The notes under the pieces were generated by a model that had not been told where the DNA came from, made no database searches, and worked only from the letters and a program-made list of their open reading frames with translations. From positions 496,001 to 560,000 of the forward strand of contig JACRJM010000004.1 of assembly GCA_016219965.1 (NCBI GenBank): a DNA stretch of 64,000 nt, in the 5' to 3' direction. A program made the position numbers and the translations under genes. Origin of the DNA: Candidatus Schekmanbacteria bacterium. GTDB lineage: Bacteria > Schekmanbacteria > GWA2-38-11 > J061. This document shows, in pieces, positions 1 to 64,000 of this stretch (its first letter is position 1; the number at the start of each line of letters is the position of its first letter).

Positions 1-2482
1 CATCCTGATGCCTCTAATGAACGGTTATGAGATGTGCAGGCAGATAAGACAGAATAAAACGTTAAAAGACATGCCTGTCATACTTCTTACACAGCTTACG
101 GAACCTGAAGACATAATCAGAGGGCTTAATTCAGGAGCTGACAACTATGTGACCAAGCCGTACGACACGGAGTATCTCCTTTCAAAAATCTGTTCGCTGC
201 TAAGAAGCCCGGACCAGTTCCGCAACAATCCTGCGGAACAATGTGTTGAAGTTACATACAAGGGAAAACACTATACTGTACGTGCCGGAAGGAGTCAGAC
301 TATGAACCTCCTTCTTGCGACATATGAGAATGCTATAATACAGAACAGGGAACTTAATAAGATGCAGGAAGAACTTAAGCTTCTCAACGATGTACTTGAG
401 GAGAAAGTTAAAAAGAGGACTGCTTCATTGACTGTAGAGATTGCAGAACGAAGACGGATTGAAAATGAATTAAGAGCAAGCGAAGCAAGGTTTCGTGGTG
501 CAGTTGAATCTGCAAATGATGCAGTAATCTGCCTGGAAGCTCCCGGGATGGTTTATTTATGGAACACAAAAGCAGAGGAGTACTTCAATTATTCAGCATC
601 TGAAGCTATTGGAAAACATATTACTCAACTTATTATCCCTGAAAGAAACAAGGATTCAATACAAAGGTATTTTGATGTTTTCTTCAAGACTGGAATCGGA
701 CGCGGTGCCGACAAAGCCATAGAAGGATTTGCCTGCCGCAAGGATGGTTCGGAGTTTCCTGTCGAGGTTTCAACTGCGGGAATAAATGTAAACGGCACAT
801 GGAATTCTATTAGTCTCATCAGGGATATAACGGAAAGGAAGAAGGCTGAAAAAAAATTAAAGAATGAAATTGAGACAACAGCGAGTTTACTCGCTCTTTC
901 TGAAGCCACTGCAAACACTGTTGATATTGATGAACTTTCTAAATCTGTAGTTAAATGCTGCTGTGACATAGTAAAATGCGATGTTTCACTTTTCTATTTA
1001 TGGGATGCTGTGGCAGGAAAATTTCGTCCGCAATCCTCAGAGGGACTGATAAAAAGCATGCTTCCTATATTCAGAAGTGAGAACCTTTCAGAAGACGAAG
1101 AATTATTAAAAAAGGCACTGGGAACCGGGAAACCGGAATTACTTGATGTGAATTTTCAGAAATCTTCCAGTGCAAAGAAAAAATTATGGGATCCGGAAAA
1201 GATGGAATGGCTGAATGATGCAAAGGAGATCGAAATAATCCCGCTTCTGAATATCAGTAAACAGCGGCTTGGTTTGTTGATAAATGTTTACCGGGAGCAC
1301 AGGGAAATTACAGAAAGAGGCGGCAAGCTTATTCAGACTATATCAGATGAGGTGTCACAATCACTTGAACAGACTAGGCTGTTCAGCGATACCATGCATA
1401 AGACGATGGAGCTTTCCCACAAGATAGAAACCATACAGGTTATGCATGATATAGACAAAAGTATACTCTCCACACTTTCACCGGAAGAGATTCTTGAAAC
1501 TTCCACGCGAATAATAGGAAAAATAATCCCCTGTGATAAAACCACTATTTTTCTTATTGACAAGGAAAAGAAGAGTTTTGTTTTTGCTTCGGGATTCGGA
1601 TTGTTTTCCCTAAAAAAAGGGTCATTGGTGCCGTTCGGGGCAACGAATGCATCGGAAATCATTGATACACGAAAACCGCAGTACATTGCAAATTTAATGG
1701 AGAATAAAGAACCTCTTTTTCTTGAAAAAACCCTTATACAGGAAGGATTCATGTCGCATGTGAGAATTCCACTCACAGTTAAAGGTGTTGTGATAGGGAT
1801 TCTATCAGTTGGTGCAAAAAGACCGGCAGCGTTTACGACACCGCATCTTCAAACTCTGGAAAAACTTGCCTCACAGATAAGTGTTGCGCTGGAAAATGCG
1901 AGGCTTATAACCGACATGGAAGAGCTTTTCATTGGAACCGTAAAATCTCTTTCATATGCCATTGACGCAAAGTCTTCTTGGACATCAGGTCATTCAGAAA
2001 GGGTCACAAAGTATTCTATTGATGTCGGGAAAGATATGGGACTTTCCGAGGCCGAGCTTAAGGATCTCGAGCTGGCAGCAATTCTCCATGATGTTGGAAA
2101 GATCGGTACTTATGAATCTATTCTCGACAAGCCGACAAAACTGACTGATGAAGAGATGAATATGATTAAACAACATCCTGGGAAGGGTGCTGACATACTT
2201 TCGTCGCTCAAACAGCTTAAAAATATAATTCCTGCAGTGAAACACCATCATGAATCATATGACGGTAAAGGCTACCCAGAGGGTCTGAAAGGTGAAGATA
2301 TTCCACTTTTTGCAAGGATTCTTGCTGTCGCAGATTCTGTAGATGCAATGAGTTCTGATAGACCCTACAGGAAAGGCAAAGCAATGGAAGAGGTTTATAG
2401 CGAACTTAAGAGATGTTCCGAAACACAGTTCGATCCCGTCGTAGTCACCTCTTTCCTCAATGTTTACTCCAAGAGAACGTGA
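1..2482 (+). CDS. REC-PAS-GAF-GAF-HD-GYP signalling protein (5' partial)
   Basis: The gene enters from the left edge, so its true start and the receiver phospho-aspartate lie outside the window; the frame is open from base 2. Visible order: the end of a response-regulator receiver domain (ILMPLMNGYEMC, then the VTKPYD lysine), a helical linker, a PAS domain around residues 150-280 ending in SLIRDITERKKAE, two GAF-like domains (about 290-455 and 480-640), and a C-terminal HD-GYP domain. The last contains HDVGKIG and HHESYDGKGYPEG, the hallmark metal-binding and GYP motifs of cyclic-di-GMP phosphodiesterases. The likely role is a cytoplasmic two-component output protein that hydrolyses c-di-GMP in response to phosphorylation and small-molecule or redox sensing. 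No histidine kinase partner is visible. Domain calls are from family patterns; the sensed signals are unknown. Confidence 0.88.
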   Translation, partial: ILMPLMNGYEMCRQIRQNKTLKDMPVILLTQLTEPEDIIRGLNSGADNYVTKPYDTEYLLSKICSLLRSPDQFRNNPAEQCVEVTYKGKHYTVRAGRSQTMNLLLATYENAIIQNRELNKMQEELKLLNDVLEEKVKKRTASLTVEIAERRRIENELRASEARFRGAVESANDAVICLEAPGMVYLWNTKAEEYFNYSASEAIGKHITQLIIPERNKDSIQRYFDVFFKTGIGRGADKAIEGFACRKDGSEFPVEVSTAGINVNGTWNSISLIRDITERKKAEKKLKNEIETTASLLALSEATANTVDIDELSKSVVKCCCDIVKCDVSLFYLWDAVAGKFRPQSSEGLIKSMLPIFRSENLSEDEELLKKALGTGKPELLDVNFQKSSSAKKKLWDPEKMEWLNDAKEIEIIPLLNISKQRLGLLINVYREHREITERGGKLIQTISDEVSQSLEQTRLFSDTMHKTMELSHKIETIQVMHDIDKSILSTLSPEEILETSTRIIGKIIPCDKTTIFLIDKEKKSFVFASGFGLFSLKKGSLVPFGATNASEIIDTRKPQYIANLMENKEPLFLEKTLIQEGFMSHVRIPLTVKGVVIGILSVGAKRPAAFTTPHLQTLEKLASQISVALENARLITDMEELFIGTVKSLSYAIDAKSSWTSGHSERVTKYSIDVGKDMGLSEAELKDLELAAILHDVGKIGTYESILDKPTKLTDEEMNMIKQHPGKGADILSSLKQLKNIIPAVKHHHESYDGKGYPEGLKGEDIPLFARILAVADSVDAMSSDRPYRKGKAMEEVYSELKRCSETQFDPVVVTSFLNVYSKRT

Positions 2483-2529
2483 CAGAAATTAAGATTTCTT
2501 GCGATGTTTCAAAAGATGCAATTTACCTA

Positions 2530-2559
2530 TTGACATTATATCACTCTGTAGGGTAATGA
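2530..2559 (+). promoter_or_regulatory. candidate sigma-70 promoter
   Basis: TTGACA at 2530-2535, an 18-base spacer, then TAATGA at 2554-2559. It lies about 105 bases before the membrane protein at 2664. It is a match by eye only; the -10 box is weak. Confidence 0.3.
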
Positions 2560-2663
2560 TGAATTTAGATACGCTCAATTGATTGATCTTACCATTCCCC
2601 AGCCCGGTTGACAGAAGATTTACTGAAAAATTATTCTGTTTAACATTATCCAGTTAATAGATA

Positions 2664-4139
2664 ATGAATTCTGACTTTGGTAATATAGAAAAACCACTTA
2701 CCCGGAATAATGACTGCCCGATTGCAAGACAATCCGTAGTCTTGAAGTCTTTTCTGATAATCGGCTCTGCAACTTTCTTATACCTGTATCTAATCCCTTT
2801 GATATTCGGAGTGAATTTCCACTACATCCTTGTCTTTGATATGCGTTTTGAGCCGGATAACCAATGGCACTTTATATTAAGGTATATAAGTTTATGCACT
2901 GCTATTTTCATGGCAACTACATTTTTATGGCAGAGAAATTATCTTAATACATTAAAAAAAACCGGGTTTATTGCTTTTTTATTTATTGTGATTCTTATAT
3001 TCAATGTATCGCTTGCTTCAACGCGCGGTGGATTCTGGCATGCAATCCCCCATCCTTTTTCAGAAACAGCGGAAGAACGTTCAACGCCGACAGGATATTG
3101 CCGCGATATAGTTAAAATAAATGATATAAAAAGTTTTTTGCATGATTATGTATCGCTGATGCCTCAGCTCTCAATCCATGGGTGCACACATCCTCCGGGT
3201 CCTGATATTTTTATGTATGCAATATTAAAGTACCTGAATTGGAGTGCGTTATCAGCTTCTTTAATAGCGATTATTATAAGCGCACTCAGCGTGATACCTG
3301 TTTACCTGATATTCAAGCTTGTTCTTTCAGAAGCAGCAAGCAGATTTGGTATTCTCTTATGGGCATTTACCCCTTCGATAGTCATATACAGCGCCACTTG
3401 TATGGATGGGGTTTTTATGTTTTTTTCAATATGGACCTTTTATTTTTTCCTTTATTATCTTGTTAAGGAAAAACATTTCTTCCTCTCATCTATTCTGACA
3501 GGGATTTTCCTTGCAATATCCTTATTCATGACTTTTTCTGGCATATATCTTGTGTTGTTCTTCTTTTTCATTTCACTTTTTTATTTACGCAGGGACATAC
3601 GGAAAGCCGGGATGCTCTTCCTTGATCTTTTGATAGTATCCATGACGTTCATGACAATTTATTTTTTCATATATTATCTGACCGGATTCAATATCAGAGA
3701 ATGTTTAACAACAGCAGTGGTAAACAATATGCGATTCATGAAAGTCCCTTTTGTTGGCTGGAAATATTTTGAGAGTCTTGTTGTCACCAGGATATCTGAT
3801 TTCGCAGCTTATTTCACTTTTATGGGGTTTGCTTCAACAGGCATATTCTTTGTCTATATTTCAAAAAAGTTCAGAAAATCACATCCCGGAAATGAATATA
3901 TGGGTTACACTGTATTCATCTCTGTATTGACACTCCTGGTAATTACTTTAGGTGGAGTGTATTGGTACGAAACCCAGAGAATATGGATTTTCCTTTCTCC
4001 TCTTTTTTTAATACCTGTTTCAGAGGCCATATTATCCCTGTCAGCAGACTGTCTATCTTCTATCCTGCCGCTCCAATTATTAGCTTTTAATTTTATTCAA
4101 ACAATATTGCTTGAATTATTATTTAATACTTACAGTTAA
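2664..4139 (+). CDS. polytopic membrane protein, GT39/ArnT-like glycosyltransferase candidate
   Basis: A 491-residue hydrophobic protein with about ten membrane segments. After the first segments there is a long extracytoplasmic loop (about residues 120-175) containing HGCTHPPGPDIF. A loop of this kind followed by alternating helices is usual in dolichyl- or undecaprenyl-phosphate-sugar glycosyltransferases of the PMT/ArnT/GT39 clan. The HPPG motif resembles the conserved loop motif of that clan, but I see no clear catalytic DE pair. It stands alone between two gaps, with no sugar-nucleotide or flippase genes. Similar large membrane proteins occur at 32870, 60660 and 62820 in this window. Family assignment is moderate; substrate is unknown. 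Confidence 0.6.
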   Translation: MNSDFGNIEKPLTRNNDCPIARQSVVLKSFLIIGSATFLYLYLIPLIFGVNFHYILVFDMRFEPDNQWHFILRYISLCTAIFMATTFLWQRNYLNTLKKTGFIAFLFIVILIFNVSLASTRGGFWHAIPHPFSETAEERSTPTGYCRDIVKINDIKSFLHDYVSLMPQLSIHGCTHPPGPDIFMYAILKYLNWSALSASLIAIIISALSVIPVYLIFKLVLSEAASRFGILLWAFTPSIVIYSATCMDGVFMFFSIWTFYFFLYYLVKEKHFFLSSILTGIFLAISLFMTFSGIYLVLFFFFISLFYLRRDIRKAGMLFLDLLIVSMTFMTIYFFIYYLTGFNIRECLTTAVVNNMRFMKVPFVGWKYFESLVVTRISDFAAYFTFMGFASTGIFFVYISKKFRKSHPGNEYMGYTVFISVLTLLVITLGGVYWYETQRIWIFLSPLFLIPVSEAILSLSADCLSSILPLQLLAFNFIQTILLELLFNTYS

Positions 4140-4226
4140 AACATTTACTTTATTCTGATACATCTCTTATCTTCCGCATCCATCAGGGACATAGTCTGTT
4201 TGCTGGCACATGATAAAAGATTTATA

Positions 4227-4255
4227 TTGACAACGCAGGCTATATTAAATATTCA
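4227..4255 (+). promoter_or_regulatory. candidate promoter of the threonine synthase operon
   Basis: TTGACA at 4227-4232, a 17-base spacer, then TATTCA at 4250-4255, about 85 bases before the first gene. The -35 is perfect and the -10 weak. The rest of 4140-4338 shows no recognisable riboswitch. Confidence 0.35.
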
Positions 4256-4338
4256 AGAATACCTCAATTCGCCATTCTGGGTATCCGGATAAAAATTGGT
4301 TTATAAAGTAAAGATATGATTTTTTTTAAGGAGCGGGA

Positions 4339-5565
4339 ATGAGTAAGATTAAAGGGCTTATATGCAGGGAATGCAAAAATGAATACCCTGCCGAAGCAAT
4401 ACATGTTTGCGAGTTCTGTTTTGGTCCTTTGGAAGTCAACTATGATTACGAATATATCGGGAGTAAAATATCCCGCCAAAGCATAACTGAAGGACCTAAT
4501 AGCCTCTGGCGGTACCTCGACCTTCTCCCTGTAAGCGGGAAAGATGTTGTCGGAGCTAACTCAGGATTTACTCCGCTGATAAAAGCCAACAACCTCGGAA
4601 AGCTTCTTGGACTTAACGAGCTATATATAAAGAATGATGCTGTCAACCATCCGACCTTGTCTTTTAAAGACAGGGTAGTTGCCGTAGCTCTTTCAAAGGC
4701 AAAGGAATTCGGCTACGACACGGTCGCCTGCGCATCGACTGGAAACCTTGCAAATTCAGTTGCTGCAAATGCAGCGGCAGCAGGGCTAAAGTGCTTTGTG
4801 TTCATACCCGGTGACCTTGAGGCAGGAAAAATAATCGGAAGCCTCATCTATAACCCCACTCTGGTGGCTGTCAACGGCAATTACGACGATGTGAACCGTC
4901 TTTGCACTGAGGTTGCAGGAGAATATAACTGGGCCTTTGTGAATATAAACATCAGACCCTACTATGCAGAAGGCTCGAAGACTCTTGCCTATGAAACAGC
5001 AGAGCAGTTAGGATGGAAGGCGCCTGACCAGGTCGTTGTTCCTGTTGCATCAGGCTCGCTTCTTACAAAGATACGTAAGGGGTTCAATGAGTTCCTGAAA
5101 CTGGGTCTGATTGACAGTGCAGATATAAAAGTGAACGGAGCGCAGGCTGAAGGATGCTCGCCTGTTGCGACGGCTTATAAGAATAACACTGAATTCATAA
5201 AACCAGTAAAACCTAATACAATAGCAAAGTCAATTGCCATAGGGAATCCCGCTGACGGATATTATTCATTGAAAGCTGTAAAAGAAAGCGGCGGTGTTTT
5301 CGAAACTGTAAATGACAGTGAGATAGTAGATAGCATGAAACTTCTTGCGTCCACGGAAGGTATTTTTACTGAGACAGCAGGAGGAGTCACGATTGCAGTG
5401 CTGAAAAAACTTGCGGAAAATGGTAAGATAAAAAAAGATGAAGTAACGGTTGCGTATATCACGGGAAACGGCCTTAAGACACAGGAGGCAGTAGAAGGAG
5501 CTCTCCATAAACCCATAAGGATAGACCCGCATCTGCGCGATTTTGAAGCAGCGATAAAAAAATAA
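4339..5565 (+). CDS. thrC: threonine synthase (PLP-dependent) or sulfur-transfer paralogue
   Basis: A 408-residue fold-type II PLP enzyme. The N terminus carries a four-cysteine ribbon (CRECKNEYPA...CEFC), common in archaeal-type threonine synthases. The PLP-lysine motif is HPTLSFKDR, and ITGNGLKTQ near the end is a family signature. Classical function: conversion of O-phosphohomoserine to threonine in the cytoplasm. SD AAGGAG precedes the ATG. It is the first gene of a tight four-gene operon with a Gly-Gly sulfur carrier, a NIL-domain protein and a JAMM protease. That context suggests this paralogue may instead work in sulfur incorporation (cysteine or homocysteine formation from a thiocarboxylated carrier); this is inference. 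Threonine synthase family membership is firm, the exact reaction is not. Confidence 0.85.
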   Translation: MSKIKGLICRECKNEYPAEAIHVCEFCFGPLEVNYDYEYIGSKISRQSITEGPNSLWRYLDLLPVSGKDVVGANSGFTPLIKANNLGKLLGLNELYIKNDAVNHPTLSFKDRVVAVALSKAKEFGYDTVACASTGNLANSVAANAAAAGLKCFVFIPGDLEAGKIIGSLIYNPTLVAVNGNYDDVNRLCTEVAGEYNWAFVNINIRPYYAEGSKTLAYETAEQLGWKAPDQVVVPVASGSLLTKIRKGFNEFLKLGLIDSADIKVNGAQAEGCSPVATAYKNNTEFIKPVKPNTIAKSIAIGNPADGYYSLKAVKESGGVFETVNDSEIVDSMKLLASTEGIFTETAGGVTIAVLKKLAENGKIKKDEVTVAYITGNGLKTQEAVEGALHKPIRIDPHLRDFEAAIKK

Positions 5566-5586
5566 GTTTTTTATAAGGAGCTTGAA

Positions 5587-5862
5587 ATGGCAGTAAAAGT
5601 AAGAATACCTACGCCGCTGAGGAAACTTACCTCACAGCAGGCGATCGTTGATGCTGAAGGGAAGAACGTTGCGGAAGTGATTGACGACCTTGAGAAAAAA
5701 TACAGCGGCATTAAGGGAAGACTTTGCGATGATGACGGGAAGATAAGGAGATTTGTAAATATCTTTGTCAACGAGGAAGATATCCGCTTCCTGAATGGAA
5801 CCGAGACTGCTGTTAAAGAAGGTGATGAGTTATCAATAGTACCGGCAATAGCCGGAGGCTGA
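5587..5862 (+). CDS. ThiS/MoaD-family sulfur carrier protein
   Basis: A 91-residue ubiquitin-fold protein starting [15 protein letters not shown] and ending AIAGG. The exposed C-terminal Gly-Gly is the site that is adenylated and thiocarboxylated in MoaD, ThiS and CysO-type carriers. It ends exactly at the second Gly, so no proteolytic trimming is needed for activation. SD AAGGAG sits upstream, with 21 bases between it and the preceding threonine synthase-like gene. Its partners here (PLP enzyme, NIL protein, JAMM protease) resemble the CysM-CysO-Mec and HcyS-HcyD systems rather than molybdopterin or thiamine operons. No E1-like adenylating enzyme (MoeB/ThiF/HesA) is in the window, so activation must be supplied from elsewhere. 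Confidence 0.85.
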
Positions 5863-5890
5863 TAACGTTCAACCCGGAAGGAGAAAATCT

Positions 5891-6130
5891 ATGTCTGTCT
5901 TCAAGGCGAGATTGGTATTTAAAGGGGAGATAATAAAGGAACCGATCATCTACCGTCTTGTAAAGGATTTTGAGGTTGTCCCAAATCTGCGAAAAGCCCT
6001 GTTTGAAGAGAATACCGGATGGGTGGATATTGAGATATCCGGCGCCATGGATGAGATAGAAAAAGCCATAGATGCCCTTAAAAGCTGGGGTGTAGACGTA
6101 TATCCCATAGAGGGAGATGTAGTTGAATAG
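5891..6130 (+). CDS. NIL-domain protein
   Basis: A 79-residue protein consisting almost entirely of one NIL (ferredoxin-like ACT-type) domain, with KARLVFKGEIIKEPIIYRL at the start and the central DIEISGAMDEIEKAIDAL. NIL domains occur at the C terminus of the methionine importer ATPase MetN, where they sense methionine, and in proteins of anaerobic homocysteine synthesis. Here it stands alone between the sulfur carrier and the JAMM protease; an SD (GGAAGGAG) precedes it. Its role is probably regulatory or as a binding partner in sulfur amino-acid synthesis; that is inference from neighbours. Confidence 0.75.
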   Translation: MSVFKARLVFKGEIIKEPIIYRLVKDFEVVPNLRKALFEENTGWVDIEISGAMDEIEKAIDALKSWGVDVYPIEGDVVE

Positions 6131-6133
6131 AGT

Positions 6134-6529
6134 ATGCTTGTAATACCCCGCAGTATCATTGATGAAGTAATATCACATCTTAAAGAAGAATATCCCCTTG
6201 AAGGATGCGGAGTCCTGATAGGGAAGGGAAGAGAAGTTTCAGAATCTGTAAGGCTTACCAATAAAGATAAAAGCGAAGTTTCATACCAGTCTGACCCTCT
6301 TGAGCAATACAGCCTTTTAAAACGGCTCGATGATGAACATCTTGAATTACTCTGCATTTATCACTCCCATCCGGAAGGAGAACCAGTGCCATCCTCAAAA
6401 GATATCGCCCTTGCATATTTTAACTGCCATTACATGATAGTCTGTCTGGCAAACCAGGATGCGCCGCAGATCAGGCTTTTTACAATAGAGAACGGAGCAT
6501 ACAATGAAGAGAAGTTTGAAACCAAATAA
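6134..6529 (+). CDS. JAMM/MPN+ metalloprotease (Mec/HcyD-like)
   Basis: A 131-residue protein of the M67 family. The zinc-site residues are visible: the glutamate in PLEGCGVLIG, HSHP at about residues 76-79, and the SSKD serine-aspartate about nine residues further on. Prokaryotic relatives remove amino acids attached to the C terminus of sulfur-carrier proteins (for example cysteine released from CysO by Mec, or homocysteine from HcyS by HcyD). It starts four bases after the NIL gene, so it is translationally linked. The last codons (gaagagaagtttgaaac) are repeated after a short inserted palindrome, and the duplicate copy offers an alternative ending of the same frame (see the repeat at 6506-6574). 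Confidence 0.85.
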   Translation: MLVIPRSIIDEVISHLKEEYPLEGCGVLIGKGREVSESVRLTNKDKSEVSYQSDPLEQYSLLKRLDDEHLELLCIYHSHPEGEPVPSSKDIALAYFNCHYMIVCLANQDAPQIRLFTIENGAYNEEKFETK

Positions 6530-6574
6530 GGGGACGCAACCCTTTTTCTTGATCAGGGAAGAGAAGTTTGAAAC
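6506..6574 (+). repeat. short GGGGACGCAACCC element flanked by duplicated gene end
   Basis: The core ggggacgcaaccc (6530-6542) followed by ttttt lies at the stop codon of the JAMM gene. An exact 17-base direct repeat, gaagagaagtttgaaac, flanks it at 6506-6522 and 6558-6574. The left copy is the coding end of the gene. Three other copies of the core sit near 6888, 22694 and 23051, each at a gene 3' end with gene-end bases duplicated on the far side. Confidence 0.75.
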
Positions 6575-6632
6575 AGTATGAGTTTTTGATTATCTGTCTT
6601 TTAAAAAGTTATTTATAAAACTGTATGCAATC

Positions 6633-6700
6633 TTTGAGCGGCGGCAGCCTGCATTTCGCTTAAAACTTCATGCGCTCCTATGCAGGCAGCCACCGCTAAA
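6633..6700 (+). repeat. intergenic stem-loop repeat, copy A
   Basis: A 68-base imperfect palindrome. The left arm gagcggcggcagcctgcat pairs with the right arm atgcaggcagccaccgct around a loop containing cgcttaaaacttcatgcg. The loop sequence recurs in copy C (27441-27499) and, on the opposite strand, in copy D (29315-29373). Located between two convergent genes. Confidence 0.7.
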
Positions 6701-6753
6701 TAAGAGACGAATTACCTAAAAAACAGACATGCTATATTATTGGTTAGATTTTT

Positions 6754-6819
6754 TTTAGCTTGGCAGATTCCCCGGCAGGCACCTGCTGTTTAGTGCCAGA
6801 GGGGAACTGCCAAGCTAAA
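6754..6819 (-). repeat. intergenic stem-loop repeat, copy B
   Basis: Bounded by a perfect 13-base inverted repeat, TTTAGCTTGGCAG at 6754-6766 and CTGCCAAGCTAAA at 6807-6819. The inner part (ggcaggcacctgc) matches the minus-strand orientation of copy D. Same family as copies A, C and D. Confidence 0.7.
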
Positions 6820-6862
6820 CTACTCCTGATGGAGAATCTGTCAAACCGATTATTATCGAAGT

Positions 6863-6927
6863 TACTGCTGTGCAAGAAAAAGGGTTGCGTCCCCTATTGC
6901 TCGTCCCCTATTGCTAAGCTACTGCTG
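6863..6927 (-). repeat. GGGGACGCAACCC element, second copy
   Basis: The core is on the minus strand (gggttgcgtcccc at 6882-6894 on the plus strand), followed by a partial second unit (tcgtcccctattgct). It abuts the stop codon of the minus-strand lipoprotein ending at 6919. The end of that gene, tactgctg on the plus strand, is present at 6920-6927 and again at 6863-6870 beyond the element. Same arrangement as at 6506-6574. Confidence 0.65.
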
Positions 6928-7278
6928 CCAGGAGAATATGCCCTTTCTCAATCCGGGCACTTCAACTGCTATCTTGTCTGTAAGTATTCCGTCAACGAAC
7001 CAGAGAAGATTATCGTTTTTTTCATAAATCCATTCGTGTACTGCTCTTGGTTCTTCTCTTCCGGAAACAGCTTCTTTATAGACAAGGATATAGGAAGGGG
7101 CACCTAGCTCTGAATAGATTTTCTTTTGTTCCTCTGAAAGCTTCTTGACTTTAATTTCCGGTGCATCCCAGATATTAGGCTTAACAAAATTGTCATTTTT
7201 TATATAGGGAACACTATTTGAACAGGAAACAAACGAGAGAGAGAGCAAACTTATTATTATAAGCAGTGATTTTTTCAT
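6919..7278 (-). CDS. small lipoprotein of unknown function
   Basis: About 119 residues from the internal methionine MKKSLLIIISLLS; an upstream in-frame ATG at 7290 would add four residues. The signal peptide ends in a lipobox, LSFVSC, so the mature protein is probably a lipid-anchored envelope protein. The mature part contains HEWIYEKNDNLLWFVDGILTDKI, a pattern seen in short uncharacterised lipoproteins that I cannot name. The TAG stop abuts the repeat at 6863-6927. A terminator-like hairpin (7319-7358) separates it from the upstream TPR lipoprotein gene, so it probably has its own transcript. Confidence 0.65.
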   Translation of the reverse strand: MKKSLLIIISLLSLSFVSCSNSVPYIKNDNFVKPNIWDAPEIKVKKLSEEQKKIYSELGAPSYILVYKEAVSGREEPRAVHEWIYEKNDNLLWFVDGILTDKIAVEVPGLRKGIFSWQQ

Positions 7279-7318
7279 TTGAGTGAACATATTACTACAA
7301 AATCGCTATAAAAAGCAA

Positions 7319-7358
7319 TCCCCCTTTACTCCTTTGTGAAGAATGGAATAAAGGGGGA
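7319..7358. terminator. bidirectional terminator-like hairpin
   Basis: TCCCCCTTTA at 7319-7328 pairs with TAAAGGGGGA further right. T-runs follow on both strands (atatttttttt on plus; ttgcttttta on minus). It lies just after the stop of the minus-strand TPR lipoprotein and likely ends that transcript. Confidence 0.7.
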
Positions 7359-7374
7359 ATATTTTTTTTGCGTT

Positions 7375-8607
7375 TTACTTCTTTTTAGCAAGAAGCTGTT
7401 TTAACTGCTCGCGGAACATTTTGACTTCTTTTTCCACGTCAGCATCGGTTTTTTTCTTGTCGCGGAGCCTGCTTGCCTTCTGGAAATTGATTTCCGCGTT
7501 CTTTGAGTCCTCATCAATGGCACTCTTGTTGTCCTCTATTTTTATTTTTTCAACATAGAGCATTGTCATATACTGGTAGTAGTCAGGAGATTCCTGATTG
7601 ATCTCGAGAGCTTTTTTAATTGATGTAAACCCGTCATCTATGGCAGTAAGCTTTAGATGATTGACGGCCTCTTCAATACCTTTGCCAGCCTGATCCTTTG
7701 ATATCCCGACAGTTGACGAGATATAGTCTGACATATTGCGTACATTTTTCGACAGAATAGCTCTTGCCTGTTTCGCCAGAGAAAATTTTAAATCAGGCGC
7801 CTTCTCTGTTATGCATTTCAGCATATTGATTGGTGAAGTCCCGATACATTCCAGTACCTTGTTTACCTGATCATCTTTTATGTCCTTTATCTCTTTAAGC
7901 TGTTTAATGAGAGAATCTTTGCTTATTGATTTTACAACATCTGTCTCAGGTGCCTTGAGAGCTTTTGCAAGTTCAGCAGCCTTGACCTTGTCTATTTTTG
8001 CGCTTTTCGAAATTGCCGAAATCGCTGTATCGTTTGCTGCAAGTTTATCTACATATTCATCAATTCCATAAAGTCCTTCAGGCTTTTGTACTGCAAAGCA
8101 AAGACCCCAGTCTATTACACCCAGCGTATAATAAGCATCTGCACCGGCAGGATCTACCTCGATCTTCTTTTTAAAATATGTCCGTGCCTCAGCGAGGTCT
8201 CCGTCATCCATGAACATCGATGCTATCTTTGCATATTCATTTGATATATTGAACTGCGATTCTGCCCTTGCAGGATCAAGCTCGAGAGTCTTCTTATAAT
8301 AAGCGATAGCATTCTCAGCGAGATTTACGCACTTTTCATGTTCTGTCGGGCTTTTCATGGCAAGGAACTGGTTGGAATAACATACTGCTATGTTCTGGTT
8401 CGCATCTGCTGATGCCGGCATAAGCTCCGCAGATTTTTTGAATTCGTCGATGGCTTTTTCAAAATCTCCCTGGGCATAGAAGCTTTCACCCTGTTTCATG
8501 TGTGCGTCAAATTCTTTCTTTTTTTTGTCTCCACATCCTGCTATAGCAATTGTAATAATCAGAACAGACAGAACAACAGTGAGCGATGAGAATTTCTTTA
8601 TCAACAT
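7375..8607 (-). CDS. TPR-repeat lipoprotein
   Basis: A 410-residue protein with a signal peptide and lipobox (ITIAIAGCGDKKKK). Tetratricopeptide repeats follow, for example FYAQGDFEKAIDEFKKSAEL, AIAYYKKTLELDPARAESQF and DLAEARTYFKKKIEVDPAGA. The second half (about 190-330) is less repetitive and helical; a last TPR-like unit lies near SIKKALEINQESPDYYQY, and the C terminus is lysine-rich. Probably a periplasm-facing scaffold. SD GGAGAG precedes the ATG. It is transcribed divergently from the tonB operon; no specific partner can be inferred. Confidence 0.75.
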   Translation of the reverse strand: MLIKKFSSLTVVLSVLIITIAIAGCGDKKKKEFDAHMKQGESFYAQGDFEKAIDEFKKSAELMPASADANQNIAVCYSNQFLAMKSPTEHEKCVNLAENAIAYYKKTLELDPARAESQFNISNEYAKIASMFMDDGDLAEARTYFKKKIEVDPAGADAYYTLGVIDWGLCFAVQKPEGLYGIDEYVDKLAANDTAISAISKSAKIDKVKAAELAKALKAPETDVVKSISKDSLIKQLKEIKDIKDDQVNKVLECIGTSPINMLKCITEKAPDLKFSLAKQARAILSKNVRNMSDYISSTVGISKDQAGKGIEEAVNHLKLTAIDDGFTSIKKALEINQESPDYYQYMTMLYVEKIKIEDNKSAIDEDSKNAEINFQKASRLRDKKKTDADVEKEVKMFREQLKQLLAKKK

Positions 8608-8747
8608 GGTATCTCTCCTTAATAAAGTTTCTTGCTAAAATATGTGGTGTTTGTATATTTCATGAGGTGTACTGTCAAGATTTTTGTATTGCCGGAGTAC
8701 CTATAAGATATCTCATTTATATGTCACGCATACTGTAGTTTTTTTTA

Positions 8748-8773
8748 TTGACAAAGAATAAAAAACATATACA
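8748..8773 (+). promoter_or_regulatory. weak candidate promoter upstream of the tonB operon
   Basis: TTGACA at 8748-8753 and TATACA at 8768-8773, but only 14 bases apart, shorter than usual. It is about 45 bases before the small ORF at 8820. The rest of the 8608-8962 gap holds that ORF and nothing else I recognise. Confidence 0.25.
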
Positions 8774-8819
8774 AGACACTCGACTCTCATAAGGAATTCC
8801 GCTCAGGGAGATAACTATA

Positions 8820-8963
8820 TTGAAGATATCATATATGGAAGATATTGAAAAAGAATGTCTTGATCTTGAAAAAGATATGTATGTCAATTTTCGAAAAAAA
8901 CTCTTTCCAAAACATCCTATAAATATTAATAAAAAGAATAGATATGAAAGGAGGGCGAATTAG
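8820..8963 (+). CDS. 47-residue small ORF coupled to tonB
   Basis: A TTG start at 8820 preceded by AGGGAG, or ATG at 8835, opens a frame with EDIEKECLDLEKDMYVNF, then lysine/arginine-rich residues ending YERRAN. The TAG stop overlaps the GTG start of tonB (tagtg), a classic coupling arrangement. The tonB SD (GGAGGG) lies inside it. There is no signal peptide or membrane segment; it is charged and short. It may be a real regulatory or leader peptide or simply the translated leader. No family recognised. Confidence 0.45.
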   Translation: MKISYMEDIEKECLDLEKDMYVNFRKKLFPKHPININKKNRYERRAN

Positions 8964-9694
8964 TGTTCGACACTCTTGTAGAGTCGGGAGAAGGCGGCCA
9001 GGATGGTAAAAGATGGTATATGGCTCCTGTTTCGCTTCTTATCCACGGCATTGTAATTGGAACTATAATAGCTATACCAATATTGTTTCCACAGATGATA
9101 GAGAAAGAAGTAAAGGTAACTCTGGTGGCGCCTTCAGCTCCACCCCCGCCTCCCCCCCCCCCTGCAGCCTCAGCTCCGCAGCAGGTTGCTGCTCCTAAAG
9201 TCGAGGCAGCAAGGGTTGATCAGGGACCTGTCATTGATGCACCTTCATCAGGACCTTCTGAGCCGGTACAGGCAGGTGGTAGTGGTTTTGGGGTAATAGG
9301 CGGAGCAACTGGAGGAGGAGGAGGTGCGGCAGGATCAGCATTTATGGGTAATATAGCACCTGAAGCTAAATCAGAGCTTGATATCGAGCCTCCAAGAATA
9401 ATAACGGCAGATATGACAAAGCCTGAGCCAAAAGATAAAGTAAATCCTGTTTATCCTCAGCTTGCTCTTAAAGCAGGTGTTGAGGGAACGGTAATTCTCC
9501 AGATTGTCATAGGGCCCAAAGGAAATGTTGAAAGTGCGAAAGTATTGACCGTAGTTCCGCCGAAAGCAAGGGGAATAGGCCTTGAGGAAGCTGCTGTACA
9601 GGCGATTCTCCAGTGGAAGTTTACACCTGCCATAGCTGGCGGGAAAGCGGTCCGCGTATATTATAATGCGCCGATAATTTTCAAGCTCAATTAG
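8963..9694 (+). CDS. tonB: TonB energy-transducing protein
   Basis: A 243-residue protein in TonB order: N-terminal cytoplasmic stub, one membrane helix (about 25-45), a proline-rich stretch (APPPPPPPPAAS), a glycine-rich linker (about 95-125), and a C-terminal TonB domain with NPVYPQLALKAGVEGTVIL and AAVQAILQWKFTPA. It spans the periplasm and passes proton-motive energy from ExbB-ExbD to outer-membrane receptors. GTG start with a strong SD. It is followed directly by exbB and two exbD genes. The proline stretch is encoded partly by 11 consecutive C (9152-9162), a slippage-prone tract. No TonB-dependent receptor is in the window. Confidence 0.9.
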   Translation: MFDTLVESGEGGQDGKRWYMAPVSLLIHGIVIGTIIAIPILFPQMIEKEVKVTLVAPSAPPPPPPPPAASAPQQVAAPKVEAARVDQGPVIDAPSSGPSEPVQAGGSGFGVIGGATGGGGGAAGSAFMGNIAPEAKSELDIEPPRIITADMTKPEPKDKVNPVYPQLALKAGVEGTVILQIVIGPKGNVESAKVLTVVPPKARGIGLEEAAVQAILQWKFTPAIAGGKAVRVYYNAPIIFKLN

Positions 9695-9753
9695 AACTGT
9701 CTCCAAGGGCTAAGGGATAAAATAAATAAATATAGTTAAAAGGAGGTTTTAAA

Positions 9754-10440
9754 ATGCAGTTTTCGTTTCTTGAAATGTGGACAAGTATGGGGCTTATTGC
9801 CAAGACGGTTGTTTTTATCTTAGCCGGTAGCTCAATCTATGCATTTACCATTATTGCAGAAAGATGGTGGACATTCTACCAGGCTAAGAAACAGACAAAA
9901 ACTTTTATTGCACAATCTGCAAGCTCTTTCAAGTCCGGCAAGCTAAAAGAAGTTCTTCCTATGGCTGAAGAAGCTTCTAAAAGCCATGTTGCAAGAGTTG
10001 TTGCCGCAGGTTTGAAAGAACTTAAGCTGAATGAGGGCGGATCTTCCAATCTTCAGCAGATATTGACCTCTGAAGATAAGATTGAGGCTGCATCTAGGGC
10101 TATCCAGAGGGAAACAGCAGTAGAAGTAGCAAGGCTTAAAAAAGGAACAGGCGGACTTGCAACAGTAGGCAGTATTTCTCCATTTGTCGGACTTTTTGGA
10201 ACTATATTTGGAATCATCAATTCATTCCAGGCTATGGCAACGAGCGGCTCTGGCGGACTTGCTACCGTATCAGCAGGTATAGCTGAAGCTCTTGTTACAA
10301 CAGCGCTCGGTATTGGTGTTGCAATTCCTGCGGTTGTTTTCTTCAATTTCTTCATTACCAAGACAGAAAACTATGTTGTTGAGATTGATAACTCTTCATC
10401 TGAACTCGTTGATTATCTTCTCAAGGAGGCGACTAAATAA
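9754..10440 (+). CDS. exbB: ExbB/TolQ/MotA-family proton channel protein
   Basis: A 228-residue inner-membrane protein with three membrane helices: one near 18-38, and two after the cytoplasmic domain around 145-165 and 185-205. The conserved GTGGLATVGSISPFVGLFGT and GIAEALVTTALGIGVAIPAV segments are ExbB/TolQ signatures. It forms the pentameric channel that, with ExbD, energises TonB. SD AAGGAGG precedes the ATG. Its stop overlaps the next exbD start (taatg), so the two are translationally coupled. Confidence 0.9.
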   Translation: MQFSFLEMWTSMGLIAKTVVFILAGSSIYAFTIIAERWWTFYQAKKQTKTFIAQSASSFKSGKLKEVLPMAEEASKSHVARVVAAGLKELKLNEGGSSNLQQILTSEDKIEAASRAIQRETAVEVARLKKGTGGLATVGSISPFVGLFGTIFGIINSFQAMATSGSGGLATVSAGIAEALVTTALGIGVAIPAVVFFNFFITKTENYVVEIDNSSSELVDYLLKEATK

Positions 10441-10847
10441 TGGGAATGGAAGCCGGCGGGACAAAGAATGTCAAGTCCGATATAAATGTTGTACCGCTAA
10501 TTGACGTATGCCTTGTGCTTCTTGTTATATTCATGGTTGTAACTCCTCTTCTTCAGAAGGGAGTGGATGTAAGGCTTCCAAAGGCGGCTTCAGCCACTAA
10601 AAAGGAAGCGGTCAAGGTTACTCTAACGGTAAAGAGGGATGGTCAGATGTACCTTGAATCTGACAAAATCGCCTCAACTGACAGACTTGAAGAGAAGCTT
10701 ACAGGGCTGTTCAGCAACAGAGAGGAAAAATCCCTCTATATCAAAGCGGATGAGACTTTGACATTCGACAAGATTATGGAAGTAATGGATATTTGTAAAA
10801 ATGCGGGCATTAAGGAAGTTGGTCTGATGACTGAAAAGAAAGGGTAG
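10440..10847 (+). CDS. exbD: ExbD/TolR-family protein (first copy)
   Basis: A 135-residue protein with a short cytoplasmic N terminus, one membrane helix starting at about residue 19 (NVVPLIDVCLVLLVIFMVV) carrying the conserved proton-carrying aspartate in PLIDV, and a periplasmic domain. It partners ExbB. It overlaps exbB by one base. A paralogue follows 45 bases downstream. Confidence 0.88.
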   Translation: MGMEAGGTKNVKSDINVVPLIDVCLVLLVIFMVVTPLLQKGVDVRLPKAASATKKEAVKVTLTVKRDGQMYLESDKIASTDRLEEKLTGLFSNREEKSLYIKADETLTFDKIMEVMDICKNAGIKEVGLMTEKKG

Positions 10848-10891
10848 TAATCCCTTTTTTTTAAACATAGTGCTGTGCGGAGGAATGTAAA

Positions 10892-11305
10892 ATGAGTATG
10901 GATGTAGGCGGCAAAGGGGTAAAAAACGAAATCAACGTTGTTCCCCTTATTGATATAGTTCTTGTTTTGCTTGTTATCTTTATGGTGGTGACCCCTTTGA
11001 TGCAAAAGGGGATAGACATCAATATTCCGGAAAAAAGTACAAGCCAGAAGAAACCGGACAAAGAGGACAAAAAGAAAACCCTGGTTGTAAGTATAAGACC
11101 TGATTCATCAATTGACGTTAACTCGGAAGGCGTTGCTCGTGCGGAACTCGAAGGAAAGCTCCGCGAGATGCTTTCAACAAGGGATGACAAGACAGTATTC
11201 ATTAAGGCGGCTGGTTCACTTATATACGGCAGTATAATAGAGGTTATGGATATATGTAAGGCAGCAGGTGTAAAGACCATAGCCATTATAACTGAAAAGA
11301 AATAA
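10892..11305 (+). CDS. exbD: ExbD/TolR-family protein (second copy)
   Basis: A 137-residue paralogue of the preceding gene with the same layout: NEINVVPLIDIVLVLLVIF membrane segment with the key Asp, then a periplasmic domain containing VFIKAAGSLIYGSIIEVMDI. SD GGAGG precedes the ATG. Two ExbD-type subunits per ExbB are known in several diderms, where heteromeric ExbD pairs have been proposed. The two copies differ mostly in the linker (this one is lysine-rich: SQKKPDKEDKKKTL). Confidence 0.88.
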   Translation: MSMDVGGKGVKNEINVVPLIDIVLVLLVIFMVVTPLMQKGIDINIPEKSTSQKKPDKEDKKKTLVVSIRPDSSIDVNSEGVARAELEGKLREMLSTRDDKTVFIKAAGSLIYGSIIEVMDICKAAGVKTIAIITEKK

Positions 11306-11336
11306 CACGTTCTTAAAACAGGCAGATTTCCCATAA

Positions 11337-11957
11337 TTGAAGCTCTTCCCCAAAGAACAGAAATTTTTCGATCTTTTTGAAAAAGGCGCCAAGAACGTTG
11401 TAGTTGGCGCTGATTTGCTAAAACAGCTTATACATGATTATACGGATATTGTCTCAAAGTCGAGTCATATCAAGGAAATTGAGCATGAAGGGGATATAAT
11501 AACCCACAGCACCATAGAAAAGTTAAACCTCACTTTTATCACTCCTCTTGACAGAGAGGATATTTACTCCCTTATCAAAAGCCTCGACGATATTCTGGAT
11601 TACATTGATGCAGTAGCTTCAAGGATGGTATTATACAATGTGCAAGTGCCTACAGAGGAAGCAAAAGCGCTTGTAAATGTCCTTGTGAAATCTGTCAATG
11701 AAGTAGCAAAGGCAATAACTGAACTTAAAAACATCAAAAAACCGGAACAGATTCTTAATTCCTGCATTGAGATAAATCGCCTTGAGAACGAGGGGGATGC
11801 TCTTCTTCGTGAATCTGTTGCCAAGCTTTTTTCTGATAATCTTCCGCCGCTTGAAGTTATAAAGTGGAAGGAACTTTATGAGAATCTTGAGACTGCAATT
11901 GACAAGTGTGAAGATGTCGCAAATGTTGTCGAAGGAATCGTTCTTAAAAATGCATAA
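11337..11957 (+). CDS. DUF47/PhoU-like phosphate transport accessory protein
   Basis: A 206-residue all-helical cytoplasmic protein of the DUF47 family, with EHEGDIITHSTIEKLN and ITPLDREDIYSLIKSLDDILDYID, the family's repeated E-D metal-binding helices. Such proteins usually lie immediately before low-affinity phosphate permeases and modulate them. Here a Pit-type permease follows after 48 bases. TTG start; no strong SD visible. Confidence 0.85.
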   Translation: MKLFPKEQKFFDLFEKGAKNVVVGADLLKQLIHDYTDIVSKSSHIKEIEHEGDIITHSTIEKLNLTFITPLDREDIYSLIKSLDDILDYIDAVASRMVLYNVQVPTEEAKALVNVLVKSVNEVAKAITELKNIKKPEQILNSCIEINRLENEGDALLRESVAKLFSDNLPPLEVIKWKELYENLETAIDKCEDVANVVEGIVLKNA

Positions 11958-12005
11958 TTTGCAGGCGGCAAATAAAATTATCAGACCTTCAATATTATAC
12001 GCGTT

Positions 12006-13004
12006 GTGATTGACTATACTTTATTCCTTCTCGCCTTAACAATATTAGCAGCCCTTGTTTTCGATTTTTCAAATGGATGGAACGATTCTGCCAATGCGAT
12101 TGCCACTGTCGTTTCAACGCGTGTTCTTTCTCCAATACAAGCCATAGTCCTTTCTGCCACATTGAACTTCGTTGGAGCCTTTGTAAGCACTAAGGTGGCA
12201 AAAAGTATTGCAGGCAAGATAGTTGACCCTTCTATCCTTGATGCAAAAGTAATCCTCGCATCTATGATAGGCGCGGCAATATGGACTATCGCACTAACAA
12301 AATTTGGCTTGCCGATTTCATGCTCGCACGCTCTCATAGGAGGGATTATGGGGTCGGCAGTAATAGGTCATGGCATGGGAGTTTTAAATATCAAGGGTCT
12401 TACCCCGATATTCCTTGCACTTCTTATTTCGCCTGTCCTTGGAATGCTATTCGGACTTATCTTAATGCGCGTACTTAATAAGATGTTTGCAAACTGGGCC
12501 CCGCGAAAAGTTAACAGCATATTTGGAAAACTTCAACTTATTTCCGTGAGTTTTATGGCATTAAGCCATGGTACAAACGATGCACAGAAGGTAATGGGAG
12601 TGATAACGATGGCTCTTGTTTCTGCAGGCGTCCAGACAACGCTTGATGTGCCGGTATGGGTAATTCTGCTTTGTGCTCTTACCATAGCTTTGGGAACCGC
12701 GCTTGGAGGATGGAAGGTCATACAGACGCTTGGTATGAACCTGATAAAGCTTCAGCCAGTACACGGGTTTGCGGCAGAAACATCAGCTTCGGGTCTTCTT
12801 TTCTTTGCAGCATTTCTCGGGCTTCCAGTAAGCACAACGCATGTAATAACAGGAAGTGTTTTGGGCGTAGGTTCGGCACGCCGGTTTTCAGCCGTAAGAT
12901 GGGGCATCGGAAAGAAGATAATATATGCATGGGTATTTACATTGCCCGCATCAGCAGTCTTTGCCGCATTGATTTACTTGTTCCTGAATGCAGTCCTTCC
13001 GTAA
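12006..13004 (+). CDS. pit: Pit-family inorganic phosphate transporter
   Basis: A 332-residue polytopic membrane protein of the PiT family. Both signature halves are visible: DFSNGWNDSANAIATVVSTR near the N terminus and MALSHGTNDAQKVMGVI in the second half, plus PISCSHALIGG and LPVSTTHVITGS. It imports metal-phosphate complexes driven by proton or sodium gradients. GTG start chosen because it gives the expected NTDYTL-type hydrophobic beginning; no good SD. It is paired with the upstream DUF47 accessory gene. Confidence 0.9.
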   Translation: MIDYTLFLLALTILAALVFDFSNGWNDSANAIATVVSTRVLSPIQAIVLSATLNFVGAFVSTKVAKSIAGKIVDPSILDAKVILASMIGAAIWTIALTKFGLPISCSHALIGGIMGSAVIGHGMGVLNIKGLTPIFLALLISPVLGMLFGLILMRVLNKMFANWAPRKVNSIFGKLQLISVSFMALSHGTNDAQKVMGVITMALVSAGVQTTLDVPVWVILLCALTIALGTALGGWKVIQTLGMNLIKLQPVHGFAAETSASGLLFFAAFLGLPVSTTHVITGSVLGVGSARRFSAVRWGIGKKIIYAWVFTLPASAVFAALIYLFLNAVLP

Positions 13005-13078
13005 GACATTCTCCCTGTAATTCACGCATCTTTTTCTTGTCATCTTCTGTTCTTGTTATGTCATCACCTCTTTTTTAT

Positions 13079-13149
13079 GTCATCCCCTCGAAAGAGGGGA
13101 TCCAGAAATAATGACTAAATCTGGATTCCGCATCAAGTGCGGAATGACA
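13079..13149. repeat. GTCATCCCC-type double-hairpin repeat, copy 1
   Basis: A 71-base element with gtcatcccctcgaaagaggg as the left hairpin and attccgcatcaagtgcggaa as the right. Ends are inverted (gtcat...atgac). Copy 2 at 29155-29225 has the same length and is nearly identical; the right hairpin differs by a compensatory pair (attccgc/gcggaat versus atcccgc/gcgggat). Confidence 0.8.
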
Positions 13150-13213
13150 AACCAAAAAATCAGAATTAAAAGGCAGCTCCATAACTTTTACATTTTGCGA
13201 AAAGTATTTTGCT

Positions 13214-13241
13214 TGACAAACTATTTGTGATGAATAATATT
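13214..13241 (+). promoter_or_regulatory. sigma-70 promoter of the marR-RND operon
   Basis: TTGACA at 13214-13219, a 16-base spacer and TAATAT at 13236-13241, about 50 bases before the MarR start. An imperfect dyad (cttgacaaa ... attgccaag) spans the promoter and could be an autoregulatory operator; that last point is speculative. Confidence 0.5.
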
Positions 13242-13292
13242 TGTATTGCCAAGCACGGCTATAAACTCAACTAAAATAATAATTTTGAATTC

Positions 13293-13772
13293 ATGAAAAA
13301 AAATAATAACAATGGTTTCCGCGGGAAGACTGAGCGCTTTGAAAAAGCCTTCAGGGACTTTTTTTCCATAATCCGCGAAAAGGACCGGTATCGTTTTTCC
13401 GATTTCAAGGTCACAGAGGCTCAGTTCATAGCAATGATGTTTTTGAGAGAGAAGAAAATAGCAACCATGAGCGAGCTGAAGGTCTGGATGGGAATTCATA
13501 TGAGTACGCTTACCGGGATAATTGACCGCATGGTGCGCGACGGATTCGTCAAAAGAGGAAAGGACAATACTGACAGGAGGATAGTGAATGTAAGCCTGAC
13601 CAAGAAGGGCTCCTCAACATCATCATTGCTCTGGAAGGTCCGCAGGGAAAGGATTGAAACCATGCTTCGCATGCTTAACGAAGACGACCAGATGCTTCTC
13701 ATAGATACTTTTGAACGTTTAAGCACCAACATAAAACAGAAATACCAGAAAACAACGGAGGCTAAACAATGA
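13293..13772 (+). CDS. MarR-family transcriptional regulator
   Basis: A 159-residue winged-helix protein. The helix-turn-helix region includes MSELKVWMGIHMSTLTGIID, and the wing has GKDNTDRRIVNVSLTKKG, the DxR...L-T-KG pattern typical of MarR proteins. It probably represses its own operon and releases DNA on binding a phenolic or other toxic ligand. Its stop overlaps the next start (ATGA), tying it to the RND efflux genes it likely controls. No clear SD. Confidence 0.85.
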   Translation: MKKNNNNGFRGKTERFEKAFRDFFSIIREKDRYRFSDFKVTEAQFIAMMFLREKKIATMSELKVWMGIHMSTLTGIIDRMVRDGFVKRGKDNTDRRIVNVSLTKKGSSTSSLLWKVRRERIETMLRMLNEDDQMLLIDTFERLSTNIKQKYQKTTEAKQ

Positions 13773-14941
13773 CAATCGCTGGTAGCAGAAGAAAAAAAAT
13801 CATAATTACGGTTTCTGTTATCGCATTTCTATTTTTGGGTTTCAGGGTTTATAAGTCGGTTATAGAAGGACAGGGAATGGCCGCAACATCAAAAGACTCA
13901 AGGATTGTAGTCGGGACTGTAAGCGCAGTAAACGGTGATATAAGAAACGTAATCACAATATCGGGAGATGTTTGTCCAAATGCTGGCGTTGACATATATA
14001 CAAAAGCTTCAGGAAAAATTGAAAAGGTGAATGTTGATATTGGGGACGCAGTCGGGAAGGGCCAGGTCCTTGCGATAATAGAGCATGAGGAGCTTGACTT
14101 GAAGGTTAAAGAGGCTGAAGCAGCGCTTAAGGTCGCACAGGCAGACCTTGAGAAGGCAAAGGCAAGCATAGAAAGGACAAGGAATGAATATCAGAGAGCA
14201 GAGACCCTGAAAAAAAATGGAATGCTTTCAGACCAGGAATTTGAAAAGTCCCTCGATAATTACAGGTCATCGTTGGCTTCCCTTTCGCTTTCTGAGGCGC
14301 AGGCAAATGACTCCCGCAAGGCGCAGCTTGATATTGCCAAGCAGGATCTCTCAAATTGCTGGATAAGGTCTCCAATAGCCGGCGTTGTAACAAGGAAAAA
14401 TTATGATATGGGTGCCATGGTCTATTCTTCAAACGGAGGCAGTTCAGTACCGCTGTTCAGGGTTGAAGACCTTAGCGTCGTAAAAGTACGGATCAATGTC
14501 CCTGCAAAGTACGTAAAGGTTCTTAAGGAGGGGATGCCTGCTTTGGTTTCGGTGTCTTCCATGGGAAATGAAAAGTTTGCCGGCGAGGTGAAAAGGATTT
14601 CTCCCGGTCTTGACCAGCTTTCAAGGTCAGCTGTTTGCGAAGTAGAAGTTGAAAACAGCGGTATGAGGCTAAGGTCAGGTTCGTTTGCTGAAATTGAGAT
14701 CGATATGGGCACCATAAAGAACACAGTCATGATACCTCGCGATGCGGTCATGAAAAGAGAAGGTAAGGAGTATTCCTTTGTCTTTAACGGCGGGAAGGCA
14801 AACATGAGGCAGTTAAAGACCGGGGTGAGTTATGGTGACATGATACAGGTAATTGAAGGGATTAAGTCAGGTGAAGAAGTTGTCACGTCAAACAAGGCAA
14901 GCCTCTACGATCAGGCAAGCATCAGAAAAGGTTCTGTCTGA
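13769..14941 (+). CDS. RND efflux periplasmic adaptor (HlyD/AcrA family)
   Basis: A 390-residue adaptor with an N-terminal anchor helix (about 10-28). A biotinyl-lipoyl-like half (GKIEKVNVDIGDAVGKGQVLAI) leads into a coiled-coil hairpin (about 108-185), then the second lipoyl half (WIRSPIAGVVTRKNYDMGAMV), a beta-barrel and a membrane-proximal domain. It links the RND pump to an outer-membrane channel. It overlaps MarR by four bases and its stop overlaps the pump start (tgatg). No outer-membrane factor is in the operon. Confidence 0.88.
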   Translation: MTIAGSRRKKIIITVSVIAFLFLGFRVYKSVIEGQGMAATSKDSRIVVGTVSAVNGDIRNVITISGDVCPNAGVDIYTKASGKIEKVNVDIGDAVGKGQVLAIIEHEELDLKVKEAEAALKVAQADLEKAKASIERTRNEYQRAETLKKNGMLSDQEFEKSLDNYRSSLASLSLSEAQANDSRKAQLDIAKQDLSNCWIRSPIAGVVTRKNYDMGAMVYSSNGGSSVPLFRVEDLSVVKVRINVPAKYVKVLKEGMPALVSVSSMGNEKFAGEVKRISPGLDQLSRSAVCEVEVENSGMRLRSGSFAEIEIDMGTIKNTVMIPRDAVMKREGKEYSFVFNGGKANMRQLKTGVSYGDMIQVIEGIKSGEEVVTSNKASLYDQASIRKGSV

Positions 14942-17900
14942 TGGTCCTTTCTGATATATCGATAAACCGCCCGGTTTTCGCGGCGATGATGATCGTTGCA
15001 CTCATGGTGCTTGGAGTTGTTTCAATAGCCTATATTAATGTTGAGCAAACTCCTGATATCTCGCCGCCATTCGTTACTGTGACCACATTATACCCGGGTG
15101 CCAGCCCGGAGGAAGTGGAAACAACCGTTACCAAGCCTCTTGAAGAAGCGGTGAGTGCGGTTAACGGCATAAAAAACATAAGCTCCATAACAACTGAAGG
15201 AATGTCAAGGATAGTCCTCGAATTCGAATTTGAGATCCCAATAAAGCTGGCAAGCATTGAAGTCAGGGAAAAGGTATTCCAAAAGAAAGCCCAGCTTCCG
15301 GAAGAGGTCAAAGAGCCTGTAATCGAAAGATTAGACCCGGCATCAAGGCCAGTCATGTGGCTTGGTGTTTCTGCACCGCGCCCGTCATCTGAGATAAGAG
15401 ACAGTGTAGAAAACGTCATAAAACCTGCAATCGAACAGATCGAGAATGTTGCATCCATTGAGATGGTTGGAGGACTTGAACGTGAAGTGCAGGTCAACCT
15501 GAGGCAGGGCAGACTGAAGGCTTACGGCATTCCGATACAGCAGGTCATCTCAACCCTTAAAAGCGAGAACGTGAATGTCCCTGCAGGAAGAATCGACAAT
15601 GAATCAAGAGAGATAGTCGTCCGGACTCAGGGTGAATTTACGAACATAGATCAGATCGGGAACATAATAATCACCGAGAACAACAATGTTCCGGTTTATA
15701 TGAGAGACATTGCCGAGGTTGTTGACGGTTTCAAGGATCTGCGGGGAATAGCAAGGATAAATGGTGTTGATGCGGTTTCAATGGCAATAAAAAAACAAAG
15801 CGGTTCAAACACGGTTGCTCTTTGCGACAACATTGTCAGCAAGATCAGCGACATTAAGAAACTGCTTCCCGAGGACTATAATGTTTTTGTCATCAGGGAT
15901 GATTCCCTGCTTGTAAAACAGGATGTGGCAAATGTAAGGGAATCTATCATTGTAGGCGTCATAATGGCGGTCTTTATTGTTTTTCTGTTTATGCATGATT
16001 GGAGAAGCACTGTGATATGTGCTCTTTCGCTGCCAACCTCGCTTATCACGACTTTCTTTTTCATGTATGTGATGGGCTTTTCAATAAATATAATGACGCT
16101 CATGGCATTGTCCCTTATCGTGGGTGTTCTCATAGATGACGCCATAGTGGTGAGGGAAAATATCTTCCGTCACATGGAGGAGGGGATGTCGCCCAAGGAG
16201 GCAGCTTCATTCGGGACTGCCGAGATAGGCCTTGCGGTCATGGCTACCACCTTCAGTATCGTCGCGGTTTTCTTTCCGATAGCTTTTATGACCGGCATGA
16301 TCGGGAAATGGTTCAAATCCTTCGGGTTGACAGCGGCTTTTGCGGTCATGGTCTCGCTCTTTGTCTCCTTCACTCTTGATCCAATGCTTTCGGCTTATTT
16401 CATGCGTCCTCTTTCAAAAGAGGAAAAAGAGAAGGACACATTCTTTACCAGGATTTCAAACAAGCTTGAAAAATTTTATTCAGCCCTCGACAATGAATAC
16501 AGGGAAATCCTTAAATGGACACTGGCTAATAAAAAAACAGTCATACTCGGCGCAATGGGGATTTTTATAGGCTCCCTTGTCCTTCTTCCCTTCATTGGAG
16601 TGGAGTTCTTTTCTGCCGAGGACAGGGGAGAAATAAGCGTTACCATCAAAATGCCCCCCGGAACATCACTTGAAAGGACTAACGGTATTGCAACGGCTGC
16701 TGAAAAACTTATAAAGAAAAACCCGGATGTGATAACGATATTCACGGCCATCGGCCAGCTTAATGACGTCACCAATGCGCACCTTGATGTATATTGCACA
16801 AAGAAGGGAGAGAGAAAGTCCGGACTTACCCAGGAAGCGATCAAAGAACAGATAAGAGTTGCCCTCTCGGACCTTCCGGCAGACAAGATAATGGTAAACA
16901 GCAGGACTATGGATGAAGGCCAGGAAGCCCCTGTAAGCATTTATGTGCGGGGGGAGGATTTTAATGTCCTTTCTGATGTCTCACAGAAACTTCTCCCCAT
17001 CGTCAGAGGCGTGAACGGCACTGTTGACGTGTCGTCATCATTTGAAAAAGGACGTCCCGAGCTTGAAGTCAGCATTGACAGGGATATGGCAAGCGACATG
17101 AGTCTTGGCACCGGAATGGTGGCAACTAATTTAAGGTCCATGATCGAAGGGATAGTCCCGTCTAAGTACAGGGAAGGCGACAGGGAGTATGACATACGAG
17201 TAAGGCTTGCTAAGCTTGACCGTGACAGCACTGCGGACATTGAAAATATTTCTTTCAGGCAGCAGTTTAAAGGCGGCCGTGATATTGCGCTGGGAGAGAT
17301 TGCCTCCATAGACCAGAAAGAAGGACCTACGGAGATAAGAAGGAAAAACAGGCAAAGGGAAGTGCTGGTTCAGTCATGGCTGAGAGACATCCCTTTGAGT
17401 GCTGTGGTAAAGGACATAAAGGGGAAGATCACCGACATCAAGCTTCCACCAGGATACCAGATGGGTTTTGGAGGGCAGGCCGAAAGAATGGGAGAGGCTT
17501 TTTCAACATTGGGCCAGGCTTTTATCCTTGCAATTTTATTCATATACATGGTGCTGGCATCCCAGTTTAATTCATTCGTTCATCCCTTCACCATAATGCT
17601 CTCACTTCCGCTTGCTATAGTCGGTGCGGTCATTACCCTCTTTTTATTTGGTATGCATTTTGCCATGTCGACGATGTTTGCCATAATAATGCTCCTCGGG
17701 CTTGTTACGAAGAACGCCATACTTCTTGTTGATTATACTAATACACTTCGGAGCAGAGGGCTTAAAAAGGAAGATGCAATACTTCAGGCAGGTCCGGCAA
17801 GGCTTCGTCCTATTCTTATGACAACACTTGCCATGATACTGGGTATGCTGCCGGTTGCTCTCAGCAATGCTCCGGGTTCTGAATTCAGGGCGCCCATGGC

Positions 17901-18024
17901 TCTTTCAATAATAGGCGGGCTGTTGACATCGATGATGCTTACACTCGTTGTTGTGCCTGCTGTTTATTCAGTCCTTGATACAGTTACAGAAAGGTTCTTT
18001 TCCCGGAAAAAAACTTTATCCTGA
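14941..18024 (+). CDS. RND-family efflux transporter (HAE1/AcrB-like)
   Basis: A 1027-residue inner-membrane pump with the usual twelve-helix RND topology. There is one helix at the N terminus ([20 protein letters not shown]), a large periplasmic loop, helices around 340-480 with the helix-4 charge motif [13 protein letters not shown], a second periplasmic loop, and the last helices near 860-1010. The paired acidic residues in [12 protein letters not shown] are the proton-relay aspartates. Likely exports hydrophobic toxicants under MarR control. Length is normal for the family. Confidence 0.92.
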
Positions 18025-18042
18025 AGAATACCTGAGAAATAA

Positions 18043-18849
18043 ATGAGAGTTTTGCTCTTTTTTATAATTGGCTGTTTCATCTGGACATGTCTTTCTTTTG
18101 TCGTAAAAATTATAATCTGCTCCAGACTTGCGATTAAAAAAAATAAGCATCATGCCTTTCATCCTCTCAAAATCATTCTGGGAATCTTTGGTGAGTTTGT
18201 CTCGGTAACGGCTGCCATACTTCTTTACCCATTCGGGATATTCGACTCCAGCGTAAAACCGCAGGCTAAACTAAATAAAAAGCGAAAGGGAGTATTGCTG
18301 ATACACGGCTATATTCATAACCGCTCCATGCTTATTCCTATGAAATATTATTTACGAAGAAGAGGTATTGAAAATATTTTTGATATCACACTAAGTCCCC
18401 CATTTGCATCCATAGAGCATTTTGCCGGACTCATCTCAGCAAAGGTCAAGGAAATAAAATCCTGCGGCATCGAAGAAATAGATATGGTCTGCCACAGTAT
18501 GGGAGGAATAGCAGCGAGATATTATGCTGTAAATTCACCGGATGCAGGTGTGATAGGAAAGCTCATAACGATCGGAAGCCCGCACCTTGGCACTGCATTG
18601 GCCGGACTCCATATTGGTAAGTGCTGTGGTGAAATGAAGACAGGAAGTTCATTTTTAAAAGATTTAAATGAAAAGAGACTCCCCGGCAATATAAAGATGT
18701 TCTCGATTTGGAGTACCTTTGACAACATAATACTGCCGCCGGAAAATTCGATTGCTCCGGACTCTAAAGAGATATCCTTCGATTATATCGGGCATATTGC
18801 CCTGGTATTTTCCCCGTCTGTTTTAAATACAGTTTATAAGTTGTTATAA
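18043..18849 (+). CDS. alpha/beta hydrolase, lipase-like
   Basis: A 268-residue protein with an N-terminal membrane-anchor or signal helix (MRVLLFFIIGCFIWTCLSFV) and a second hydrophobic stretch around 45-68. The hydrolase core has the oxyanion-side motif LLIHGYIHNRSM and the nucleophile elbow VCHSMGGIAARYY, in which Ser is the expected nucleophile; the final FDYIGHIALVF supplies a likely catalytic His. It resembles triacylglycerol lipases and esterases acting on the envelope side. It starts 18 bases after the RND gene and may be cotranscribed. Its stop is one base from the convergent cupredoxin gene. Confidence 0.75.
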   Translation: MRVLLFFIIGCFIWTCLSFVVKIIICSRLAIKKNKHHAFHPLKIILGIFGEFVSVTAAILLYPFGIFDSSVKPQAKLNKKRKGVLLIHGYIHNRSMLIPMKYYLRRRGIENIFDITLSPPFASIEHFAGLISAKVKEIKSCGIEEIDMVCHSMGGIAARYYAVNSPDAGVIGKLITIGSPHLGTALAGLHIGKCCGEMKTGSSFLKDLNEKRLPGNIKMFSIWSTFDNIILPPENSIAPDSKEISFDYIGHIALVFSPSVLNTVYKLL

Positions 18850-18850
18850 T

Positions 18851-20284
18851 TTACTTTATAGTGATAAAACCATTCTTAGGTGTCATTAAGCTCATATGTT
18901 GTGAGCAGTAATACGGGATAACAGTGCCGACTGTTGCTGTAACAGGTATCTCAATTGTAACGCTTGAGCTTAAGAAAAGTCCTGTATCAAATGAAATACC
19001 GTTAACGGCTCCATTGGTATAAACCTCCGGTTCAGATGCGCTTGTCACAGAGTGGTCAAAACCAACAGTATTAGTAACTGTGATTACTGCTCCTGGTGAT
19101 ACTCCGAGGTTTACAGGGCTGAACGTCAATCCGGAGATTGTTATCGTATCCCCGTTAGTTATAGTTGGGACAAGGGTAACTGAGGCTGTTGAGGATTGCG
19201 CTGGATCAGCATTGCTCGTTGCCCTTACAACGGCTGATTTCATTGTTGTTGTCAGAACAGGCGCAGTATAAAGTCCGCTTGTATCGATTGTTCCATTGGC
19301 ATCTCCTCCGTCAACGGTCCATGTAACAACCTCGTCAAGCGTTCCTGTTATGGTTGCTGTAAATTGAGCAGTACCTTCTGACTCTATTGTGGCATTTTCA
19401 GGAGATACAGAAATAGTTATTTCTGCGGGATTGACTATTGTGATAAACCCATTTTTGGTTGTCATTGTGTTCGTATGTTCAGTACAGAAATAAGGAATTA
19501 CAGTGCCAACGGTAGCGGTGACAGGAATTTCTATTGTTTTGCTTCCATCTGTGTTGATGAACGAGCCTGTGTCAAATGAAATCCCTTTTACAGAACCTTT
19601 CGTATAATTAAGCGGCTTTGAAGCACTTGTCACGGTATGAGTAAATTCATCTTCATTAGTCACTGTGATTACTGCTCCGGGAACTGCGCCCAGGTTGACA
19701 GGGCTGAAAGCAAAATTGGAAATGGTGATGGTGTCTCCGCTCGATACTGCCGGAATAAGTGTGACCATAGCTATTGATTTCTTCATTTTACTCATTTTAC
19801 TTTTGGCAACTATTTTAATTGTCCTCGGTTCGGTAACTTCCGCCGGTGCCGTGTAAGTGGCAGAAGTCAGGTCATTGGCAGCTATGGTTCCATTGGCACT
19901 GCCCCCTGTAACAGACCATATGACTTTCTTGCTTGCTTTGTTTTTAATTTTAACTGTCACGGTAAAAATAGCTGTTTCTCCGGCAGGTACAATTGTTTTC
20001 TTTGGAGAAATATTTACACTCATGACCATCGGTTTCTTTTTAGCGCTCATGCCGCCACCCATATCTCCACCGCCAGATCCTTGACCCATACCACTTCCCA
20101 TATCTCCACCACCAGACCCCTGTCCCATTCCACCACTCATATCCCCATTGCCGGATCCATTTGACATGCCACCGCCCATACCACCGCTTCCGGTACCCTG
20201 CATTGAATATACGTTTGGCAAAAAAAGAATCAGTGAAAAAGCCAGTGCCATAATAATTGACAAGAGAGTTTGCTTTTTTATCAT
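18851..20284 (-). CDS. exported protein with two cupredoxin and two Ig-like domains
   Basis: 477 residues. A signal peptide (1-27) is followed by a Gly/Met-rich low-complexity region (about 28-80) with repeats like MGQGSGGGDMG. Then come an Ig-like (Big-type) domain (about 85-178), a cupredoxin domain (183-285), a second Ig-like domain (288-372) and a second cupredoxin domain (378-477). Each cupredoxin has a complete type-1 copper set: His216, Cys267, His270, Met274, and His411, Cys460, His463, Met467, with the CxxHxxxM loop. The Met-rich region could also bind copper. Likely an extracytoplasmic electron carrier or copper-handling protein; no partner oxidase is nearby. SD AAGGAG. Confidence 0.8.
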   Translation of the reverse strand: MIKKQTLLSIIMALAFSLILFLPNVYSMQGTGSGGMGGGMSNGSGNGDMSGGMGQGSGGGDMGSGMGQGSGGGDMGGGMSAKKKPMVMSVNISPKKTIVPAGETAIFTVTVKIKNKASKKVIWSVTGGSANGTIAANDLTSATYTAPAEVTEPRTIKIVAKSKMSKMKKSIAMVTLIPAVSSGDTITISNFAFSPVNLGAVPGAVITVTNEDEFTHTVTSASKPLNYTKGSVKGISFDTGSFINTDGSKTIEIPVTATVGTVIPYFCTEHTNTMTTKNGFITIVNPAEITISVSPENATIESEGTAQFTATITGTLDEVVTWTVDGGDANGTIDTSGLYTAPVLTTTMKSAVVRATSNADPAQSSTASVTLVPTITNGDTITISGLTFSPVNLGVSPGAVITVTNTVGFDHSVTSASEPEVYTNGAVNGISFDTGLFLSSSVTIEIPVTATVGTVIPYYCSQHMSLMTPKNGFITIK

Positions 20285-20399
20285 TAGTACTTCTCCTTAG
20301 AAGAGATTTTAGTTACTTAAATATCTTTTAGAATAAAGTTCAAAAAGTTTAAATCATTTTTTTTAGTTAAGTACAAGATAGTCCATTTAATTTAAAACA

Positions 20400-20828
20400 T
20401 CAATGATTCTGTTTCAGCCATTTTCTGTAAGCAGTTACTACCGGAAAAAGATCTTCTTTGTGGTTCATGGTTTTCTTTACAAGTCTTACTCCAAGTTCAT
20501 CCAACATTTTCTGGCTGTCTCTCGAAATAGTATCTGAGGTATATAGTATCTTGAAGGTCCTGGAGCAAGAGCATTTTATGTTGTCAATGTATTCGAGAAA
20601 TTGAATACCTTCTGAAAAGACCTGTCTGTTATCAAGTATTAGAAGGTTTTTGCATGGCTCATTCTTTGGGCAAGTTGTTTCCCTGTTTTTGAAGAAAGAA
20701 CACTGGTGTGTAATGTCGCTTTTAGCATTTACAGACGAGAATCCCTCTGAAATCAGATAATCCCTTATAACCATCTGCATTAAGTCGTCGTCATCAACTA
20801 CACAAGCTTTCAAGATTGTCTCAGGCAT
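20400..20828 (-). CDS. receiver-domain response regulator (stand-alone)
   Basis: A 142-residue single receiver domain. It has the acidic pocket in KACVVDDDDLMQM, a likely phospho-aspartate in LLILDNRQVF, and the C-terminal Lys in RLVKKTM. It is atypical: an insert around residues 45-62 holds two Cys pairs (HQCSFFKNRETTCPKNEPCK) plus KCSCSRTF later, suggesting a metal or redox site. There is no output domain, so it likely signals by protein contact. No kinase adjacent. It runs against the ferredoxin-AOR pair, which is divergently transcribed. Confidence 0.65.
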   Translation of the reverse strand: MPETILKACVVDDDDLMQMVIRDYLISEGFSSVNAKSDITHQCSFFKNRETTCPKNEPCKNLLILDNRQVFSEGIQFLEYIDNIKCSCSRTFKILYTSDTISRDSQKMLDELGVRLVKKTMNHKEDLFPVVTAYRKWLKQNH

Positions 20829-20966
20829 AAATCCTCTTAATATTTTCTTATAGCATATTACAATTTACCTTAAATTTCCAATATTTCGTATTGACTATGG
20901 TTTAAGTCTTTTAATATAAAACGGCTATCTTCAGGGTGTTAAATTTATAAAGACAAGGGGACTAAG

Positions 20967-21314
20967 ATGGCACTTAAAGTTGATCCGGGAAAATGCATTG
21001 CCTGTCTTTCTTGCGAGATGGCTTGCGGGTACTACCATGATGATGCTTTCACTACGCTTTCATCAAGTATTATGATTTACAGGGGTGCTGAGAAGAAGAA
21101 CTACTTTGGCATAATGGTGAAAAGGAAAGATGACATACTGATTGGAAAGCCCGAGGGGATTGAAAGCAAGAAACCGGGAAGCGGTTCATCAGGCGGCTCG
21201 GAGAGCGCTTCAGCAAAGCCTATACTTATCAGGCCTACATGCGATCTATGCGCTAACGCCGAAGAATACAATTGCGTGAGATTCTGCCCCACAGGCGCAC
21301 TGCTTAAGGAATAA
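20967..21314 (+). CDS. 2[4Fe-4S] ferredoxin-like electron-transfer subunit
   Basis: A 115-residue protein with two cluster motifs: CIACLSCEMAC near the N terminus and CDLCANAEEYNCVRFC near the C terminus. They are separated by an insert with a Ser/Gly linker (GSGSSGGSESASAKP). This architecture matches the small iron-sulfur subunits that accompany aldehyde:ferredoxin oxidoreductase-family enzymes (for example the BamC-like partner of BamB). It lies 31 bases before the AOR-like gene and surely acts with it, carrying electrons to or from the tungsten site. SD AGGGGA upstream. Confidence 0.82.
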   Translation: MALKVDPGKCIACLSCEMACGYYHDDAFTTLSSSIMIYRGAEKKNYFGIMVKRKDDILIGKPEGIESKKPGSGSSGGSESASAKPILIRPTCDLCANAEEYNCVRFCPTGALLKE

Positions 21315-21345
21315 ACATTAATTAATAAAAAAACGGAGGATTCAA

Positions 21346-22668
21346 ATGCCCGGCTTATATAATGACAGGATCCTGATAGTAGATTTGAGTGAAGGAGAAG
21401 TGAACGAGAAAGGATGCGGAGCTGATTTCTTTAATAGCCATATTGGCGGAGCTAAGGCAAATCTCGCTCTTTATAAAGAATATGAAAGTGATGACCCAAT
21501 AGTAATTGGCTGTGGACCATTCACAGGCACGCTCTTTCCCGGAGGAGCGGCTGCGATAGTTACATGCAAGAGTCCTTTGAATGGCGAGGTTGTGCATTTC
21601 CCAATACTGCTTAATGGCGGTATGGAGTTTAAACTCTCAGGCTTTGATTTTGTCGTTATAAAAGGAAAGTCTGAAGAGCCTGTTTATCTCTGGCTCCATG
21701 ATGAGATCGGTGACCTGAATGATGCCGGCCAGTACTGGGGAAAATCAACTTGGGAGATCACCGAAGCTCTGCGCAAAGACATGGCAGAGGACCTTGTGCA
21801 GGTTATTTCAATCGGCGTTGCAGGGGAGAACGGTTCAAAGGCAGCACAGCTTTGCCATAACTATTGGGGCACTGCGGACAAATGGAATATAGCAGGAGTT
21901 TTCGGCGCAAAGAATTTGAAGGCGGTTGCATTCAGAGGTCTTGGTCTGATCGAGATAGAATCGTCGCAGGATTTTATTGATGGCTGCGCAGGCTTAAAGA
22001 AAGAGATAATAAGCGGAAGCATTAAAGGAAAGTATGGGATACTTGCCTGTTCGGAAGCAATCGGGGCAGGAGAGACCGCATCATGGGCAGCGCCATCAAT
22101 CCACCGCATGATAGGCTGCTTTGCGTGTCCCTATAACTGCAATACATTTTTAAAATACAATGAATCCCCGCAGGCATGCGCACTTGACGGAGTGGATGCA
22201 CCGGGATTTTTACTTACAGATTTAGCTTCAGCGATAAAGCTTAAAGCTGCTGGCTTTTCTTCTGCTGATGCAGGAAGAGTTTTAGAGCTTTCCGCAAAGC
22301 TTGGGCTTGAACCAGTGCAGGTTGCAAAGGCGATAGCAGGGAAGGGGAAAACATTCGCAGAGGTTGAAGATGCAGTGACATCCCTTTCTCAGAGCGGAGC
22401 TGACAATGTCGAGCCATATAGCGATGCATGGGGTGAGAAAGCCGCGTCGTCTTTTAGTGCCTGGGCTCCAAATAAAAAAGTCTTTTCAACAAGTGATGCA
22501 AGCCGCGAGGAGCTTAACGCCCTTGCTTATACTCTTGGCGTCTGCCCTCTCTTTATGCTGATGGCTTCAGAGATAACGCTTGATAAGGTCTCAGAGCTTC
22601 TAAGCCTCGGCGCCGGCATTGAAAAATCAGCAGACGAGATAAAAGAGATAATTAAAAGTATTGGATGA
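21346..22668 (+). CDS. compact aldehyde:ferredoxin oxidoreductase-family protein
   Basis: 440 residues, against about 600 for typical AOR enzymes. The N-terminal domain is recognisable (NDRILIVDLSEGEV, IGCGPFTGTLFPG), and the cluster ligands are present as C258, C261, C265 (CFACPYNC) and C400 (LGVCPLF). The middle and C-terminal domains are shortened: 135 residues separate the last two ligands instead of about 200. The usual GGRG tungstopterin contact appears as GGAKAN, lacking the Arg. It could be a shortened active tungsten enzyme or a cofactor-altered relative. Cotranscribed with the preceding ferredoxin; SD GGAGGA. The 3' end carries a duplicated-codon repeat (22654-22725). Confidence 0.75.
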   Translation: MPGLYNDRILIVDLSEGEVNEKGCGADFFNSHIGGAKANLALYKEYESDDPIVIGCGPFTGTLFPGGAAAIVTCKSPLNGEVVHFPILLNGGMEFKLSGFDFVVIKGKSEEPVYLWLHDEIGDLNDAGQYWGKSTWEITEALRKDMAEDLVQVISIGVAGENGSKAAQLCHNYWGTADKWNIAGVFGAKNLKAVAFRGLGLIEIESSQDFIDGCAGLKKEIISGSIKGKYGILACSEAIGAGETASWAAPSIHRMIGCFACPYNCNTFLKYNESPQACALDGVDAPGFLLTDLASAIKLKAAGFSSADAGRVLELSAKLGLEPVQVAKAIAGKGKTFAEVEDAVTSLSQSGADNVEPYSDAWGEKAASSFSAWAPNKKVFSTSDASREELNALAYTLGVCPLFMLMASEITLDKVSELLSLGAGIEKSADEIKEIIKSIG

Positions 22669-22725
22669 AAAAAATACATTTTAAAAAGGGGACGCAACCC
22701 TTTTTTGTAAAAAGTATTGGATGAA
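22654..22725 (+). repeat. GGGGACGCAACCC element, third copy
   Basis: Core ggggacgcaaccc at 22688-22700, flanked by the exact 16-base direct repeat aaaagtattggatgaa at 22654-22669 and 22710-22725. The left copy is the coding end and stop of the AOR-like gene. Similarity continues further downstream (ataca versus ttaca). Same layout as at 6506-6574. Confidence 0.75.
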
Positions 22726-22744
22726 GAAATTACATACTATTAAG

Positions 22745-22770
22745 AAAATAGGGACAGCGCCCGTTTAATT
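22745..22770 (+). repeat. GGGACAGCGCC short repeat, copy 1
   Basis: aaaatagggacagcgcccgt followed by ttaatt, just before the DUF2442 gene. A second copy in direct orientation lies at 23124-23148, just after the gene. Confidence 0.55.
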
Positions 22771-22783
22771 AGCGGAGAATATT

Positions 22784-23026
22784 GTGGAAGCACTACTTGA
22801 TGTCATCAGTGTAAAAACTCGTGATGATTATACTTTAGAACTTGTTTTTGAAAATGGCGAGAAACGATTATTTGATATGAAACCTTTTTTAGATAAAAAG
22901 CCTTTTGTCAAACTCCTTAACTCTCCGCTATTCTTCAAGGCGTCTGTCCAATATGGTACTGTGGTATGGCCGGGGAATATTGATATTGCACCCGATACTC
23001 TATGGTCTCGCTCTGTGCAGGCATAA
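22784..23026 (+). CDS. DUF2442-family small protein
   Basis: An 80-residue protein of the DUF2442 type: an N-terminal beta-rich part (VKTRDDYTLELVFENGEKRL) followed by LFDMKPFLDKKPF and WPGNIDIAPDTLW. Such proteins often sit beside DUF4160 partners in small mobile or toxin-antitoxin-like cassettes, but no partner is present here. GTG start; GGAG upstream. It is bracketed by two kinds of short repeat, and its last codons (gtgcagg..taaca) are repeated beyond an inverted copy of the GGGGACGCAACCC element. Confidence 0.75.
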   Translation: MEALLDVISVKTRDDYTLELVFENGEKRLFDMKPFLDKKPFVKLLNSPLFFKASVQYGTVVWPGNIDIAPDTLWSRSVQA

Positions 23027-23091
23027 CAGAGAAAACAGAAAATAGGGTTGCGTCCCCTTTTCTATGAATCATTCAGCGTGCAGGGCTAACA
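23015..23091 (-). repeat. GGGGACGCAACCC element, fourth copy (inverted)
   Basis: Core gggttgcgtcccc at 23045-23057, opposite in orientation to the neighbouring gene. The gene end gtgcaggcataaca (23015-23028) recurs as gtgcagggctaaca (23078-23091) on the far side, matching at 12 of 14 positions. Confidence 0.6.
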
Positions 23092-23123
23092 ACCACAGAT
23101 ATTGCATTTCTATTGGAGAAAAA

Positions 23124-23148
23124 AAATATGGACAGCGCCTATTTAATT
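23124..23148 (+). repeat. GGGACAGCGCC short repeat, copy 2
   Basis: aaatatggacagcgcctatt then taatt, the same orientation as the copy at 22745-22770 and differing from it at few positions. Confidence 0.5.
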
Positions 23149-23155
23149 TCAACTA

Positions 23156-23190
23156 TTGGCAAATTGAAAGTTGAACTTTCAATCTGCCAA
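23156..23190. repeat. palindrome after the GlcD-GlcF-type gene
   Basis: TTGGCAAATTGAAAGTT faces AACTTTCAATCTGCCAA with a one-base centre. It lies just after the stop of the minus-strand oxidoreductase gene and could fold as a terminator stem, but no T-run follows on that strand. The TTGGCA/TGCCAA ends resemble the ends of the stem-loop family at 6754, 27441 and 29315. Confidence 0.5.
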
Positions 23191-23197
23191 CAACAGA

Positions 23198-25852
23198 TCA
23201 CTCTTCCAGTGCCATTGCGACTATCTCGGTGATGTCCATCATCTTTAAAGACGAGCCTGTTGCACCTATGGCTGTCTGGATTCCTGCATAGCAGAATGGG
23301 CAGCCTGAGACGATTGCACTTGCGCCGGTTTCTTCCGCATCCTGTACCCTCTTTACAGCGATCTTTGCCTGCACGTCAGGGTAGGCGATCCTGAATCCAC
23401 CGCCTGCTCCGCAGCAGCGGGAGTTCTCCCTATTCCTTTCCATCTCGACAAGCTCGATGCCGGGAATCGCTTTTATGACATTGCGCGGTGGTTCGAAAAG
23501 TTTAGTGTGGCGTCCGAGGTGGCAAGGGTCATGATAGGTGACCTTCATGTTGAGGTCTTTCTTGAATTTGAGTTTGCCTTCGTTGATAAGTTCTTCAAGG
23601 ACTTCGATTATATGTTTCACCTTGAAGTTCACATCTCCAAGAAGAGGGTAGTCATCTTTGAATGTCTTGTAACAGCCTGAGCATGATGTAACGACTGTTT
23701 CCACACCTAAGCTGTTATAAAGGTCAAGGGTCTTCCTTGCTACATTGTCAAACTCGCCGTCGCCCACTCTTTTCAATGTGCTGGCACAACAAAGCTCTTT
23801 TTTTCCGAGGGCTGCGAAATCAACCCCTGCTGACTGAAGTATGAAGGCGGTGTTGTATGCGACTTCCTTTACATTGGCATCAAATGACCCTATGCACCCA
23901 ACGTGGTAAAGCATAGAAGCTTTGTCTTTTGAGATGTCTTTTATCTTCTCTTTTACTCTGCCTTCTTTTGTTGCCATGCGCATCCATCTGTCGCGGCCTG
24001 TGCGGGGCTGCTGTAATGGGTTGTCATAGTTCTTGATACTCTTTATCAATGCCTCATGCTGTTCAAGGGGACCTAGTTTCATATCCCAGAACATCTTCCT
24101 CATACTTTCCCAGAGCTCGATGGTTTCGATACCGGTCTGGCATACTTCTCTGCATGCTCCGCATGTGGTGCACTGATATGCCCTCTCAACAAACTCTTTG
24201 GAAAACTCAGGGTTTTCACCTTTAAGCGCTTCAGTTACAGTGTGAATCTTTCCGCGAGCAGTCAAACCCTCCCATCCTATTTCTTCAAATGTGGGGCACA
24301 CTGCAACGCAGAATCCGCACTTGGCACAGCTCCATAAATCCTGCGCATGTTTTTCTATATCTTTCAAACCGCTAGGCGCATCACCTTCAAGTTTTCCTTC
24401 AATTGATGGTCCCATTATTTTAAGGCCTAAACTTGCAAGCTTTCCTCCTCCCATCATTCCAAGGGAATGGAGAAATGGCAGGACAGGACCGAACTTTGTC
24501 CTGAACTCGAAAAACTTCCCCGGATTTAAGATAGAGCTAGGATCTAATTTTTTCTTTAGTGACTTTAAAGATTCAAGCTCTTTTGAGCTGAATCTCTTAT
24601 TGATATATATCGCATTCCATATTCCGGTGCCGTAAGGCATGCCGCCGTGTTTAAAAGCAATCTTGAGGGCAGAGTCTATAATCAACAGATGCTCTATGTA
24701 TTTTTCTGTTTTTCGTTCATCTGTGAGATAGGTTGCCATCACAAGCGCCTTCTTGGGGGCAATGATATGAACCTCGGTCATTACTTCTATGCCGCGCTTT
24801 TTGAATAACGAGTTTGTCTCATTAATTACTTTTTCAAGTGAATCATATGATACGATAAATTCTGCGGCAAGAAGAGACGGACCTTTCTTTTTTACTCTCA
24901 TTGGATAGAAACGTTCATCCCAGTGGTGCGATGCTGTATCTGCATCATGCTCAATTGTGTCGTATTTGCCGGCGATGGATTTTGTTTTTGCCAGAACATC
25001 TTCGCAGTTGTTTCCCTCGAAACGGACTATAACAGTTGAGTTTTCTATTTTATGACCGGCTTCGGACTCAAGCTCTCCCCTTGCTTTTGATGAAGCGCTG
25101 TTTTCAAACTTCATAAAGTAAGGCGCTATGCCGGAAGCTGTGACTTCATTCATGAATTTTAAAGGTGACGAATCGTCTTTGAATTCGAGCAGTAGTGTTG
25201 CCGTTGTTTCAGGAAGCTTTCTTAGGCTTAATATTACTTCCGTGATTATGGCAATTTCTCCCTCAGTTGCAACAAGCGCATTTATCAATTCATTGTCAGC
25301 GGGTACAGTAAGTTCTTTTATCTTTCCGTCAGGTGTTACTATGGTCATCCCCTTTATATGCTCTCGAATGTGCCCGTATTGAAGAGAGCCTACGCCAAAA
25401 CCTCCGGTCGATATCCAACCTGCGACAGTGCTTGATGGGGCGCTGGTAGGATAGGATTTTACGCAGAGGCCATGTTTTTTGAGCTCAAGATCAAGTTTCT
25501 GCCATGCAATGCCTGCCTCAACTGCGGCAGTTTCATTCGCATTGTCCACCTTTATGAGCCTGTTCATCTTGGTCATGTCTATTATTATGCCGCCTTTGGT
25601 GGGTATTACACCTCCAAGGGCAGATGATGCCATGCCGCGCGGAATAACAGAGACTTTCCGTTCAGCGGCGAACTTCATGATGGCGCTTACTTCCTCTGTT
25701 GACTGAGGGCGCACGACAGCGTCAGCCATTGAAGTTGCGAGTTTCCTGAAAACACGGGGTATTGAAGCCATGTCATGGCTGTACTGCTTTAACTCATTTG
25801 AGTCGAATGCAGCGTCATCTTCACCTACGATATTCTTAAGCTCTTCAAACAT
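23198..25852 (-). CDS. FAD-linked oxidase fused to CCG-type iron-sulfur reductase (GlcD-GlcF fusion)
   Basis: About 884 residues from the ATG that follows AGGAG; an upstream start at 25930 lacks a good site. The N-terminal half is a GlcD/D-lactate dehydrogenase-type FAD domain (RPQSTEEVSAIMKFAAERK, STVAGWISTGGFGVGSLQYG). Two 4Fe-4S motifs follow (CAKCGFCVAVCP and CTTCGACREVC), then two CCG cysteine-rich domains (CCASTLKRVG...CSGC; CCGAGGGFR...CPFC). Single-chain D-2-hydroxyacid dehydrogenases of this layout oxidise lactate, glycolate or 2-hydroxyglutarate and pass electrons to quinone or to electron-transfer flavoprotein. Substrate cannot be read from sequence. Normal length for the fusion type. 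Confidence 0.88.
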   Translation of the reverse strand: MFEELKNIVGEDDAAFDSNELKQYSHDMASIPRVFRKLATSMADAVVRPQSTEEVSAIMKFAAERKVSVIPRGMASSALGGVIPTKGGIIIDMTKMNRLIKVDNANETAAVEAGIAWQKLDLELKKHGLCVKSYPTSAPSSTVAGWISTGGFGVGSLQYGHIREHIKGMTIVTPDGKIKELTVPADNELINALVATEGEIAIITEVILSLRKLPETTATLLLEFKDDSSPLKFMNEVTASGIAPYFMKFENSASSKARGELESEAGHKIENSTVIVRFEGNNCEDVLAKTKSIAGKYDTIEHDADTASHHWDERFYPMRVKKKGPSLLAAEFIVSYDSLEKVINETNSLFKKRGIEVMTEVHIIAPKKALVMATYLTDERKTEKYIEHLLIIDSALKIAFKHGGMPYGTGIWNAIYINKRFSSKELESLKSLKKKLDPSSILNPGKFFEFRTKFGPVLPFLHSLGMMGGGKLASLGLKIMGPSIEGKLEGDAPSGLKDIEKHAQDLWSCAKCGFCVAVCPTFEEIGWEGLTARGKIHTVTEALKGENPEFSKEFVERAYQCTTCGACREVCQTGIETIELWESMRKMFWDMKLGPLEQHEALIKSIKNYDNPLQQPRTGRDRWMRMATKEGRVKEKIKDISKDKASMLYHVGCIGSFDANVKEVAYNTAFILQSAGVDFAALGKKELCCASTLKRVGDGEFDNVARKTLDLYNSLGVETVVTSCSGCYKTFKDDYPLLGDVNFKVKHIIEVLEELINEGKLKFKKDLNMKVTYHDPCHLGRHTKLFEPPRNVIKAIPGIELVEMERNRENSRCCGAGGGFRIAYPDVQAKIAVKRVQDAEETGASAIVSGCPFCYAGIQTAIGATGSSLKMMDITEIVAMALEE

Positions 25853-25952
25853 CAGCAGTCTCCTTTTCTTATCACTTATGAACATATAACTTTTATATTC
25901 AAGGATGTCTTTTGTCAAATAGAGAGACAATAGTTTAAAAAGTCTTTTTTTG

Positions 25953-25961
25953 TGGTATAAT
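25953..25961 (+). promoter_or_regulatory. extended -10 promoter, likely leaderless transcript
   Basis: TGGTATAAT at 25953-25961 is a perfect extended -10. Transcription would start near 25968, only one or two bases before the ATG at 25970, and no SD is present. No convincing -35. Confidence 0.5.
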
Positions 25962-25969
25962 AAAAAACT

Positions 25970-26596
25970 ATGAAACGCTTAATGCTGATTACAATAGCCT
26001 TTGCAATTTTAGCCTCCTCCTGCACGACGGCGGGGAAAAAGACGGCTTCTCCGCTTTTGCCATACTGTGAAGGCGGACAACAGGTTAAAATGGCTATACT
26101 CCCTTTTGAAAACTATTCTTCCCATCCTGATGCGGCAGCAATGATAAGGAATAATTTTTACAGAGCATTATCAACTGCAAAGCTCGAAGATATTGAGCTT
26201 TGGAAAATTGATTCCATTCTTGACTCTAAGGGGATATTTACTACTGATGACATAAAAAAGCTTACTCCTCAGGAACTTGGGAAAATGCTTGGCGCAGATT
26301 TGATTCTCTTTGGCGCTGTAAAAAGGCAGGATGCATTGTACATGGTACTTTATTCAGTTGTAACTGTTGAGGTAGAGATCAACATCGTAGATGCGGCGAC
26401 AGGCAATACGGTTTGGAAAAGCGCAAGAAGTCTCAAAAATATTGGAGGGACTTTCCCGACTGTACCTTTTGAGTGGGCAAGTCTTTTCCCATCGCCCATT
26501 ACATCGCTTATAAGCCTGAGTAAAAAGTCTTTTGAACTTACGTCATGGGAACTCTGCTCTTCAATAGCCGGCGAGATGACAGACGGTATAAAATAG
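25970..26596 (+). CDS. DUF799/GNA1162-like lipoprotein
   Basis: A 208-residue lipoprotein with signal peptide and lipobox (ILASSCTTAGKK). The mature part has VKMAILPFENYSSHPDAAAMIRN (split here: the pattern is LPFENYS then an MIRNNFY segment), LTPQELGKMLGADLILFGAV, and VDAATGNTVWKS. This matches the CsgG/LpoB/GNA1162 superfamily of envelope lipoproteins that combine a Rossmann-like fold with a P-F-x-N-x-S start. Probable role in outer-membrane or peptidoglycan-associated assembly. It starts without an SD next to an extended -10. Confidence 0.75.
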   Translation: MKRLMLITIAFAILASSCTTAGKKTASPLLPYCEGGQQVKMAILPFENYSSHPDAAAMIRNNFYRALSTAKLEDIELWKIDSILDSKGIFTTDDIKKLTPQELGKMLGADLILFGAVKRQDALYMVLYSVVTVEVEINIVDAATGNTVWKSARSLKNIGGTFPTVPFEWASLFPSPITSLISLSKKSFELTSWELCSSIAGEMTDGIK

Positions 26597-26631
26597 AGCA
26601 CGCATAGGCATTTTGTGGAGGTAATAAGATA

Positions 26632-27408
26632 ATGGAATATGAAGACATAAAATATGAGAAGTCTGGGGGCATAGCCAAAATAATAATCAACAGACCTGAA
26701 AAAGGGAACATGTTCAGGGTGAAAACTGTTGAGGAGATGATTGATGCTTTTTCAGATGTAAGGAAAGATAAGACAGTTCGAGCAGCAGTGCTTCGCGGGG
26801 CAGGTGATAAGTTTTTCTGTATAGGCGGAGAAAAAGCTGAAAAAATCGGCTATCACTATGGGGCGACAATGCCAATAGTCGATCTTCATGAGCTTATAGA
26901 CAAGATTCAAAAGCCTGTGATTGCGGCGGTTAACGGCTATGCTGTGGGCGGCGGCAATGTGCTTCAGGCTATATGTGATTTATCAATAGCATCAGATAAA
27001 GCCATATTCAGGCAGGTTGGCCCTGCTATGGGAAGCTATGATGCGGGTTTTGGCATATGGTATCTTGAGCAAGTTGTGGGAAGAAAAAAGGCAAAGGAAA
27101 TGTGGATGCTAAACCGCAAGTACAGTGCACAGGAAGCTTTTACAATGGGTTTGGTAAACGACGTTGTGCCATACAAAAAGCTTGATGAGCGTGTAAATGA
27201 ATGGTGTGGGGAGCTTATAAAAAGGGGACCGCAGGCTCTCGCTGCAATAAAGACATCATTCTTTGCCATGCACAACGGCGTAGCTGGAATGGCTCGAATG
27301 TCACATGACATGCTTCTCCAGTATTATCTTGATACAAAAGAATCAAAAGAACTGCGTCGTGCATTCGAGAAAAAAGAGAAAGCGGACAAGAAGAAATTTT
27401 ACCGCTGA
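26632..27408 (+). CDS. crotonase-fold hydratase/hydrolase, BadI/MenB-like
   Basis: A 258-residue enoyl-CoA hydratase/isomerase superfamily protein. Signatures: IIINRPEKGN, the oxyanion-hole regions AAVLRGAGDKFFCIGG and AVNGYAVGGGNVLQAICDL, and QVGPAMGSYDAGFGIWYL. The GPxMGSxDxGxG segment is shared with 2-ketocyclohexanecarboxyl-CoA hydrolase (BadI, ring-cleaving) and dihydroxynaphthoyl-CoA synthase (MenB), rather than simple enoyl-CoA hydratases. No badD-K or men genes are adjacent, so which reaction it runs is open. SD GGAGG precedes. The AOR-ferredoxin pair 4 kb upstream would fit an aromatic or alicyclic acid pathway, but that link is speculative. Confidence 0.8.
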   Translation: MEYEDIKYEKSGGIAKIIINRPEKGNMFRVKTVEEMIDAFSDVRKDKTVRAAVLRGAGDKFFCIGGEKAEKIGYHYGATMPIVDLHELIDKIQKPVIAAVNGYAVGGGNVLQAICDLSIASDKAIFRQVGPAMGSYDAGFGIWYLEQVVGRKKAKEMWMLNRKYSAQEAFTMGLVNDVVPYKKLDERVNEWCGELIKRGPQALAAIKTSFFAMHNGVAGMARMSHDMLLQYYLDTKESKELRRAFEKKEKADKKKFYR

Positions 27409-27440
27409 TATAATACAGTTTAATGATGACCTAACAAAAG

Positions 27441-27499
27441 GTTTGGCAGTCCCCGCTTAGGCTTAAAACTTCATGCGCCTGCTGCGGGAACTGCCAAAC
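27441..27499 (+). repeat. intergenic stem-loop repeat, copy C
   Basis: Perfect 10-base terminal inverted repeat gtttggcagt / actgccaaac, an inner stem ccccgc / gcgggа-type pairing, and the shared centre cttaggcttaaaacttcatg then cgcctgc. Same family as copies A, B and D. Confidence 0.75.
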
Positions 27500-27545
27500 T
27501 AATAATTAGATAAAACTAATTGAATAAAACTAATATGAGAGAATT

Positions 27546-27800
27546 ATGAGCTGGATAAAACTTGCATTAATGTCTGTTGCCGGGATTGTTATAATCTTCT
27601 TCGTTGCTTTTTATGCCTTGTTAACTGTGGCGATTTTTCTGGCTATTGTCATTACGGCTGCTGTGGTCCTTGTTTCCTGGAAAATACCGGTGCTTGTTGG
27701 AATAAAGGAAAAAAATATCATCTTTATGCCATTCTTTCTTTTAAATACGGCTCTCATAACTGTTGTATTGATATCTCTTTTATTCAGAGTAATCTGGTAA
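27546..27800 (+). CDS. small two-helix membrane protein
   Basis: An 84-residue, almost wholly hydrophobic protein: two strongly hydrophobic stretches in the first 45 residues (LMSVAGIVIIFFVAFYALLT and AIFLAIVITAAVVLVSW) and another near the C terminus (FFLLNTALITVVLISLLF). No motif or family recognised. SD (GAGAGAATT) is weak. It is close to the next lipoprotein gene (6 bases), so probably cotranscribed. Confidence 0.55.
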   Translation: MSWIKLALMSVAGIVIIFFVAFYALLTVAIFLAIVITAAVVLVSWKIPVLVGIKEKNIIFMPFFLLNTALITVVLISLLFRVIW

Positions 27801-27806
27801 CAGTCT

Positions 27807-28358
27807 GTGTTTAAAACAAAAGCGAAATTAGTGGCAGTTGTAATAATTGTCGCGCATTTTCTATTAGCAGCCTGCATTCCTGTAGGCAGACCTCCTGAAA
27901 AACATCAGTTTGAGTTTTCAAGGGTATATAAAAATGATAAGGCACTGTTACATAATGCGGTGTTAAAAGCCTTGCAGGAAAGAGGTTTTGAAATTATAAG
28001 TGACTCAGGTGTTCCGGGAAAAATCGAGACTAACTGGCTTGAAATAGATAAATCTTATTATTATGGAACATTTGAAAGGCGCGGAATAAAAGATTATTGT
28101 GATTGCGGACGTCCTGATCTGAATTGGACATACGACAGGATGAAGACGAAGGTCGCAATACTGGCAGATGAACGGCAGGAAGGCATGGCATTGGTGATTT
28201 CGGCAAACTATGCGACATATGCTTCATACACCCCGTGCATATCTCTGGCTATTCGAGATCCTGATGAACAGGGAATGGGCTTTATGAAAAAATGTGAATC
28301 CACGGGAGAGCTTGAAAAAGAACTTTTTACAAATATTCAAAATAATCTATCAGAATAA
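27807..28358 (+). CDS. lipoprotein, BamC-like fold possible
   Basis: A 183-residue lipoprotein with GTG start, a signal peptide and lipobox (FLLAACIPVGRPP). The mature part begins with a helix-strand unit (LHNAVLKALQERGFEIISD) and has four Cys later (YCDCGRPDL, CISLAI, KKCEST). The pattern of an ALxxxGF start followed by a strand resembles the BamC or YajI-type lipoprotein fold, but I cannot confirm it. Located between a small membrane protein and a DsbA-like protein, which could handle its cysteines. Confidence 0.6.
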   Translation: MFKTKAKLVAVVIIVAHFLLAACIPVGRPPEKHQFEFSRVYKNDKALLHNAVLKALQERGFEIISDSGVPGKIETNWLEIDKSYYYGTFERRGIKDYCDCGRPDLNWTYDRMKTKVAILADERQEGMALVISANYATYASYTPCISLAIRDPDEQGMGFMKKCESTGELEKELFTNIQNNLSE

Positions 28359-28395
28359 TTTATCAGAATAATCTAACAAATGGAGGGTCTGTAAA

Positions 28396-29070
28396 GTGAG
28401 ATCAAGAGCAAAGTTTGCACTAAATATTTTAGGCTGCCTGATATTTTTTGTTTTAGTTAATGTTATGTCAACCTGCTTTGCAGAAGAAAGCTTCTGTTCT
28501 TTGACATCTCCGTCAAAGTGTTCCGGCACACAGCTTACGATTTATGAGTATTCAGATTTTCAGTGCGGCTATTGTGCAAAGGTTCAGCCGACAGTGAATA
28601 AGATACTGTCTGAGTACGGGGACAGGATAAAGTTTGTTTATAAGCAGTTTCCACTGCCGGTTTTTGTTCATAAAGATGCAATGAATGCGTCAAAGGCATC
28701 GGTGGCTGCTCTGAAGCAGGGGAAGTTCTGGGAGATGCATGACTTGCTGTTCAAAGACCAGAGAAAACTTAAGATGGAAGATCTTCTGGCGTATGCAGGA
28801 GAGCTTAATCTCGACATGGAGCAATTCAAAAAAGACATGAACAGCAAGGAAGTATTGGACATGATTAATGCAGAGATAGAAGAAGGAAAAAAGCTTGGAG
28901 TCCTCGCAACACCGAATTTCATCATTGGCGAAACCAGCATCCTCGGCGCAAAACCATACGAAGTATTCAAGGCAGCCATTGACGAAGCCCTTGCAAAAGC
29001 TAATAAGGTTGAGAATAAGATCGAGACTAAGGCCGAGCAGTCAGTCCAGAAGCTGGACGTAGCGAAGTGA
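28396..29070 (+). CDS. exported DsbA-like thiol:disulfide oxidoreductase
   Basis: 224 residues with GTG start and GGAGG SD. A signal segment (about 1-28) is followed by a thioredoxin-fold domain with the active site in SDFQCGYCAKVQP (CGYC), the DsbA-type helical insert, and the cis-Pro region LGVLATPNFIIGE. The DSBA/Thioredoxin_4 type catalyses or isomerises disulfide bonds in the envelope. The helical C-terminal tail (AKANKVENKIETKAEQS) is an extension. No DsbB-like partner is nearby. Confidence 0.82.
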   Translation: MRSRAKFALNILGCLIFFVLVNVMSTCFAEESFCSLTSPSKCSGTQLTIYEYSDFQCGYCAKVQPTVNKILSEYGDRIKFVYKQFPLPVFVHKDAMNASKASVAALKQGKFWEMHDLLFKDQRKLKMEDLLAYAGELNLDMEQFKKDMNSKEVLDMINAEIEEGKKLGVLATPNFIIGETSILGAKPYEVFKAAIDEALAKANKVENKIETKAEQSVQKLDVAK

Positions 29071-29154
29071 TTTAAATGTTATTTGTTATCCGTTTTTCTT
29101 ATTCTGTTATCAGTTCTTTATATCTTTATATTTTGTCATCCCCTTTTCTTTTTT

Positions 29155-29225
29155 GTCATCCCCTCGAAAGAGGGGATCCAGAAATAATGAGTAAAACTGG
29201 ATCCCGCATCAAGTGCGGGATGACA
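29155..29225. repeat. GTCATCCCC-type double-hairpin repeat, copy 2
   Basis: 71 bases, the same length as the copy at 13079-13149 and differing at only a few positions, including a paired change in the right-hand stem (atcccgc/gcgggat). A partial extra gtcatcccc precedes it at 29135, as also at copy 1. Confidence 0.8.
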
Positions 29226-29314
29226 GCATTGTATTAACATTTTGATGCTTTGCAGTTATTTGGCGGGATTGTTCATTTCAAAATCATCAAAGATCATTTT
29301 AACCGGGAATAACA

Positions 29315-29373
29315 GGCTTGGCAGTTCTGCGGCAGGCGCCTGAAGTTTGAAGCCTAAGCAGGACTGCCAAGCC
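29315..29373 (-). repeat. intergenic stem-loop repeat, copy D
   Basis: Perfect 11-base terminal inverted repeat ggcttggcagt (29315-29325) / actgccaagcc (29363-29373). Read on the minus strand, the centre is cttaggcttcaaacttcagg then cgcctgc, matching copy C. Lies between convergent genes. Together with copy 2 of the double-hairpin repeat, it accounts for most of the 29071-29431 gap. Confidence 0.75.
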
Positions 29374-29431
29374 TCGTAGTACGTATAAATGATTTACCTG
29401 AATATGAAGTGTTAATCTCTGAAGCTGTTAT

Positions 29432-29830
29432 TTATCCGCTGATGATTTTTATATACACTGTCCGTGTTCTGCTTCCGTCGAATTCGCAGAAGTAAATACC
29501 CTGCCATGTTCCGAGGAGGAGACTGCCATCTTCGATTATTACGTTTACTGATGAGCCAACAAGAGATGCTTTTACATGGGCATCCGAGTTTCCCTCGGAA
29601 TGGGTGAATCTGCCTGATAATGGGATGAGTCTGTTAAGCTCACTTATGATATCTGCTTTTACGGATGGGTCTGCATTTTCATTTATAGTGACCCCTGCTG
29701 TTGTGTGAGGGATATAAACAGAGCAGATGCCGCTCCTTACTTTTGATTCTTTGACCGCCGACATAACTTCCTTTGTTATGTCGATTAACTCGTTCCGTTG
29801 CTTGCTCCTGACAGTTATTTTTTTTAGCAA
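29432..29830 (-). CDS. yjbQ: YjbQ/UPF0047 family protein
   Basis: A 132-residue protein of the UPF0047 family: GICSVYIPHTTAGVTINENA, HSEGNSDAHVKASLVGSS and GTWQGIYFCEFDG are all family signatures, with His residues at the active-site cleft. Family members show thiamine-phosphate synthase-like side activity; the physiological role is not settled. Stand-alone, converging on DsbA. Confidence 0.88.
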   Translation of the reverse strand: MLKKITVRSKQRNELIDITKEVMSAVKESKVRSGICSVYIPHTTAGVTINENADPSVKADIISELNRLIPLSGRFTHSEGNSDAHVKASLVGSSVNVIIEDGSLLLGTWQGIYFCEFDGSRTRTVYIKIISG

Positions 29831-29845
29831 TTTCCAACTATGAAT

Positions 29846-30103
29846 TTAAGGATTTGCCATACTTAGTTCTTCAATGGACGAATGTGTTCTCCACTTTTTT
29901 ACATTAAGAAATATAACTGGCTGACCTGATTCCTTATTTTTTAAGGATACATCTTTATGCCATTTATTAAATTCCTCTTCACCATCAACCTGAAATATTA
30001 TCATAGCATTGACAGGAATTTTCTTTGCTAGCTTCTCATTTTCCATTAGATATCTGTTAAATTCTGAAGAAAGCATTGTTATAAATTCTTTATAATTATT
30101 CAT
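29846..30103 (-). CDS. small protein of an unknown two-gene module (downstream)
   Basis: An 85-residue protein with helical start (MNNYKEFITMLSSEFNRYLM), then IIFQVDGEEEFNKWHKDVSL and VIFLNVKKWRTHSSIEEL. It overlaps the preceding gene by eight bases, so the two are translationally coupled. Size, pairing and AT-rich codon use suggest an accessory module such as a toxin-antitoxin-like pair, but no known family is recognised. Confidence 0.6.
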   Translation of the reverse strand: MNNYKEFITMLSSEFNRYLMENEKLAKKIPVNAMIIFQVDGEEEFNKWHKDVSLKNKESGQPVIFLNVKKWRTHSSIEELSMANP

Positions 30104-30413
30104 TTAAAACTCCTTTCAAAAACTCCTCTTTATATCTAACCCAATTCTCATTAATATCCCAGTCTCCATAGGTTAAAGCACTTTCAAAGCTAAGATTTAA
30201 TATTACTTTTATTTTATTACCCTTTATATCATATTTGTCCATATGGGAAAACTGATGAGAACAGTCATATCTAATAACTGGTTCCCATTCATTTTTGACT
30301 TTAATTTCCAGTTGGACAGTAAAATAAGCAATTCTACCTTCTTTGGTTTCATGATAATGTCTTTTTCGCACCCCGTCATCAAGGATAACAACAAAGTCAA
30401 CTATTCTTGACAT
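30096..30413 (-). CDS. small protein of an unknown two-gene module (upstream)
   Basis: A 105-residue beta-rich protein: VDFVVILDDGVRKRHYHET, AYFTVQLEIKVKNEWEPVI and YDCSHQFSHMDKYD, with several His and Asp residues clustered. It reads like a small RNA- or nucleotide-binding domain, without a recognisable motif. First gene of an overlapping pair with the 85-residue protein. Function unknown. Confidence 0.6.
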   Translation of the reverse strand: MSRIVDFVVILDDGVRKRHYHETKEGRIAYFTVQLEIKVKNEWEPVIRYDCSHQFSHMDKYDIKGNKIKVILNLSFESALTYGDWDINENWVRYKEEFLKGVLNE

Positions 30414-30467
30414 TTATCTTTCCTGTCTTGTCAGGTTTTTCCCAACCTGTTTGTAGTTTTGTATACA

Positions 30468-31622
30468 TTATCTTGAGTAGGGGTCGTCCTTCTTTATCCT
30501 GAATGCCGGCTCTTTCTTCTCACCCGGTTTACCCTGAGCTTGCTCCTGCTGCTGTTCATCCTGGATGGAATCCATCTTTATGCGGAGCCTCAGGTCATTT
30601 GCACTGTCGGCATAGGCGATCGCATTTTCATAAGATATCTTTCCATCTTTATAGAGGTTGAAGATCGACTGATCAAATGTCTGCATGCCTTCCTGGTTGC
30701 CACCTGCCATTGCATCTTTCAATGTCCCTATATCTTCCTTAAGGATCAGGTCTTTTACCCGCGATGTATCGAGCAATACTTCCATTGCTGCTGCCCGTTT
30801 GCCGTCTATGGTTGGAATAAGCCGCTGTGATACTATGGCTCTGATGTTAAGTGAAAGCAGGAGATAAACCTGTGGATGTCTCTCTATTGGGAAGAAATTG
30901 ATTACCCTTTCAATTGCCTGATTCGCATTGTTTGCGTGGAGCGTTCCAAGACAGAGATGCCCTGTTTCCGCAAATGTTATGGCTGCTTCCATTGTCTCAA
31001 CGTCCCTTATTTCACCAATAAGTATTACGTCTGGTGCCTGCCTTAGAGTGTTTCTGAGCGCATCTCCGAAAGAATGCGTATCAAAGCCGACTTCCCTCTG
31101 AGTGATAACAGATTTCTTGTGCGGATGGACAAACTCTATCGGGTCCTCTATAGATATTATATGTCCCGGCGAATTGGCATTACGGTGTTCAATCATTGCG
31201 GCAAGGGTCGTGGATTTACCTGAACCGGTTGCGCCAACCACCAATACGAGGCCGCGTTTAGTCATGATAATGTCTTTAAGTATGGAGGGGAGTTTGAGGT
31301 CGTCTATTGTTTTAATCTCAAGTTTGATCTGCCTTATGACCATTCCTACGTTGCCGCGCTGGTAAAAGATATTTACCCTGAATCTTCCAAGCTCCGGGTA
31401 AAAAAGGGCGAGATTCATTTCTTTTGAAACTTCAAACTCCGCTATCTGCCTGTCGCTCATTGCTTCATATGCAAGAGCCTTAGTATCATCAAATGTTAAC
31501 TCTTTGTCTCCCCATCGCTCAGTGATGCCCTCAGTCCTGTACATTGGAGGAAGTTCAGCAGTTATGTAGATATCAGAGGAATCCCGTCTTATCATTTCCT
31601 CAAGCAGTTCTTGTATTTTCAT
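30468..31622 (-). CDS. pilU: type IV pilus retraction ATPase PilU
   Basis: A 384-residue hexameric secretion-type ATPase. Walker A GATGSGKSTT, Walker B LRQAPDVILIGEIRD, and the AspHis-box-type segments (GTLHANNANQAIERV) are present. The C terminus has GMQTFDQSIFNLYKDGKI and ADSANDLRLRIK, typical of PilU rather than PilT. It ends with a charged Gln/Lys tail. It is the second gene of a pilT-pilU pair and would power pilus retraction together with PilT. No other pilus genes are in the window. Confidence 0.9.
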   Translation of the reverse strand: MKIQELLEEMIRRDSSDIYITAELPPMYRTEGITERWGDKELTFDDTKALAYEAMSDRQIAEFEVSKEMNLALFYPELGRFRVNIFYQRGNVGMVIRQIKLEIKTIDDLKLPSILKDIIMTKRGLVLVVGATGSGKSTTLAAMIEHRNANSPGHIISIEDPIEFVHPHKKSVITQREVGFDTHSFGDALRNTLRQAPDVILIGEIRDVETMEAAITFAETGHLCLGTLHANNANQAIERVINFFPIERHPQVYLLLSLNIRAIVSQRLIPTIDGKRAAAMEVLLDTSRVKDLILKEDIGTLKDAMAGGNQEGMQTFDQSIFNLYKDGKISYENAIAYADSANDLRLRIKMDSIQDEQQQEQAQGKPGEKKEPAFRIKKDDPYSR

Positions 31623-31646
31623 GATAGTCCTCCGGAAGGATAATGA

Positions 31647-32687
31647 TCAACTTGGCGTCATATTATTATTAAGAAAAGGCTCAACCTCAGCTTTTGAGAC
31701 CAGGTTTCGTGCAAGCAGCTCCTTCATCGCCATTTCCATAGTCTGCATACCGTATTTCTGGCTTGTCTGTATAATTGAAGGAATCTGGGAAAGTTTGCCT
31801 TCTCTTATGAGGTTACGTACGGCAGGTGTTCCTGTCATTATCTCGAACGCGCCTACGCGTCCCTTTCCATCTCTTCTTTTAAGGAGTGTCTGGGTTATAA
31901 CTGCCTGGATTGATTCTGAGAACATGGAACGTATCTGCGCCTGTTGCGCTGCGGGGAAGACGTCAATAACGCGGTCAACTGTCTTAGGAGCACTTGATGT
32001 GTGCAGGGTGCCGAAGACAAGATGCCCTGTCTCTGCAGCCGTAAGCGCAAGCTGAATTGTCTCGAGGTCGCGCATTTCGCCGACGAGGATGATGTCCGGA
32101 TCTTCACGGAGCGCAGACCTTAATGCATTTGCAAAGCTGTGGGTGTGGGGTCCGAGTTCACGCTGGTTTACAAGGCAGTTTCTGCTTTGATGAACGAACT
32201 CTATCGGGTCTTCTATTGTAAGGATATGTCCTTTAAGCTCTGTGTTTATAAGGTCTATCATAGCTGCCAGCGTAGTTGATTTGCCGCTTCCGGTGGGGCC
32301 TGTAACAAGGATAAGCCCTTTCTCTTTTCTTGAGAGTTCTGCTAAAACCTTTGGAAGTCCGAGATCTTCAAGGGAAAGAATCTTAGTAGGGATTGTTCTG
32401 AATACCGCCGCCTCTCCTCTATTCTGAACAAAGGCATTGACCCTGAAGCGGGCTATATCTTTCATTGTGATTGAAAAATCTATTTCGTGCAGCTCCTCGA
32501 AGGTTTTTCTCTGATGGTCATTGAATATATCATAGAGGAGGTTATGAACATCTTCCTGGGCAAGGGGAGGCATCTCGAGTTTTTCAATATCGCCGTGTAT
32601 TCTCAGCATAGGGACTTCACCGGAACTTAAGTGAAGGTCTGATGCTCCCTGCTGATTTGCGAAAATAAGGAGTTCCGATATATCCAT
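31647..32687 (-). CDS. pilT: type IV pilus retraction ATPase PilT
   Basis: A 346-residue ATPase with Walker A GPTGSGKSTT, Walker B DPDIILVGEMRD and the His-box GTLHTSSAPKTVDRV. The C terminus shows the PilT retraction motif region (TPAVRNLIREGKL) and QKYGMQTMEMAM. It disassembles the pilus from its base at the inner membrane. It starts the pilT-pilU operon; the gap to pilU is 24 bases. Confidence 0.92.
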   Translation of the reverse strand: MDISELLIFANQQGASDLHLSSGEVPMLRIHGDIEKLEMPPLAQEDVHNLLYDIFNDHQRKTFEELHEIDFSITMKDIARFRVNAFVQNRGEAAVFRTIPTKILSLEDLGLPKVLAELSRKEKGLILVTGPTGSGKSTTLAAMIDLINTELKGHILTIEDPIEFVHQSRNCLVNQRELGPHTHSFANALRSALREDPDIILVGEMRDLETIQLALTAAETGHLVFGTLHTSSAPKTVDRVIDVFPAAQQAQIRSMFSESIQAVITQTLLKRRDGKGRVGAFEIMTGTPAVRNLIREGKLSQIPSIIQTSQKYGMQTMEMAMKELLARNLVSKAEVEPFLNNNMTPS

Positions 32688-32869
32688 AATATGTTTCCTC
32701 CAGGTATTTTTATTAGAATATCATAAATTTTTAAAGAATTGAAAGAGTAGTTGTCAATTAAATTCAGAAGGCTTTTTATTAATTCATCACTTAATTTAAC
32801 AAGCCTTGACTTAAACACGGAGTGGGAAGTAAGGTTATACATCCGGAACTAAGTAAAAATAGAGTCATT

Positions 32870-34504
32870 ATGATGAACTTTAAAAGAAAATATTTCCTGT
32901 TATTTCTGTTATTCGCAATCTCTCTTGTGTACCTGTCAATCGGGATAGACCTGGATCTGGGACATTATGATGAAGGTTTGATGGTATATACGTCTGCAAG
33001 AATAATGAATGGAGATATTCCCTATAAGGATTTCTTTTCTAATTTCCCCCCCGGACAACTTTATCTTGTTGCATTGCTATTCAAAATATTCAGCGTAACC
33101 GTAATAGTTGAACGCATTGCTTCCGTGATTATATTATCATTTCTGTCGCTGACAGTTTATCTGATAGCAGATAAAATCCTCCCACGCCGGTTTGCTTTAC
33201 TTGCCTGGTTTATTTCTCTAATACACATAGGCGCATACGGATTCTATGGCAATGCTGTTCCGTCTGCTCTGCTTTTTGTCATGTTAAGTGTGCTGTGTCT
33301 GTTCTTATACATCGATGGCAAACAACGGGGATGCTTGCTGGTTAGCGGAGCAATGCTGGGGATGGCAATCTTGTTTCGTTATGATATCGGGGGTTATGCT
33401 TTTATAGCGGAATTCCTCGCAATCTTTGCCTTTATTCATAATGAGGCTGAAAAATTAAATGGCAATATGGCAAGTGGAGTATCAAACACATTAAAGATTG
33501 TTTCTTTTATGCCGGCAGGCATGATGATCGCGCTTATCCCATTGGTATACTTTTTCAGGGTTGTCCCTATTCATGACCTTGTCTATGATTTTGTCGTTTT
33601 CCCATTTAGTATTTATCCCCAGTCAAGAGCTTTGCAGTATCCATTCCCGATTCCTGACCCTTCAAGATATTTCAGCAGCGGAATATCATTGCCATGGCAA
33701 TTTATCTTCGAAACCATAAGCAGAGTGCCATTTTATTTCCCATTTTTGGAATATGTCCTCGCGGCATTTATACTCATATCAATGGTGCGGGGAAAAAAAG
33801 ATATTCTGGGAAAAAGCAATACATGGAGGGTGATAATATTGTTGCTTCTTGGTATATTGCTTTTAAATCATGCTGTAGTAAGGTCTGATGAAGCGCATGT
33901 CTTTTCAACCATGATGCCTGCAATAATAATCCTCTGTGTCTTAATCTTCCTTATAAAAGAGAGTAAGAGAAATAAAATATTATTCTCTATCCTGGCAAGT
34001 CTTATAGCTCTTTTGATTATCATTAATCCCTTATACAAAAAATCTATTCAAATACGAAGAGCCGTGTTTACAAATCAAAATGGCTCGTTTGAACTTGAAA
34101 GAGCCAAAGGGATATATTTACGTGATAAAAACGAGTCGGATTATCAGGATATGATAAAATTCATCCAGAGTAATGTCCCTGAGGGTGAAAAGATATTTGT
34201 AGGAAACTACAGGCATGACAAATCGTTTATCAGCGATATTATGGTTTATTTCCTTTCGAACCGCGACAGCGCTACAAAATTCCATGACCTGCACCCCGGG
34301 ATTGTAACTACAGAGCCGGTTCAGCAGATGATAATAAGAGACATTGAAATGCAAAAAGTTAAATATATTGTTTTATGGAACAATGAATCAGGTGAAACCA
34401 GCTCTCAGCAGAGCGGAAGCAAAATCCTTGATGATTATATCCGGAGCAACTTCTCATGTACCGGACTATTTGGCGAACACAGCATATGGAAGAGGAATAT
34501 GTAG
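32870..34504 (+). CDS. polytopic membrane glycosyltransferase-like protein (GT39 type)
   Basis: About 544 residues from either of two adjacent ATGs; a GTG at 32822 would add 16 residues. About nine or ten membrane helices occur in the first two thirds. An early loop has DLDLGHYDEGLMVYTSARIM and DIPYKDFFSNFPPGQLYLVA; the D-E pair followed by a Y-x-D-F segment is the usual first-loop motif of GT39/ArnT-clan glycosyltransferases. The C-terminal 150 residues form a soluble domain. The reaction is probably transfer of a sugar from a polyprenyl phosphate. Alone with no sugar genes nearby. Followed within four bases by the DUF2284 gene. Confidence 0.65.
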   Translation: MMNFKRKYFLLFLLFAISLVYLSIGIDLDLGHYDEGLMVYTSARIMNGDIPYKDFFSNFPPGQLYLVALLFKIFSVTVIVERIASVIILSFLSLTVYLIADKILPRRFALLAWFISLIHIGAYGFYGNAVPSALLFVMLSVLCLFLYIDGKQRGCLLVSGAMLGMAILFRYDIGGYAFIAEFLAIFAFIHNEAEKLNGNMASGVSNTLKIVSFMPAGMMIALIPLVYFFRVVPIHDLVYDFVVFPFSIYPQSRALQYPFPIPDPSRYFSSGISLPWQFIFETISRVPFYFPFLEYVLAAFILISMVRGKKDILGKSNTWRVIILLLLGILLLNHAVVRSDEAHVFSTMMPAIIILCVLIFLIKESKRNKILFSILASLIALLIIINPLYKKSIQIRRAVFTNQNGSFELERAKGIYLRDKNESDYQDMIKFIQSNVPEGEKIFVGNYRHDKSFISDIMVYFLSNRDSATKFHDLHPGIVTTEPVQQMIIRDIEMQKVKYIVLWNNESGETSSQQSGSKILDDYIRSNFSCTGLFGEHSIWKRNM

Positions 34505-34507
34505 TTT

Positions 34508-35080
34508 ATGGGAAAAGTATCATTTACCGGTGAAAATATCATTTCCTATATTAAAGCCCTGGGAGCTACAAACTGCCGGTTCATCACATCTAACCTTCTT
34601 GTCCCTGATGAAAAGATAAGAAAGTATTGTTATGAGAATGTGTGCGGCTGTTACAATAAACATTTAACTTGTCCGCCAAATACTGGTACTATTGCAGAAG
34701 TAAAAGAAAAGCTTGTGGGTTTTAACAATGTCATCCTTATTCAGTATTCAGAAAATATAGATGTGCAGAATGATAAATCGGGGCTCATAAGAACTAAATT
34801 GAAGCTCCATGATATTATACTTAAAACGGAAAAATACCTCGAAGGCTTTTTTAAGGCAGAAGACTTATGGGGGGTGATAGGAGGTAATTGCAGCCTGTGC
34901 GAAGAGTGTGCGGGATTTACAGGTGAAGAATGCAGGTATCCTGATAAAGCGCGAACCTCAATGGAAGCAATTGGTATAGATGTCATTGCCATACTTAAAA
35001 GTTTAAATCTTGATAGTGCATTTCATAAAGATAAGGTAAACTGGACCGGTGCTGTATTAGTCAGAGGTGAAATTTCATGA
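34508..35080 (+). CDS. DUF2284 cysteine-rich metal-binding protein
   Basis: A 190-residue protein with the DUF2284 cysteine set: CYENVCGCYNKHLTCPPNTG near residues 40-60 and CSLCEECAGFTGEECRYP near 130-150. Such proteins are predicted to bind iron-sulfur clusters or zinc and are common in anaerobes; their role is unknown. It follows the membrane protein by three bases. Confidence 0.82.
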   Translation: MGKVSFTGENIISYIKALGATNCRFITSNLLVPDEKIRKYCYENVCGCYNKHLTCPPNTGTIAEVKEKLVGFNNVILIQYSENIDVQNDKSGLIRTKLKLHDIILKTEKYLEGFFKAEDLWGVIGGNCSLCEECAGFTGEECRYPDKARTSMEAIGIDVIAILKSLNLDSAFHKDKVNWTGAVLVRGEIS

Positions 35081-35113
35081 CGAAATTTTAGACTATGCTA
35101 AATGGAGGATATT

Positions 35114-35995
35114 ATGAAAAAGTCACTTGTCAGATCAGTGCTGATATTGTTTCCTCTGTTGATGGTTTCTGGCTGTTCAATAAAAGAGTTTCGTTCTCCC
35201 ATAGTATTCCGTTCGCCCCTGATATTTGATGATGCTAAACAACAGGAACCTGTCCAGGCGCATATACCATATGTCAGCAAGGAAGAATTAATCGGGGAGG
35301 GAAAGGTAACAAAGATCACTTCACCGGAAACTGTTCCTCTGCTTTCAGATGAGGATGTAGTAAATAAAGGCATGGTTTTTCTGGGAGAAGTAAGCATCAA
35401 GAGCCCTGCGGAAGAAGGGATTTCAAAAGAAAAAGCAGAGCAGTATCTGAAATTAGAGGCTTTTAAGCGCTATGGGAGTATGGCTCAGGGTATTGCGAAT
35501 GTAGAATATAGCAAGAAGACAAGGTTGTTTTCAAGTGATAATGACCTGTATGAAAAAGCCTCAGCAGATGTGCTGACACAATCCAGAAAAACAGGCAAGA
35601 CAGTTGATGCGGGTTCCGGGCAGATATCGCCTGCTTCAGGTCAAAATACGGCAGTGAGCAGCATTGCTGAAAAATCCTTTATTGATATTCCTGTCATTTC
35701 TTCTGAAGAATTGTTCAATAAGAATTTCAGAATCCTGGGAAAGATCATTTTAGATAATGAATATCCTCAAAACTTTGTCACTAAGGATGAAGCAATAAGG
35801 GCATTGAAAATGGAGGCTTTCAGATTATATGGGGACCGGGCTGACGGACTGACTAATCTCAAATTCATAAAAGAGGCGAAAGTGTTTTACTATAAAAAAA
35901 CAAGACAGATAAGCCCTCCGGGGGACCCAAAAACCTATCTGAGTGCAACGGCAGAAGTAGTGATGCTTATACCGGAAGAAGGTCAGGTGAAATAG
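35114..35995 (+). CDS. lipoprotein with internal duplication
   Basis: About 293 residues from the ATG behind GGAGG; the ATG at 35102 overlaps that SD. Signal peptide and lipobox LMVSGCSIKEF. The mature part has two homologous halves: DEDVVNKGMVFLGEVSIK followed by KLEAFKRYGSMAQGIANVEY, and SEELFNKNFRILGKIILD followed by KMEAFRLYGDRADGLTNLKF. Each half is a strand-helix-strand unit like small lipoproteins that bind cell-envelope components. Function unknown. Converges on the minus-strand vWA operon. Confidence 0.65.
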   Translation: MKKSLVRSVLILFPLLMVSGCSIKEFRSPIVFRSPLIFDDAKQQEPVQAHIPYVSKEELIGEGKVTKITSPETVPLLSDEDVVNKGMVFLGEVSIKSPAEEGISKEKAEQYLKLEAFKRYGSMAQGIANVEYSKKTRLFSSDNDLYEKASADVLTQSRKTGKTVDAGSGQISPASGQNTAVSSIAEKSFIDIPVISSEELFNKNFRILGKIILDNEYPQNFVTKDEAIRALKMEAFRLYGDRADGLTNLKFIKEAKVFYYKKTRQISPPGDPKTYLSATAEVVMLIPEEGQVK

Positions 35996-36026
35996 TATTG
36001 CTCGTCTGTAAATTATAAGATGTAAA

Positions 36027-37046
36027 TTACAAGAAACGTTCTGTGCATATTGAGGCAATAAGAAAAAACAACCCGGCAAGAATCAGGAATGGAGATAATC
36101 CAATCCATTCAAGTTCAATGCTTTTGGTTTCTTCCATCTTCTTAGCTTCATGTAAAATATAGTTCATTAATTCATCCAGTGCTTTTTCATTGTCTACCCG
36201 GACATATTCCCCGCCTGTTATATTCGAGATGTTTTTAAGTGTTTCCTCTGTTAATGATGTTTTAATATATGAGCCGTCTTCGTTTATATAATAGCTGCTG
36301 ATCCCTTCCATCCCTTCATTTCTTATTGGTATTAAAACATCATTTCCGCTTCCAATGCCTGCTGTGTATATCCTTATCCCATGGCTTGCAGCAAGCCTCG
36401 CAGATTCATAAAGGGAAGATTTATCCATGCTTATGTCCTCTCCGTCAGATATGAGAATCATGACCTTCACACCATGAAAATCAGAGTTGCCAATCATGGA
36501 TATGCCGGTTTTTATTGCTTCACCGATATCACTTCCCGGGATAGTGATATCTGAATCCTTGATGTGTTTTAAAATATACATGCAGTACGAATAATCAGTT
36601 GTGAACGGGATAATCTCAATCCCTTTGCTGGCGAACATATAGGCGCCTATCTTCTCTCCATGCAGGCTGGATAATATATCAAGTGCAAAATACCTTGAAG
36701 AGTTGAGCCTGTTGGGAATAGTAAAAAGCTTCTTGGCCTGAGCCGGGAAATATACATCCTCGGCAAGCATTGATTTTGAAACATCTATACCAAGTACTAT
36801 TTCCAGATTGCTTCGATTAAAATAAGTTTTAGGGTACTGAAACTCCGGTTCTGCAAGTGATAGGCTGAAACTTGCAATGAGCAGGCTGATGAGTATGGTC
36901 TGAAGAATGAAGAACCTGATGTTTTTTTTCTCGCCGGAAAAAGAAAGGAGCCATTTATTTGAGCTCCTGTAGTTCATTATGGAAAAAAACAGGAATAACG
37001 GGATGATCAAAAGGAACAGAAGATAATAGATATTTCCGAGTCTCAT
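36027..37046 (-). CDS. vWA-domain membrane protein, MxaL/BatA-like
   Basis: 339 residues: two N-terminal membrane helices, a von Willebrand A domain with an intact MIDAS (DVSKSM near residue 90, the GSDIGEAIKTGI Thr/Asp region, ISDGED near 200), and a C-terminal helix (ILAGLFFLIASICTERF). BatA and MxaL proteins have this layout and act outside the cytoplasm with a MoxR ATPase. Last of six genes in the order MoxR, DUF58, MxaA-like, vWA, MxaK-like, vWA. The gaps are all under 25 bases. Confidence 0.82.
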   Translation of the reverse strand: MRLGNIYYLLFLLIIPLFLFFSIMNYRSSNKWLLSFSGEKKNIRFFILQTILISLLIASFSLSLAEPEFQYPKTYFNRSNLEIVLGIDVSKSMLAEDVYFPAQAKKLFTIPNRLNSSRYFALDILSSLHGEKIGAYMFASKGIEIIPFTTDYSYCMYILKHIKDSDITIPGSDIGEAIKTGISMIGNSDFHGVKVMILISDGEDISMDKSSLYESARLAASHGIRIYTAGIGSGNDVLIPIRNEGMEGISSYYINEDGSYIKTSLTEETLKNISNITGGEYVRVDNEKALDELMNYILHEAKKMEETKSIELEWIGLSPFLILAGLFFLIASICTERFL

Positions 37047-37061
37047 TTTTATTTGAGAATT

Positions 37062-37823
37062 CTATTTTTCGATTCGAAGTTCCAGTGGTTCGCCCGGCGC
37101 ATATCCGCCTCTTTCAGGGATCAAAGCTTCAAGATTATCCTTAAGCTCAAGACGTCCTTCGTTATCACTTTTGAGCATTTCATATTGTTTGACGTACTGG
37201 TTTGCATATAGAAGTTCGAGATTCCAGCGGGGAATGTTTTTCTCAACAGACGGACCGTCCGACATGTCAACGCTTGCAATGGCTGACTTTAAATCAGCAA
37301 TTGCGTCTTTCATCATACCCTGCGCCTTTTCAGTGTTCCTTTCAGTTTCTAAAACTATAAATGCGTTTAACAGTTTTACAGCGCCATAAAGATTATAGAC
37401 CTGCCATGAGATGCGGCTTTGAGGGGAATCCTTTTCTTTACCAAGCAGAGAGCTGCATCCGTCTTTCATAATATCAAGATGGTTTTTCAATGAATTAATC
37501 ATGTCAGGCACACTCTTTTCAAGGATGGGATTGTCCTTGGCCATCTTAATCTGATGGAGCATATCCTGCGCAATTGCCCACTGTCTCTGCAGAATCCTTA
37601 ATTGGACTTCATGTATAGATGGTTTGAGGTTGCTGTAAATAGTTATTGCCTCTTTATCATCTCTGATATTGTCAGCCTTTCTTATCCCTTTGCCCAGTTC
37701 AATATACTGTGCTTCAAGATTGCTGAAACTCCGGTACTGGATAAATTCATAAATGCCTAAAATCACGAACAGTGAAGCGGAAGCTACCGGCAGCCAGAGT
37801 TTTGAATTTATCTTCATATGCAT
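37062..37823 (-). CDS. MxaK-like membrane-anchored helical protein
   Basis: 253 residues: one N-terminal membrane helix (LWLPVASASLFVILGIYEF) and an all-helical extracytoplasmic domain with TPR-like repetition (SNLKPSIHEVQLRIL, QAQGMMKDAIADLKSAIAS-like units). It ends in RGGYAPGEPLELRIEK. Position between two vWA genes and topology match MxaK of methanol dehydrogenase operons; sequence identity to MxaK cannot be judged here. Assignment is by context and topology. Confidence 0.55.
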   Translation of the reverse strand: MHMKINSKLWLPVASASLFVILGIYEFIQYRSFSNLEAQYIELGKGIRKADNIRDDKEAITIYSNLKPSIHEVQLRILQRQWAIAQDMLHQIKMAKDNPILEKSVPDMINSLKNHLDIMKDGCSSLLGKEKDSPQSRISWQVYNLYGAVKLLNAFIVLETERNTEKAQGMMKDAIADLKSAIASVDMSDGPSVEKNIPRWNLELLYANQYVKQYEMLKSDNEGRLELKDNLEALIPERGGYAPGEPLELRIEK

Positions 37824-37846
37824 TCCACCATAAATTATTTTAAAGG

Positions 37847-38962
37847 TTAAAACTTCTTAAACCATGGTGTCAACCGCATGAAAGAATATGAAATCACTAT
37901 TATCATTCCTGTAAATATTAATGCCCATCTTGTCTCTTTTTTCTTTTTGATTATTTTTACCAATAACCTGTTCTTCTCCATTTCATTTATCTCATTGTAG
38001 ATCAGCCTTATCTTTTCTGTGCTCACTATCCTGGGCATATAGAATATACGTCCACCCGGATCGCTCCCTGATTCAGCGTCATACATGGCATTTTTAACCT
38101 CTTCATTAACATCTCCCTCTACTGCTATAATATATAGTCTGACCCCGAGACTTTTAGTTAATTTCACGACATTGGCAAAGTTGGGAAGTCCTTTTTTGAT
38201 ATCTTCATCACTCTTGTTTGCTTCAATCCGTCCGTCAGTGAAAAGTATTATGGCCATTCCCTGCCCGAAATTTATTTTTCGTAATCTGTCAGGAACTTTC
38301 ACTTTTCTCAATGTTTCACCAAGCAGGGTATATCTGAACCCGTCTATTTCTTCGAAGCTGGGCTGGCTGTCTTCTGGAAGGAGCATGAAGAAAACTGACA
38401 AAGCGAGCCAGGCTGCGTAAGATGCGTTCGTGGCTCCTCCTGCAGAAAGTTCCCTGAATACGATTGAATCTGAACCTCTTGTCAGGAGGGCCAGTTTCTT
38501 TTTCAGGATTTCTTTGTCAGACGTGGGAGGTGCGATTAATTTGGCATAGCTCGAAAATGCGATTAATCCGATAAGGTCGTCTTTCTGTCTTAGCTCAATA
38601 AAGTCCTCTGCGCCGTTAATAGCTATATCTCCAAGAGTCTCTTCCCCTGATACGCCGCCGGTCCTGTTCATCGAGCCAGAGAGGTCCTGAACTATCATTA
38701 TCCATTTTGACTCAAGATATGCCTCCTGCCAGAAACTGGAATATTGGATATTAGCTATGGAAAACACAGACACAATCATTAAAAGAGATAACAGAAAGTC
38801 CTCAAGGTTCCTTTTTATAAAACCGGGGGCGAGGCTTTTATCTAAGAGATAGACTCCGGCAAAGCCGGTTTTTGATGTCTTACTTCTTTTAAAATAAATA
38901 ACTGCCGGAATAACCGGTAAAAGCAGAAGCGCCAATGGATACTGGATATCTAAATCTGTCAT
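37847..38962 (-). CDS. vWA-domain membrane protein, MxaC-like
   Basis: 371 residues: two N-terminal membrane helices (about 10-25 and 50-70), a vWA domain with MIDAS motif DLSGSMNR (about 93) and LFTDGRIEAN (about 240), a large insert between them, and a C-terminal helix (ALIFTGMIIVISYSFM). MxaC and BatB proteins share this topology. Middle of the mxaRSACKL-ordered block. Metal-dependent ligand binding in the periplasm is expected from the intact MIDAS. Confidence 0.8.
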   Translation of the reverse strand: MTDLDIQYPLALLLLPVIPAVIYFKRSKTSKTGFAGVYLLDKSLAPGFIKRNLEDFLLSLLMIVSVFSIANIQYSSFWQEAYLESKWIMIVQDLSGSMNRTGGVSGEETLGDIAINGAEDFIELRQKDDLIGLIAFSSYAKLIAPPTSDKEILKKKLALLTRGSDSIVFRELSAGGATNASYAAWLALSVFFMLLPEDSQPSFEEIDGFRYTLLGETLRKVKVPDRLRKINFGQGMAIILFTDGRIEANKSDEDIKKGLPNFANVVKLTKSLGVRLYIIAVEGDVNEEVKNAMYDAESGSDPGGRIFYMPRIVSTEKIRLIYNEINEMEKNRLLVKIIKKKKETRWALIFTGMIIVISYSFMRLTPWFKKF

Positions 38963-38985
38963 AGGCTTTTACAGGTTTATAGTAA

Positions 38986-40584
38986 TTAGCTTTCATTTAT
39001 ATTTATAATCTCAGCCATATCTGATTTGAATTTATCTATTTCACCGTATTCCTTAAGTTCAGCGGCAATTATGTTGTCTGTTTCGTACAGGACTGTTTTT
39101 ACGTTTTTAATCTTATTCCCCGGAATCATATGCCTTACTGATTCAAAGAAGGTGCTTCCGCTTCCGCCAAAAGGTTCCTGCGGTATATTGTATCTGGCAA
39201 CAAGATATTCTCTTAAAAGATTGATGATCTCTTTTATATAGAGCCAGTGAGGCTTTGGCGGTGTGATATTAAGAAGTGTTTTTAGCCTTTCTAAAATCAG
39301 AGCATCAGGTTTTAGTTTTTTTAACAGAATATCTTCTGCCCTTATGTCTTTCTGTCTTTTCCAAATCCATCCAATCAATAAAAAAACTGCTAATATGGAG
39401 ACTGCAAAAATCAATAAGCTTGTTCTTGCCTTCAGGACATAGTCTTCAATGTCAAAATTCTGAGGTAAATCATTAGTGGGTATTATCAGCTTTCTTTCAG
39501 GCTCTTTGGTTGAGACTATAGACGCTGTCTTGAATATTATGGCTTCTGTCATGGAAGTCCTAACCTGTGTGTCTGAACAGGTTGTGCAGGTATAAGTTAT
39601 ATTTACCGGTGGTATTACGAATTCGCCCGGAGCATAAAATCTCATCCTGCCTGTGATAACAATGGGGCTTTTTAAGGCAGCTTTGGCATAATCATAAGTG
39701 TCAAACTCTATGTCAAAAAGTTCTTTTTGAATCTCATTCGGTTTTAAATTGATATTTGCAATCGAGCTTGGATCGATCTTTATAAAATCAGAGAAAGCTA
39801 CAGTCAGAGTAAATGGTATTGCATCTCCTAAATTGCCCCCATTAATGCCAAGAGAGAGTTTTAATCTGAGAGATGGCTCAAGCTTGACCAGGTAGGGCGA
39901 AGCTTCCGCAACATTTATGTCTTCTGCGAAAAAGTTGACCGCTTTAAAGAAGGGAATCTCAAAAATATTTACCCTGTAGATATTGTTCTTCTCTTCATAT
40001 AGAGAATGAAGTTTGCTTGCTAGAAGGTCCTGGCTATTCTTGCCGGCTCCGGTTTTCCATTTCAAATTAATGGCGTTAAAGAATCCATAGGTTGTGTCAT
40101 TTAATCTGATTGCGGGATGCACATAATCTACGTCGGAATTTTCGTTAAGCTTTTGGATAAGGGATTTTAGTGAATTTTTTGATGTATTCTTCTCTATCCT
40201 GAAAAAACAGGCATCTTCAGCTATATTGATGTCATAAAAGAAGTCTTTGAGTTCATTATATTCCTTTATGAGGGGTTTAGCCCTGTTTATGACCTGATTC
40301 TTCCTTTCATCTATGTCTTCCGTATAATCAGCGCCTCCTGACCGGGAACGAAAGACAACTGTGATCCATTCAGTATCGATATCAGGTATGACTTTGGAAC
40401 CATCAGAGCTATAAAACCATATATCATTGAATTCTATCTGAGCAGGAAATCTCTTTGCTTTTATGTCAGAGCTAAAATGGGAAACAGCTTCAGATAAACT
40501 GATGTTTATAAAAATAAAAAGGATGGAAGCAAAGATAACAATCAGGTTCACGCTATCTCTTTTATTACATTTATAATATTTCAT
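38986..40584 (-). CDS. MxaA/BatD-like membrane protein with extra N-terminal domain
   Basis: 532 residues: signal or anchor helix (about 12-30), a long extracytoplasmic region, a membrane helix near 395-415 (SLLIFAVSILAVFLLIGWIW) and a cytoplasmic C-terminal helical domain. The region around 225-385 has the beta-sandwich pattern of MxaA/BatD (GDAIPFTLTVAF, ITGRMRFYAPGEFVIPPV). The N-terminal 200 residues carry motifs such as SDVDYVHPAIRLNDT and NVAEASPYLVKLEPS, reminiscent of subtilase propeptide (I9-like) folds; this part is not typical of MxaA. Two Cys (CTTC) sit just before the membrane helix. Name is by position and topology. Confidence 0.6.
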   Translation of the reverse strand: MKYYKCNKRDSVNLIVIFASILFIFINISLSEAVSHFSSDIKAKRFPAQIEFNDIWFYSSDGSKVIPDIDTEWITVVFRSRSGGADYTEDIDERKNQVINRAKPLIKEYNELKDFFYDINIAEDACFFRIEKNTSKNSLKSLIQKLNENSDVDYVHPAIRLNDTTYGFFNAINLKWKTGAGKNSQDLLASKLHSLYEEKNNIYRVNIFEIPFFKAVNFFAEDINVAEASPYLVKLEPSLRLKLSLGINGGNLGDAIPFTLTVAFSDFIKIDPSSIANINLKPNEIQKELFDIEFDTYDYAKAALKSPIVITGRMRFYAPGEFVIPPVNITYTCTTCSDTQVRTSMTEAIIFKTASIVSTKEPERKLIIPTNDLPQNFDIEDYVLKARTSLLIFAVSILAVFLLIGWIWKRQKDIRAEDILLKKLKPDALILERLKTLLNITPPKPHWLYIKEIINLLREYLVARYNIPQEPFGGSGSTFFESVRHMIPGNKIKNVKTVLYETDNIIAAELKEYGEIDKFKSDMAEIININES

Positions 40585-40602
40585 ATCATTTACATAAAAA
40601 AA

Positions 40603-41478
40603 TTAGATGGCTTTTCTCATGAAGCTATCGATTCTTTGCCTGAAATTATCTTTTGGCCTGATTACTATTGAGTCAATTCCGGAAGTATCAAGGTTGTATT
40701 TCGTTTCTTCAATATGCAGTCTCATCTTTTCATTAAAAGATTCCCACTTGTTGAGATCAAGAAGCATGGTATGCCCGCTTTCATAATCTTTAAATGCTAT
40801 AATCCCGCAGGAATCTGAGGGGAGTTCTGTCTCGAAATCCTCGACTATCTGAAGGGCTTTAACCTCATGCTTGCTGGTACCATGAGTTGTTCTATGGAAA
40901 TTATATTTGCAATTAACCGGATACATAAAGTCTGAAAGAATGAATGACAGGCTTTCAGGGACTTCATTTATAAGTTTTGTCAATGCACGGTCTATGTTGG
41001 TAATAGGGCAATCAACCGGCTCTGTACGTGATATAACATTTAGAATGTCCATGAAATGAGGCATTCCCATTCGGGGTGGGATATAGGTTATCAAGTCATC
41101 AGCGAACATTATTAACCCGCATCCATTATTCCCTTTTATCGCGCTGTAGGCGAGAGATACGGCTATATTGGCCTGAAGCAATTCCTTTCTTCCAAATGAT
41201 ACAGATTTGCTGATGTCATAAAGGATCATTAAAGTGAAATAGCTCTCGGCAAGATATTCCCTGACATAGTATTTGCCGCTTTTGGCAGTTGCCTTCCAGT
41301 CTATGTTCCTAAATGAATCTCCATGTTCAAGTTCTCTCAATGACCAGAATTCATAACCTGAACCTCTGAATATGCTTTCCCAGTCTCCCGGGAATGGTGA
41401 ATTCACCCTGTGATTTAGAAATATCTCCAGAAGTTCTTTTTTGGAGAAAAGCTGCTGTTCAGACTTTATGGTTTCCAT
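40603..41478 (-). CDS. DUF58 protein, MxaS-like
   Basis: A 291-residue DUF58 protein with the family signature GYEFWSLRELEHGDSFRNID then WKATAKSGKYYVREY, followed by a degenerate vWA-like fold (LMILYDISKSVSFG). DUF58 proteins are obligatory companions of MoxR ATPases in Bat- and Mxa-type operons. No membrane helix is evident, unlike many DUF58 proteins, so it likely works in the cytoplasm with MoxR. It follows the MoxR gene by one base. Confidence 0.85.
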   Translation of the reverse strand: METIKSEQQLFSKKELLEIFLNHRVNSPFPGDWESIFRGSGYEFWSLRELEHGDSFRNIDWKATAKSGKYYVREYLAESYFTLMILYDISKSVSFGRKELLQANIAVSLAYSAIKGNNGCGLIMFADDLITYIPPRMGMPHFMDILNVISRTEPVDCPITNIDRALTKLINEVPESLSFILSDFMYPVNCKYNFHRTTHGTSKHEVKALQIVEDFETELPSDSCGIIAFKDYESGHTMLLDLNKWESFNEKMRLHIEETKYNLDTSGIDSIVIRPKDNFRQRIDSFMRKAI

Positions 41479-41479
41479 T

Positions 41480-42487
41480 TCAGTAAGGCCTTGTCATTTT
41501 AAGAACCTCGTTGACAATGAATTCAGCCGTTATACCTTTTGAGACCGCATTGCTGTTGAGCAAAATACGGTGTCTTAAAACATGTACAGCATACTTGTTG
41601 ACGTCTTCGAAATTTACGAAATCACGTCCCTGGCAAAAAGCTAATGACTTTGAGACAGCCAGCAGAAACTCAGTCGCGCGCGGCGAGGCGCCAAGCCTTA
41701 TGTAATTATAAATATCATTTTTGATCTTCTGTCCTTTGTATGTTTCAGGAGGACGTGTGACAGTGCATATGTTAAGCATGTAATCCATGATGTTCTGAGA
41801 GACACTTATCTCATCATGGATTATTTTCTGGATATCGATGATTTCTGCCGGCGATGTAACAGGCTTTACATCAGCTTTCAATTCTTCAAAATTTGAATTC
41901 TTTCTGACAATCAGTTTCCTTTCATCATTTATTTCCGGATAATCTACATCGTATTTAATCATGAAACGGTCTACCTGGGCTTCAGCCAGCGGATATGTGC
42001 CTATCTGCTCTATGGGATTCTGTGTTGCCAGGACCATAAATGGAGTGGGTATAGGGTATTTCATGCACTCCACGGTTACTTCCTTTTCCTGCATTGCCTG
42101 TAAAAGAGCAGATTGTACTTTTGGCGAAGCCCGGTTTATTTCGTCAGCCAGGAATATGTTGCAGAATATGGGACCGAAGTAATAGTTGAATTTCTGTTCT
42201 TTTTCATTGTAAACCATTGTGCCTGTTATATCGCTTGGCATCTTGTCTGGAGTGAACTGAAACCTTATAAAATTCATACCAGCCACTTTTGCGAATGTTT
42301 CAACTGCAAGGCTTTTCGCAAGACCCGGAACACCTTCCAGCAGTATATGGCCTTTGGACAGGAGAGTATGGATCATTAAATCCACCATTTCTTCCTGCCC
42401 GATAATTACCTTGCCGATTTCAGCCTTGATTGCACTGATCTTCGCTGCATAATTATTGAAGCGTTTTTCTTTATCGGGCCCAGTCAT
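41480..42487 (-). CDS. moxR: MoxR-family AAA+ ATPase (MxaR-like)
   Basis: A 335-residue AAA+ ATPase: Walker A LLEGVPGLAKSLAVE, Walker B NIFLADEINRASPKVQSA, sensor-1 VLATQNPIEQIGTYPLAEAQ and the PRATEFLLAVSKS sensor-2 region. MoxR proteins form rings that act with vWA proteins to insert metals or cofactors or to remodel target enzymes; in mxa operons this serves calcium insertion into methanol dehydrogenase. First of the six-gene mxaRSACKL-like block and 51 bases after the corrinoid-type permease. Target here is not a methanol dehydrogenase, as none is present. Confidence 0.88.
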   Translation of the reverse strand: MTGPDKEKRFNNYAAKISAIKAEIGKVIIGQEEMVDLMIHTLLSKGHILLEGVPGLAKSLAVETFAKVAGMNFIRFQFTPDKMPSDITGTMVYNEKEQKFNYYFGPIFCNIFLADEINRASPKVQSALLQAMQEKEVTVECMKYPIPTPFMVLATQNPIEQIGTYPLAEAQVDRFMIKYDVDYPEINDERKLIVRKNSNFEELKADVKPVTSPAEIIDIQKIIHDEISVSQNIMDYMLNICTVTRPPETYKGQKIKNDIYNYIRLGASPRATEFLLAVSKSLAFCQGRDFVNFEDVNKYAVHVLRHRILLNSNAVSKGITAEFIVNEVLKMTRPY

Positions 42488-42538
42488 ATTTTTTCCGTTC
42501 CCTTTGATTATACTATGATTATAAAGATATCAGTTATA

Positions 42539-43588
42539 TTACATGTATTCAAACCTCTTTCTGTATTTTACGAGCAGATAGAGAAAAAACGGCCCTCCCA
42601 TCAAAGAGGTAAGTATGCCGATTTTCAGATCCACTTTCACTATCAATCTGACAAAAAGGTCAGCATAAATGATAAAAACCGCGCCTAACAGACCTGCAAA
42701 GAAAATAAGTTTTTTATTGTCCGGCCCAACGATACTTCTCATTATATGCGGTGCTATAAGACCGACAAAACCTATCGTCCCCGAAACAGCGATAGCCCCG
42801 CCTGTCTGTATTGATGAAAAAAGAAGAAGAGCGTTGCGTGAAAGCTTTGTGTTTACGCCAAGATTGGCAGCGGTTTCCTCATCTATCATTAATATGTTAA
42901 GGTCCTTGATGAAAAAAGTTGTTCCTAAAAGTGCCAAGGCTGTGCTTGGAAAAACAATCTGTACATGCTCCCATGAACGGTTATTCATATCTCCCATAAG
43001 CCATGTGATGATCACCCTGCCTACATCAAATTCCCTCGTGCTTAATGAAATAACGAAAGAAGTAAGGGCGCCAAAGATCAGATTAAGTGCGATTCCTGCA
43101 AGCAGCAGAGTTGAAACTGAAGTATGCCCATTCGATGTCGCAATGAGATAAACGCAAATCAGCGTTATTAAGGAAAAGAGTATGGCGCATAAAGGAAGCG
43201 CTAATACAGAGAACGCTGAAAACCCCAGATAGATGGCTATTACCGCACCTAATGCTGCGCCTGAATCAATGCCAATAACGCCGGGGCTTGCCATAGGGTT
43301 TTTGAATATACCCTGCGTAATTGTTCCCGCAACGCCAAGAGAGAATCCAACCAAGAAGGCTACAAGAACGCGCGGCATCCGTCCGTCCCAGACGATTGTT
43401 GCCTCTACCTGATCTATGTCGGATGAGAGAAGTCCAAGTTTGGTAAAGATTATTTTAAATAAATTATCGAGACCGATCTTCCAGTCTCCTGAGGAAATCT
43501 CCAGAAAAAAACCAAGCAGCAGAATCCCGGCAAGGATTATTAACAGAACAAATTCTTTATTTGGCAAAATCCTGAAATCATCTTTCAT
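42539..43588 (-). CDS. FecCD/BtuC-type ABC permease
   Basis: About 349 residues from an ATG behind AGGGA; an in-frame TTG at 43603 is the alternative. About nine or ten membrane helices with signatures GRMPRVLVAFLVGFSLGVAG, NPMASPGVIGIDSGAALGAV and GTIGFVGLIAPHIMRSIVG. The family imports vitamin B12, haem or ferric siderophores. Overlaps the end of the binding-protein gene by 11 bases. Corrinoid is the best substrate guess because a B12-dependent enzyme is encoded just upstream. Confidence 0.85.
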   Translation of the reverse strand: MKDDFRILPNKEFVLLIILAGILLLGFFLEISSGDWKIGLDNLFKIIFTKLGLLSSDIDQVEATIVWDGRMPRVLVAFLVGFSLGVAGTITQGIFKNPMASPGVIGIDSGAALGAVIAIYLGFSAFSVLALPLCAILFSLITLICVYLIATSNGHTSVSTLLLAGIALNLIFGALTSFVISLSTREFDVGRVIITWLMGDMNNRSWEHVQIVFPSTALALLGTTFFIKDLNILMIDEETAANLGVNTKLSRNALLLFSSIQTGGAIAVSGTIGFVGLIAPHIMRSIVGPDNKKLIFFAGLLGAVFIIYADLFVRLIVKVDLKIGILTSLMGGPFFLYLLVKYRKRFEYM

Positions 43589-44606
43589 AAACAATCCCTG
43601 CAAGAAGATTTGCGCTCAGAATTATAAATTGTGAATCAACCCTTAAATAGACACCGGGGACATAATAGATTTTATTTTCCTTTACCGCCTTTGCATGAGA
43701 GAGAATCTTGTTTGCCGTTAGCTGTTCCTTGAGCCTGCTTCCCTCAGGGACAATTATAATATCAGGGTCCCATTTAAGGAGGGTTTCAAAATCTATCTGT
43801 GACCATGATTTGATTCCCTTTTCCTCTCCAACATTAATGACATTTATTAACTCGCATATAGAAGTGAAATTAGAAGACTTTCCCGGGATATATCCTCCTT
43901 CATCATAATATAAGACCCTCAACCGGCTTTTCATCTGCGGCAATTTTGTTTTAAGATCCGCTATCTTTTCATTCATTGTTTTTATGAGTGCTTCTGCATT
44001 TCCTTCCTCTCCTATAATCCTGCCTAAAAGGAGAATCTGGGATTCTATGGAGCTAATAGTCCCGAAATAACCGAGGTCAAAGAAGGGAACATTTGCCTGT
44101 TTCAATTTATCTTTAAAAGATGAGTCAGAATAGAATACCGTGAAAACTATATCAGGATTGAGGCCTATAATAAGTTCAGTTTGTTTTGAGCGGAAGATAT
44201 TGCCGCTTTTTCTCACTTCATCTGAGATAAATGAGAAATCCGGGTCTGCTGAATATTCGTTAAAGGACAATATTCTTTCACGGGGACATATGGCCCACAA
44301 AATATCTGCCACACCGACAGCATGAGGTACTATTCTCAGAGGTTTACGCTTCATATTGAAAGTTTTATCTTCAAGGCTGAAAGTGTCAGTTTTAAAGTCA
44401 TACATTTCATAGCTGTACTTTATTGTTCTGGGCCATTCATTATCCTGAACTACTCCTCTCGCATAACTTAAAGCTTCTTTAAGGCTGCTCATTTCGAGCG
44501 GGGCAGGAGGGGAGAGAGTCCCCTTATTATCCTGGCTCTCCTGAGGACGGCATGCCGCGATTAATAGAATCATGCAGGCACAAACAGCCATTTTTTTAAT
44601 TGTCAT
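43578..44606 (-). CDS. BtuF-type periplasmic binding lipoprotein
   Basis: About 342 residues from the internal ATG giving MTIKKMAVCACMILLIAAC, a signal peptide with lipobox; the longer ORF lacks a sensible start. The class III binding fold is visible: RIVPHAVGVADILWAICPRE, ELIIGLNPDIVFT, PFFDLGYFGTISSIESQILL, LLKWDPDIIIVPEG and ENKIYYVPG. It delivers corrinoid, haem or siderophore to the permease. It overlaps the ATPase gene end by 11 bases. Confidence 0.82.
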   Translation of the reverse strand: MTIKKMAVCACMILLIAACRPQESQDNKGTLSPPAPLEMSSLKEALSYARGVVQDNEWPRTIKYSYEMYDFKTDTFSLEDKTFNMKRKPLRIVPHAVGVADILWAICPRERILSFNEYSADPDFSFISDEVRKSGNIFRSKQTELIIGLNPDIVFTVFYSDSSFKDKLKQANVPFFDLGYFGTISSIESQILLLGRIIGEEGNAEALIKTMNEKIADLKTKLPQMKSRLRVLYYDEGGYIPGKSSNFTSICELINVINVGEEKGIKSWSQIDFETLLKWDPDIIIVPEGSRLKEQLTANKILSHAKAVKENKIYYVPGVYLRVDSQFIILSANLLAGIVYER

Positions 44607-45390
44607 CAGTAGTTGTCTTTTTAGTTTTATAAGAATAAAAATTAAGAAAACATCCTGAGCTGCTTCTGATCTCATCAACATCAACTCCGAAGACCTCTAC
44701 GATGTTTTCTTTTGAAAATGCCTCAGATGGGTGTCCATGATAATAAATAAGCCCATTATTGATAATCGTAATAGTATCGCAATACCGTCTGGCTAGATTC
44801 AGATCATGGACACATAGAAGGATCGTTTTATTTATCTTCTTTATAGTGCCAAGCAATTCCATGATTGCCAGCGTGTGTTTGATATCAAGGTCGGAAGTAG
44901 GTTCATCAAGTAGGATTACTGATGCTTCTGTGGCAAGAGCACGGGCGATAACCGAGAGCTGGCACTCACCACCAGACAACTCATTGCTGTTCCGGTCTTT
45001 TAGTTCATAAGTGTCGGTTTCACGCAGGGCCTTTTCTATGATCTCACGGTCTTTTTTCTTTAGTCCTTCAAATCGCCCGAGGTGCGGATTCCGTCCCATG
45101 CTGACTATGTCATAGACAGTGATCGGAAAGCTTATGCTGGTATTCTGCGGGACAAGAGTAATCAGCTTGCTCAGTTCTTTTCTTGATAACGCTCGATAGT
45201 CCCTGTCGCTGATAAAAACAGCGCCTGATTCAGGCTCCCATATTCTGCAGATATTCTTCAGCAAGGTTGACTTTCCTGAGCCGTTTGGACCAATTATGCC
45301 ATGAATCATGCAGGGTTCGAAGGTAGCTGAGATTCCTTTTAGTATTTTCTTTTCTTCAATTGAGAAATGTATGTTTTCTAATTTAATCAT
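44596..45390 (-). CDS. BtuD/FecE-type ABC ATPase
   Basis: A 264-residue ABC ATPase: Walker A GPNGSGKSTLLKN, Q-loop VPQNTSISFPITV, signature LSGGECQLSVIARALA, Walker B ASVILLDEPTSDLD and His switch LLCVHDLNLA. Family FecE/BtuD by neighbours and by the VYDIVSMGRNPHLGRF segment. Powers the importer with the two downstream genes. Confidence 0.86.
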   Translation of the reverse strand: MIKLENIHFSIEEKKILKGISATFEPCMIHGIIGPNGSGKSTLLKNICRIWEPESGAVFISDRDYRALSRKELSKLITLVPQNTSISFPITVYDIVSMGRNPHLGRFEGLKKKDREIIEKALRETDTYELKDRNSNELSGGECQLSVIARALATEASVILLDEPTSDLDIKHTLAIMELLGTIKKINKTILLCVHDLNLARRYCDTITIINNGLIYYHGHPSEAFSKENIVEVFGVDVDEIRSSSGCFLNFYSYKTKKTTTDDN

Positions 45391-45418
45391 AAAGTATGGG
45401 CAAAATAATTTATTAAAG

Positions 45419-46231
45419 TCAGGAACATATTTTTAATTTATATGTTATTGGAAGAATGAACTTCGATATAGCTACAAGTATAAAACCCAGGAAAACTATA
45501 ACCGACATTATGTGAGATGAAAGATGACCGGTAAAAGAACTTGTCACCCATAATGCACTCCATAAGAATAATTGACCCAGCAGAAGCTGAAAATTCTGTG
45601 ATGTGGTATAAATAACCCAGAAGTGCTGGGAAAGGTCTGTAAGTTCGCATTTCCTTATTTTTATCTCTATAATCTTAAACCATGTTCTCCCTTCAATGAT
45701 TTGTGCAGAGCCGTCACAGACATGATGAAGAAAATAAATAACAATGAGCAGATGACTCTTGAATGTGATGTCATTAAAAAGATATTTAAATACGGGAGGG
45801 AAGCATGACAGCAAGAATACGGCACCAAGAGCCTGTCCAAAAGCTATTCCAAAATGAACCTTTATCAGTTTACTTATCTGTGTTTTTATTTCTTTAAAAG
45901 CCTCGAGCCGGTCAATGAACCCGGACGTATATGTGCTGCTTATCATGGTTATACCGGGATAAGCGTATTTAACAACGACTCCTAAAATCGCTGCGACTTT
46001 AAGGTCTTCTTCAGCCATTGTGAACATTGTATATAGTATGACTCCGTCGAGGATATTTTTTCCTATTGTATAAAGCAGGTTTCCTATTTCACCGTAGCGG
46101 TAGAATGGTACCCTTAAGAGAGATGATATATAAAGTTTGATCTTTTCATTTAAGGGCGGAGTCTTATGTCCATTGATATCAAAAGGCTGTTTGATTTCCA
46201 TAATTATGCCCGGTGAAAACACACTCAGCAT
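45419..46231 (-). CDS. unknown polytopic membrane protein in the eut-btu block
   Basis: 270 residues; the ATG at 46201 (MEIKQPFDINGHKTPPL) may be the true start, giving 260. About six membrane segments, including VAAILGVVVKYAYPGITMIS, LLIVIYFLHHVCDG and VIVFLGFILVAISKFILPI. The segment GFIDRLEAFKEIKTQISKLI is a charged cytoplasmic loop. No family recognised. Being between the lyase and the importer genes it could be a transporter or assembly component of the same system, but that is only positional. Confidence 0.6.
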   Translation of the reverse strand: MLSVFSPGIIMEIKQPFDINGHKTPPLNEKIKLYISSLLRVPFYRYGEIGNLLYTIGKNILDGVILYTMFTMAEEDLKVAAILGVVVKYAYPGITMISSTYTSGFIDRLEAFKEIKTQISKLIKVHFGIAFGQALGAVFLLSCFPPVFKYLFNDITFKSHLLIVIYFLHHVCDGSAQIIEGRTWFKIIEIKIRKCELTDLSQHFWVIYTTSQNFQLLLGQLFLWSALWVTSSFTGHLSSHIMSVIVFLGFILVAISKFILPITYKLKICS

Positions 46232-46282
46232 GCCGTTATTCTGTTAGCCGGATATTTTCTTTCTTATTGATTTGTAAAAGAC

Positions 46283-46319
46283 AACTCAAAGGGCAGGTTT
46301 TATTTCTGCCCTTTGAGTT
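46283..46319 (-). terminator. strong hairpin after the EutB-EutC gene
   Basis: A perfect 14-base stem (aactcaaagggcag at 46283-46296, ctgccctttgagtt at 46306-46319) with a nine-base loop, 34 bases after the lyase stop. On the minus strand only a short T-rich stretch follows (gtcttttac), so termination may be partial and allow read-through into the importer and mxa-like genes. Confidence 0.7.
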
Positions 46320-46352
46320 CAAGATTAAATTACTGAACCACAAAAAACCGTA

Positions 46353-48629
46353 TCAAATCTTTTCTGTCATTCCTTTTAGCAGCCTAACTGTTTCTTTGGC
46401 AGCTAATTCCGGTTTTAATGCAGTATCAGCAATGTTGCAGACTACCTTGACTATGTCGTGGTCACATTTCTTTTCTGCCCAAACATCAGCTTTTGGCGCA
46501 GCAATATAGACTGAGAAGCTGTGATGCTCTGTCCCCGGCCTTTCCCCGATGATGTTAAGAACTGCTTTGGGTTTAGCGGGATCTGACTTTCCGAAAAGTA
46601 CATTGCCTATTTCATAACCGGCTCTGACTCGGCCGTTTATAACTACTACGGTTTTTTCATCAACAGTGTACCCGGCATCTTTTAATTCTTTTTTCAATTC
46701 CTTTAGATAAGGTGCAATATGTCCCGGATCCATGACGGCATTTCCGCTTAAACCGTCAGAAATCACTATCTGCACATCAGGATCTTTTCCACCCCATGAA
46801 TCTCTAAGCTTTTCAAGGCTTGCAACAGCCTGCTCATTCAGTTTTTCGCCGGTTGGAGGATGTGCAACATAATCCTCTCTGTCCTTGGACATTGTTGCAA
46901 TCTGAATCGGGTTGGGAATGGTCTTTATAAAATCAGGAGTAAACTCGGACCAGAGGCATTTTTTGGCATCTTCATAAAGACCATAGAGTCTCTTCTTCAA
47001 TACCGGGTTCATGTCCGCGACATTCTTACCATGTCCGATTGCTAAATCAACTGCGCAGCCCTGAACCTCATTTATCTTCTTCTGTCCTTCAGCATAGATT
47101 TCGTCTTTTGACCTTGTGTCGCCCTTTGCAAGGCAGAACTGGTAATATACCCAAAGCGGATCTCCGGCGTGTTCGGTATATTTCCCGTTTTTGTCAATTA
47201 TCTGTATTTTCTTGAAGAAGTCCCACATCGCGTCGTTTACTTTGTAACCGAACTTGTTACGAAGACGGACATGGTCCTGATAACCCGTTGTGAGGTAGCT
47301 TAACATAGGATCGTTCTTTGTCGGAAGGGCCATCAGATATGCGGGATTAGCCGGCATGATTTGGTCGATGCACCAGTCAAGGTCATCAAGAGTGACAGGC
47401 ATGTGCAGGGTTGAGCAAATATCAAGACCTGCCGCCAGCCCATGCAGTTTTCCCATAGTTATATCTTCAAGACAGCATCTGACAAGCTGCTCGCGTGTCC
47501 TGAATACTTCAGGGCCGATGAATCCAGCCACATCGTTAAAATGTGTCCAGGCTCCATTGGGCTGTACCTTTGCAAGCTCCTGTTTCAGCCCGCGTGCGAA
47601 TCCATATTTTCTTGATTCAAGAACAGCCATATCCACACCGTTGGCAGCTCCGTTTGTAAAATCAGATCCCTGGCCTGTCTCATAATATAGCCCGTATTTT
47701 TGGCCGGCACGCGATTTAGCATGGCCTATCATCTTTTCAACTGAAACATCAAAAGTCTTGTTGGCATCATCTGTACCTGCAAGGCTCTGGAACAAGAAAT
47801 CAACAAGCTCAGGGTTGTCTTTGCGGACTGCGCTCTGGACATCAACATGCGAAAGAACGCACCATGGAAGAGTGTCTTCAAGCTTGAAGGTAACAATTAC
47901 ATCCTTTAGAGCTTTCTGAATCTTTGCACAGGCTTCTTTTGAACCGTCCACCGGGTTGGTTCCAAGAACTACATCTCCGACGGCGAAAGAAAACGCATTA
48001 AAAGTCTGCCACTGAATATCATCAGGATCATCTGTCGGTGAATTGGGTTGTATCCTTGCTCCCATATAACCCTTGGCGCCTATCTTGCTTCCCGGCAGAG
48101 GGTTAAATATTTTTTGGCCTACTGATATCAGTTCCTTGTTGCTCATAAGCTTTGGAACGCAACCTATGATTTCGCTGTTCAATCCTCCCATGATTCCTTT
48201 GATCTCGGACTCGGATTTTGTGAGTATGAAATTCTTGAGTTCCCCCATAGTCCAGCCATTGATCTTTTCATAGGCAGCATTATCAGTGGTATCCCAAATG
48301 AATTTCTGTAACGTGTCAGCAAGCAGCGGATGTTCGTGAAGATCTTTTATTTTTGTATTAGCTAGAAGCTTTCTTGCATTACCCCTGCTTTTTTCATTAT
48401 CAGCGGCAACACCGATTGCTTCATCCCCCTCTTTAAATGCGTTTGCAGCGCCTATTATCTGCCTGTAAAGCGTCTGGTCGAATTTCCCTTTAATCCTTTC
48501 AATATATTTGAATATATCTTCTCCGGATTTGACATCTGTTATTGATACTGCACTACAGAGAGTACTCAGTGAGAGAAAAAAGAAGCAAGCGAGGCTTGCT
48601 ATCAATATATTTCGCATCAGTTTTTTCAT
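46353..48629 (-). CDS. eutBC: exported ethanolamine ammonia-lyase, EutB-EutC fusion
   Basis: 758 residues from the ATG behind GGGGGAGG; an in-frame start at 48647 would add six. A Sec-type signal peptide (MKKLMRNILIASLACFFFLS, ending in LCSA) precedes a full EutB domain (about 32-580) and a C-terminal EutC core (about 585-758) lacking the first ~130 residues of E. coli EutC. EutB signatures include IGAANAFKEGDEAIGVAA, GARIQPNSPTDDP, LYYETGQGSDF (catalytic Glu region) and GLDICSTLHM; EutC shows DVQIVISDGLS and LNIIGERPGT. The enzyme splits ethanolamine to acetaldehyde and ammonia with adenosylcobalamin. No EutA, microcompartment or eut dehydrogenase genes are nearby. Export is inferred from the leader. 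No twin-arginine motif. Confidence 0.9.
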   Translation of the reverse strand: MKKLMRNILIASLACFFFLSLSTLCSAVSITDVKSGEDIFKYIERIKGKFDQTLYRQIIGAANAFKEGDEAIGVAADNEKSRGNARKLLANTKIKDLHEHPLLADTLQKFIWDTTDNAAYEKINGWTMGELKNFILTKSESEIKGIMGGLNSEIIGCVPKLMSNKELISVGQKIFNPLPGSKIGAKGYMGARIQPNSPTDDPDDIQWQTFNAFSFAVGDVVLGTNPVDGSKEACAKIQKALKDVIVTFKLEDTLPWCVLSHVDVQSAVRKDNPELVDFLFQSLAGTDDANKTFDVSVEKMIGHAKSRAGQKYGLYYETGQGSDFTNGAANGVDMAVLESRKYGFARGLKQELAKVQPNGAWTHFNDVAGFIGPEVFRTREQLVRCCLEDITMGKLHGLAAGLDICSTLHMPVTLDDLDWCIDQIMPANPAYLMALPTKNDPMLSYLTTGYQDHVRLRNKFGYKVNDAMWDFFKKIQIIDKNGKYTEHAGDPLWVYYQFCLAKGDTRSKDEIYAEGQKKINEVQGCAVDLAIGHGKNVADMNPVLKKRLYGLYEDAKKCLWSEFTPDFIKTIPNPIQIATMSKDREDYVAHPPTGEKLNEQAVASLEKLRDSWGGKDPDVQIVISDGLSGNAVMDPGHIAPYLKELKKELKDAGYTVDEKTVVVINGRVRAGYEIGNVLFGKSDPAKPKAVLNIIGERPGTEHHSFSVYIAAPKADVWAEKKCDHDIVKVVCNIADTALKPELAAKETVRLLKGMTEKI

Positions 48630-48664
48630 GACATATGCCTCCCCCAATAGAATACCTAACAGAG

Positions 48665-49459
48665 TTAAAAAGCTATGTTTATAGCCGCACCTCCATAGAC
48701 GAATTCATCATGTCCTTTTTGTCCGGTAACACTTCCAGCTTTGATTTCATTTTTTGCTTTATCGCTGAGCGGGAAAGAGTAGTTCATGCTTGGCACCACG
48801 GTCACATACTTGTTAATTGGGATATTAAGAGCAGCCCATACATTTCCGTCATGCATTGCTTCATAGTTGGATGTTCCGAAATTTCCAGGTCTGTGCATAT
48901 AGCTGACCCAACCGCCGACATCAAAGGACCAGTCTTCAGTCAGGCTGGTTTTTACCGGGAAAGGTATATTCTGATATACCGCAAAGTTCCAATAATAAGC
49001 TTCTCCAAGCTCTATGTCTCTGTATACGCTGATAGTAGGATTTAGCAGAGTGCTAAGTCCAAGCGTAAGATAAAGCTCCTGTGTATTGCCTGCGTCTGTA
49101 TCATAATAAATATATCCCAATGTATAGTTCAACATGTCGAAGTTGTTGCTGTATGTCCATACCCAGTCTGTTTCCCACCATTCTTTCTCTCCCGTACCTT
49201 CGTAGTTTGTATCCATGTCGCCCCACATATTCATGGAAAAACCTTTATAAGATATCGTGATGGTAGGGAAGATGACCAGGCTGTCATGCCCCAGTGCATA
49301 ACCTCTCCATATGTAATCTGAATAGAACCCTAAGGACATCTTAGCTGTTGGCCTGTCTTCTTCTGCGGCTTCTTCTTCAGCGATAGCAACAGGCGTTATG
49401 GAGAAAAACAACAGGAAAACAGACAAGCAGATAAAGATTTTTTTCAACGATCGGATCAT
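48665..49459 (-). CDS. outer-membrane beta-barrel protein
   Basis: 264 residues with a signal peptide (FLLFFSITPVAIAEEEAAEE). The mature part alternates aromatic-rich strands (SLGFYSDYIWRGYALG, FSMNMWGDMDTNY, FDMLNYTLGYIYYD) and ends in a terminal Phe (GGAAINIAF), typical of porin-like barrels of the TorF/MltA-neighbour type. It likely lets a small solute cross the outer membrane. First gene of the block and 35 bases before the lyase start; SD GAGGAGGGG. Confidence 0.75.
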   Translation of the reverse strand: MIRSLKKIFICLSVFLLFFSITPVAIAEEEAAEEDRPTAKMSLGFYSDYIWRGYALGHDSLVIFPTITISYKGFSMNMWGDMDTNYEGTGEKEWWETDWVWTYSNNFDMLNYTLGYIYYDTDAGNTQELYLTLGLSTLLNPTISVYRDIELGEAYYWNFAVYQNIPFPVKTSLTEDWSFDVGGWVSYMHRPGNFGTSNYEAMHDGNVWAALNIPINKYVTVVPSMNYSFPLSDKAKNEIKAGSVTGQKGHDEFVYGGAAINIAF

Positions 49460-49939
49460 ATCACCCCTCCTCAGTTTGATGGTTACATCAGCAATTAGAA
49501 AATAAAAATCTTTATTAACTTTTAAGGGTATAGTTAGATTGAGTTAGTTTGTTTTTTTGTGGATTTCCCTGATGGAAAATAAATTGGATAAATTTGATTA
49601 GAATCAAAAACAACCCCCCGGTTATTTTTCTCTTCTAGGCTACAATTTAAACCTGTCCATTTGAATCGTCAATGGATATTTCAATTTATTAATATGAGGA
49701 TGAGTAATCTTCCGTAAAAATGAAGACCATTTTTGTCAGATTAAAAGATGTTTGTTATGTAAACCATCCAAATTACATCATCGTGATTAATAATAATGAC
49801 CTGTTACAATTGAAATTAAAAAGTTGGGAAATATATTGTTGATTAATTGTCAAATTAAGATTTTTAAAAATCAAAGCAATGTGAGCTCGAGAAGAAGCTG
49901 TTTGATGGAATAGTTTTATTAACCAGGAGGAGGGGGAAG
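49460..49939. promoter_or_regulatory. 480-base divergent regulatory region
   Basis: Separates the outer-membrane/lyase block from the cytochrome/binding-protein pair. It is very AT-rich. Two perfect dyads stand out: TTTGATT-AG-AATCAAA at 49593-49608 and GATTTTTAAAAATC at 49859-49872. Either may be an operator. I found no cobalamin-riboswitch box, no sigma-54 -24/-12 pair and no tRNA or gene. Confidence 0.45.
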
Positions 49940-50422
49940 ATGGAAATGAAGAAGATTTGTTTGTTAGGTACATTAATGGCATTTCTTTTTGTTTGTTTTT
50001 TGATTGGCTATGCTGAAGAAAAAGCAGTCCAAAGTTCTCCTTATGAAATTTTTTTAACCAAATGTACTAAATGCCATGACAAGGAACAGGCACTGAAAAG
50101 ACATGAATCAAAAACGTATTGGATAGATGTAGTCAGAAGAATGACGATGGAACATGGAGTAAAGGTTTCCAGTGAAGAATCTGATGCAATTGTAAAAATG
50201 CTGGCAGATCCTGATCGCAAAGTTTTCGAGGATAAATGCAGTAAATGTCATCCGCTCGACAGAATAAGTTCGTACCATGAAACAGATGGAAAAGCCAAAG
50301 AGGTTACTGAGAAGATGAGCAAAAAAGACGGTGCGAATATATCAGAGGATGAAAAGAAAAAAGTAGAAAAGTATCTTGAGTATCGAAACAAACCTACTTT
50401 CCCTTTGTCGCCCCAGAGATGA
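49940..50422 (+). CDS. exported dihaem c-type cytochrome
   Basis: A 160-residue protein with signal peptide (LLGTLMAFLFVCFLIGYAEE) and two haem-binding motifs, CTKCH at 42-46 and CSKCH at 100-104. The two halves are related: each has CxxCH, a W/Y then a RMTMEHG or KMSKKDG Met segment, and an SEE/SEDE helix, so the protein looks like a tandem mono-haem domain. It would carry electrons in the periplasm. Strong SD AGGAGGAGGGGGA. Divergent from the lyase block; a possible electron acceptor for aldehyde oxidation, but no dehydrogenase is visible. Confidence 0.8.
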   Translation: MEMKKICLLGTLMAFLFVCFLIGYAEEKAVQSSPYEIFLTKCTKCHDKEQALKRHESKTYWIDVVRRMTMEHGVKVSSEESDAIVKMLADPDRKVFEDKCSKCHPLDRISSYHETDGKAKEVTEKMSKKDGANISEDEKKKVEKYLEYRNKPTFPLSPQR

Positions 50423-50497
50423 GTAATTACATAGATTACGGCATTTGATAAAAAGTGTTGTAAATATGGGATGCAGAATAAAACGGGGGAGGGAAAT

Positions 50498-51595
50498 ATG
50501 AAAAAAATATTCTATTTGCTGGTTGTATTTATTGCTCTCTTTTTCACTCTTCAACCTGTCAGTTCAAATCTATGTGCTGAGACATTAAGGATAACGTGTT
50601 GGGCCGGCTATGCAGAACCATATGTTAATGAGTTTAAGGAATTGGTTAAAAAGAAATATAATACAGCGCTTACCGTTGAGATATACAATCCTACTGATCA
50701 GGATGAATTTTACAAAGCAGCAAAGAATGGGACTGCTGATCTGATCTCTCCACCGGCAGATTTAGCAAAAACACCAAGGTTCTATTGCTTTAAAGACGGT
50801 GATTATCTGCTTTCTCCAATAGATGAGAAGAATATTCCGAACCTTAAAAATCTACTGCTATTCTTTGCTAAAGATCAGTCCCTGATACATAATGGTAAGC
50901 GGTATGGGGTTCCTTACAATTGTGGTCCCTACGGACTTGCATACAATACCAATGTTGTAAAAAAAGCGCCGGAGAGCTGGAATATTTTTTGGGAACCTGA
51001 GTATGCAGGCAAATATACAATAAACAATAATTTCCATAAATGCAATATCTGGATTACAGCACTTTCCCTTGGTTATAACTATGACCAGATATTTGATATT
51101 GCTAAACTTGACCGTAAGAAGATTCAGGATAAATTAAACATCCTTGCAAAAAATGCAAAAAGCCTTTGGGATGGTGAAGCAAACCCGGATGAATTCCCGC
51201 AGCTCTCTCTTGCCACGACATGGGGATTTGCGGCGCAGCAGGCAAATATGAAAGGCGGACACTGGCTGATTGCAAGCCCAAAAGAGGGGGGGACAGCCTG
51301 GATTGACTACTGGTGTATTACAAAAGCTGCTACCGGGATGAAAAAGAAACTGTGCGAGGAATGGATAAATTTTGAGTTGTCACCAAAGAATCAGGCCAAT
51401 GTCGTAAAGTCGCTTGGTGTCTCGCCGGTTGTAAATAATGCTGATACGCTTGTAACACCAACTGAGAAGACGCTTTTCCATGTCGGCGATAATGAATATT
51501 TTAAAACAGTTGCCATTTGGCGTGTTATGAGCGAGGAGACTGAAAAAGCTTTCGGCGAGATGTGGGAAGATGCGAAAAAACTAAGAACCAAGTAA
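50498..51595 (+). CDS. PotD/PotF-like periplasmic substrate-binding protein (no permease)
   Basis: About 365 residues from the ATG behind GGGGGAGGG, rather than the ORF start at 50471. Signal peptide FFTLQPVSSNLCAET. The mature part follows the polyamine-binding-protein pattern: TLRITCWAGYAEPYVNEFKE, GTADLISPPADL, GVPYNCGPYGLAYNTNVV, FWEPEYAGKYTINNN, SPKEGGTAWIDYW. Several aromatic residues suggest an amine ligand. No ABC permease or ATPase is adjacent, so it is an orphan binding protein. Given its neighbours it may capture ethanolamine or a related amine for a periplasmic enzyme; inference only. Confidence 0.78.
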   Translation: MKKIFYLLVVFIALFFTLQPVSSNLCAETLRITCWAGYAEPYVNEFKELVKKKYNTALTVEIYNPTDQDEFYKAAKNGTADLISPPADLAKTPRFYCFKDGDYLLSPIDEKNIPNLKNLLLFFAKDQSLIHNGKRYGVPYNCGPYGLAYNTNVVKKAPESWNIFWEPEYAGKYTINNNFHKCNIWITALSLGYNYDQIFDIAKLDRKKIQDKLNILAKNAKSLWDGEANPDEFPQLSLATTWGFAAQQANMKGGHWLIASPKEGGTAWIDYWCITKAATGMKKKLCEEWINFELSPKNQANVVKSLGVSPVVNNADTLVTPTEKTLFHVGDNEYFKTVAIWRVMSEETEKAFGEMWEDAKKLRTK

Positions 51596-51617
51596 ATGTG
51601 AAGGGACAAAAAATATA

Positions 51618-52970
51618 TTATAAAAATGTATATTTCATAAGGAACAGGGCTGAGAAGAGATAAATCATCCAGTGGACGTCTTTCCCTTTGCCGGAAGCGA
51701 GCTTAAGTATGCAATAGGAGATGAAGCCGAAGGATATCCCCTCGGTTATGCTGAAAGCATACTGCATGACTGTCATAGTCAGAAAAGATGGGAAGGCTTC
51801 TGTTATGTCGTTCCAGTTTATCTTTGTCACACTCTGGAACATAAGGACTCCAACGATAATGAGTGCAGGAGCAAGTACCGGGTAAATAATCTTTCCCTGT
51901 GAAACTTCGTACCCGCCTCCGATCATTTTTACAAGCGGGTAAAAAAAGAGTGACAGGAACATAAGTAACCCGGTTATCATATTTGAAAAACCGGTGCGTC
52001 CCCCCTCTGAAACTCCGGCAGCGCTTTCTATGTAGCAGGTTACAGTTGAAGTCCCCAGCAGTGTCCCGCTCGTTGTCCCTATCGCATCTGCAAGCAATGC
52101 CTGCTGCGCCCGCGGAAGATTTCCATTTTTCATGAGTCCTGCTCTTTCTGCTACGCCAACAAGAGTGCCCACAGTATCAAACATGGCGAGGAGAAGAAGG
52201 ACAAATATTACGGTTAAAAAACCTTTTTGCGCAAAGGCACCAATAATATCGAGTCTGAACAATGTGGGGGAGATCGATGGCGGAAGACTTACTATCCCTC
52301 CATATTTCACTATACCCAAAGGGATACCGGCAACCGCAGAGGCAAGTATCCCCCAGAAGATGGCGCCGTTAATGCGAAGTGCCATCAGCATCGCGATAAG
52401 AATTGTTCCTCCTATGGTAAGAAGGACATGTGGGGCTTTAAGGTTTCCGATACCGACCATTGTTCCGGGTGTTGCGACTACTATTCCGCCCCACTGGAAT
52501 CCAATGAATGCTATGAGAAGTCCTATTCCTACGGCAATGGAATGCTTCAGAGAGCCAGGAATTGCTATAAGCAGTTTTTCACGTACTCCCCATCTTGATA
52601 TGATTATGAAGATAGCGCCGGCAAGAAAATTCGCTCCAAGGGCGGCCTGCCAGGGATATCCCATACCTCCGTAGGCTGCCGCTCCGCAGACCGTGAAGGC
52701 GAAGAAAAAATTATGCCCCATTGCAGGTGCGAGCGCTATAGGATAATTTGCCATGAACCCCATGAGAAGGGTTGCGATGCCGCTGGCTATGCAGGTTGCA
52801 ACCATTACTGAGCCAAAGTCCATTCCCGGTCCATTGGGATTGCTCAAAATAGCTGGCTGAACGAATATGATATAGGAGAGAGCCATGAATGTAACTGTTC
52901 CGGCTGTGATTTCTTTTTTTATGGTAGAGCCTGCTTCGCTTATTCTGAAAAGATTTTCTAACACAGGCAT
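51618..52970 (-). CDS. NCS2/AzgA-type purine permease
   Basis: A 450-residue protein with about twelve membrane helices. Signatures: SEAGSTIKKEITAGTVTFMA, PIALAPAMGHNFFFAFTVCG, VLLLLAMFDTVGTLVGVAER, LADAIGTTSGTLLGTSTVTCY and ESAAGVSEGGRTGFSNMIT. These are AzgA-subfamily (adenine/guanine/hypoxanthine) permease motifs. It imports purine bases with protons. Converges on the binding-protein gene. Confidence 0.9.
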   Translation of the reverse strand: MPVLENLFRISEAGSTIKKEITAGTVTFMALSYIIFVQPAILSNPNGPGMDFGSVMVATCIASGIATLLMGFMANYPIALAPAMGHNFFFAFTVCGAAAYGGMGYPWQAALGANFLAGAIFIIISRWGVREKLLIAIPGSLKHSIAVGIGLLIAFIGFQWGGIVVATPGTMVGIGNLKAPHVLLTIGGTILIAMLMALRINGAIFWGILASAVAGIPLGIVKYGGIVSLPPSISPTLFRLDIIGAFAQKGFLTVIFVLLLLAMFDTVGTLVGVAERAGLMKNGNLPRAQQALLADAIGTTSGTLLGTSTVTCYIESAAGVSEGGRTGFSNMITGLLMFLSLFFYPLVKMIGGGYEVSQGKIIYPVLAPALIIVGVLMFQSVTKINWNDITEAFPSFLTMTVMQYAFSITEGISFGFISYCILKLASGKGKDVHWMIYLFSALFLMKYTFL

Positions 52971-52991
52971 CCTCCGTTTTATTAGTACCTG

Positions 52992-54176
52992 TTACTGCGT
53001 TATCTTGAAGCGGTCATAGAGATAATATTTGAAGAAATTATAAAATCCGTGGTAATAAACTTTACCCTTTTTTATTATCCCCCACGAATCATAATAATCG
53101 AAGGGGAGGGGATAATCAACAGGCCAGTCCCACCATTCTTCGTTTTCCTTTACGAACTGGTGCAGGAACAGATATTTCTCCCTGTCGCACTCAGTCTGTA
53201 TGCTGATGCCGGTCATCTGGGAATAACAAGTATCTATTGCTTTCAGCTTCAGATTCTTAAACTCGCGGCTCAAAGGCATCTTTGAAGTAGGAGCTGAACC
53301 CATTGCAGTTTTGTCCCAGTCAACAGGCAGACATTTATTCAAGATATCCCTTGTCATAAGTTCAGGAGAATCTGGATCGGGATATTCTCCCATGTCTTCT
53401 ACGTTGTCATGGTAATTGAAATGCACGAGAAAGCGGTGAACAGCTATCTTTGCGGCAGAAGCATTCCCGCTTTCGGTCAGATGGCTGATGGCTTTCCTTA
53501 CAAAAATTGGTGTTGCTCTGTGGTCTGAGTGGGTGTCAAGTTCATGGGTGACGAAGATATCTGTTGGAGCGAATTCTTCTATTATTGAACTCAAATCCCT
53601 TGTTATGTAATCTGCATTGTAAAGAGTTTTTTCAGAAGGAAATCTCTTTTCATGGTAGGTGTTATTATATGGTGAGTATTTGAGAAGGTTGACACTTAAT
53701 ATTTTTTCAAAAATAATCCCGCTTTTGAAATCTAAATAGAAATCATTGAAGTCTCTGTTTAATATCTCCCAGAGAAAGGAATCAGGATAGCCCAGAAAAA
53801 TAATGTCGTTTTTGTTGACGCCGTAGTTAGAAAGCGCAGTTATAACTTCTCTCTGCCTTGTATATCCATAGTCGATGAAAGTCACCGAGCCGTTGCCATC
53901 CACGTCTTTTATTAAAGCTCTCTTCCCCCAAAGGAAAAGATCTCCGTTAGTCATTATCACTATTTTTAACGGCAGATTGTTTTTTACTGCATAAGATATT
54001 ACCGTTGAAGAGCTGATGGTCTCGTCGTCAGGATGAGGTGCGATAACCAGTATCCTTCTTTGTTCACGTTTTTCCTGTGATTCATCAAAAAGTATTTTAG
54101 GATCTGCGGACGAAACATCTGTGTTAATCAAAAGGAGGAGTAACGTTAAAAAGGTTATTTTATTTAAATGCCGCAT
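52992..54176 (-). CDS. exported PIG-L (LmbE) family deacetylase
   Basis: About 394 residues from MRHLNKITFLTLLLLLINTD; a start at 54185 adds three. Signal peptide, then RRILVIAPHPDDETISSSTV (the AHPDDE zinc motif) and VTHELDTHSDHRATPIF (the HxxDH second half), with the general-acid/base residues visible. The family removes acetyl groups from N-acetylglucosaminyl substrates; the extracytoplasmic location would suit cell-wall or surface-polysaccharide work. Upstream of the NCS2 permease by 21 bases. C-terminal 120 residues are an extension without a motif. Confidence 0.82.
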   Translation of the reverse strand: MRHLNKITFLTLLLLLINTDVSSADPKILFDESQEKREQRRILVIAPHPDDETISSSTVISYAVKNNLPLKIVIMTNGDLFLWGKRALIKDVDGNGSVTFIDYGYTRQREVITALSNYGVNKNDIIFLGYPDSFLWEILNRDFNDFYLDFKSGIIFEKILSVNLLKYSPYNNTYHEKRFPSEKTLYNADYITRDLSSIIEEFAPTDIFVTHELDTHSDHRATPIFVRKAISHLTESGNASAAKIAVHRFLVHFNYHDNVEDMGEYPDPDSPELMTRDILNKCLPVDWDKTAMGSAPTSKMPLSREFKNLKLKAIDTCYSQMTGISIQTECDREKYLFLHQFVKENEEWWDWPVDYPLPFDYYDSWGIIKKGKVYYHGFYNFFKYYLYDRFKITQ

Positions 54177-54304
54177 ATAGTGCATTATTATTAGGCGAGG
54201 CTCTTTTTTATGTCAAGAAGTTCTGTTTAAGGGTATCTTGACAGAATCTTTTCTAAAGGTAAGCTTATCGAAGTATACTATAATTAATTTTCAGGACTGA
54301 GAAT

Positions 54305-54724
54305 ATGTGTAGTGCAGAAAAAAAATTATATAAAATCGGGGAGATGGCGGACCTTTTAGGAATAAGCCCAAGAACTCTCCGTTATTATGAGCAGATTGGC
54401 CTTCTTGACGCCCTGTCCCGCGTTGATGGCAAAGTCCGTTATTATAACAACAAAACAGCATTTCTCGTAAAGACAATAAAAGATTTGCAGTGCATGGGAT
54501 TGACGCTTGAAGAAATACGGGAGATACGTTTTCTTTTTCAGACTGACCCGAGCAGGGAAAAACCAAAACAGAAGATGCTGGAAAAACTTGCAGAACAAAA
54601 GAAGAATGCTTTAAGTAAAATGCAGGAGCTCAACAGATTTATTGATCAGATTGATGATTACATGAAAAGAATAGAAATGATCAAACCCAAAAGCGTGATC
54701 CCTGATGGAGATATTATAGACTAA
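54305..54724 (+). CDS. MerR-family transcriptional regulator
   Basis: A 139-residue protein with the MerR winged helix-turn-helix (YKIGEMADLLGISPRTLRYY, EQIGLLD, DGKVRYYNNKTAFLVKTIKD) and a long dimerisation coiled coil (about 80-125). The effector domain is short and has no cysteine cluster, so no metal sensing is predicted. It lies 160 bases upstream of the PCP-reductase-like gene and is divergent from PIG-L. Confidence 0.85.
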   Translation: MCSAEKKLYKIGEMADLLGISPRTLRYYEQIGLLDALSRVDGKVRYYNNKTAFLVKTIKDLQCMGLTLEEIREIRFLFQTDPSREKPKQKMLEKLAEQKKNALSKMQELNRFIDQIDDYMKRIEMIKPKSVIPDGDIID

Positions 54725-54808
54725 CTCAATTTTGAGACTCATTTTTTATAAAGTGACATTCCGTTAATTGTGTATGGTATAATAATTTATATTCACATTT
54801 TGTTTTTC

Positions 54809-54837
54809 TTGACAAAATGGAGAAATTCTAAAATATT
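54809..54837 (+). promoter_or_regulatory. candidate promoter of the 78-residue protein
   Basis: TTGACA at 54809-54814, a 17-base spacer and AATATT at 54832-54837. Preceded by a TATAAT-like tggtataataat stretch at 54774. Match by eye. Confidence 0.35.
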
Positions 54838-54884
54838 AAACTAAATATTTTATTTAAGTGGAATCTAACATAAGGAGATGAGAG

Positions 54885-55121
54885 ATGGCAGATTTTAACT
54901 GGCAGCAGAACAGCAAAGCGATGTTTGATAAATCTATTGAAGGTTCACCAAAACCATTTCAGGAAATGACAAGGAAGCGCCTTCTTGAAACACTTACAAA
55001 GAAAGCCGGCGACGGTGGTGCTGTTACAGAAGATATGTTCCTCGAAGCTGTGAAAGAAATTACTCCTAAACCATTCCTTCAGATGGCATTAAAAGCTCTT
55101 GAAGGTTTAAAAACAAAGTAA
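54885..55121 (+). CDS. PCP-reductase-like small protein
   Basis: A 78-residue protein: FNWQQNSKAMFDKSIEGSPK, then PFQEMTRKRLLETLTKKAG and AVTEDMFLEAVKEI. This pattern (an aromatic start, P-F, an amphipathic helix, then a T-E/D-x-F turn) is that of the small domain found at the C terminus of protochlorophyllide reductase subunit B and as stand-alone proteins in anaerobes. Role of stand-alone forms is unclear. SD AAGGAG and a following terminator make it a single-gene transcript. Confidence 0.6.
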   Translation: MADFNWQQNSKAMFDKSIEGSPKPFQEMTRKRLLETLTKKAGDGGAVTEDMFLEAVKEITPKPFLQMALKALEGLKTK

Positions 55122-55197
55122 CTCAAGAGAAATAAATCAGGGGAATTTGTTGGAGCAAATTTCTTCAACTAATGAGAAAAAATTAATATAAACTTGA

Positions 55198-55232
55198 AGC
55201 AGGGGGCTTTTTAGAAGTTCCCTGCTTTTTTT
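55198..55232 (+). terminator. Rho-independent terminator
   Basis: AGCAGGG (55198-55204) pairs with CCCTGCT (55220-55226), followed by a run of T (tttttttc). It ends the 78-residue gene transcript and lies directly before the MBL gene. Confidence 0.85.
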
Positions 55233-55234
55233 CT

Positions 55235-56002
55235 ATGGCGGGGTTTATGAGCATACATGGAATATTTGAAATAGAGCTCGGAACAACGAAGGTGTTTTAT
55301 ATAGATGGTGCAACAGAGAAAGTTCTCGTAGATACCGGAATGAAACCCCTCCCTACAGAGGTGATAGATTATTTTGTAAAGACAGGGATAAATTTTTCTA
55401 AAGAGCAGCTTGAGTTCCTGAGGAAAGGCTCACGGTCTGCAATAGTAAAATTTTTAAGAAAAAACAACTATAAGGTTGATTCTATTATCTGCACTCATTG
55501 CCATGGCGATCATATAGGCAATCTTGCAGTTCTCAAGAATGAGTTGAACGTCAAAGTGGCTGCCCATAAAAATGATATTGCGATAATTGAAGGAAGAGAA
55601 TCTCTCCCAAAACCGGAGTTTGTCCCGGAGCATCTTTATCAGTATTTTAATGTTGAGCCATGCAAGGTTGATATAGCCCTTGAGGACAGGCAGCAATTCA
55701 ATGAGGAAATAGAGATAATACATATCGAAGGACATACAAGAGGGAACATATGTCTCCTTGTCAAAGGGATAGCTCTTATAGCCGGTGATACAATGTCAGG
55801 GAAGGGCGCATTAGGGTCAAATTCCCACAAGGAACTTAATTCTCCCGGCAAACAGGCATGTATGGATTGGGATATGGCTGTTAAAAATATCGGTAAACTG
55901 CTAAATTACCAGTTTGACTCAGTCCTTCCAAGCCATGGAATGTCAGTGAAAAGAGACGGGAAAAAGATAGTTCAGAAGCTTGTCGAAGAACTAAAGATAT
56001 AA
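55235..56002 (+). CDS. metallo-beta-lactamase-fold hydrolase
   Basis: 255 residues; the ATG at 55247 (MSIHGIFEIELG) is a likelier start, since the first ATG lies in the terminator tail. The metal motif THCHGDHIGNLAV (HxHxDH) is intact, and later metal ligands appear in IEGHTRGNICLLV, LIAGDTM and LPSHGMS. The likely product is a cytoplasmic hydrolase for a thioester, lactone or related substrate. Followed after eight bases by a sugar-kinase-like phosphotransferase gene. Confidence 0.82.
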   Translation: MAGFMSIHGIFEIELGTTKVFYIDGATEKVLVDTGMKPLPTEVIDYFVKTGINFSKEQLEFLRKGSRSAIVKFLRKNNYKVDSIICTHCHGDHIGNLAVLKNELNVKVAAHKNDIAIIEGRESLPKPEFVPEHLYQYFNVEPCKVDIALEDRQQFNEEIEIIHIEGHTRGNICLLVKGIALIAGDTMSGKGALGSNSHKELNSPGKQACMDWDMAVKNIGKLLNYQFDSVLPSHGMSVKRDGKKIVQKLVEELKI

Positions 56003-56010
56003 GAAAGAGT

Positions 56011-56997
56011 ATGAAAGGCATTCTGCCCGGGAATGTAAGCTCGCCTGAATTTGTCGAACTCAAGGGAGACGCATCAGACAGGAAGTTTGTGCGCATGTCC
56101 TTTGATGAAGATGGAAGACGCAAAACTTATATTCTGATGATTTATCCCGGAGAGTTTAGCTCTTCATCGCTAAACTTCATCGAAGTCCAGAAATTCCTGA
56201 AAAAGAAAGGCCTTCCTGTTCCGGAAATTTCACGCATAATCGAAGAGAAGGGGATTGTTGTGCTCGAAGATCTGGGTGATGTCACAATGGAGATGAAGCT
56301 CACGGCTGAACCGTCGGCGAAGAAGAAGCTTTACAGTGAGGCTGTGGATATCATCATTAAGATGCAAACGAAGGCGAAGCTTGGAAAGAATGAGCGATGC
56401 GTAGCCTTTACTCTTCAGTTTGATGTTGAGAAGTTTATGTATGAGCTTAATTTCTTCAGGCATAACTATATTGAGAAATTCTGCGGAAGAGAAATAAGCG
56501 GTGCAGATAGTAAGGTATTAAACGACAGCTTTATAAGACTGAGCACAGAGCTTGCTGCTTACCCTGAAAAGGTCTTTTGCCACAGGGATTATCACTCAAG
56601 AAATCTGATGGTAACATCAGCCGGACTGTTCATGGTTGATTTTCAGGATGCGAGAATAGGACTTCCCCAGTATGATCTTGCTTCACTTTTAAGGGATTCA
56701 TATATGGAGCTTGATAAAGAATTCGTAGAGTCTATGACAAATTATTATGTGGAGCGGAGGGAAAAATCAGGCTGGCCTGTTAACGATCTCAAATCCTTCA
56801 TTTACTATTTTCATCTTGCATCAATACAGAGAAACATCAAGGCGATAGGCACATTTGCTTTTCAGAAAGTGGAAAAGGGCAATGACAGGTATGTAAAATA
56901 TATTCCAACGACTTTCTCATATGTGAGGCAAAATCCCGTCATCAACTCTCAAATGTCAGAGATTGGAGAAATCTTTGATAAATACTCTCTATGGTAA
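56011..56997 (+). CDS. AmgK/APH-family phosphotransferase
   Basis: A 328-residue protein-kinase-like phosphotransferase of the aminoglycoside phosphotransferase superfamily. The Brenner motif is VFCHRDYHSRNLMVTSAGLF (split before the DFQDARIGLPQYDLAS metal-binding Asp), and the N-terminal lobe has GIVVLEDLGDVTME. The length and motifs fit COG3178-type N-acetylmuramate/N-acetylglucosamine 1-kinase (AmgK), which feeds cell-wall sugar recycling. No MurU partner is adjacent. Separated from the MBL gene by eight bases and ends at a bidirectional terminator. Confidence 0.75.
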   Translation: MKGILPGNVSSPEFVELKGDASDRKFVRMSFDEDGRRKTYILMIYPGEFSSSSLNFIEVQKFLKKKGLPVPEISRIIEEKGIVVLEDLGDVTMEMKLTAEPSAKKKLYSEAVDIIIKMQTKAKLGKNERCVAFTLQFDVEKFMYELNFFRHNYIEKFCGREISGADSKVLNDSFIRLSTELAAYPEKVFCHRDYHSRNLMVTSAGLFMVDFQDARIGLPQYDLASLLRDSYMELDKEFVESMTNYYVERREKSGWPVNDLKSFIYYFHLASIQRNIKAIGTFAFQKVEKGNDRYVKYIPTTFSYVRQNPVINSQMSEIGEIFDKYSLW

Positions 56998-57012
56998 ATA
57001 AAAATGGTAAAT

Positions 57013-57050
57013 AAAAAAGGCAAATGCCTTAATCAGCATCTGCCTTTTTC
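57013..57050. terminator. bidirectional terminator between convergent genes
   Basis: aaaaaaggcaaatgc pairs with gcatctgccttttt around an eight-base loop. A-run on the left and T-run on the right let it act on both strands, serving the kinase-like gene and rpsU. Confidence 0.8.
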
Positions 57051-57078
57051 TTTTAATGAATTGACTAAAGGTTAAACT

Positions 57079-57282
57079 TTACCCGGTGATTTCGCCATAC
57101 TTCTTGCTCATTTTTCTTTTTGCTTCTCTTGCTTTCCTGCGTCTGCGCTCACTGGGTTTTTCGTAAAAACTTTTCTTTTTTATCTCATTTAAAATGTTGC
57201 CTTTCTTGAATTCCCTTTTCATCTTTCCGAGGGCTTTTTCAAGATTGCCATTCACTTCAATTTTAAAAAGAACATTACCCAA
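57079..57282 (-). CDS. rpsU: ribosomal protein S21
   Basis: A 67-residue basic protein with the S21 signature LEKALGKMKREFKKGNILNE and the Arg/Lys-rich RRRRKAREAKRKMSKKYG tail. Part of the small ribosomal subunit. Typical length. The 240-base gap upstream to the next gene shows no feature I can name. Confidence 0.93.
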   Translation of the reverse strand: MGNVLFKIEVNGNLEKALGKMKREFKKGNILNEIKKKSFYEKPSERRRRKAREAKRKMSKKYGEITG

Positions 57283-57523
57283 AAATACTCACCCCTTTTT
57301 ATTTGATTTTTAAATTAGTTTTAAAATCTGTTACACTAAAATGCGAACAAATCATTGCCTTTTATAGCTGACAACCCAATATTTTTTTATATTAGCAGTC
57401 TCCCCCCTCTCTGGTACGGAGGATTAATTAATATTGTATAAAGATAAGAATTGGTAAATCCCGCTCTTTTATACCCCTAAATGCACTCTATATATAAACA
57501 AAAAATAATTCAAGAAAAATATT

Positions 57524-59707
57524 TTAGATTATAAACTGGTCAATTAATTCAATAAGATGCATTACTTTTGTATCTTTTCCTGCCTTTTTTAACCCTCCCT
57601 GAATCTGCATTATGCAACCCGGGCATGTTGTAATTACAAGCTCAGCACCGGTTGCTTCGATGGTCTTTAGCTTTTTATCAAGGATTGCTTCTGCGGCGGC
57701 AGGATATTCAAGCGCAAAAGAACCTGCGGCACCGCAGCATTCGCAGGGGTTGTCCATTTCAATGAAATCAGTGCTGTTAAAACTTTTTATGATTTGACGA
57801 GGTTCATCGGTTATATTGAGCTTTCTGCTCATATGGCAAGGGTCATGATAAGTAATTGTATGGTTTAACTTTGCATCTGTTTTAAATCCTAAATCATTTA
57901 CAAGATACTGCGTTATATCAATACCTCTTTGAGCTATCATCTCTATGGCTTTTTTCTCTATTTCCTTTTCAGGACCTTTTTCAGATGAAAACAGTTCTGC
58001 ATATTTTTTACTTAATGCTTCAAGGCAGGTTGGACAGGCAGTTATTATTTTCCCTGAACTTTGGGACAGTAAGTTTATGTTATTAATGGCAATCTGCCGG
58101 GCTGTTGATATGTCGCCCGATGCTATAAGCGGATAACCGCAGCAGAGTAACCCATCGGGGAAAACAACTCGTATTCCTCTGCTGTTAAGAAGTTTTATGA
58201 TTTTTTCGCCAATATGCGGATAAACAAACTCTATCAGGCATCCGGGAAAAAACAGGACCTCTCCGGCATCTCCTTCCTGCCTGATTTTTTCAAAACGCTT
58301 TCTGAAAGGGACTGATGCTATTGCAGGAAGAGTCCGGAATTGCGTCATCCCTGAAAAAAAGAGTGGGAGGTGCCTGATGGTGTTTTCATTGTCTTTGAAT
58401 GGTGAAGACGATAATGCGGCAAGTCTCATAGCATTTTCGAAACGGTTCCTGTCAGTCATTATTTCCCTGAAAAAAAGCTTCTTGAACCAGCCTAAATCTC
58501 CGCCATCTGCAAGCTTTTCTCTGAGCTTAAGGAGAAGCTCCGGTATGTTGATTTTTACCGGACACACATCTGCACATGCACTGCACCCGGTACATGAGAA
58601 TATAAGTTCCCTTGCCTCGCGGGGTGCCTCAAGAAAATATGTGAGGATTGCACCTATGCCTCCCATGTAGGTGCTTCCGAAAACATGTCCCCCTATGGCT
58701 TTGAACACAGGACATACATTGAGGCATGCGCCGCACCGGAGGCAGCAAAGGGCTTCGGAAAATTCTTTGTCTTTTGCCAATTTACTCCGGCCATTGTCAA
58801 GAAGCACGACATGCACTTCTTCAGGGCCGTGGGCACCAAGTGTAAGGTTTAGTTCTATGTCAGCGGTCCGGCTTGGTCCTGTAATGAATGACACATAACT
58901 TGTAAGAGCCTGTCCGGTTGCGCTCTTTGTCAGAAGTTTTATGAGAGGAACAGCTTCCTCCATATTCTCTATGACTTTTTCCATTCCGACTACGGCTATG
59001 TGCAATGGTGGCAGGCTTGATACAAGTCTTGCATTTCCTTCGTTTGATATTATTACAACCGTTCCCGTGTCGGATAGAAGGAAGTTAGCGCCTGTGATTC
59101 CGGCTCCTGCATTTATAAACTCTTCTCTCAACCTTTTTCTTGCAACATTGACAAGCTCCTTCGGGTCTGAGCTTAATTGCCTTCCTTCAACTTCTCCGAA
59201 TGTTTTAGCTATCTCTTCCGCCGTAAGGTGTATGGCAGGAGCTATAAGGTGTGAAGGCTTTTCTCCCCGGAGCTGGACAATCCATTCTCCGAGGTCAGTT
59301 TCTACTACCCTCATTCCTGCTTTGGCGATGGCGCTGTTAAGCCCGATTTCTTCAGTGACAAGTGATTTGGATTTGACAACTGACTTTACATTGCGCTCGT
59401 GAAGCAGGCTGATTATATAACCACATGCAGAAGAACTGTCCGCGGCAAAAAAGAAAGTTCCTCCGGCTTCTCTCACCTTTTGTTCGAATAGCCGGATGTT
59501 CTCATCAAGGTTGGCTATGCAGCGCTCTTTTATTTCCCTTGCTTTGTCACGCACCTGTTCATAATCAGTCATCCCTGCAAGGGCTTTCTCCCTGTTTTCC
59601 GAAAACCTCGCAGCAGTCCTTTCAATCGCTTCCCTCAATACCGGATTAGATATTGCAGCGCGGCATTTTTTATTATATTCTTTGTGCTTCTTTGTTTTTC
59701 CATGCAT
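57524..59707 (-). CDS. LutB/LutA-type lactate utilisation fusion (LUD + 4Fe-4S + CCG)
   Basis: A 727-residue protein joining LutB-type and LutA-type modules. N-terminal LUD domain (about 60-310): KSVVKSKSLVTEEIGLNSAI, NLTLGAHGPEEVHVVLLDNG. Two 4Fe-4S motifs (CLRCGACLNVCPVF; CTGCSACADVCPV) follow, then two CCG domains (CCGYPLIASGDI with CPTC; CCGAAGSFALEYP with CPGC). Relatives oxidise lactate or related 2-hydroxyacids with quinone or electron-transfer flavoprotein. Having LutA and LutB in one chain is less usual. It lacks a LutC partner nearby. The sugar-isomerase-like gene is divergent. Confidence 0.85.
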   Translation of the reverse strand: MHGKTKKHKEYNKKCRAAISNPVLREAIERTAARFSENREKALAGMTDYEQVRDKAREIKERCIANLDENIRLFEQKVREAGGTFFFAADSSSACGYIISLLHERNVKSVVKSKSLVTEEIGLNSAIAKAGMRVVETDLGEWIVQLRGEKPSHLIAPAIHLTAEEIAKTFGEVEGRQLSSDPKELVNVARKRLREEFINAGAGITGANFLLSDTGTVVIISNEGNARLVSSLPPLHIAVVGMEKVIENMEEAVPLIKLLTKSATGQALTSYVSFITGPSRTADIELNLTLGAHGPEEVHVVLLDNGRSKLAKDKEFSEALCCLRCGACLNVCPVFKAIGGHVFGSTYMGGIGAILTYFLEAPREARELIFSCTGCSACADVCPVKINIPELLLKLREKLADGGDLGWFKKLFFREIMTDRNRFENAMRLAALSSSPFKDNENTIRHLPLFFSGMTQFRTLPAIASVPFRKRFEKIRQEGDAGEVLFFPGCLIEFVYPHIGEKIIKLLNSRGIRVVFPDGLLCCGYPLIASGDISTARQIAINNINLLSQSSGKIITACPTCLEALSKKYAELFSSEKGPEKEIEKKAIEMIAQRGIDITQYLVNDLGFKTDAKLNHTITYHDPCHMSRKLNITDEPRQIIKSFNSTDFIEMDNPCECCGAAGSFALEYPAAAEAILDKKLKTIEATGAELVITTCPGCIMQIQGGLKKAGKDTKVMHLIELIDQFII

Positions 59708-59803
59708 AAGTTTTATATGTTTTTAAAATGTGAACTTCAGGGGTGATGTTAATAAATAGTTCGCCTCCTTGCAAGATTAAGTTGGTTTGTGTAATTTTTA
59801 ATT

Positions 59804-60649
59804 ATGATGAAAGAGGAATTCCCGTTGAAAATATGCTTCTCCACACATTTTTATGTATCAGAGCCTTTGATTGAGTCGCATATCAGAGAGATAGCTTCTT
59901 TAGGCTACAGGGACATCGAACTCTGGTGCATGAAACCGCATTTCGATATCTCTGATAAGGGGAATGTAAAAAAAGTTTTCGGGGAGATAGCTGCCGGAGG
60001 ATTGAGAATCAATTCTTATCACGTGCCTATATTTACTTATCATTTTAATGCTGATGCCAATATGCCGGTTCGAGAATGGTTGTATCTTACGGATACCAGA
60101 GAGGAAAAAAGAATTGAGGCAGTAAGAATGTTAAAGGAAACCATGCGGACAATGACTGCCACAGGAGCAGGGATTGCTGTTCTTCATGCTGATCTGCGCG
60201 AAGGCGAAAACAGGGAATCAGAATTGGATGGGTTGCGGAAAAGTCTTACGGAACTTATTCCAGAGGCAGAAGCAAACAAGACTACTTTAGCTCTTGAAAA
60301 CACCCAGAGGACGGTACTTGTAAAAGATATCGTTAATCTGGTTAATGAGTTTTCCTCTCCATTTTTAAGGCTGTGCATTGATTTCGGACATGCCAACCTT
60401 TATGAGAAACCTGTTGAAAGCATCAAGATAGCAGGGGATTACCTTATTAACACTCATGTGTCCGATAATTTTGGAGACAAGGATATACACATGCATCCGG
60501 GGACAGGAAACATAAGTTGGAAAGAAATCGCAGACACACTGAATGAGACTGGCTACAGGGGAGCTCTTACACTGGAAGTGAAGCGCTCAAACGGTCTTGA
60601 TGGCATAGCATACGAAGATATCAGAAAAATGTTCTCACTTTCTGAATGA
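59804..60649 (+). CDS. sugar phosphate isomerase/epimerase-like TIM barrel
   Basis: A 281-residue AP_endonuc_2-type barrel: IASLGYRDIELWCMKP, AGLRINSYHVPIFT, AIAVLHADLRE-type strand (GIAVLHADLREGEN), LALENTQRT, LRLCIDFGHANL and NTHVSDNFGDKDIHMHPGTG. The conserved E, D and H residues form the usual metal site. Such enzymes isomerise or epimerise keto-sugars; the substrate is unknown. It is 10 bases before a large membrane protein and may be cotranscribed. Confidence 0.82.
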   Translation: MMKEEFPLKICFSTHFYVSEPLIESHIREIASLGYRDIELWCMKPHFDISDKGNVKKVFGEIAAGGLRINSYHVPIFTYHFNADANMPVREWLYLTDTREEKRIEAVRMLKETMRTMTATGAGIAVLHADLREGENRESELDGLRKSLTELIPEAEANKTTLALENTQRTVLVKDIVNLVNEFSSPFLRLCIDFGHANLYEKPVESIKIAGDYLINTHVSDNFGDKDIHMHPGTGNISWKEIADTLNETGYRGALTLEVKRSNGLDGIAYEDIRKMFSLSE

Positions 60650-60659
60650 TGGCTCATAG

Positions 60660-62783
60660 ATGACAAAAACAAACAACAGACTTTTATTAATCATGCTCCT
60701 TTTATTCCTTGTCCTTCGAATTTCTCTCATACTTTTCGCAACAGATTATTCTAATATGTATGAGGAGAGGCCTCTCTCCCTTCTTGCCCACGATGTAAAA
60801 GACGGAAATATCAGACTGCCGCTTATGGCTTATTACTATACCGGAGGACATGGCGGCCACGTAGTCAATGCACTGCTCTATGTCCCTTTTTTCATTCTGT
60901 TTGGAGACTCTTTATTTGTCCTTAAACTGACTGTCCTTATTCTTTTCTCCCTTCCAGCCCTGGCACTCTGGTACCTGTTTCTTAATAAATATTGCGGGGC
61001 TGAATCTGCCGTTGTCTTTTCACTCCTATACATCATGTCGCCCCCATATTTCTCTCTTAACAATATTATAGGATGGGGGCTTCACACGGAGATGAGTTTT
61101 TTCTACATCCTCTTTCTTTTCCTCATAGGAAATCTCATTTATGACTCTGATGAAGAGGGGAGAGCTAATCTCAAGCCGCTTCAAACTTTAGTATGCGGTT
61201 TCATCGCGGGGTTATCACTGTTTTATGGCTATTCATTTGCAGCAGTCCTTGCTGTGTCGCTTCTTTCCGTCTATCTTATAAAAAGAAGCTATCACATCGT
61301 TAAGTTTCTTGTTCTTTTTTTCATTCTTTTCCCGGCAGGTCTTGGAGTTCTTCTCTACAAGATATTCATTGTGAAAAGATACATAGTCCATGTTCAGGAC
61401 CAGCCTTTCATACCTTCTCCTGAAATGGGAAGATATCTGCAGAAATTTAAGGATCTTGTAATTTCAATTCCGCATTCGTTCTATTTCAGGTTTTGGGACG
61501 AAGCCTCCATAGATTCAAACACAATGTCTTATGAATATGCTTTAGTGTTTCTTGCAGCCTTTATGGCAGGTCTTTTTTTGGAGCGTAAAAATATTTACTC
61601 TGCATGCAGGGCCCTTGTTCCGGCAGAAAAATTCAGGCTTGATAAAAAACAACTTACACCTGAACTTCTGATTTTGATGAGCTCTTTATCATTTATCATG
61701 ATGGTTCTTCTCAGCGCATTTTATATCCCTGATTTTATTCCGGGGAGTAACATCCTGTATAACAAGCTCAACTTCTATCGTTATCTCCTTCCTTTCTATC
61801 CGTTCATGTTTGCATTGATGGCTGTGATTTTTCAGAGATTATGGAAGTCCGGAAAAAGGTCAGTAAAAATGATGGCTCTTATCCTTCTTGTTCTAAATCT
61901 CCTTTATTGCCTGACCTCGAATGTACGGCTTATGGATTATTCATCACTTGGGACTTCTTTTATTAACAGGGGATACACATTGCATGGTTATGAGTCACGA
62001 GCTGTTGTATCGACCCTGAATAAATCTTCATCATTTGATGATGCTTTAAGAGGGTTTGACAGATACAGCGATGGTGAAAAATACAATGTTTATAATTTTC
62101 TCGGGAAAACTGTCGGTATGAGAAATTACAGTCTTGAAGAGGTTATTGGCGCTGTTTCGAAAAATCATGGGGAGAAGCTTACAGGGGTTATTGAGGGGTT
62201 TTTTGAGGATAAAGGTTACAGATTCCTGAAGGAAGGCCGGGATATTGAAGAATATGTACGTATGGCTGACTCTCTTGCCAATGAGGATTATCAGCGTATA
62301 TGCTTCAGAAAGCTCGGTTTTGTGTCCGGAAGCTATGAAAAGTTAAAGAAGAAGGCAGGTGAAATAATTCTGCTTCTGCCGGCAAAATACGCATCGAGTT
62401 TTGCCGAAGGATACGGGGAGTCGATGATCAATGAAACGATGTTTCATTGTATTATAACTGAAGTTTATAACGGTCAGGAATGGGTTTCATTCCCGCAGGA
62501 ATATATAGGAGATTATTATTATGGTTTAGGCAGAGGGTTGGGGACTTCCTTTATGGGAATAAAGAACTCCTTATATGATATATCGGAAGACAGACCCGAA
62601 TACAGGGCTCTCTACTATAAAAGGCTGGACAATTATGTTAATGACGTAAAAAAGTGGGTTTCAAATAAGGGATACGGCGTTTCTGATAAAACAAAAATAT
62701 ATGAAGGGGTAAAGGACAAGGCAAATGAAATTTTTTTTAACTCACAGGAAATTAAAGAGTATATTGAGAAAGAGTTCATGTAA
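60660..62783 (+). CDS. large membrane protein, GT39-like, tandem copy 1
   Basis: A 707-residue protein with about ten membrane helices in the first 420 residues and a soluble C-terminal part (about 430-707). The first loop has SNMYEERPLSLLAHDVKDGN and YYYTGGHGGHVVNALLYVPF; this is the usual extracytoplasmic loop place for the acidic catalytic residue of GT39/ArnT-like transferases. The soluble tail is helical and lacks a motif I recognise. It overlaps nothing but is followed after 36 bases by a near-identical paralogue. Family assignment is by topology. Confidence 0.65.
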   Translation: MTKTNNRLLLIMLLLFLVLRISLILFATDYSNMYEERPLSLLAHDVKDGNIRLPLMAYYYTGGHGGHVVNALLYVPFFILFGDSLFVLKLTVLILFSLPALALWYLFLNKYCGAESAVVFSLLYIMSPPYFSLNNIIGWGLHTEMSFFYILFLFLIGNLIYDSDEEGRANLKPLQTLVCGFIAGLSLFYGYSFAAVLAVSLLSVYLIKRSYHIVKFLVLFFILFPAGLGVLLYKIFIVKRYIVHVQDQPFIPSPEMGRYLQKFKDLVISIPHSFYFRFWDEASIDSNTMSYEYALVFLAAFMAGLFLERKNIYSACRALVPAEKFRLDKKQLTPELLILMSSLSFIMMVLLSAFYIPDFIPGSNILYNKLNFYRYLLPFYPFMFALMAVIFQRLWKSGKRSVKMMALILLVLNLLYCLTSNVRLMDYSSLGTSFINRGYTLHGYESRAVVSTLNKSSSFDDALRGFDRYSDGEKYNVYNFLGKTVGMRNYSLEEVIGAVSKNHGEKLTGVIEGFFEDKGYRFLKEGRDIEEYVRMADSLANEDYQRICFRKLGFVSGSYEKLKKKAGEIILLLPAKYASSFAEGYGESMINETMFHCIITEVYNGQEWVSFPQEYIGDYYYGLGRGLGTSFMGIKNSLYDISEDRPEYRALYYKRLDNYVNDVKKWVSNKGYGVSDKTKIYEGVKDKANEIFFNSQEIKEYIEKEFM

Positions 62784-62819
62784 ATGCCTGTGATATATTT
62801 TAAAAATAAAGGTGTATAA

Positions 62820-64000
62820 ATGAGAAAAACAAACAACAGGCTGTTGTTAATCATGCTCCTTTTATTCCTTGTCCTTCGCATTTCTCTCATACTTTTTGCA
62901 ACAGATTATTCTGACATGTATGAGGAGAGGCCTCTCTCCCTCCTTGCCCATGATGTAAAAGACGGAAATATCAGATTGCCTCTTATGTTTTACTACTATA
63001 CCGGAGGTCATGGAGGTCATATTGTCAATGCGCTACTCTATGCCCCTTTTTTCATTCTGCTCGGCGACTCGTTATTTGCGCTTAAACTGCTTGACCTTAT
63101 CCTTTTCTCCCTTCCGGCCCTGGCCCTCTGGTACCTGTTTCTTAAGAAATATTGCGGGACTGAATCTGCCGTTGTCTTTTCACTGCTATACATCATGTCA
63201 CCTCCATATTTCTCTCTTAACAATATTATAGGATGGGGGCTTCACACGGAGATGAGTTTTTTTTATATCCTATTTCTTTTTCTCATAGGAAATCTCATTT
63301 ATGACTCTGATGAAGAGGGGAGAGCGAATTTCAAGCCGCTTCAAACTTTACTATGCGGTTTTATAGGCGGATTATCACTGTTTTACGGCTATTCATTTGC
63401 AGCAGTCCTTGCGGTGTCGCTTCTTTCCGTTTATCTTATAAAAAGAAGCTATCACATAGTGAAGTTTCTTGTTCTTTTTTTCATTCTTTTCCCGGCAGGT
63501 CTCGGAGTTCTTCTCTATAAAATATTTATAGTAAAAAAATATATCGTCCTTGTTCATGAACAGCCTTTTATACCTTCTCCTGAAATGGGAAGATATCTGC
63601 AGAAATTTAAAGATCTTGTAATTTCTATTCCCCATTCCTTCTATTTCAAGTTTTGGGACCAATCCTCCATAAAACCAGGCATAATGTCTTATGAATATAC
63701 TTTAGTGTTTCTTGCAGCCTTTATGGCAGTCCTTTTTTTAGAGCGTAAAAACATTTACTCTGCATGCAGGGCCCTTGTTCCGGGAGAAAGATTCAGGCTT
63801 GATAAAAAACAGCTTACACCTGAACTTCTGATTTTGATGAGCTCTTTATCATTTATCATGATGGTTCTTCTCAGCGCATTTGATGTTCCGGATTTTATTC
63901 CGGGTAGTAATGTTCTATATAACAAGCTCAACTTCTACCGTTATTTCATTCCTTTCTTTCCGTTCATGTTTGCTTTTATTGCTATGGTCTTCCAGAGGTT
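62820..64000 (+). CDS. large membrane protein, tandem copy 2 (3' partial)
   Basis: Starts at the ATG at 62820 (MRKTNNRLLLIMLLLFLVLR) and stays open to the window edge, 393 codons. It aligns in frame with copy 1 without gaps that I can see, and most codons are identical. Differences are spread out (for example YAPFFILLGDSLFALKLLDL against YVPFFILFGDSLFVLKLTVL). The duplication is therefore ancient enough to have drifted but is still tandem. Same topology as copy 1; the C-terminal soluble domain lies outside the window. Confidence 0.75.
   Translation, partial: MRKTNNRLLLIMLLLFLVLRISLILFATDYSDMYEERPLSLLAHDVKDGNIRLPLMFYYYTGGHGGHIVNALLYAPFFILLGDSLFALKLLDLILFSLPALALWYLFLKKYCGTESAVVFSLLYIMSPPYFSLNNIIGWGLHTEMSFFYILFLFLIGNLIYDSDEEGRANFKPLQTLLCGFIGGLSLFYGYSFAAVLAVSLLSVYLIKRSYHIVKFLVLFFILFPAGLGVLLYKIFIVKKYIVLVHEQPFIPSPEMGRYLQKFKDLVISIPHSFYFKFWDQSSIKPGIMSYEYTLVFLAAFMAVLFLERKNIYSACRALVPGERFRLDKKQLTPELLILMSSLSFIMMVLLSAFDVPDFIPGSNVLYNKLNFYRYFIPFFPFMFAFIAMVFQR

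Follow-up and report, generated by a model that had tools for sequence, protein, structure and literature searches.

Ethanolamine ammonia-lyase (EAL) is a vitamin-B12 enzyme that is normally found inside the bacterial cell, where it converts ethanolamine to acetaldehyde and ammonia. The stretch of Candidatus Schekmanbacteria DNA analysed here (64 kb, called the window below) encodes an EAL whose two subunits are read as one chain behind a predicted signal peptide. This raises the question of whether the enzyme is exported and, if so, how an adenosylcobalamin (AdoCbl)-dependent enzyme might obtain its cofactor and have it replaced outside the cytoplasm.

The fused enzyme and its leader

The preliminary description of this DNA, made from the sequence alone, had placed both subunits in one chain, and Pfam indeed locates EutB (PF06751, residues 55-486, E 1.4e-145, 486 bits) and EutC (PF05985, residues 539-756, E 2.7e-34, 119 bits, profile positions 25-226 of 235) in a single frame of the window ORF, both above the cut-off. 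In NCBIfam, the protein passes the cut-off of the EutB subfamily and misses that of the EutC equivalog (94 versus 230); the GRV and GERPG motifs of EutC are kept. The gene is the sole eutB of its genome, which is 98% complete. From the E. coli EutB structure we take R160, Q162, N193, E287, F329, D362 and M392 to have active-site roles. The first six are kept in 29 of 29 aligned exported sequences and M392 in 28 of 29, and as each residue checked is kept in the window protein, the catalytic regions are intact, as had been supposed. An AlphaFold2 model of the protein (pLDDT 90.3, pTM 0.84, with the lowest confidence at residues 18-25 of the leader) has the EAL fold, its best PDB match being E. 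coli EAL 3abo (TM 0.90 for chain A and 0.73 for chain B, by target length). Judged by domains, active-site residues and predicted fold, the window protein is a predicted ethanolamine ammonia-lyase.

The leader was assessed by eye, by hydrophobicity and by comparison with relatives. The window protein begins with MKKLMRNILIASLACFFFLSLSTLCSA, followed by VSI; its n-region is rich in K and R, the 12-mer of the h-region has a mean Kyte-Doolittle value of 2.84, and C-S-A precedes VSI. The ATG at 48629 is the better start, because an upstream TTG at 48647 overlaps the Shine-Dalgarno-like site (Table 1). A signal peptide behind the best Shine-Dalgarno site, as first described, is thus upheld by recognisable n-, h- and c-regions, a cleavage site and a leader type that is conserved among orthologues. 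Between the window protein and its relatives, only 2-14 of 22-26 leader positions are identical while the remainder of the protein is 54-81% identical, and such a divergent leader on a conserved body is as expected for a signal peptide. Two trivial explanations were rejected: a start-codon artefact, since the sole good Shine-Dalgarno site is at this ATG and the leader type is conserved, and a decayed copy, since the active-site residues are kept. Both are very unlikely because the leader is kept across phyla and the fusion and active site are intact. Export of the window enzyme is therefore a prediction that is well supported computationally.

Table 1. Positions in the window of the predicted exported eutBC gene, its parts and its neighbours.
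Feature	Position	Strand	Remarks
PotD-like substrate-binding protein without permease	50471..51595	(+)	divergent here; many relatives have it within the operon
TorF-like outer-membrane porin with leader	48665..49459	(-)	directly upstream of eutBC; conserved neighbour
Shine-Dalgarno-like GGGGGAGG	48645-48638	(-)	8 nt 5' of ATG
Predicted exported EutB-EutC fusion	46353..48629	(-)	758 aa; ATG 48629, stop 46353; AlphaFold2 model, PDB 3abo match
Sec-type signal peptide (predicted)	48552..48629	(-)	residues 1-26 or 27; predicted cleavage between CSA and VSI
EutB large-subunit domain	47172..48467	(-)	catalytic R192, Q194, N225, E317, F370, D403, M433
EutC small-subunit core	46362..47015	(-)	GRV, IGERPG and S/Y motifs
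memC2, conserved multi-helix membrane protein, operon marker	45419..46231	(-)	alignment of relatives
BtuD/FecE-like ABC ATPase	44596..45390	(-)	profile match
BtuF-like substrate-binding protein, probable lipoprotein (LLIAAC)	43578..44606	(-)	PF01497; internal ATG taken as start
BtuC-like FecCD permease	42539..43603	(-)	profile match
MoxR AAA+ ATPase (AAA_3)	41480..42487	(-)	profile match
DUF58 protein	40603..41478	(-)	profile match
BatD/MxaA-like exported, membrane-anchored protein	38986..40584	(-)	position and architecture, without Pfam match
VWA protein 1	37847..38962	(-)	profile match
K protein (MxaK position), operon marker	37062..37823	(-)	position
VWA protein 2	36027..37046	(-)	profile match

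A clade of leader-bearing fusions with two leader types

Scanning 84,980 species genomes yielded 25 relatives, and more came from further surveys; among 396 Bacteroidota genomes, 11 encode an ordinary EutB that is not fused (about 700-733 bits) and 2 a fused EutBC with leader (about 460 bits). In a tree built on 77 EutB cores, 46 sequences form one clade on a long branch with support of 100/99, so that the clade of leadered EutB-EutC fusions whose existence had been raised earlier was found. All 46 members have an N-terminal leader and none of the 31 other EutB rows does, although the latter include fusions (L054, L055, L083-L085 and L094). The exported clade reaches three or more phyla and keeps the leader throughout. 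Its nearest outgroup, L094 (6104-8275), is fused, leaderless and 37% identical to the window protein, and the genome of L094 (G537) also encodes a Sec-type EutBC with its operon. A second, independent EutB-EutC fusion of about 705 aa, without leader, lies within the canonical EutB clade (L083:7736-9847, L084:5219-7339 and L085:6230-8347), and no EutA was found near it in the stretches searched. The leaderless fused EutBCs L054 and L055 are adjoined by EutH and EutA. Several Desulfuromonadales have two exported EutBC copies (genomes G044, G045, G046, G048 and G049; L050, L051, L049, L052 and L053). Behind the second copy of L049, a cobalamin riboswitch and cobalamin-biosynthesis genes take the place of the MoxR module, the riboswitch and a tetrapyrrole methylase gene coming after memC2.

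Leaders of the Sec type are found in the window protein, in two LacPavin MAGs, in one Acidobacteria MAG and in most Desulfuromonadota/Desulfobacterota, and leaders of the Tat or Tat-like type in L090, L091 and L092 (RREF/RRKF), in L097 (PRRAFL) and in 14 Bacteroidota. Strict RRxF Tat motifs occur at the leader position in four Desulfo lineages. The Bacteroidota leaders mostly contain RKxFL (RR in L016 and L022) and 12 of the 14 have a lipobox cysteine; over all 18 Tat or Tat-like leaders, the twin residues are RR in 6 (L016, L022, L090, L091, L092 and L097) and RK/RN in 12. When the Sec-type rows were examined with a script, 26 of 28 matched [ASGVCT]-x-[AG] directly before the conserved hydrophobic-x-I start, and by eye the remaining two read TYAGA before VTI and FAGV before VTI. 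For the most hydrophobic 12-residue segment ahead of the core, the values are 1.89-3.27 in Sec leaders, 1.24-2.16 in Tat-like leaders and -0.45 to 1.18 in other EutB; the gap between Tat-like and leaderless sequences is narrow, and the RRxF/RKxF motif and the lipobox discriminate better. Within each group the leaders vary in sequence and the type stays constant. Each of the 41 genomes whose leader could be typed encodes TatC.

The conserved operon, EutA and cobalamin supply

Around Sec-type members the gene order is TorF-like porin, often the PotD-like binding protein, eutBC, memC2, BtuD, BtuF, BtuC, MoxR, DUF58, BatD-like, VWA, K and VWA. The eutBC gene thus shares an operon with a MoxR ATPase, a DUF58 protein and two VWA proteins, the gene set of an mxa-type module. 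Of 11 relatives of the porin, 6 match PF09694 (Gcw_chp). The memC2 protein is strongly conserved and tied to Sec-type EutBC; by sequence it gave no match in Pfam, NCBIfam or solved structures, and a fold search gave a weak MFS-like resemblance below significance. The BatD-like and K proteins have no match in Pfam or NCBIfam. Between the eutBC operon and the PotD-like gene, a small exported c-type cytochrome is encoded (49940-50422, + strand) with weak similarity to PF09098, the haem-binding domain of quinohemoprotein amine dehydrogenase (E 1.5e-9).

No Sec-type operon was found locally around Tat-type members, and the same contrast is seen over whole genomes: memC2 is encoded by 18 of 23 Sec genomes versus 0 of 18 Tat-like genomes, the K protein by 19 of 23 versus 0 of 18, and one or the other by 21 of 23 versus 0 of 18 (Fisher 9e-10, a significance that is overstated as the genomes are not independent). 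The two Sec genomes with neither marker are G042 and G620; most genomes are MAGs, in which absences are soft. The leader type changed about two times independently on the tree, where a single Tat clade is not rejected (p-AU 0.10), and for a test of the Sec/Tat contrast the tree offers just two independent pairs, too few for a significance of 0.05.

EAL loses its activity during turnover, and EutA swaps the damaged cofactor using ATP (PMC5821096). Neither EutA nor EutH nor shell genes were found beside exported eutBC, and by profile search the window genome and 39 of the 42 genomes encoding exported EutBC lack a full-length EutA, only three having one; the puzzle of the missing reactivase, posed by the preliminary description, is therefore real. 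In the window genome the EutA-profile match is confined to positions 119-227, as in FtsA-like background. Short matches of this kind, present in nearly all genomes, mostly at profile positions 119-265 and in ORFs of about 340-530 aa, were rejected as such background, and B. subtilis and other controls give similar ones. A full-length EutA is encoded at L108:1477-3006 (genome G713), near glutamate-dehydrogenase-like and ferredoxin-like genes and with no EutB beside it in this stretch of 4.4 kb; the sole EutB of that genome is of the exported kind. In Tat-type members, both EutA and the MoxR/VWA module are missing.

The window itself contains no cobalamin riboswitch at gathering score. Its genome has one, which lies on a different contig and precedes a TonB-dependent receptor near BtuFCD-type genes, and because these separate riboswitch-linked genes exist, the BtuFCD-like set of the operon is an additional, dedicated one. 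The genome also encodes a PduO-type adenosyltransferase. In L026, a cobalamin riboswitch and a TonB receptor adjoin the operon. Genes of the aldehyde:ferredoxin oxidoreductase (AOR) kind lie beside eutBC in seven relatives (L011, L026 and L099, confirmed by Pfam, and L088, L089, L100 and L101), and L097 has acetate kinase and phosphotransacetylase as neighbours.

Proposed cofactor loading outside the cytoplasm and its alternatives

The reading that we regard as reasonably probable is that the window protein represents an exported single-chain AdoCbl-dependent EAL, of which the Sec form would leave the cell as apo-enzyme and be loaded by the MoxR/VWA module in place of EutA, while the Tat form would be exported already loaded. 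Computation shows the fusion, leader, clade, active site, operon and lack of EutA, whereas we infer the periplasmic location, the substrate, the loading role of the module and the role of the transporter. The Sec leader would bring the unfolded chain into the periplasm, where it would fold, bind cobalamin and convert ethanolamine to acetaldehyde and ammonia. Acetaldehyde would diffuse inward and be oxidised, in many relatives by the AOR encoded next door. MoxR, a cytoplasmic ATPase, would load and exchange the cofactor through the membrane-anchored DUF58, BatD-like, VWA and K proteins, in a way similar to the service of MxaACKL to periplasmic methanol dehydrogenase; loading and exchange by the co-encoded module seem most likely because an EutA beyond the membrane would have no ATP to use. 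The dedicated BtuFCD-like importer may return spent corrinoid for re-adenosylation, and that memC2 moves AdoCbl outward is a guess, its MFS-like fold match not being significant. Tat or Tat-like members would skip the module because their enzyme is, in this proposal, exported folded and cofactor-loaded. Against the reading stand the roughly two independent switches behind the Sec/Tat contrast and the RK or RN in place of RR in 12 of 18 Tat-like leaders. The more specific scheme, in which an AdoCbl radical enzyme works outside the cytoplasm, the MoxR/VWA module draws on cytoplasmic ATP to insert and exchange its cofactor instead of EutA, and the ABC importer recycles spent corrinoid, is put forward only tentatively.

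It is possible, if rather unlikely, that the EAL is exported and that the MoxR, DUF58 and VWA proteins are unrelated to cobalamin, the enzyme loading spontaneously from a TonB-supplied periplasmic pool and the module having a general envelope or Bat-type function. MoxR/VWA sets are common and also serve other purposes, and EAL can bind free AdoCbl. The MoxR of the operon shares about 45% identity with generic MoxRs, for example of Bacteroides, and a MoxR search of plasmid records aimed at mxa clusters returned generic MoxRs; in addition, Tat-like members manage without the module. However, the place of the module in the eutBC operon is kept across distant lineages, the K protein occurs in 19 of 41 genomes, every one with the Sec form, and EAL, which turnover inactivates, normally needs ATP-driven cofactor exchange (PMC5821096).

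We consider it improbable that the leader serves as a membrane anchor or goes unused and that the enzyme works in, or facing, the cytoplasm, with porin, binding protein and ABC proteins importing ethanolamine or cobalamin. The neighbours of the Pelobacter carbinolicus genes were read as an uptake system in 2012 (PMC3543383), and the AOR, Pta/AckA and cobalamin-biosynthesis neighbours of relatives have cytoplasmic functions. Yet by the usual criteria a leader whose n-region is positive, whose h-region is short and whose small-x-small site is conserved is a cleavable export signal. Most Bacteroidota members have lipobox cysteines, four Desulfo lineages have strict RRxF motifs at the position of the leader, and the leaderless fused relatives that possess EutH and EutA look different. 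That an exported protein acts on another substrate, such as choline or another amino alcohol, or binds cobalamin without being a catalyst is very improbable: the clade lies on a long branch and choline was suggested as a possible substrate of one P. carbinolicus copy (PMC3543383), but every EAL substrate-site residue tested is kept and acetaldehyde-oxidising genes adjoin eutBC.

Relation to known systems and implications

The window protein has in common with EutBC of E. coli and Salmonella the two domains, the fold (3abo chains A and B) and the active-site residues, and it differs from them in being one chain with a leader, in having no EutA, EutH or shell genes adjacent and in belonging to a separate deep clade. 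Fused eutBC1 and eutBC2 without eutA were reported for P. carbinolicus in 2012; these two fusions are its reported EALs, and some strains of the species grow on ethanolamine (PMC3543383), which supports activity of the exported family. The neighbours in that cluster are of the kinds seen here, with genes for a binding protein, a multi-TM protein, a corrinoid-type ABC transporter, VWFA proteins, an ATPase and AOR, and they are treated as uptake genes; the passages found mention neither a leader nor export of EutBC, and neither the Tat/Sec split nor a link to MoxR is drawn (PMC3543383). Our literature search for a periplasmic or exported EAL returned nothing beyond this report. What is new here is the conserved leader, its two types, the link of these types to a maturation-like module, and the difference from those leaderless fusions that are accompanied by EutA.

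In gene kind and order only, the operon resembles MxaRSACKL, likewise beside an exported cofactor enzyme; the mxa order is MoxR, DUF58, BatD/MxaA-like, VWA, K and VWA. In the present operon the module would serve a B12 enzyme and not a Ca-dependent methanol dehydrogenase. MxaACKL act in calcium insertion into periplasmic methanol dehydrogenase (PMC6028718, PMC11845868), and MoxR-VWA systems have been linked to cofactor incorporation (PMC12657314). For Tat-type EutBC, a precedent exists in the reductive dehalogenase PceA, a corrinoid enzyme that carries a Tat leader to which a chaperone, PceT, binds (PMC8905343). PceA differs in not being an AdoCbl radical enzyme, as EutBC is, and the sequences are unrelated. 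We know of no comparable precedent for Sec-exported corrinoid enzymes and, to our knowledge, no AdoCbl-dependent radical enzyme has been described that works outside the cytoplasm.

If the proposed reading is true, bacteria can place and service AdoCbl beyond the compartment that contains ATP, and the poorly understood MoxR/VWA modules would gain a specific candidate client that is easily assayed. Sec members with the module and Tat members without it would then represent a natural experiment on the export of cofactor enzymes.
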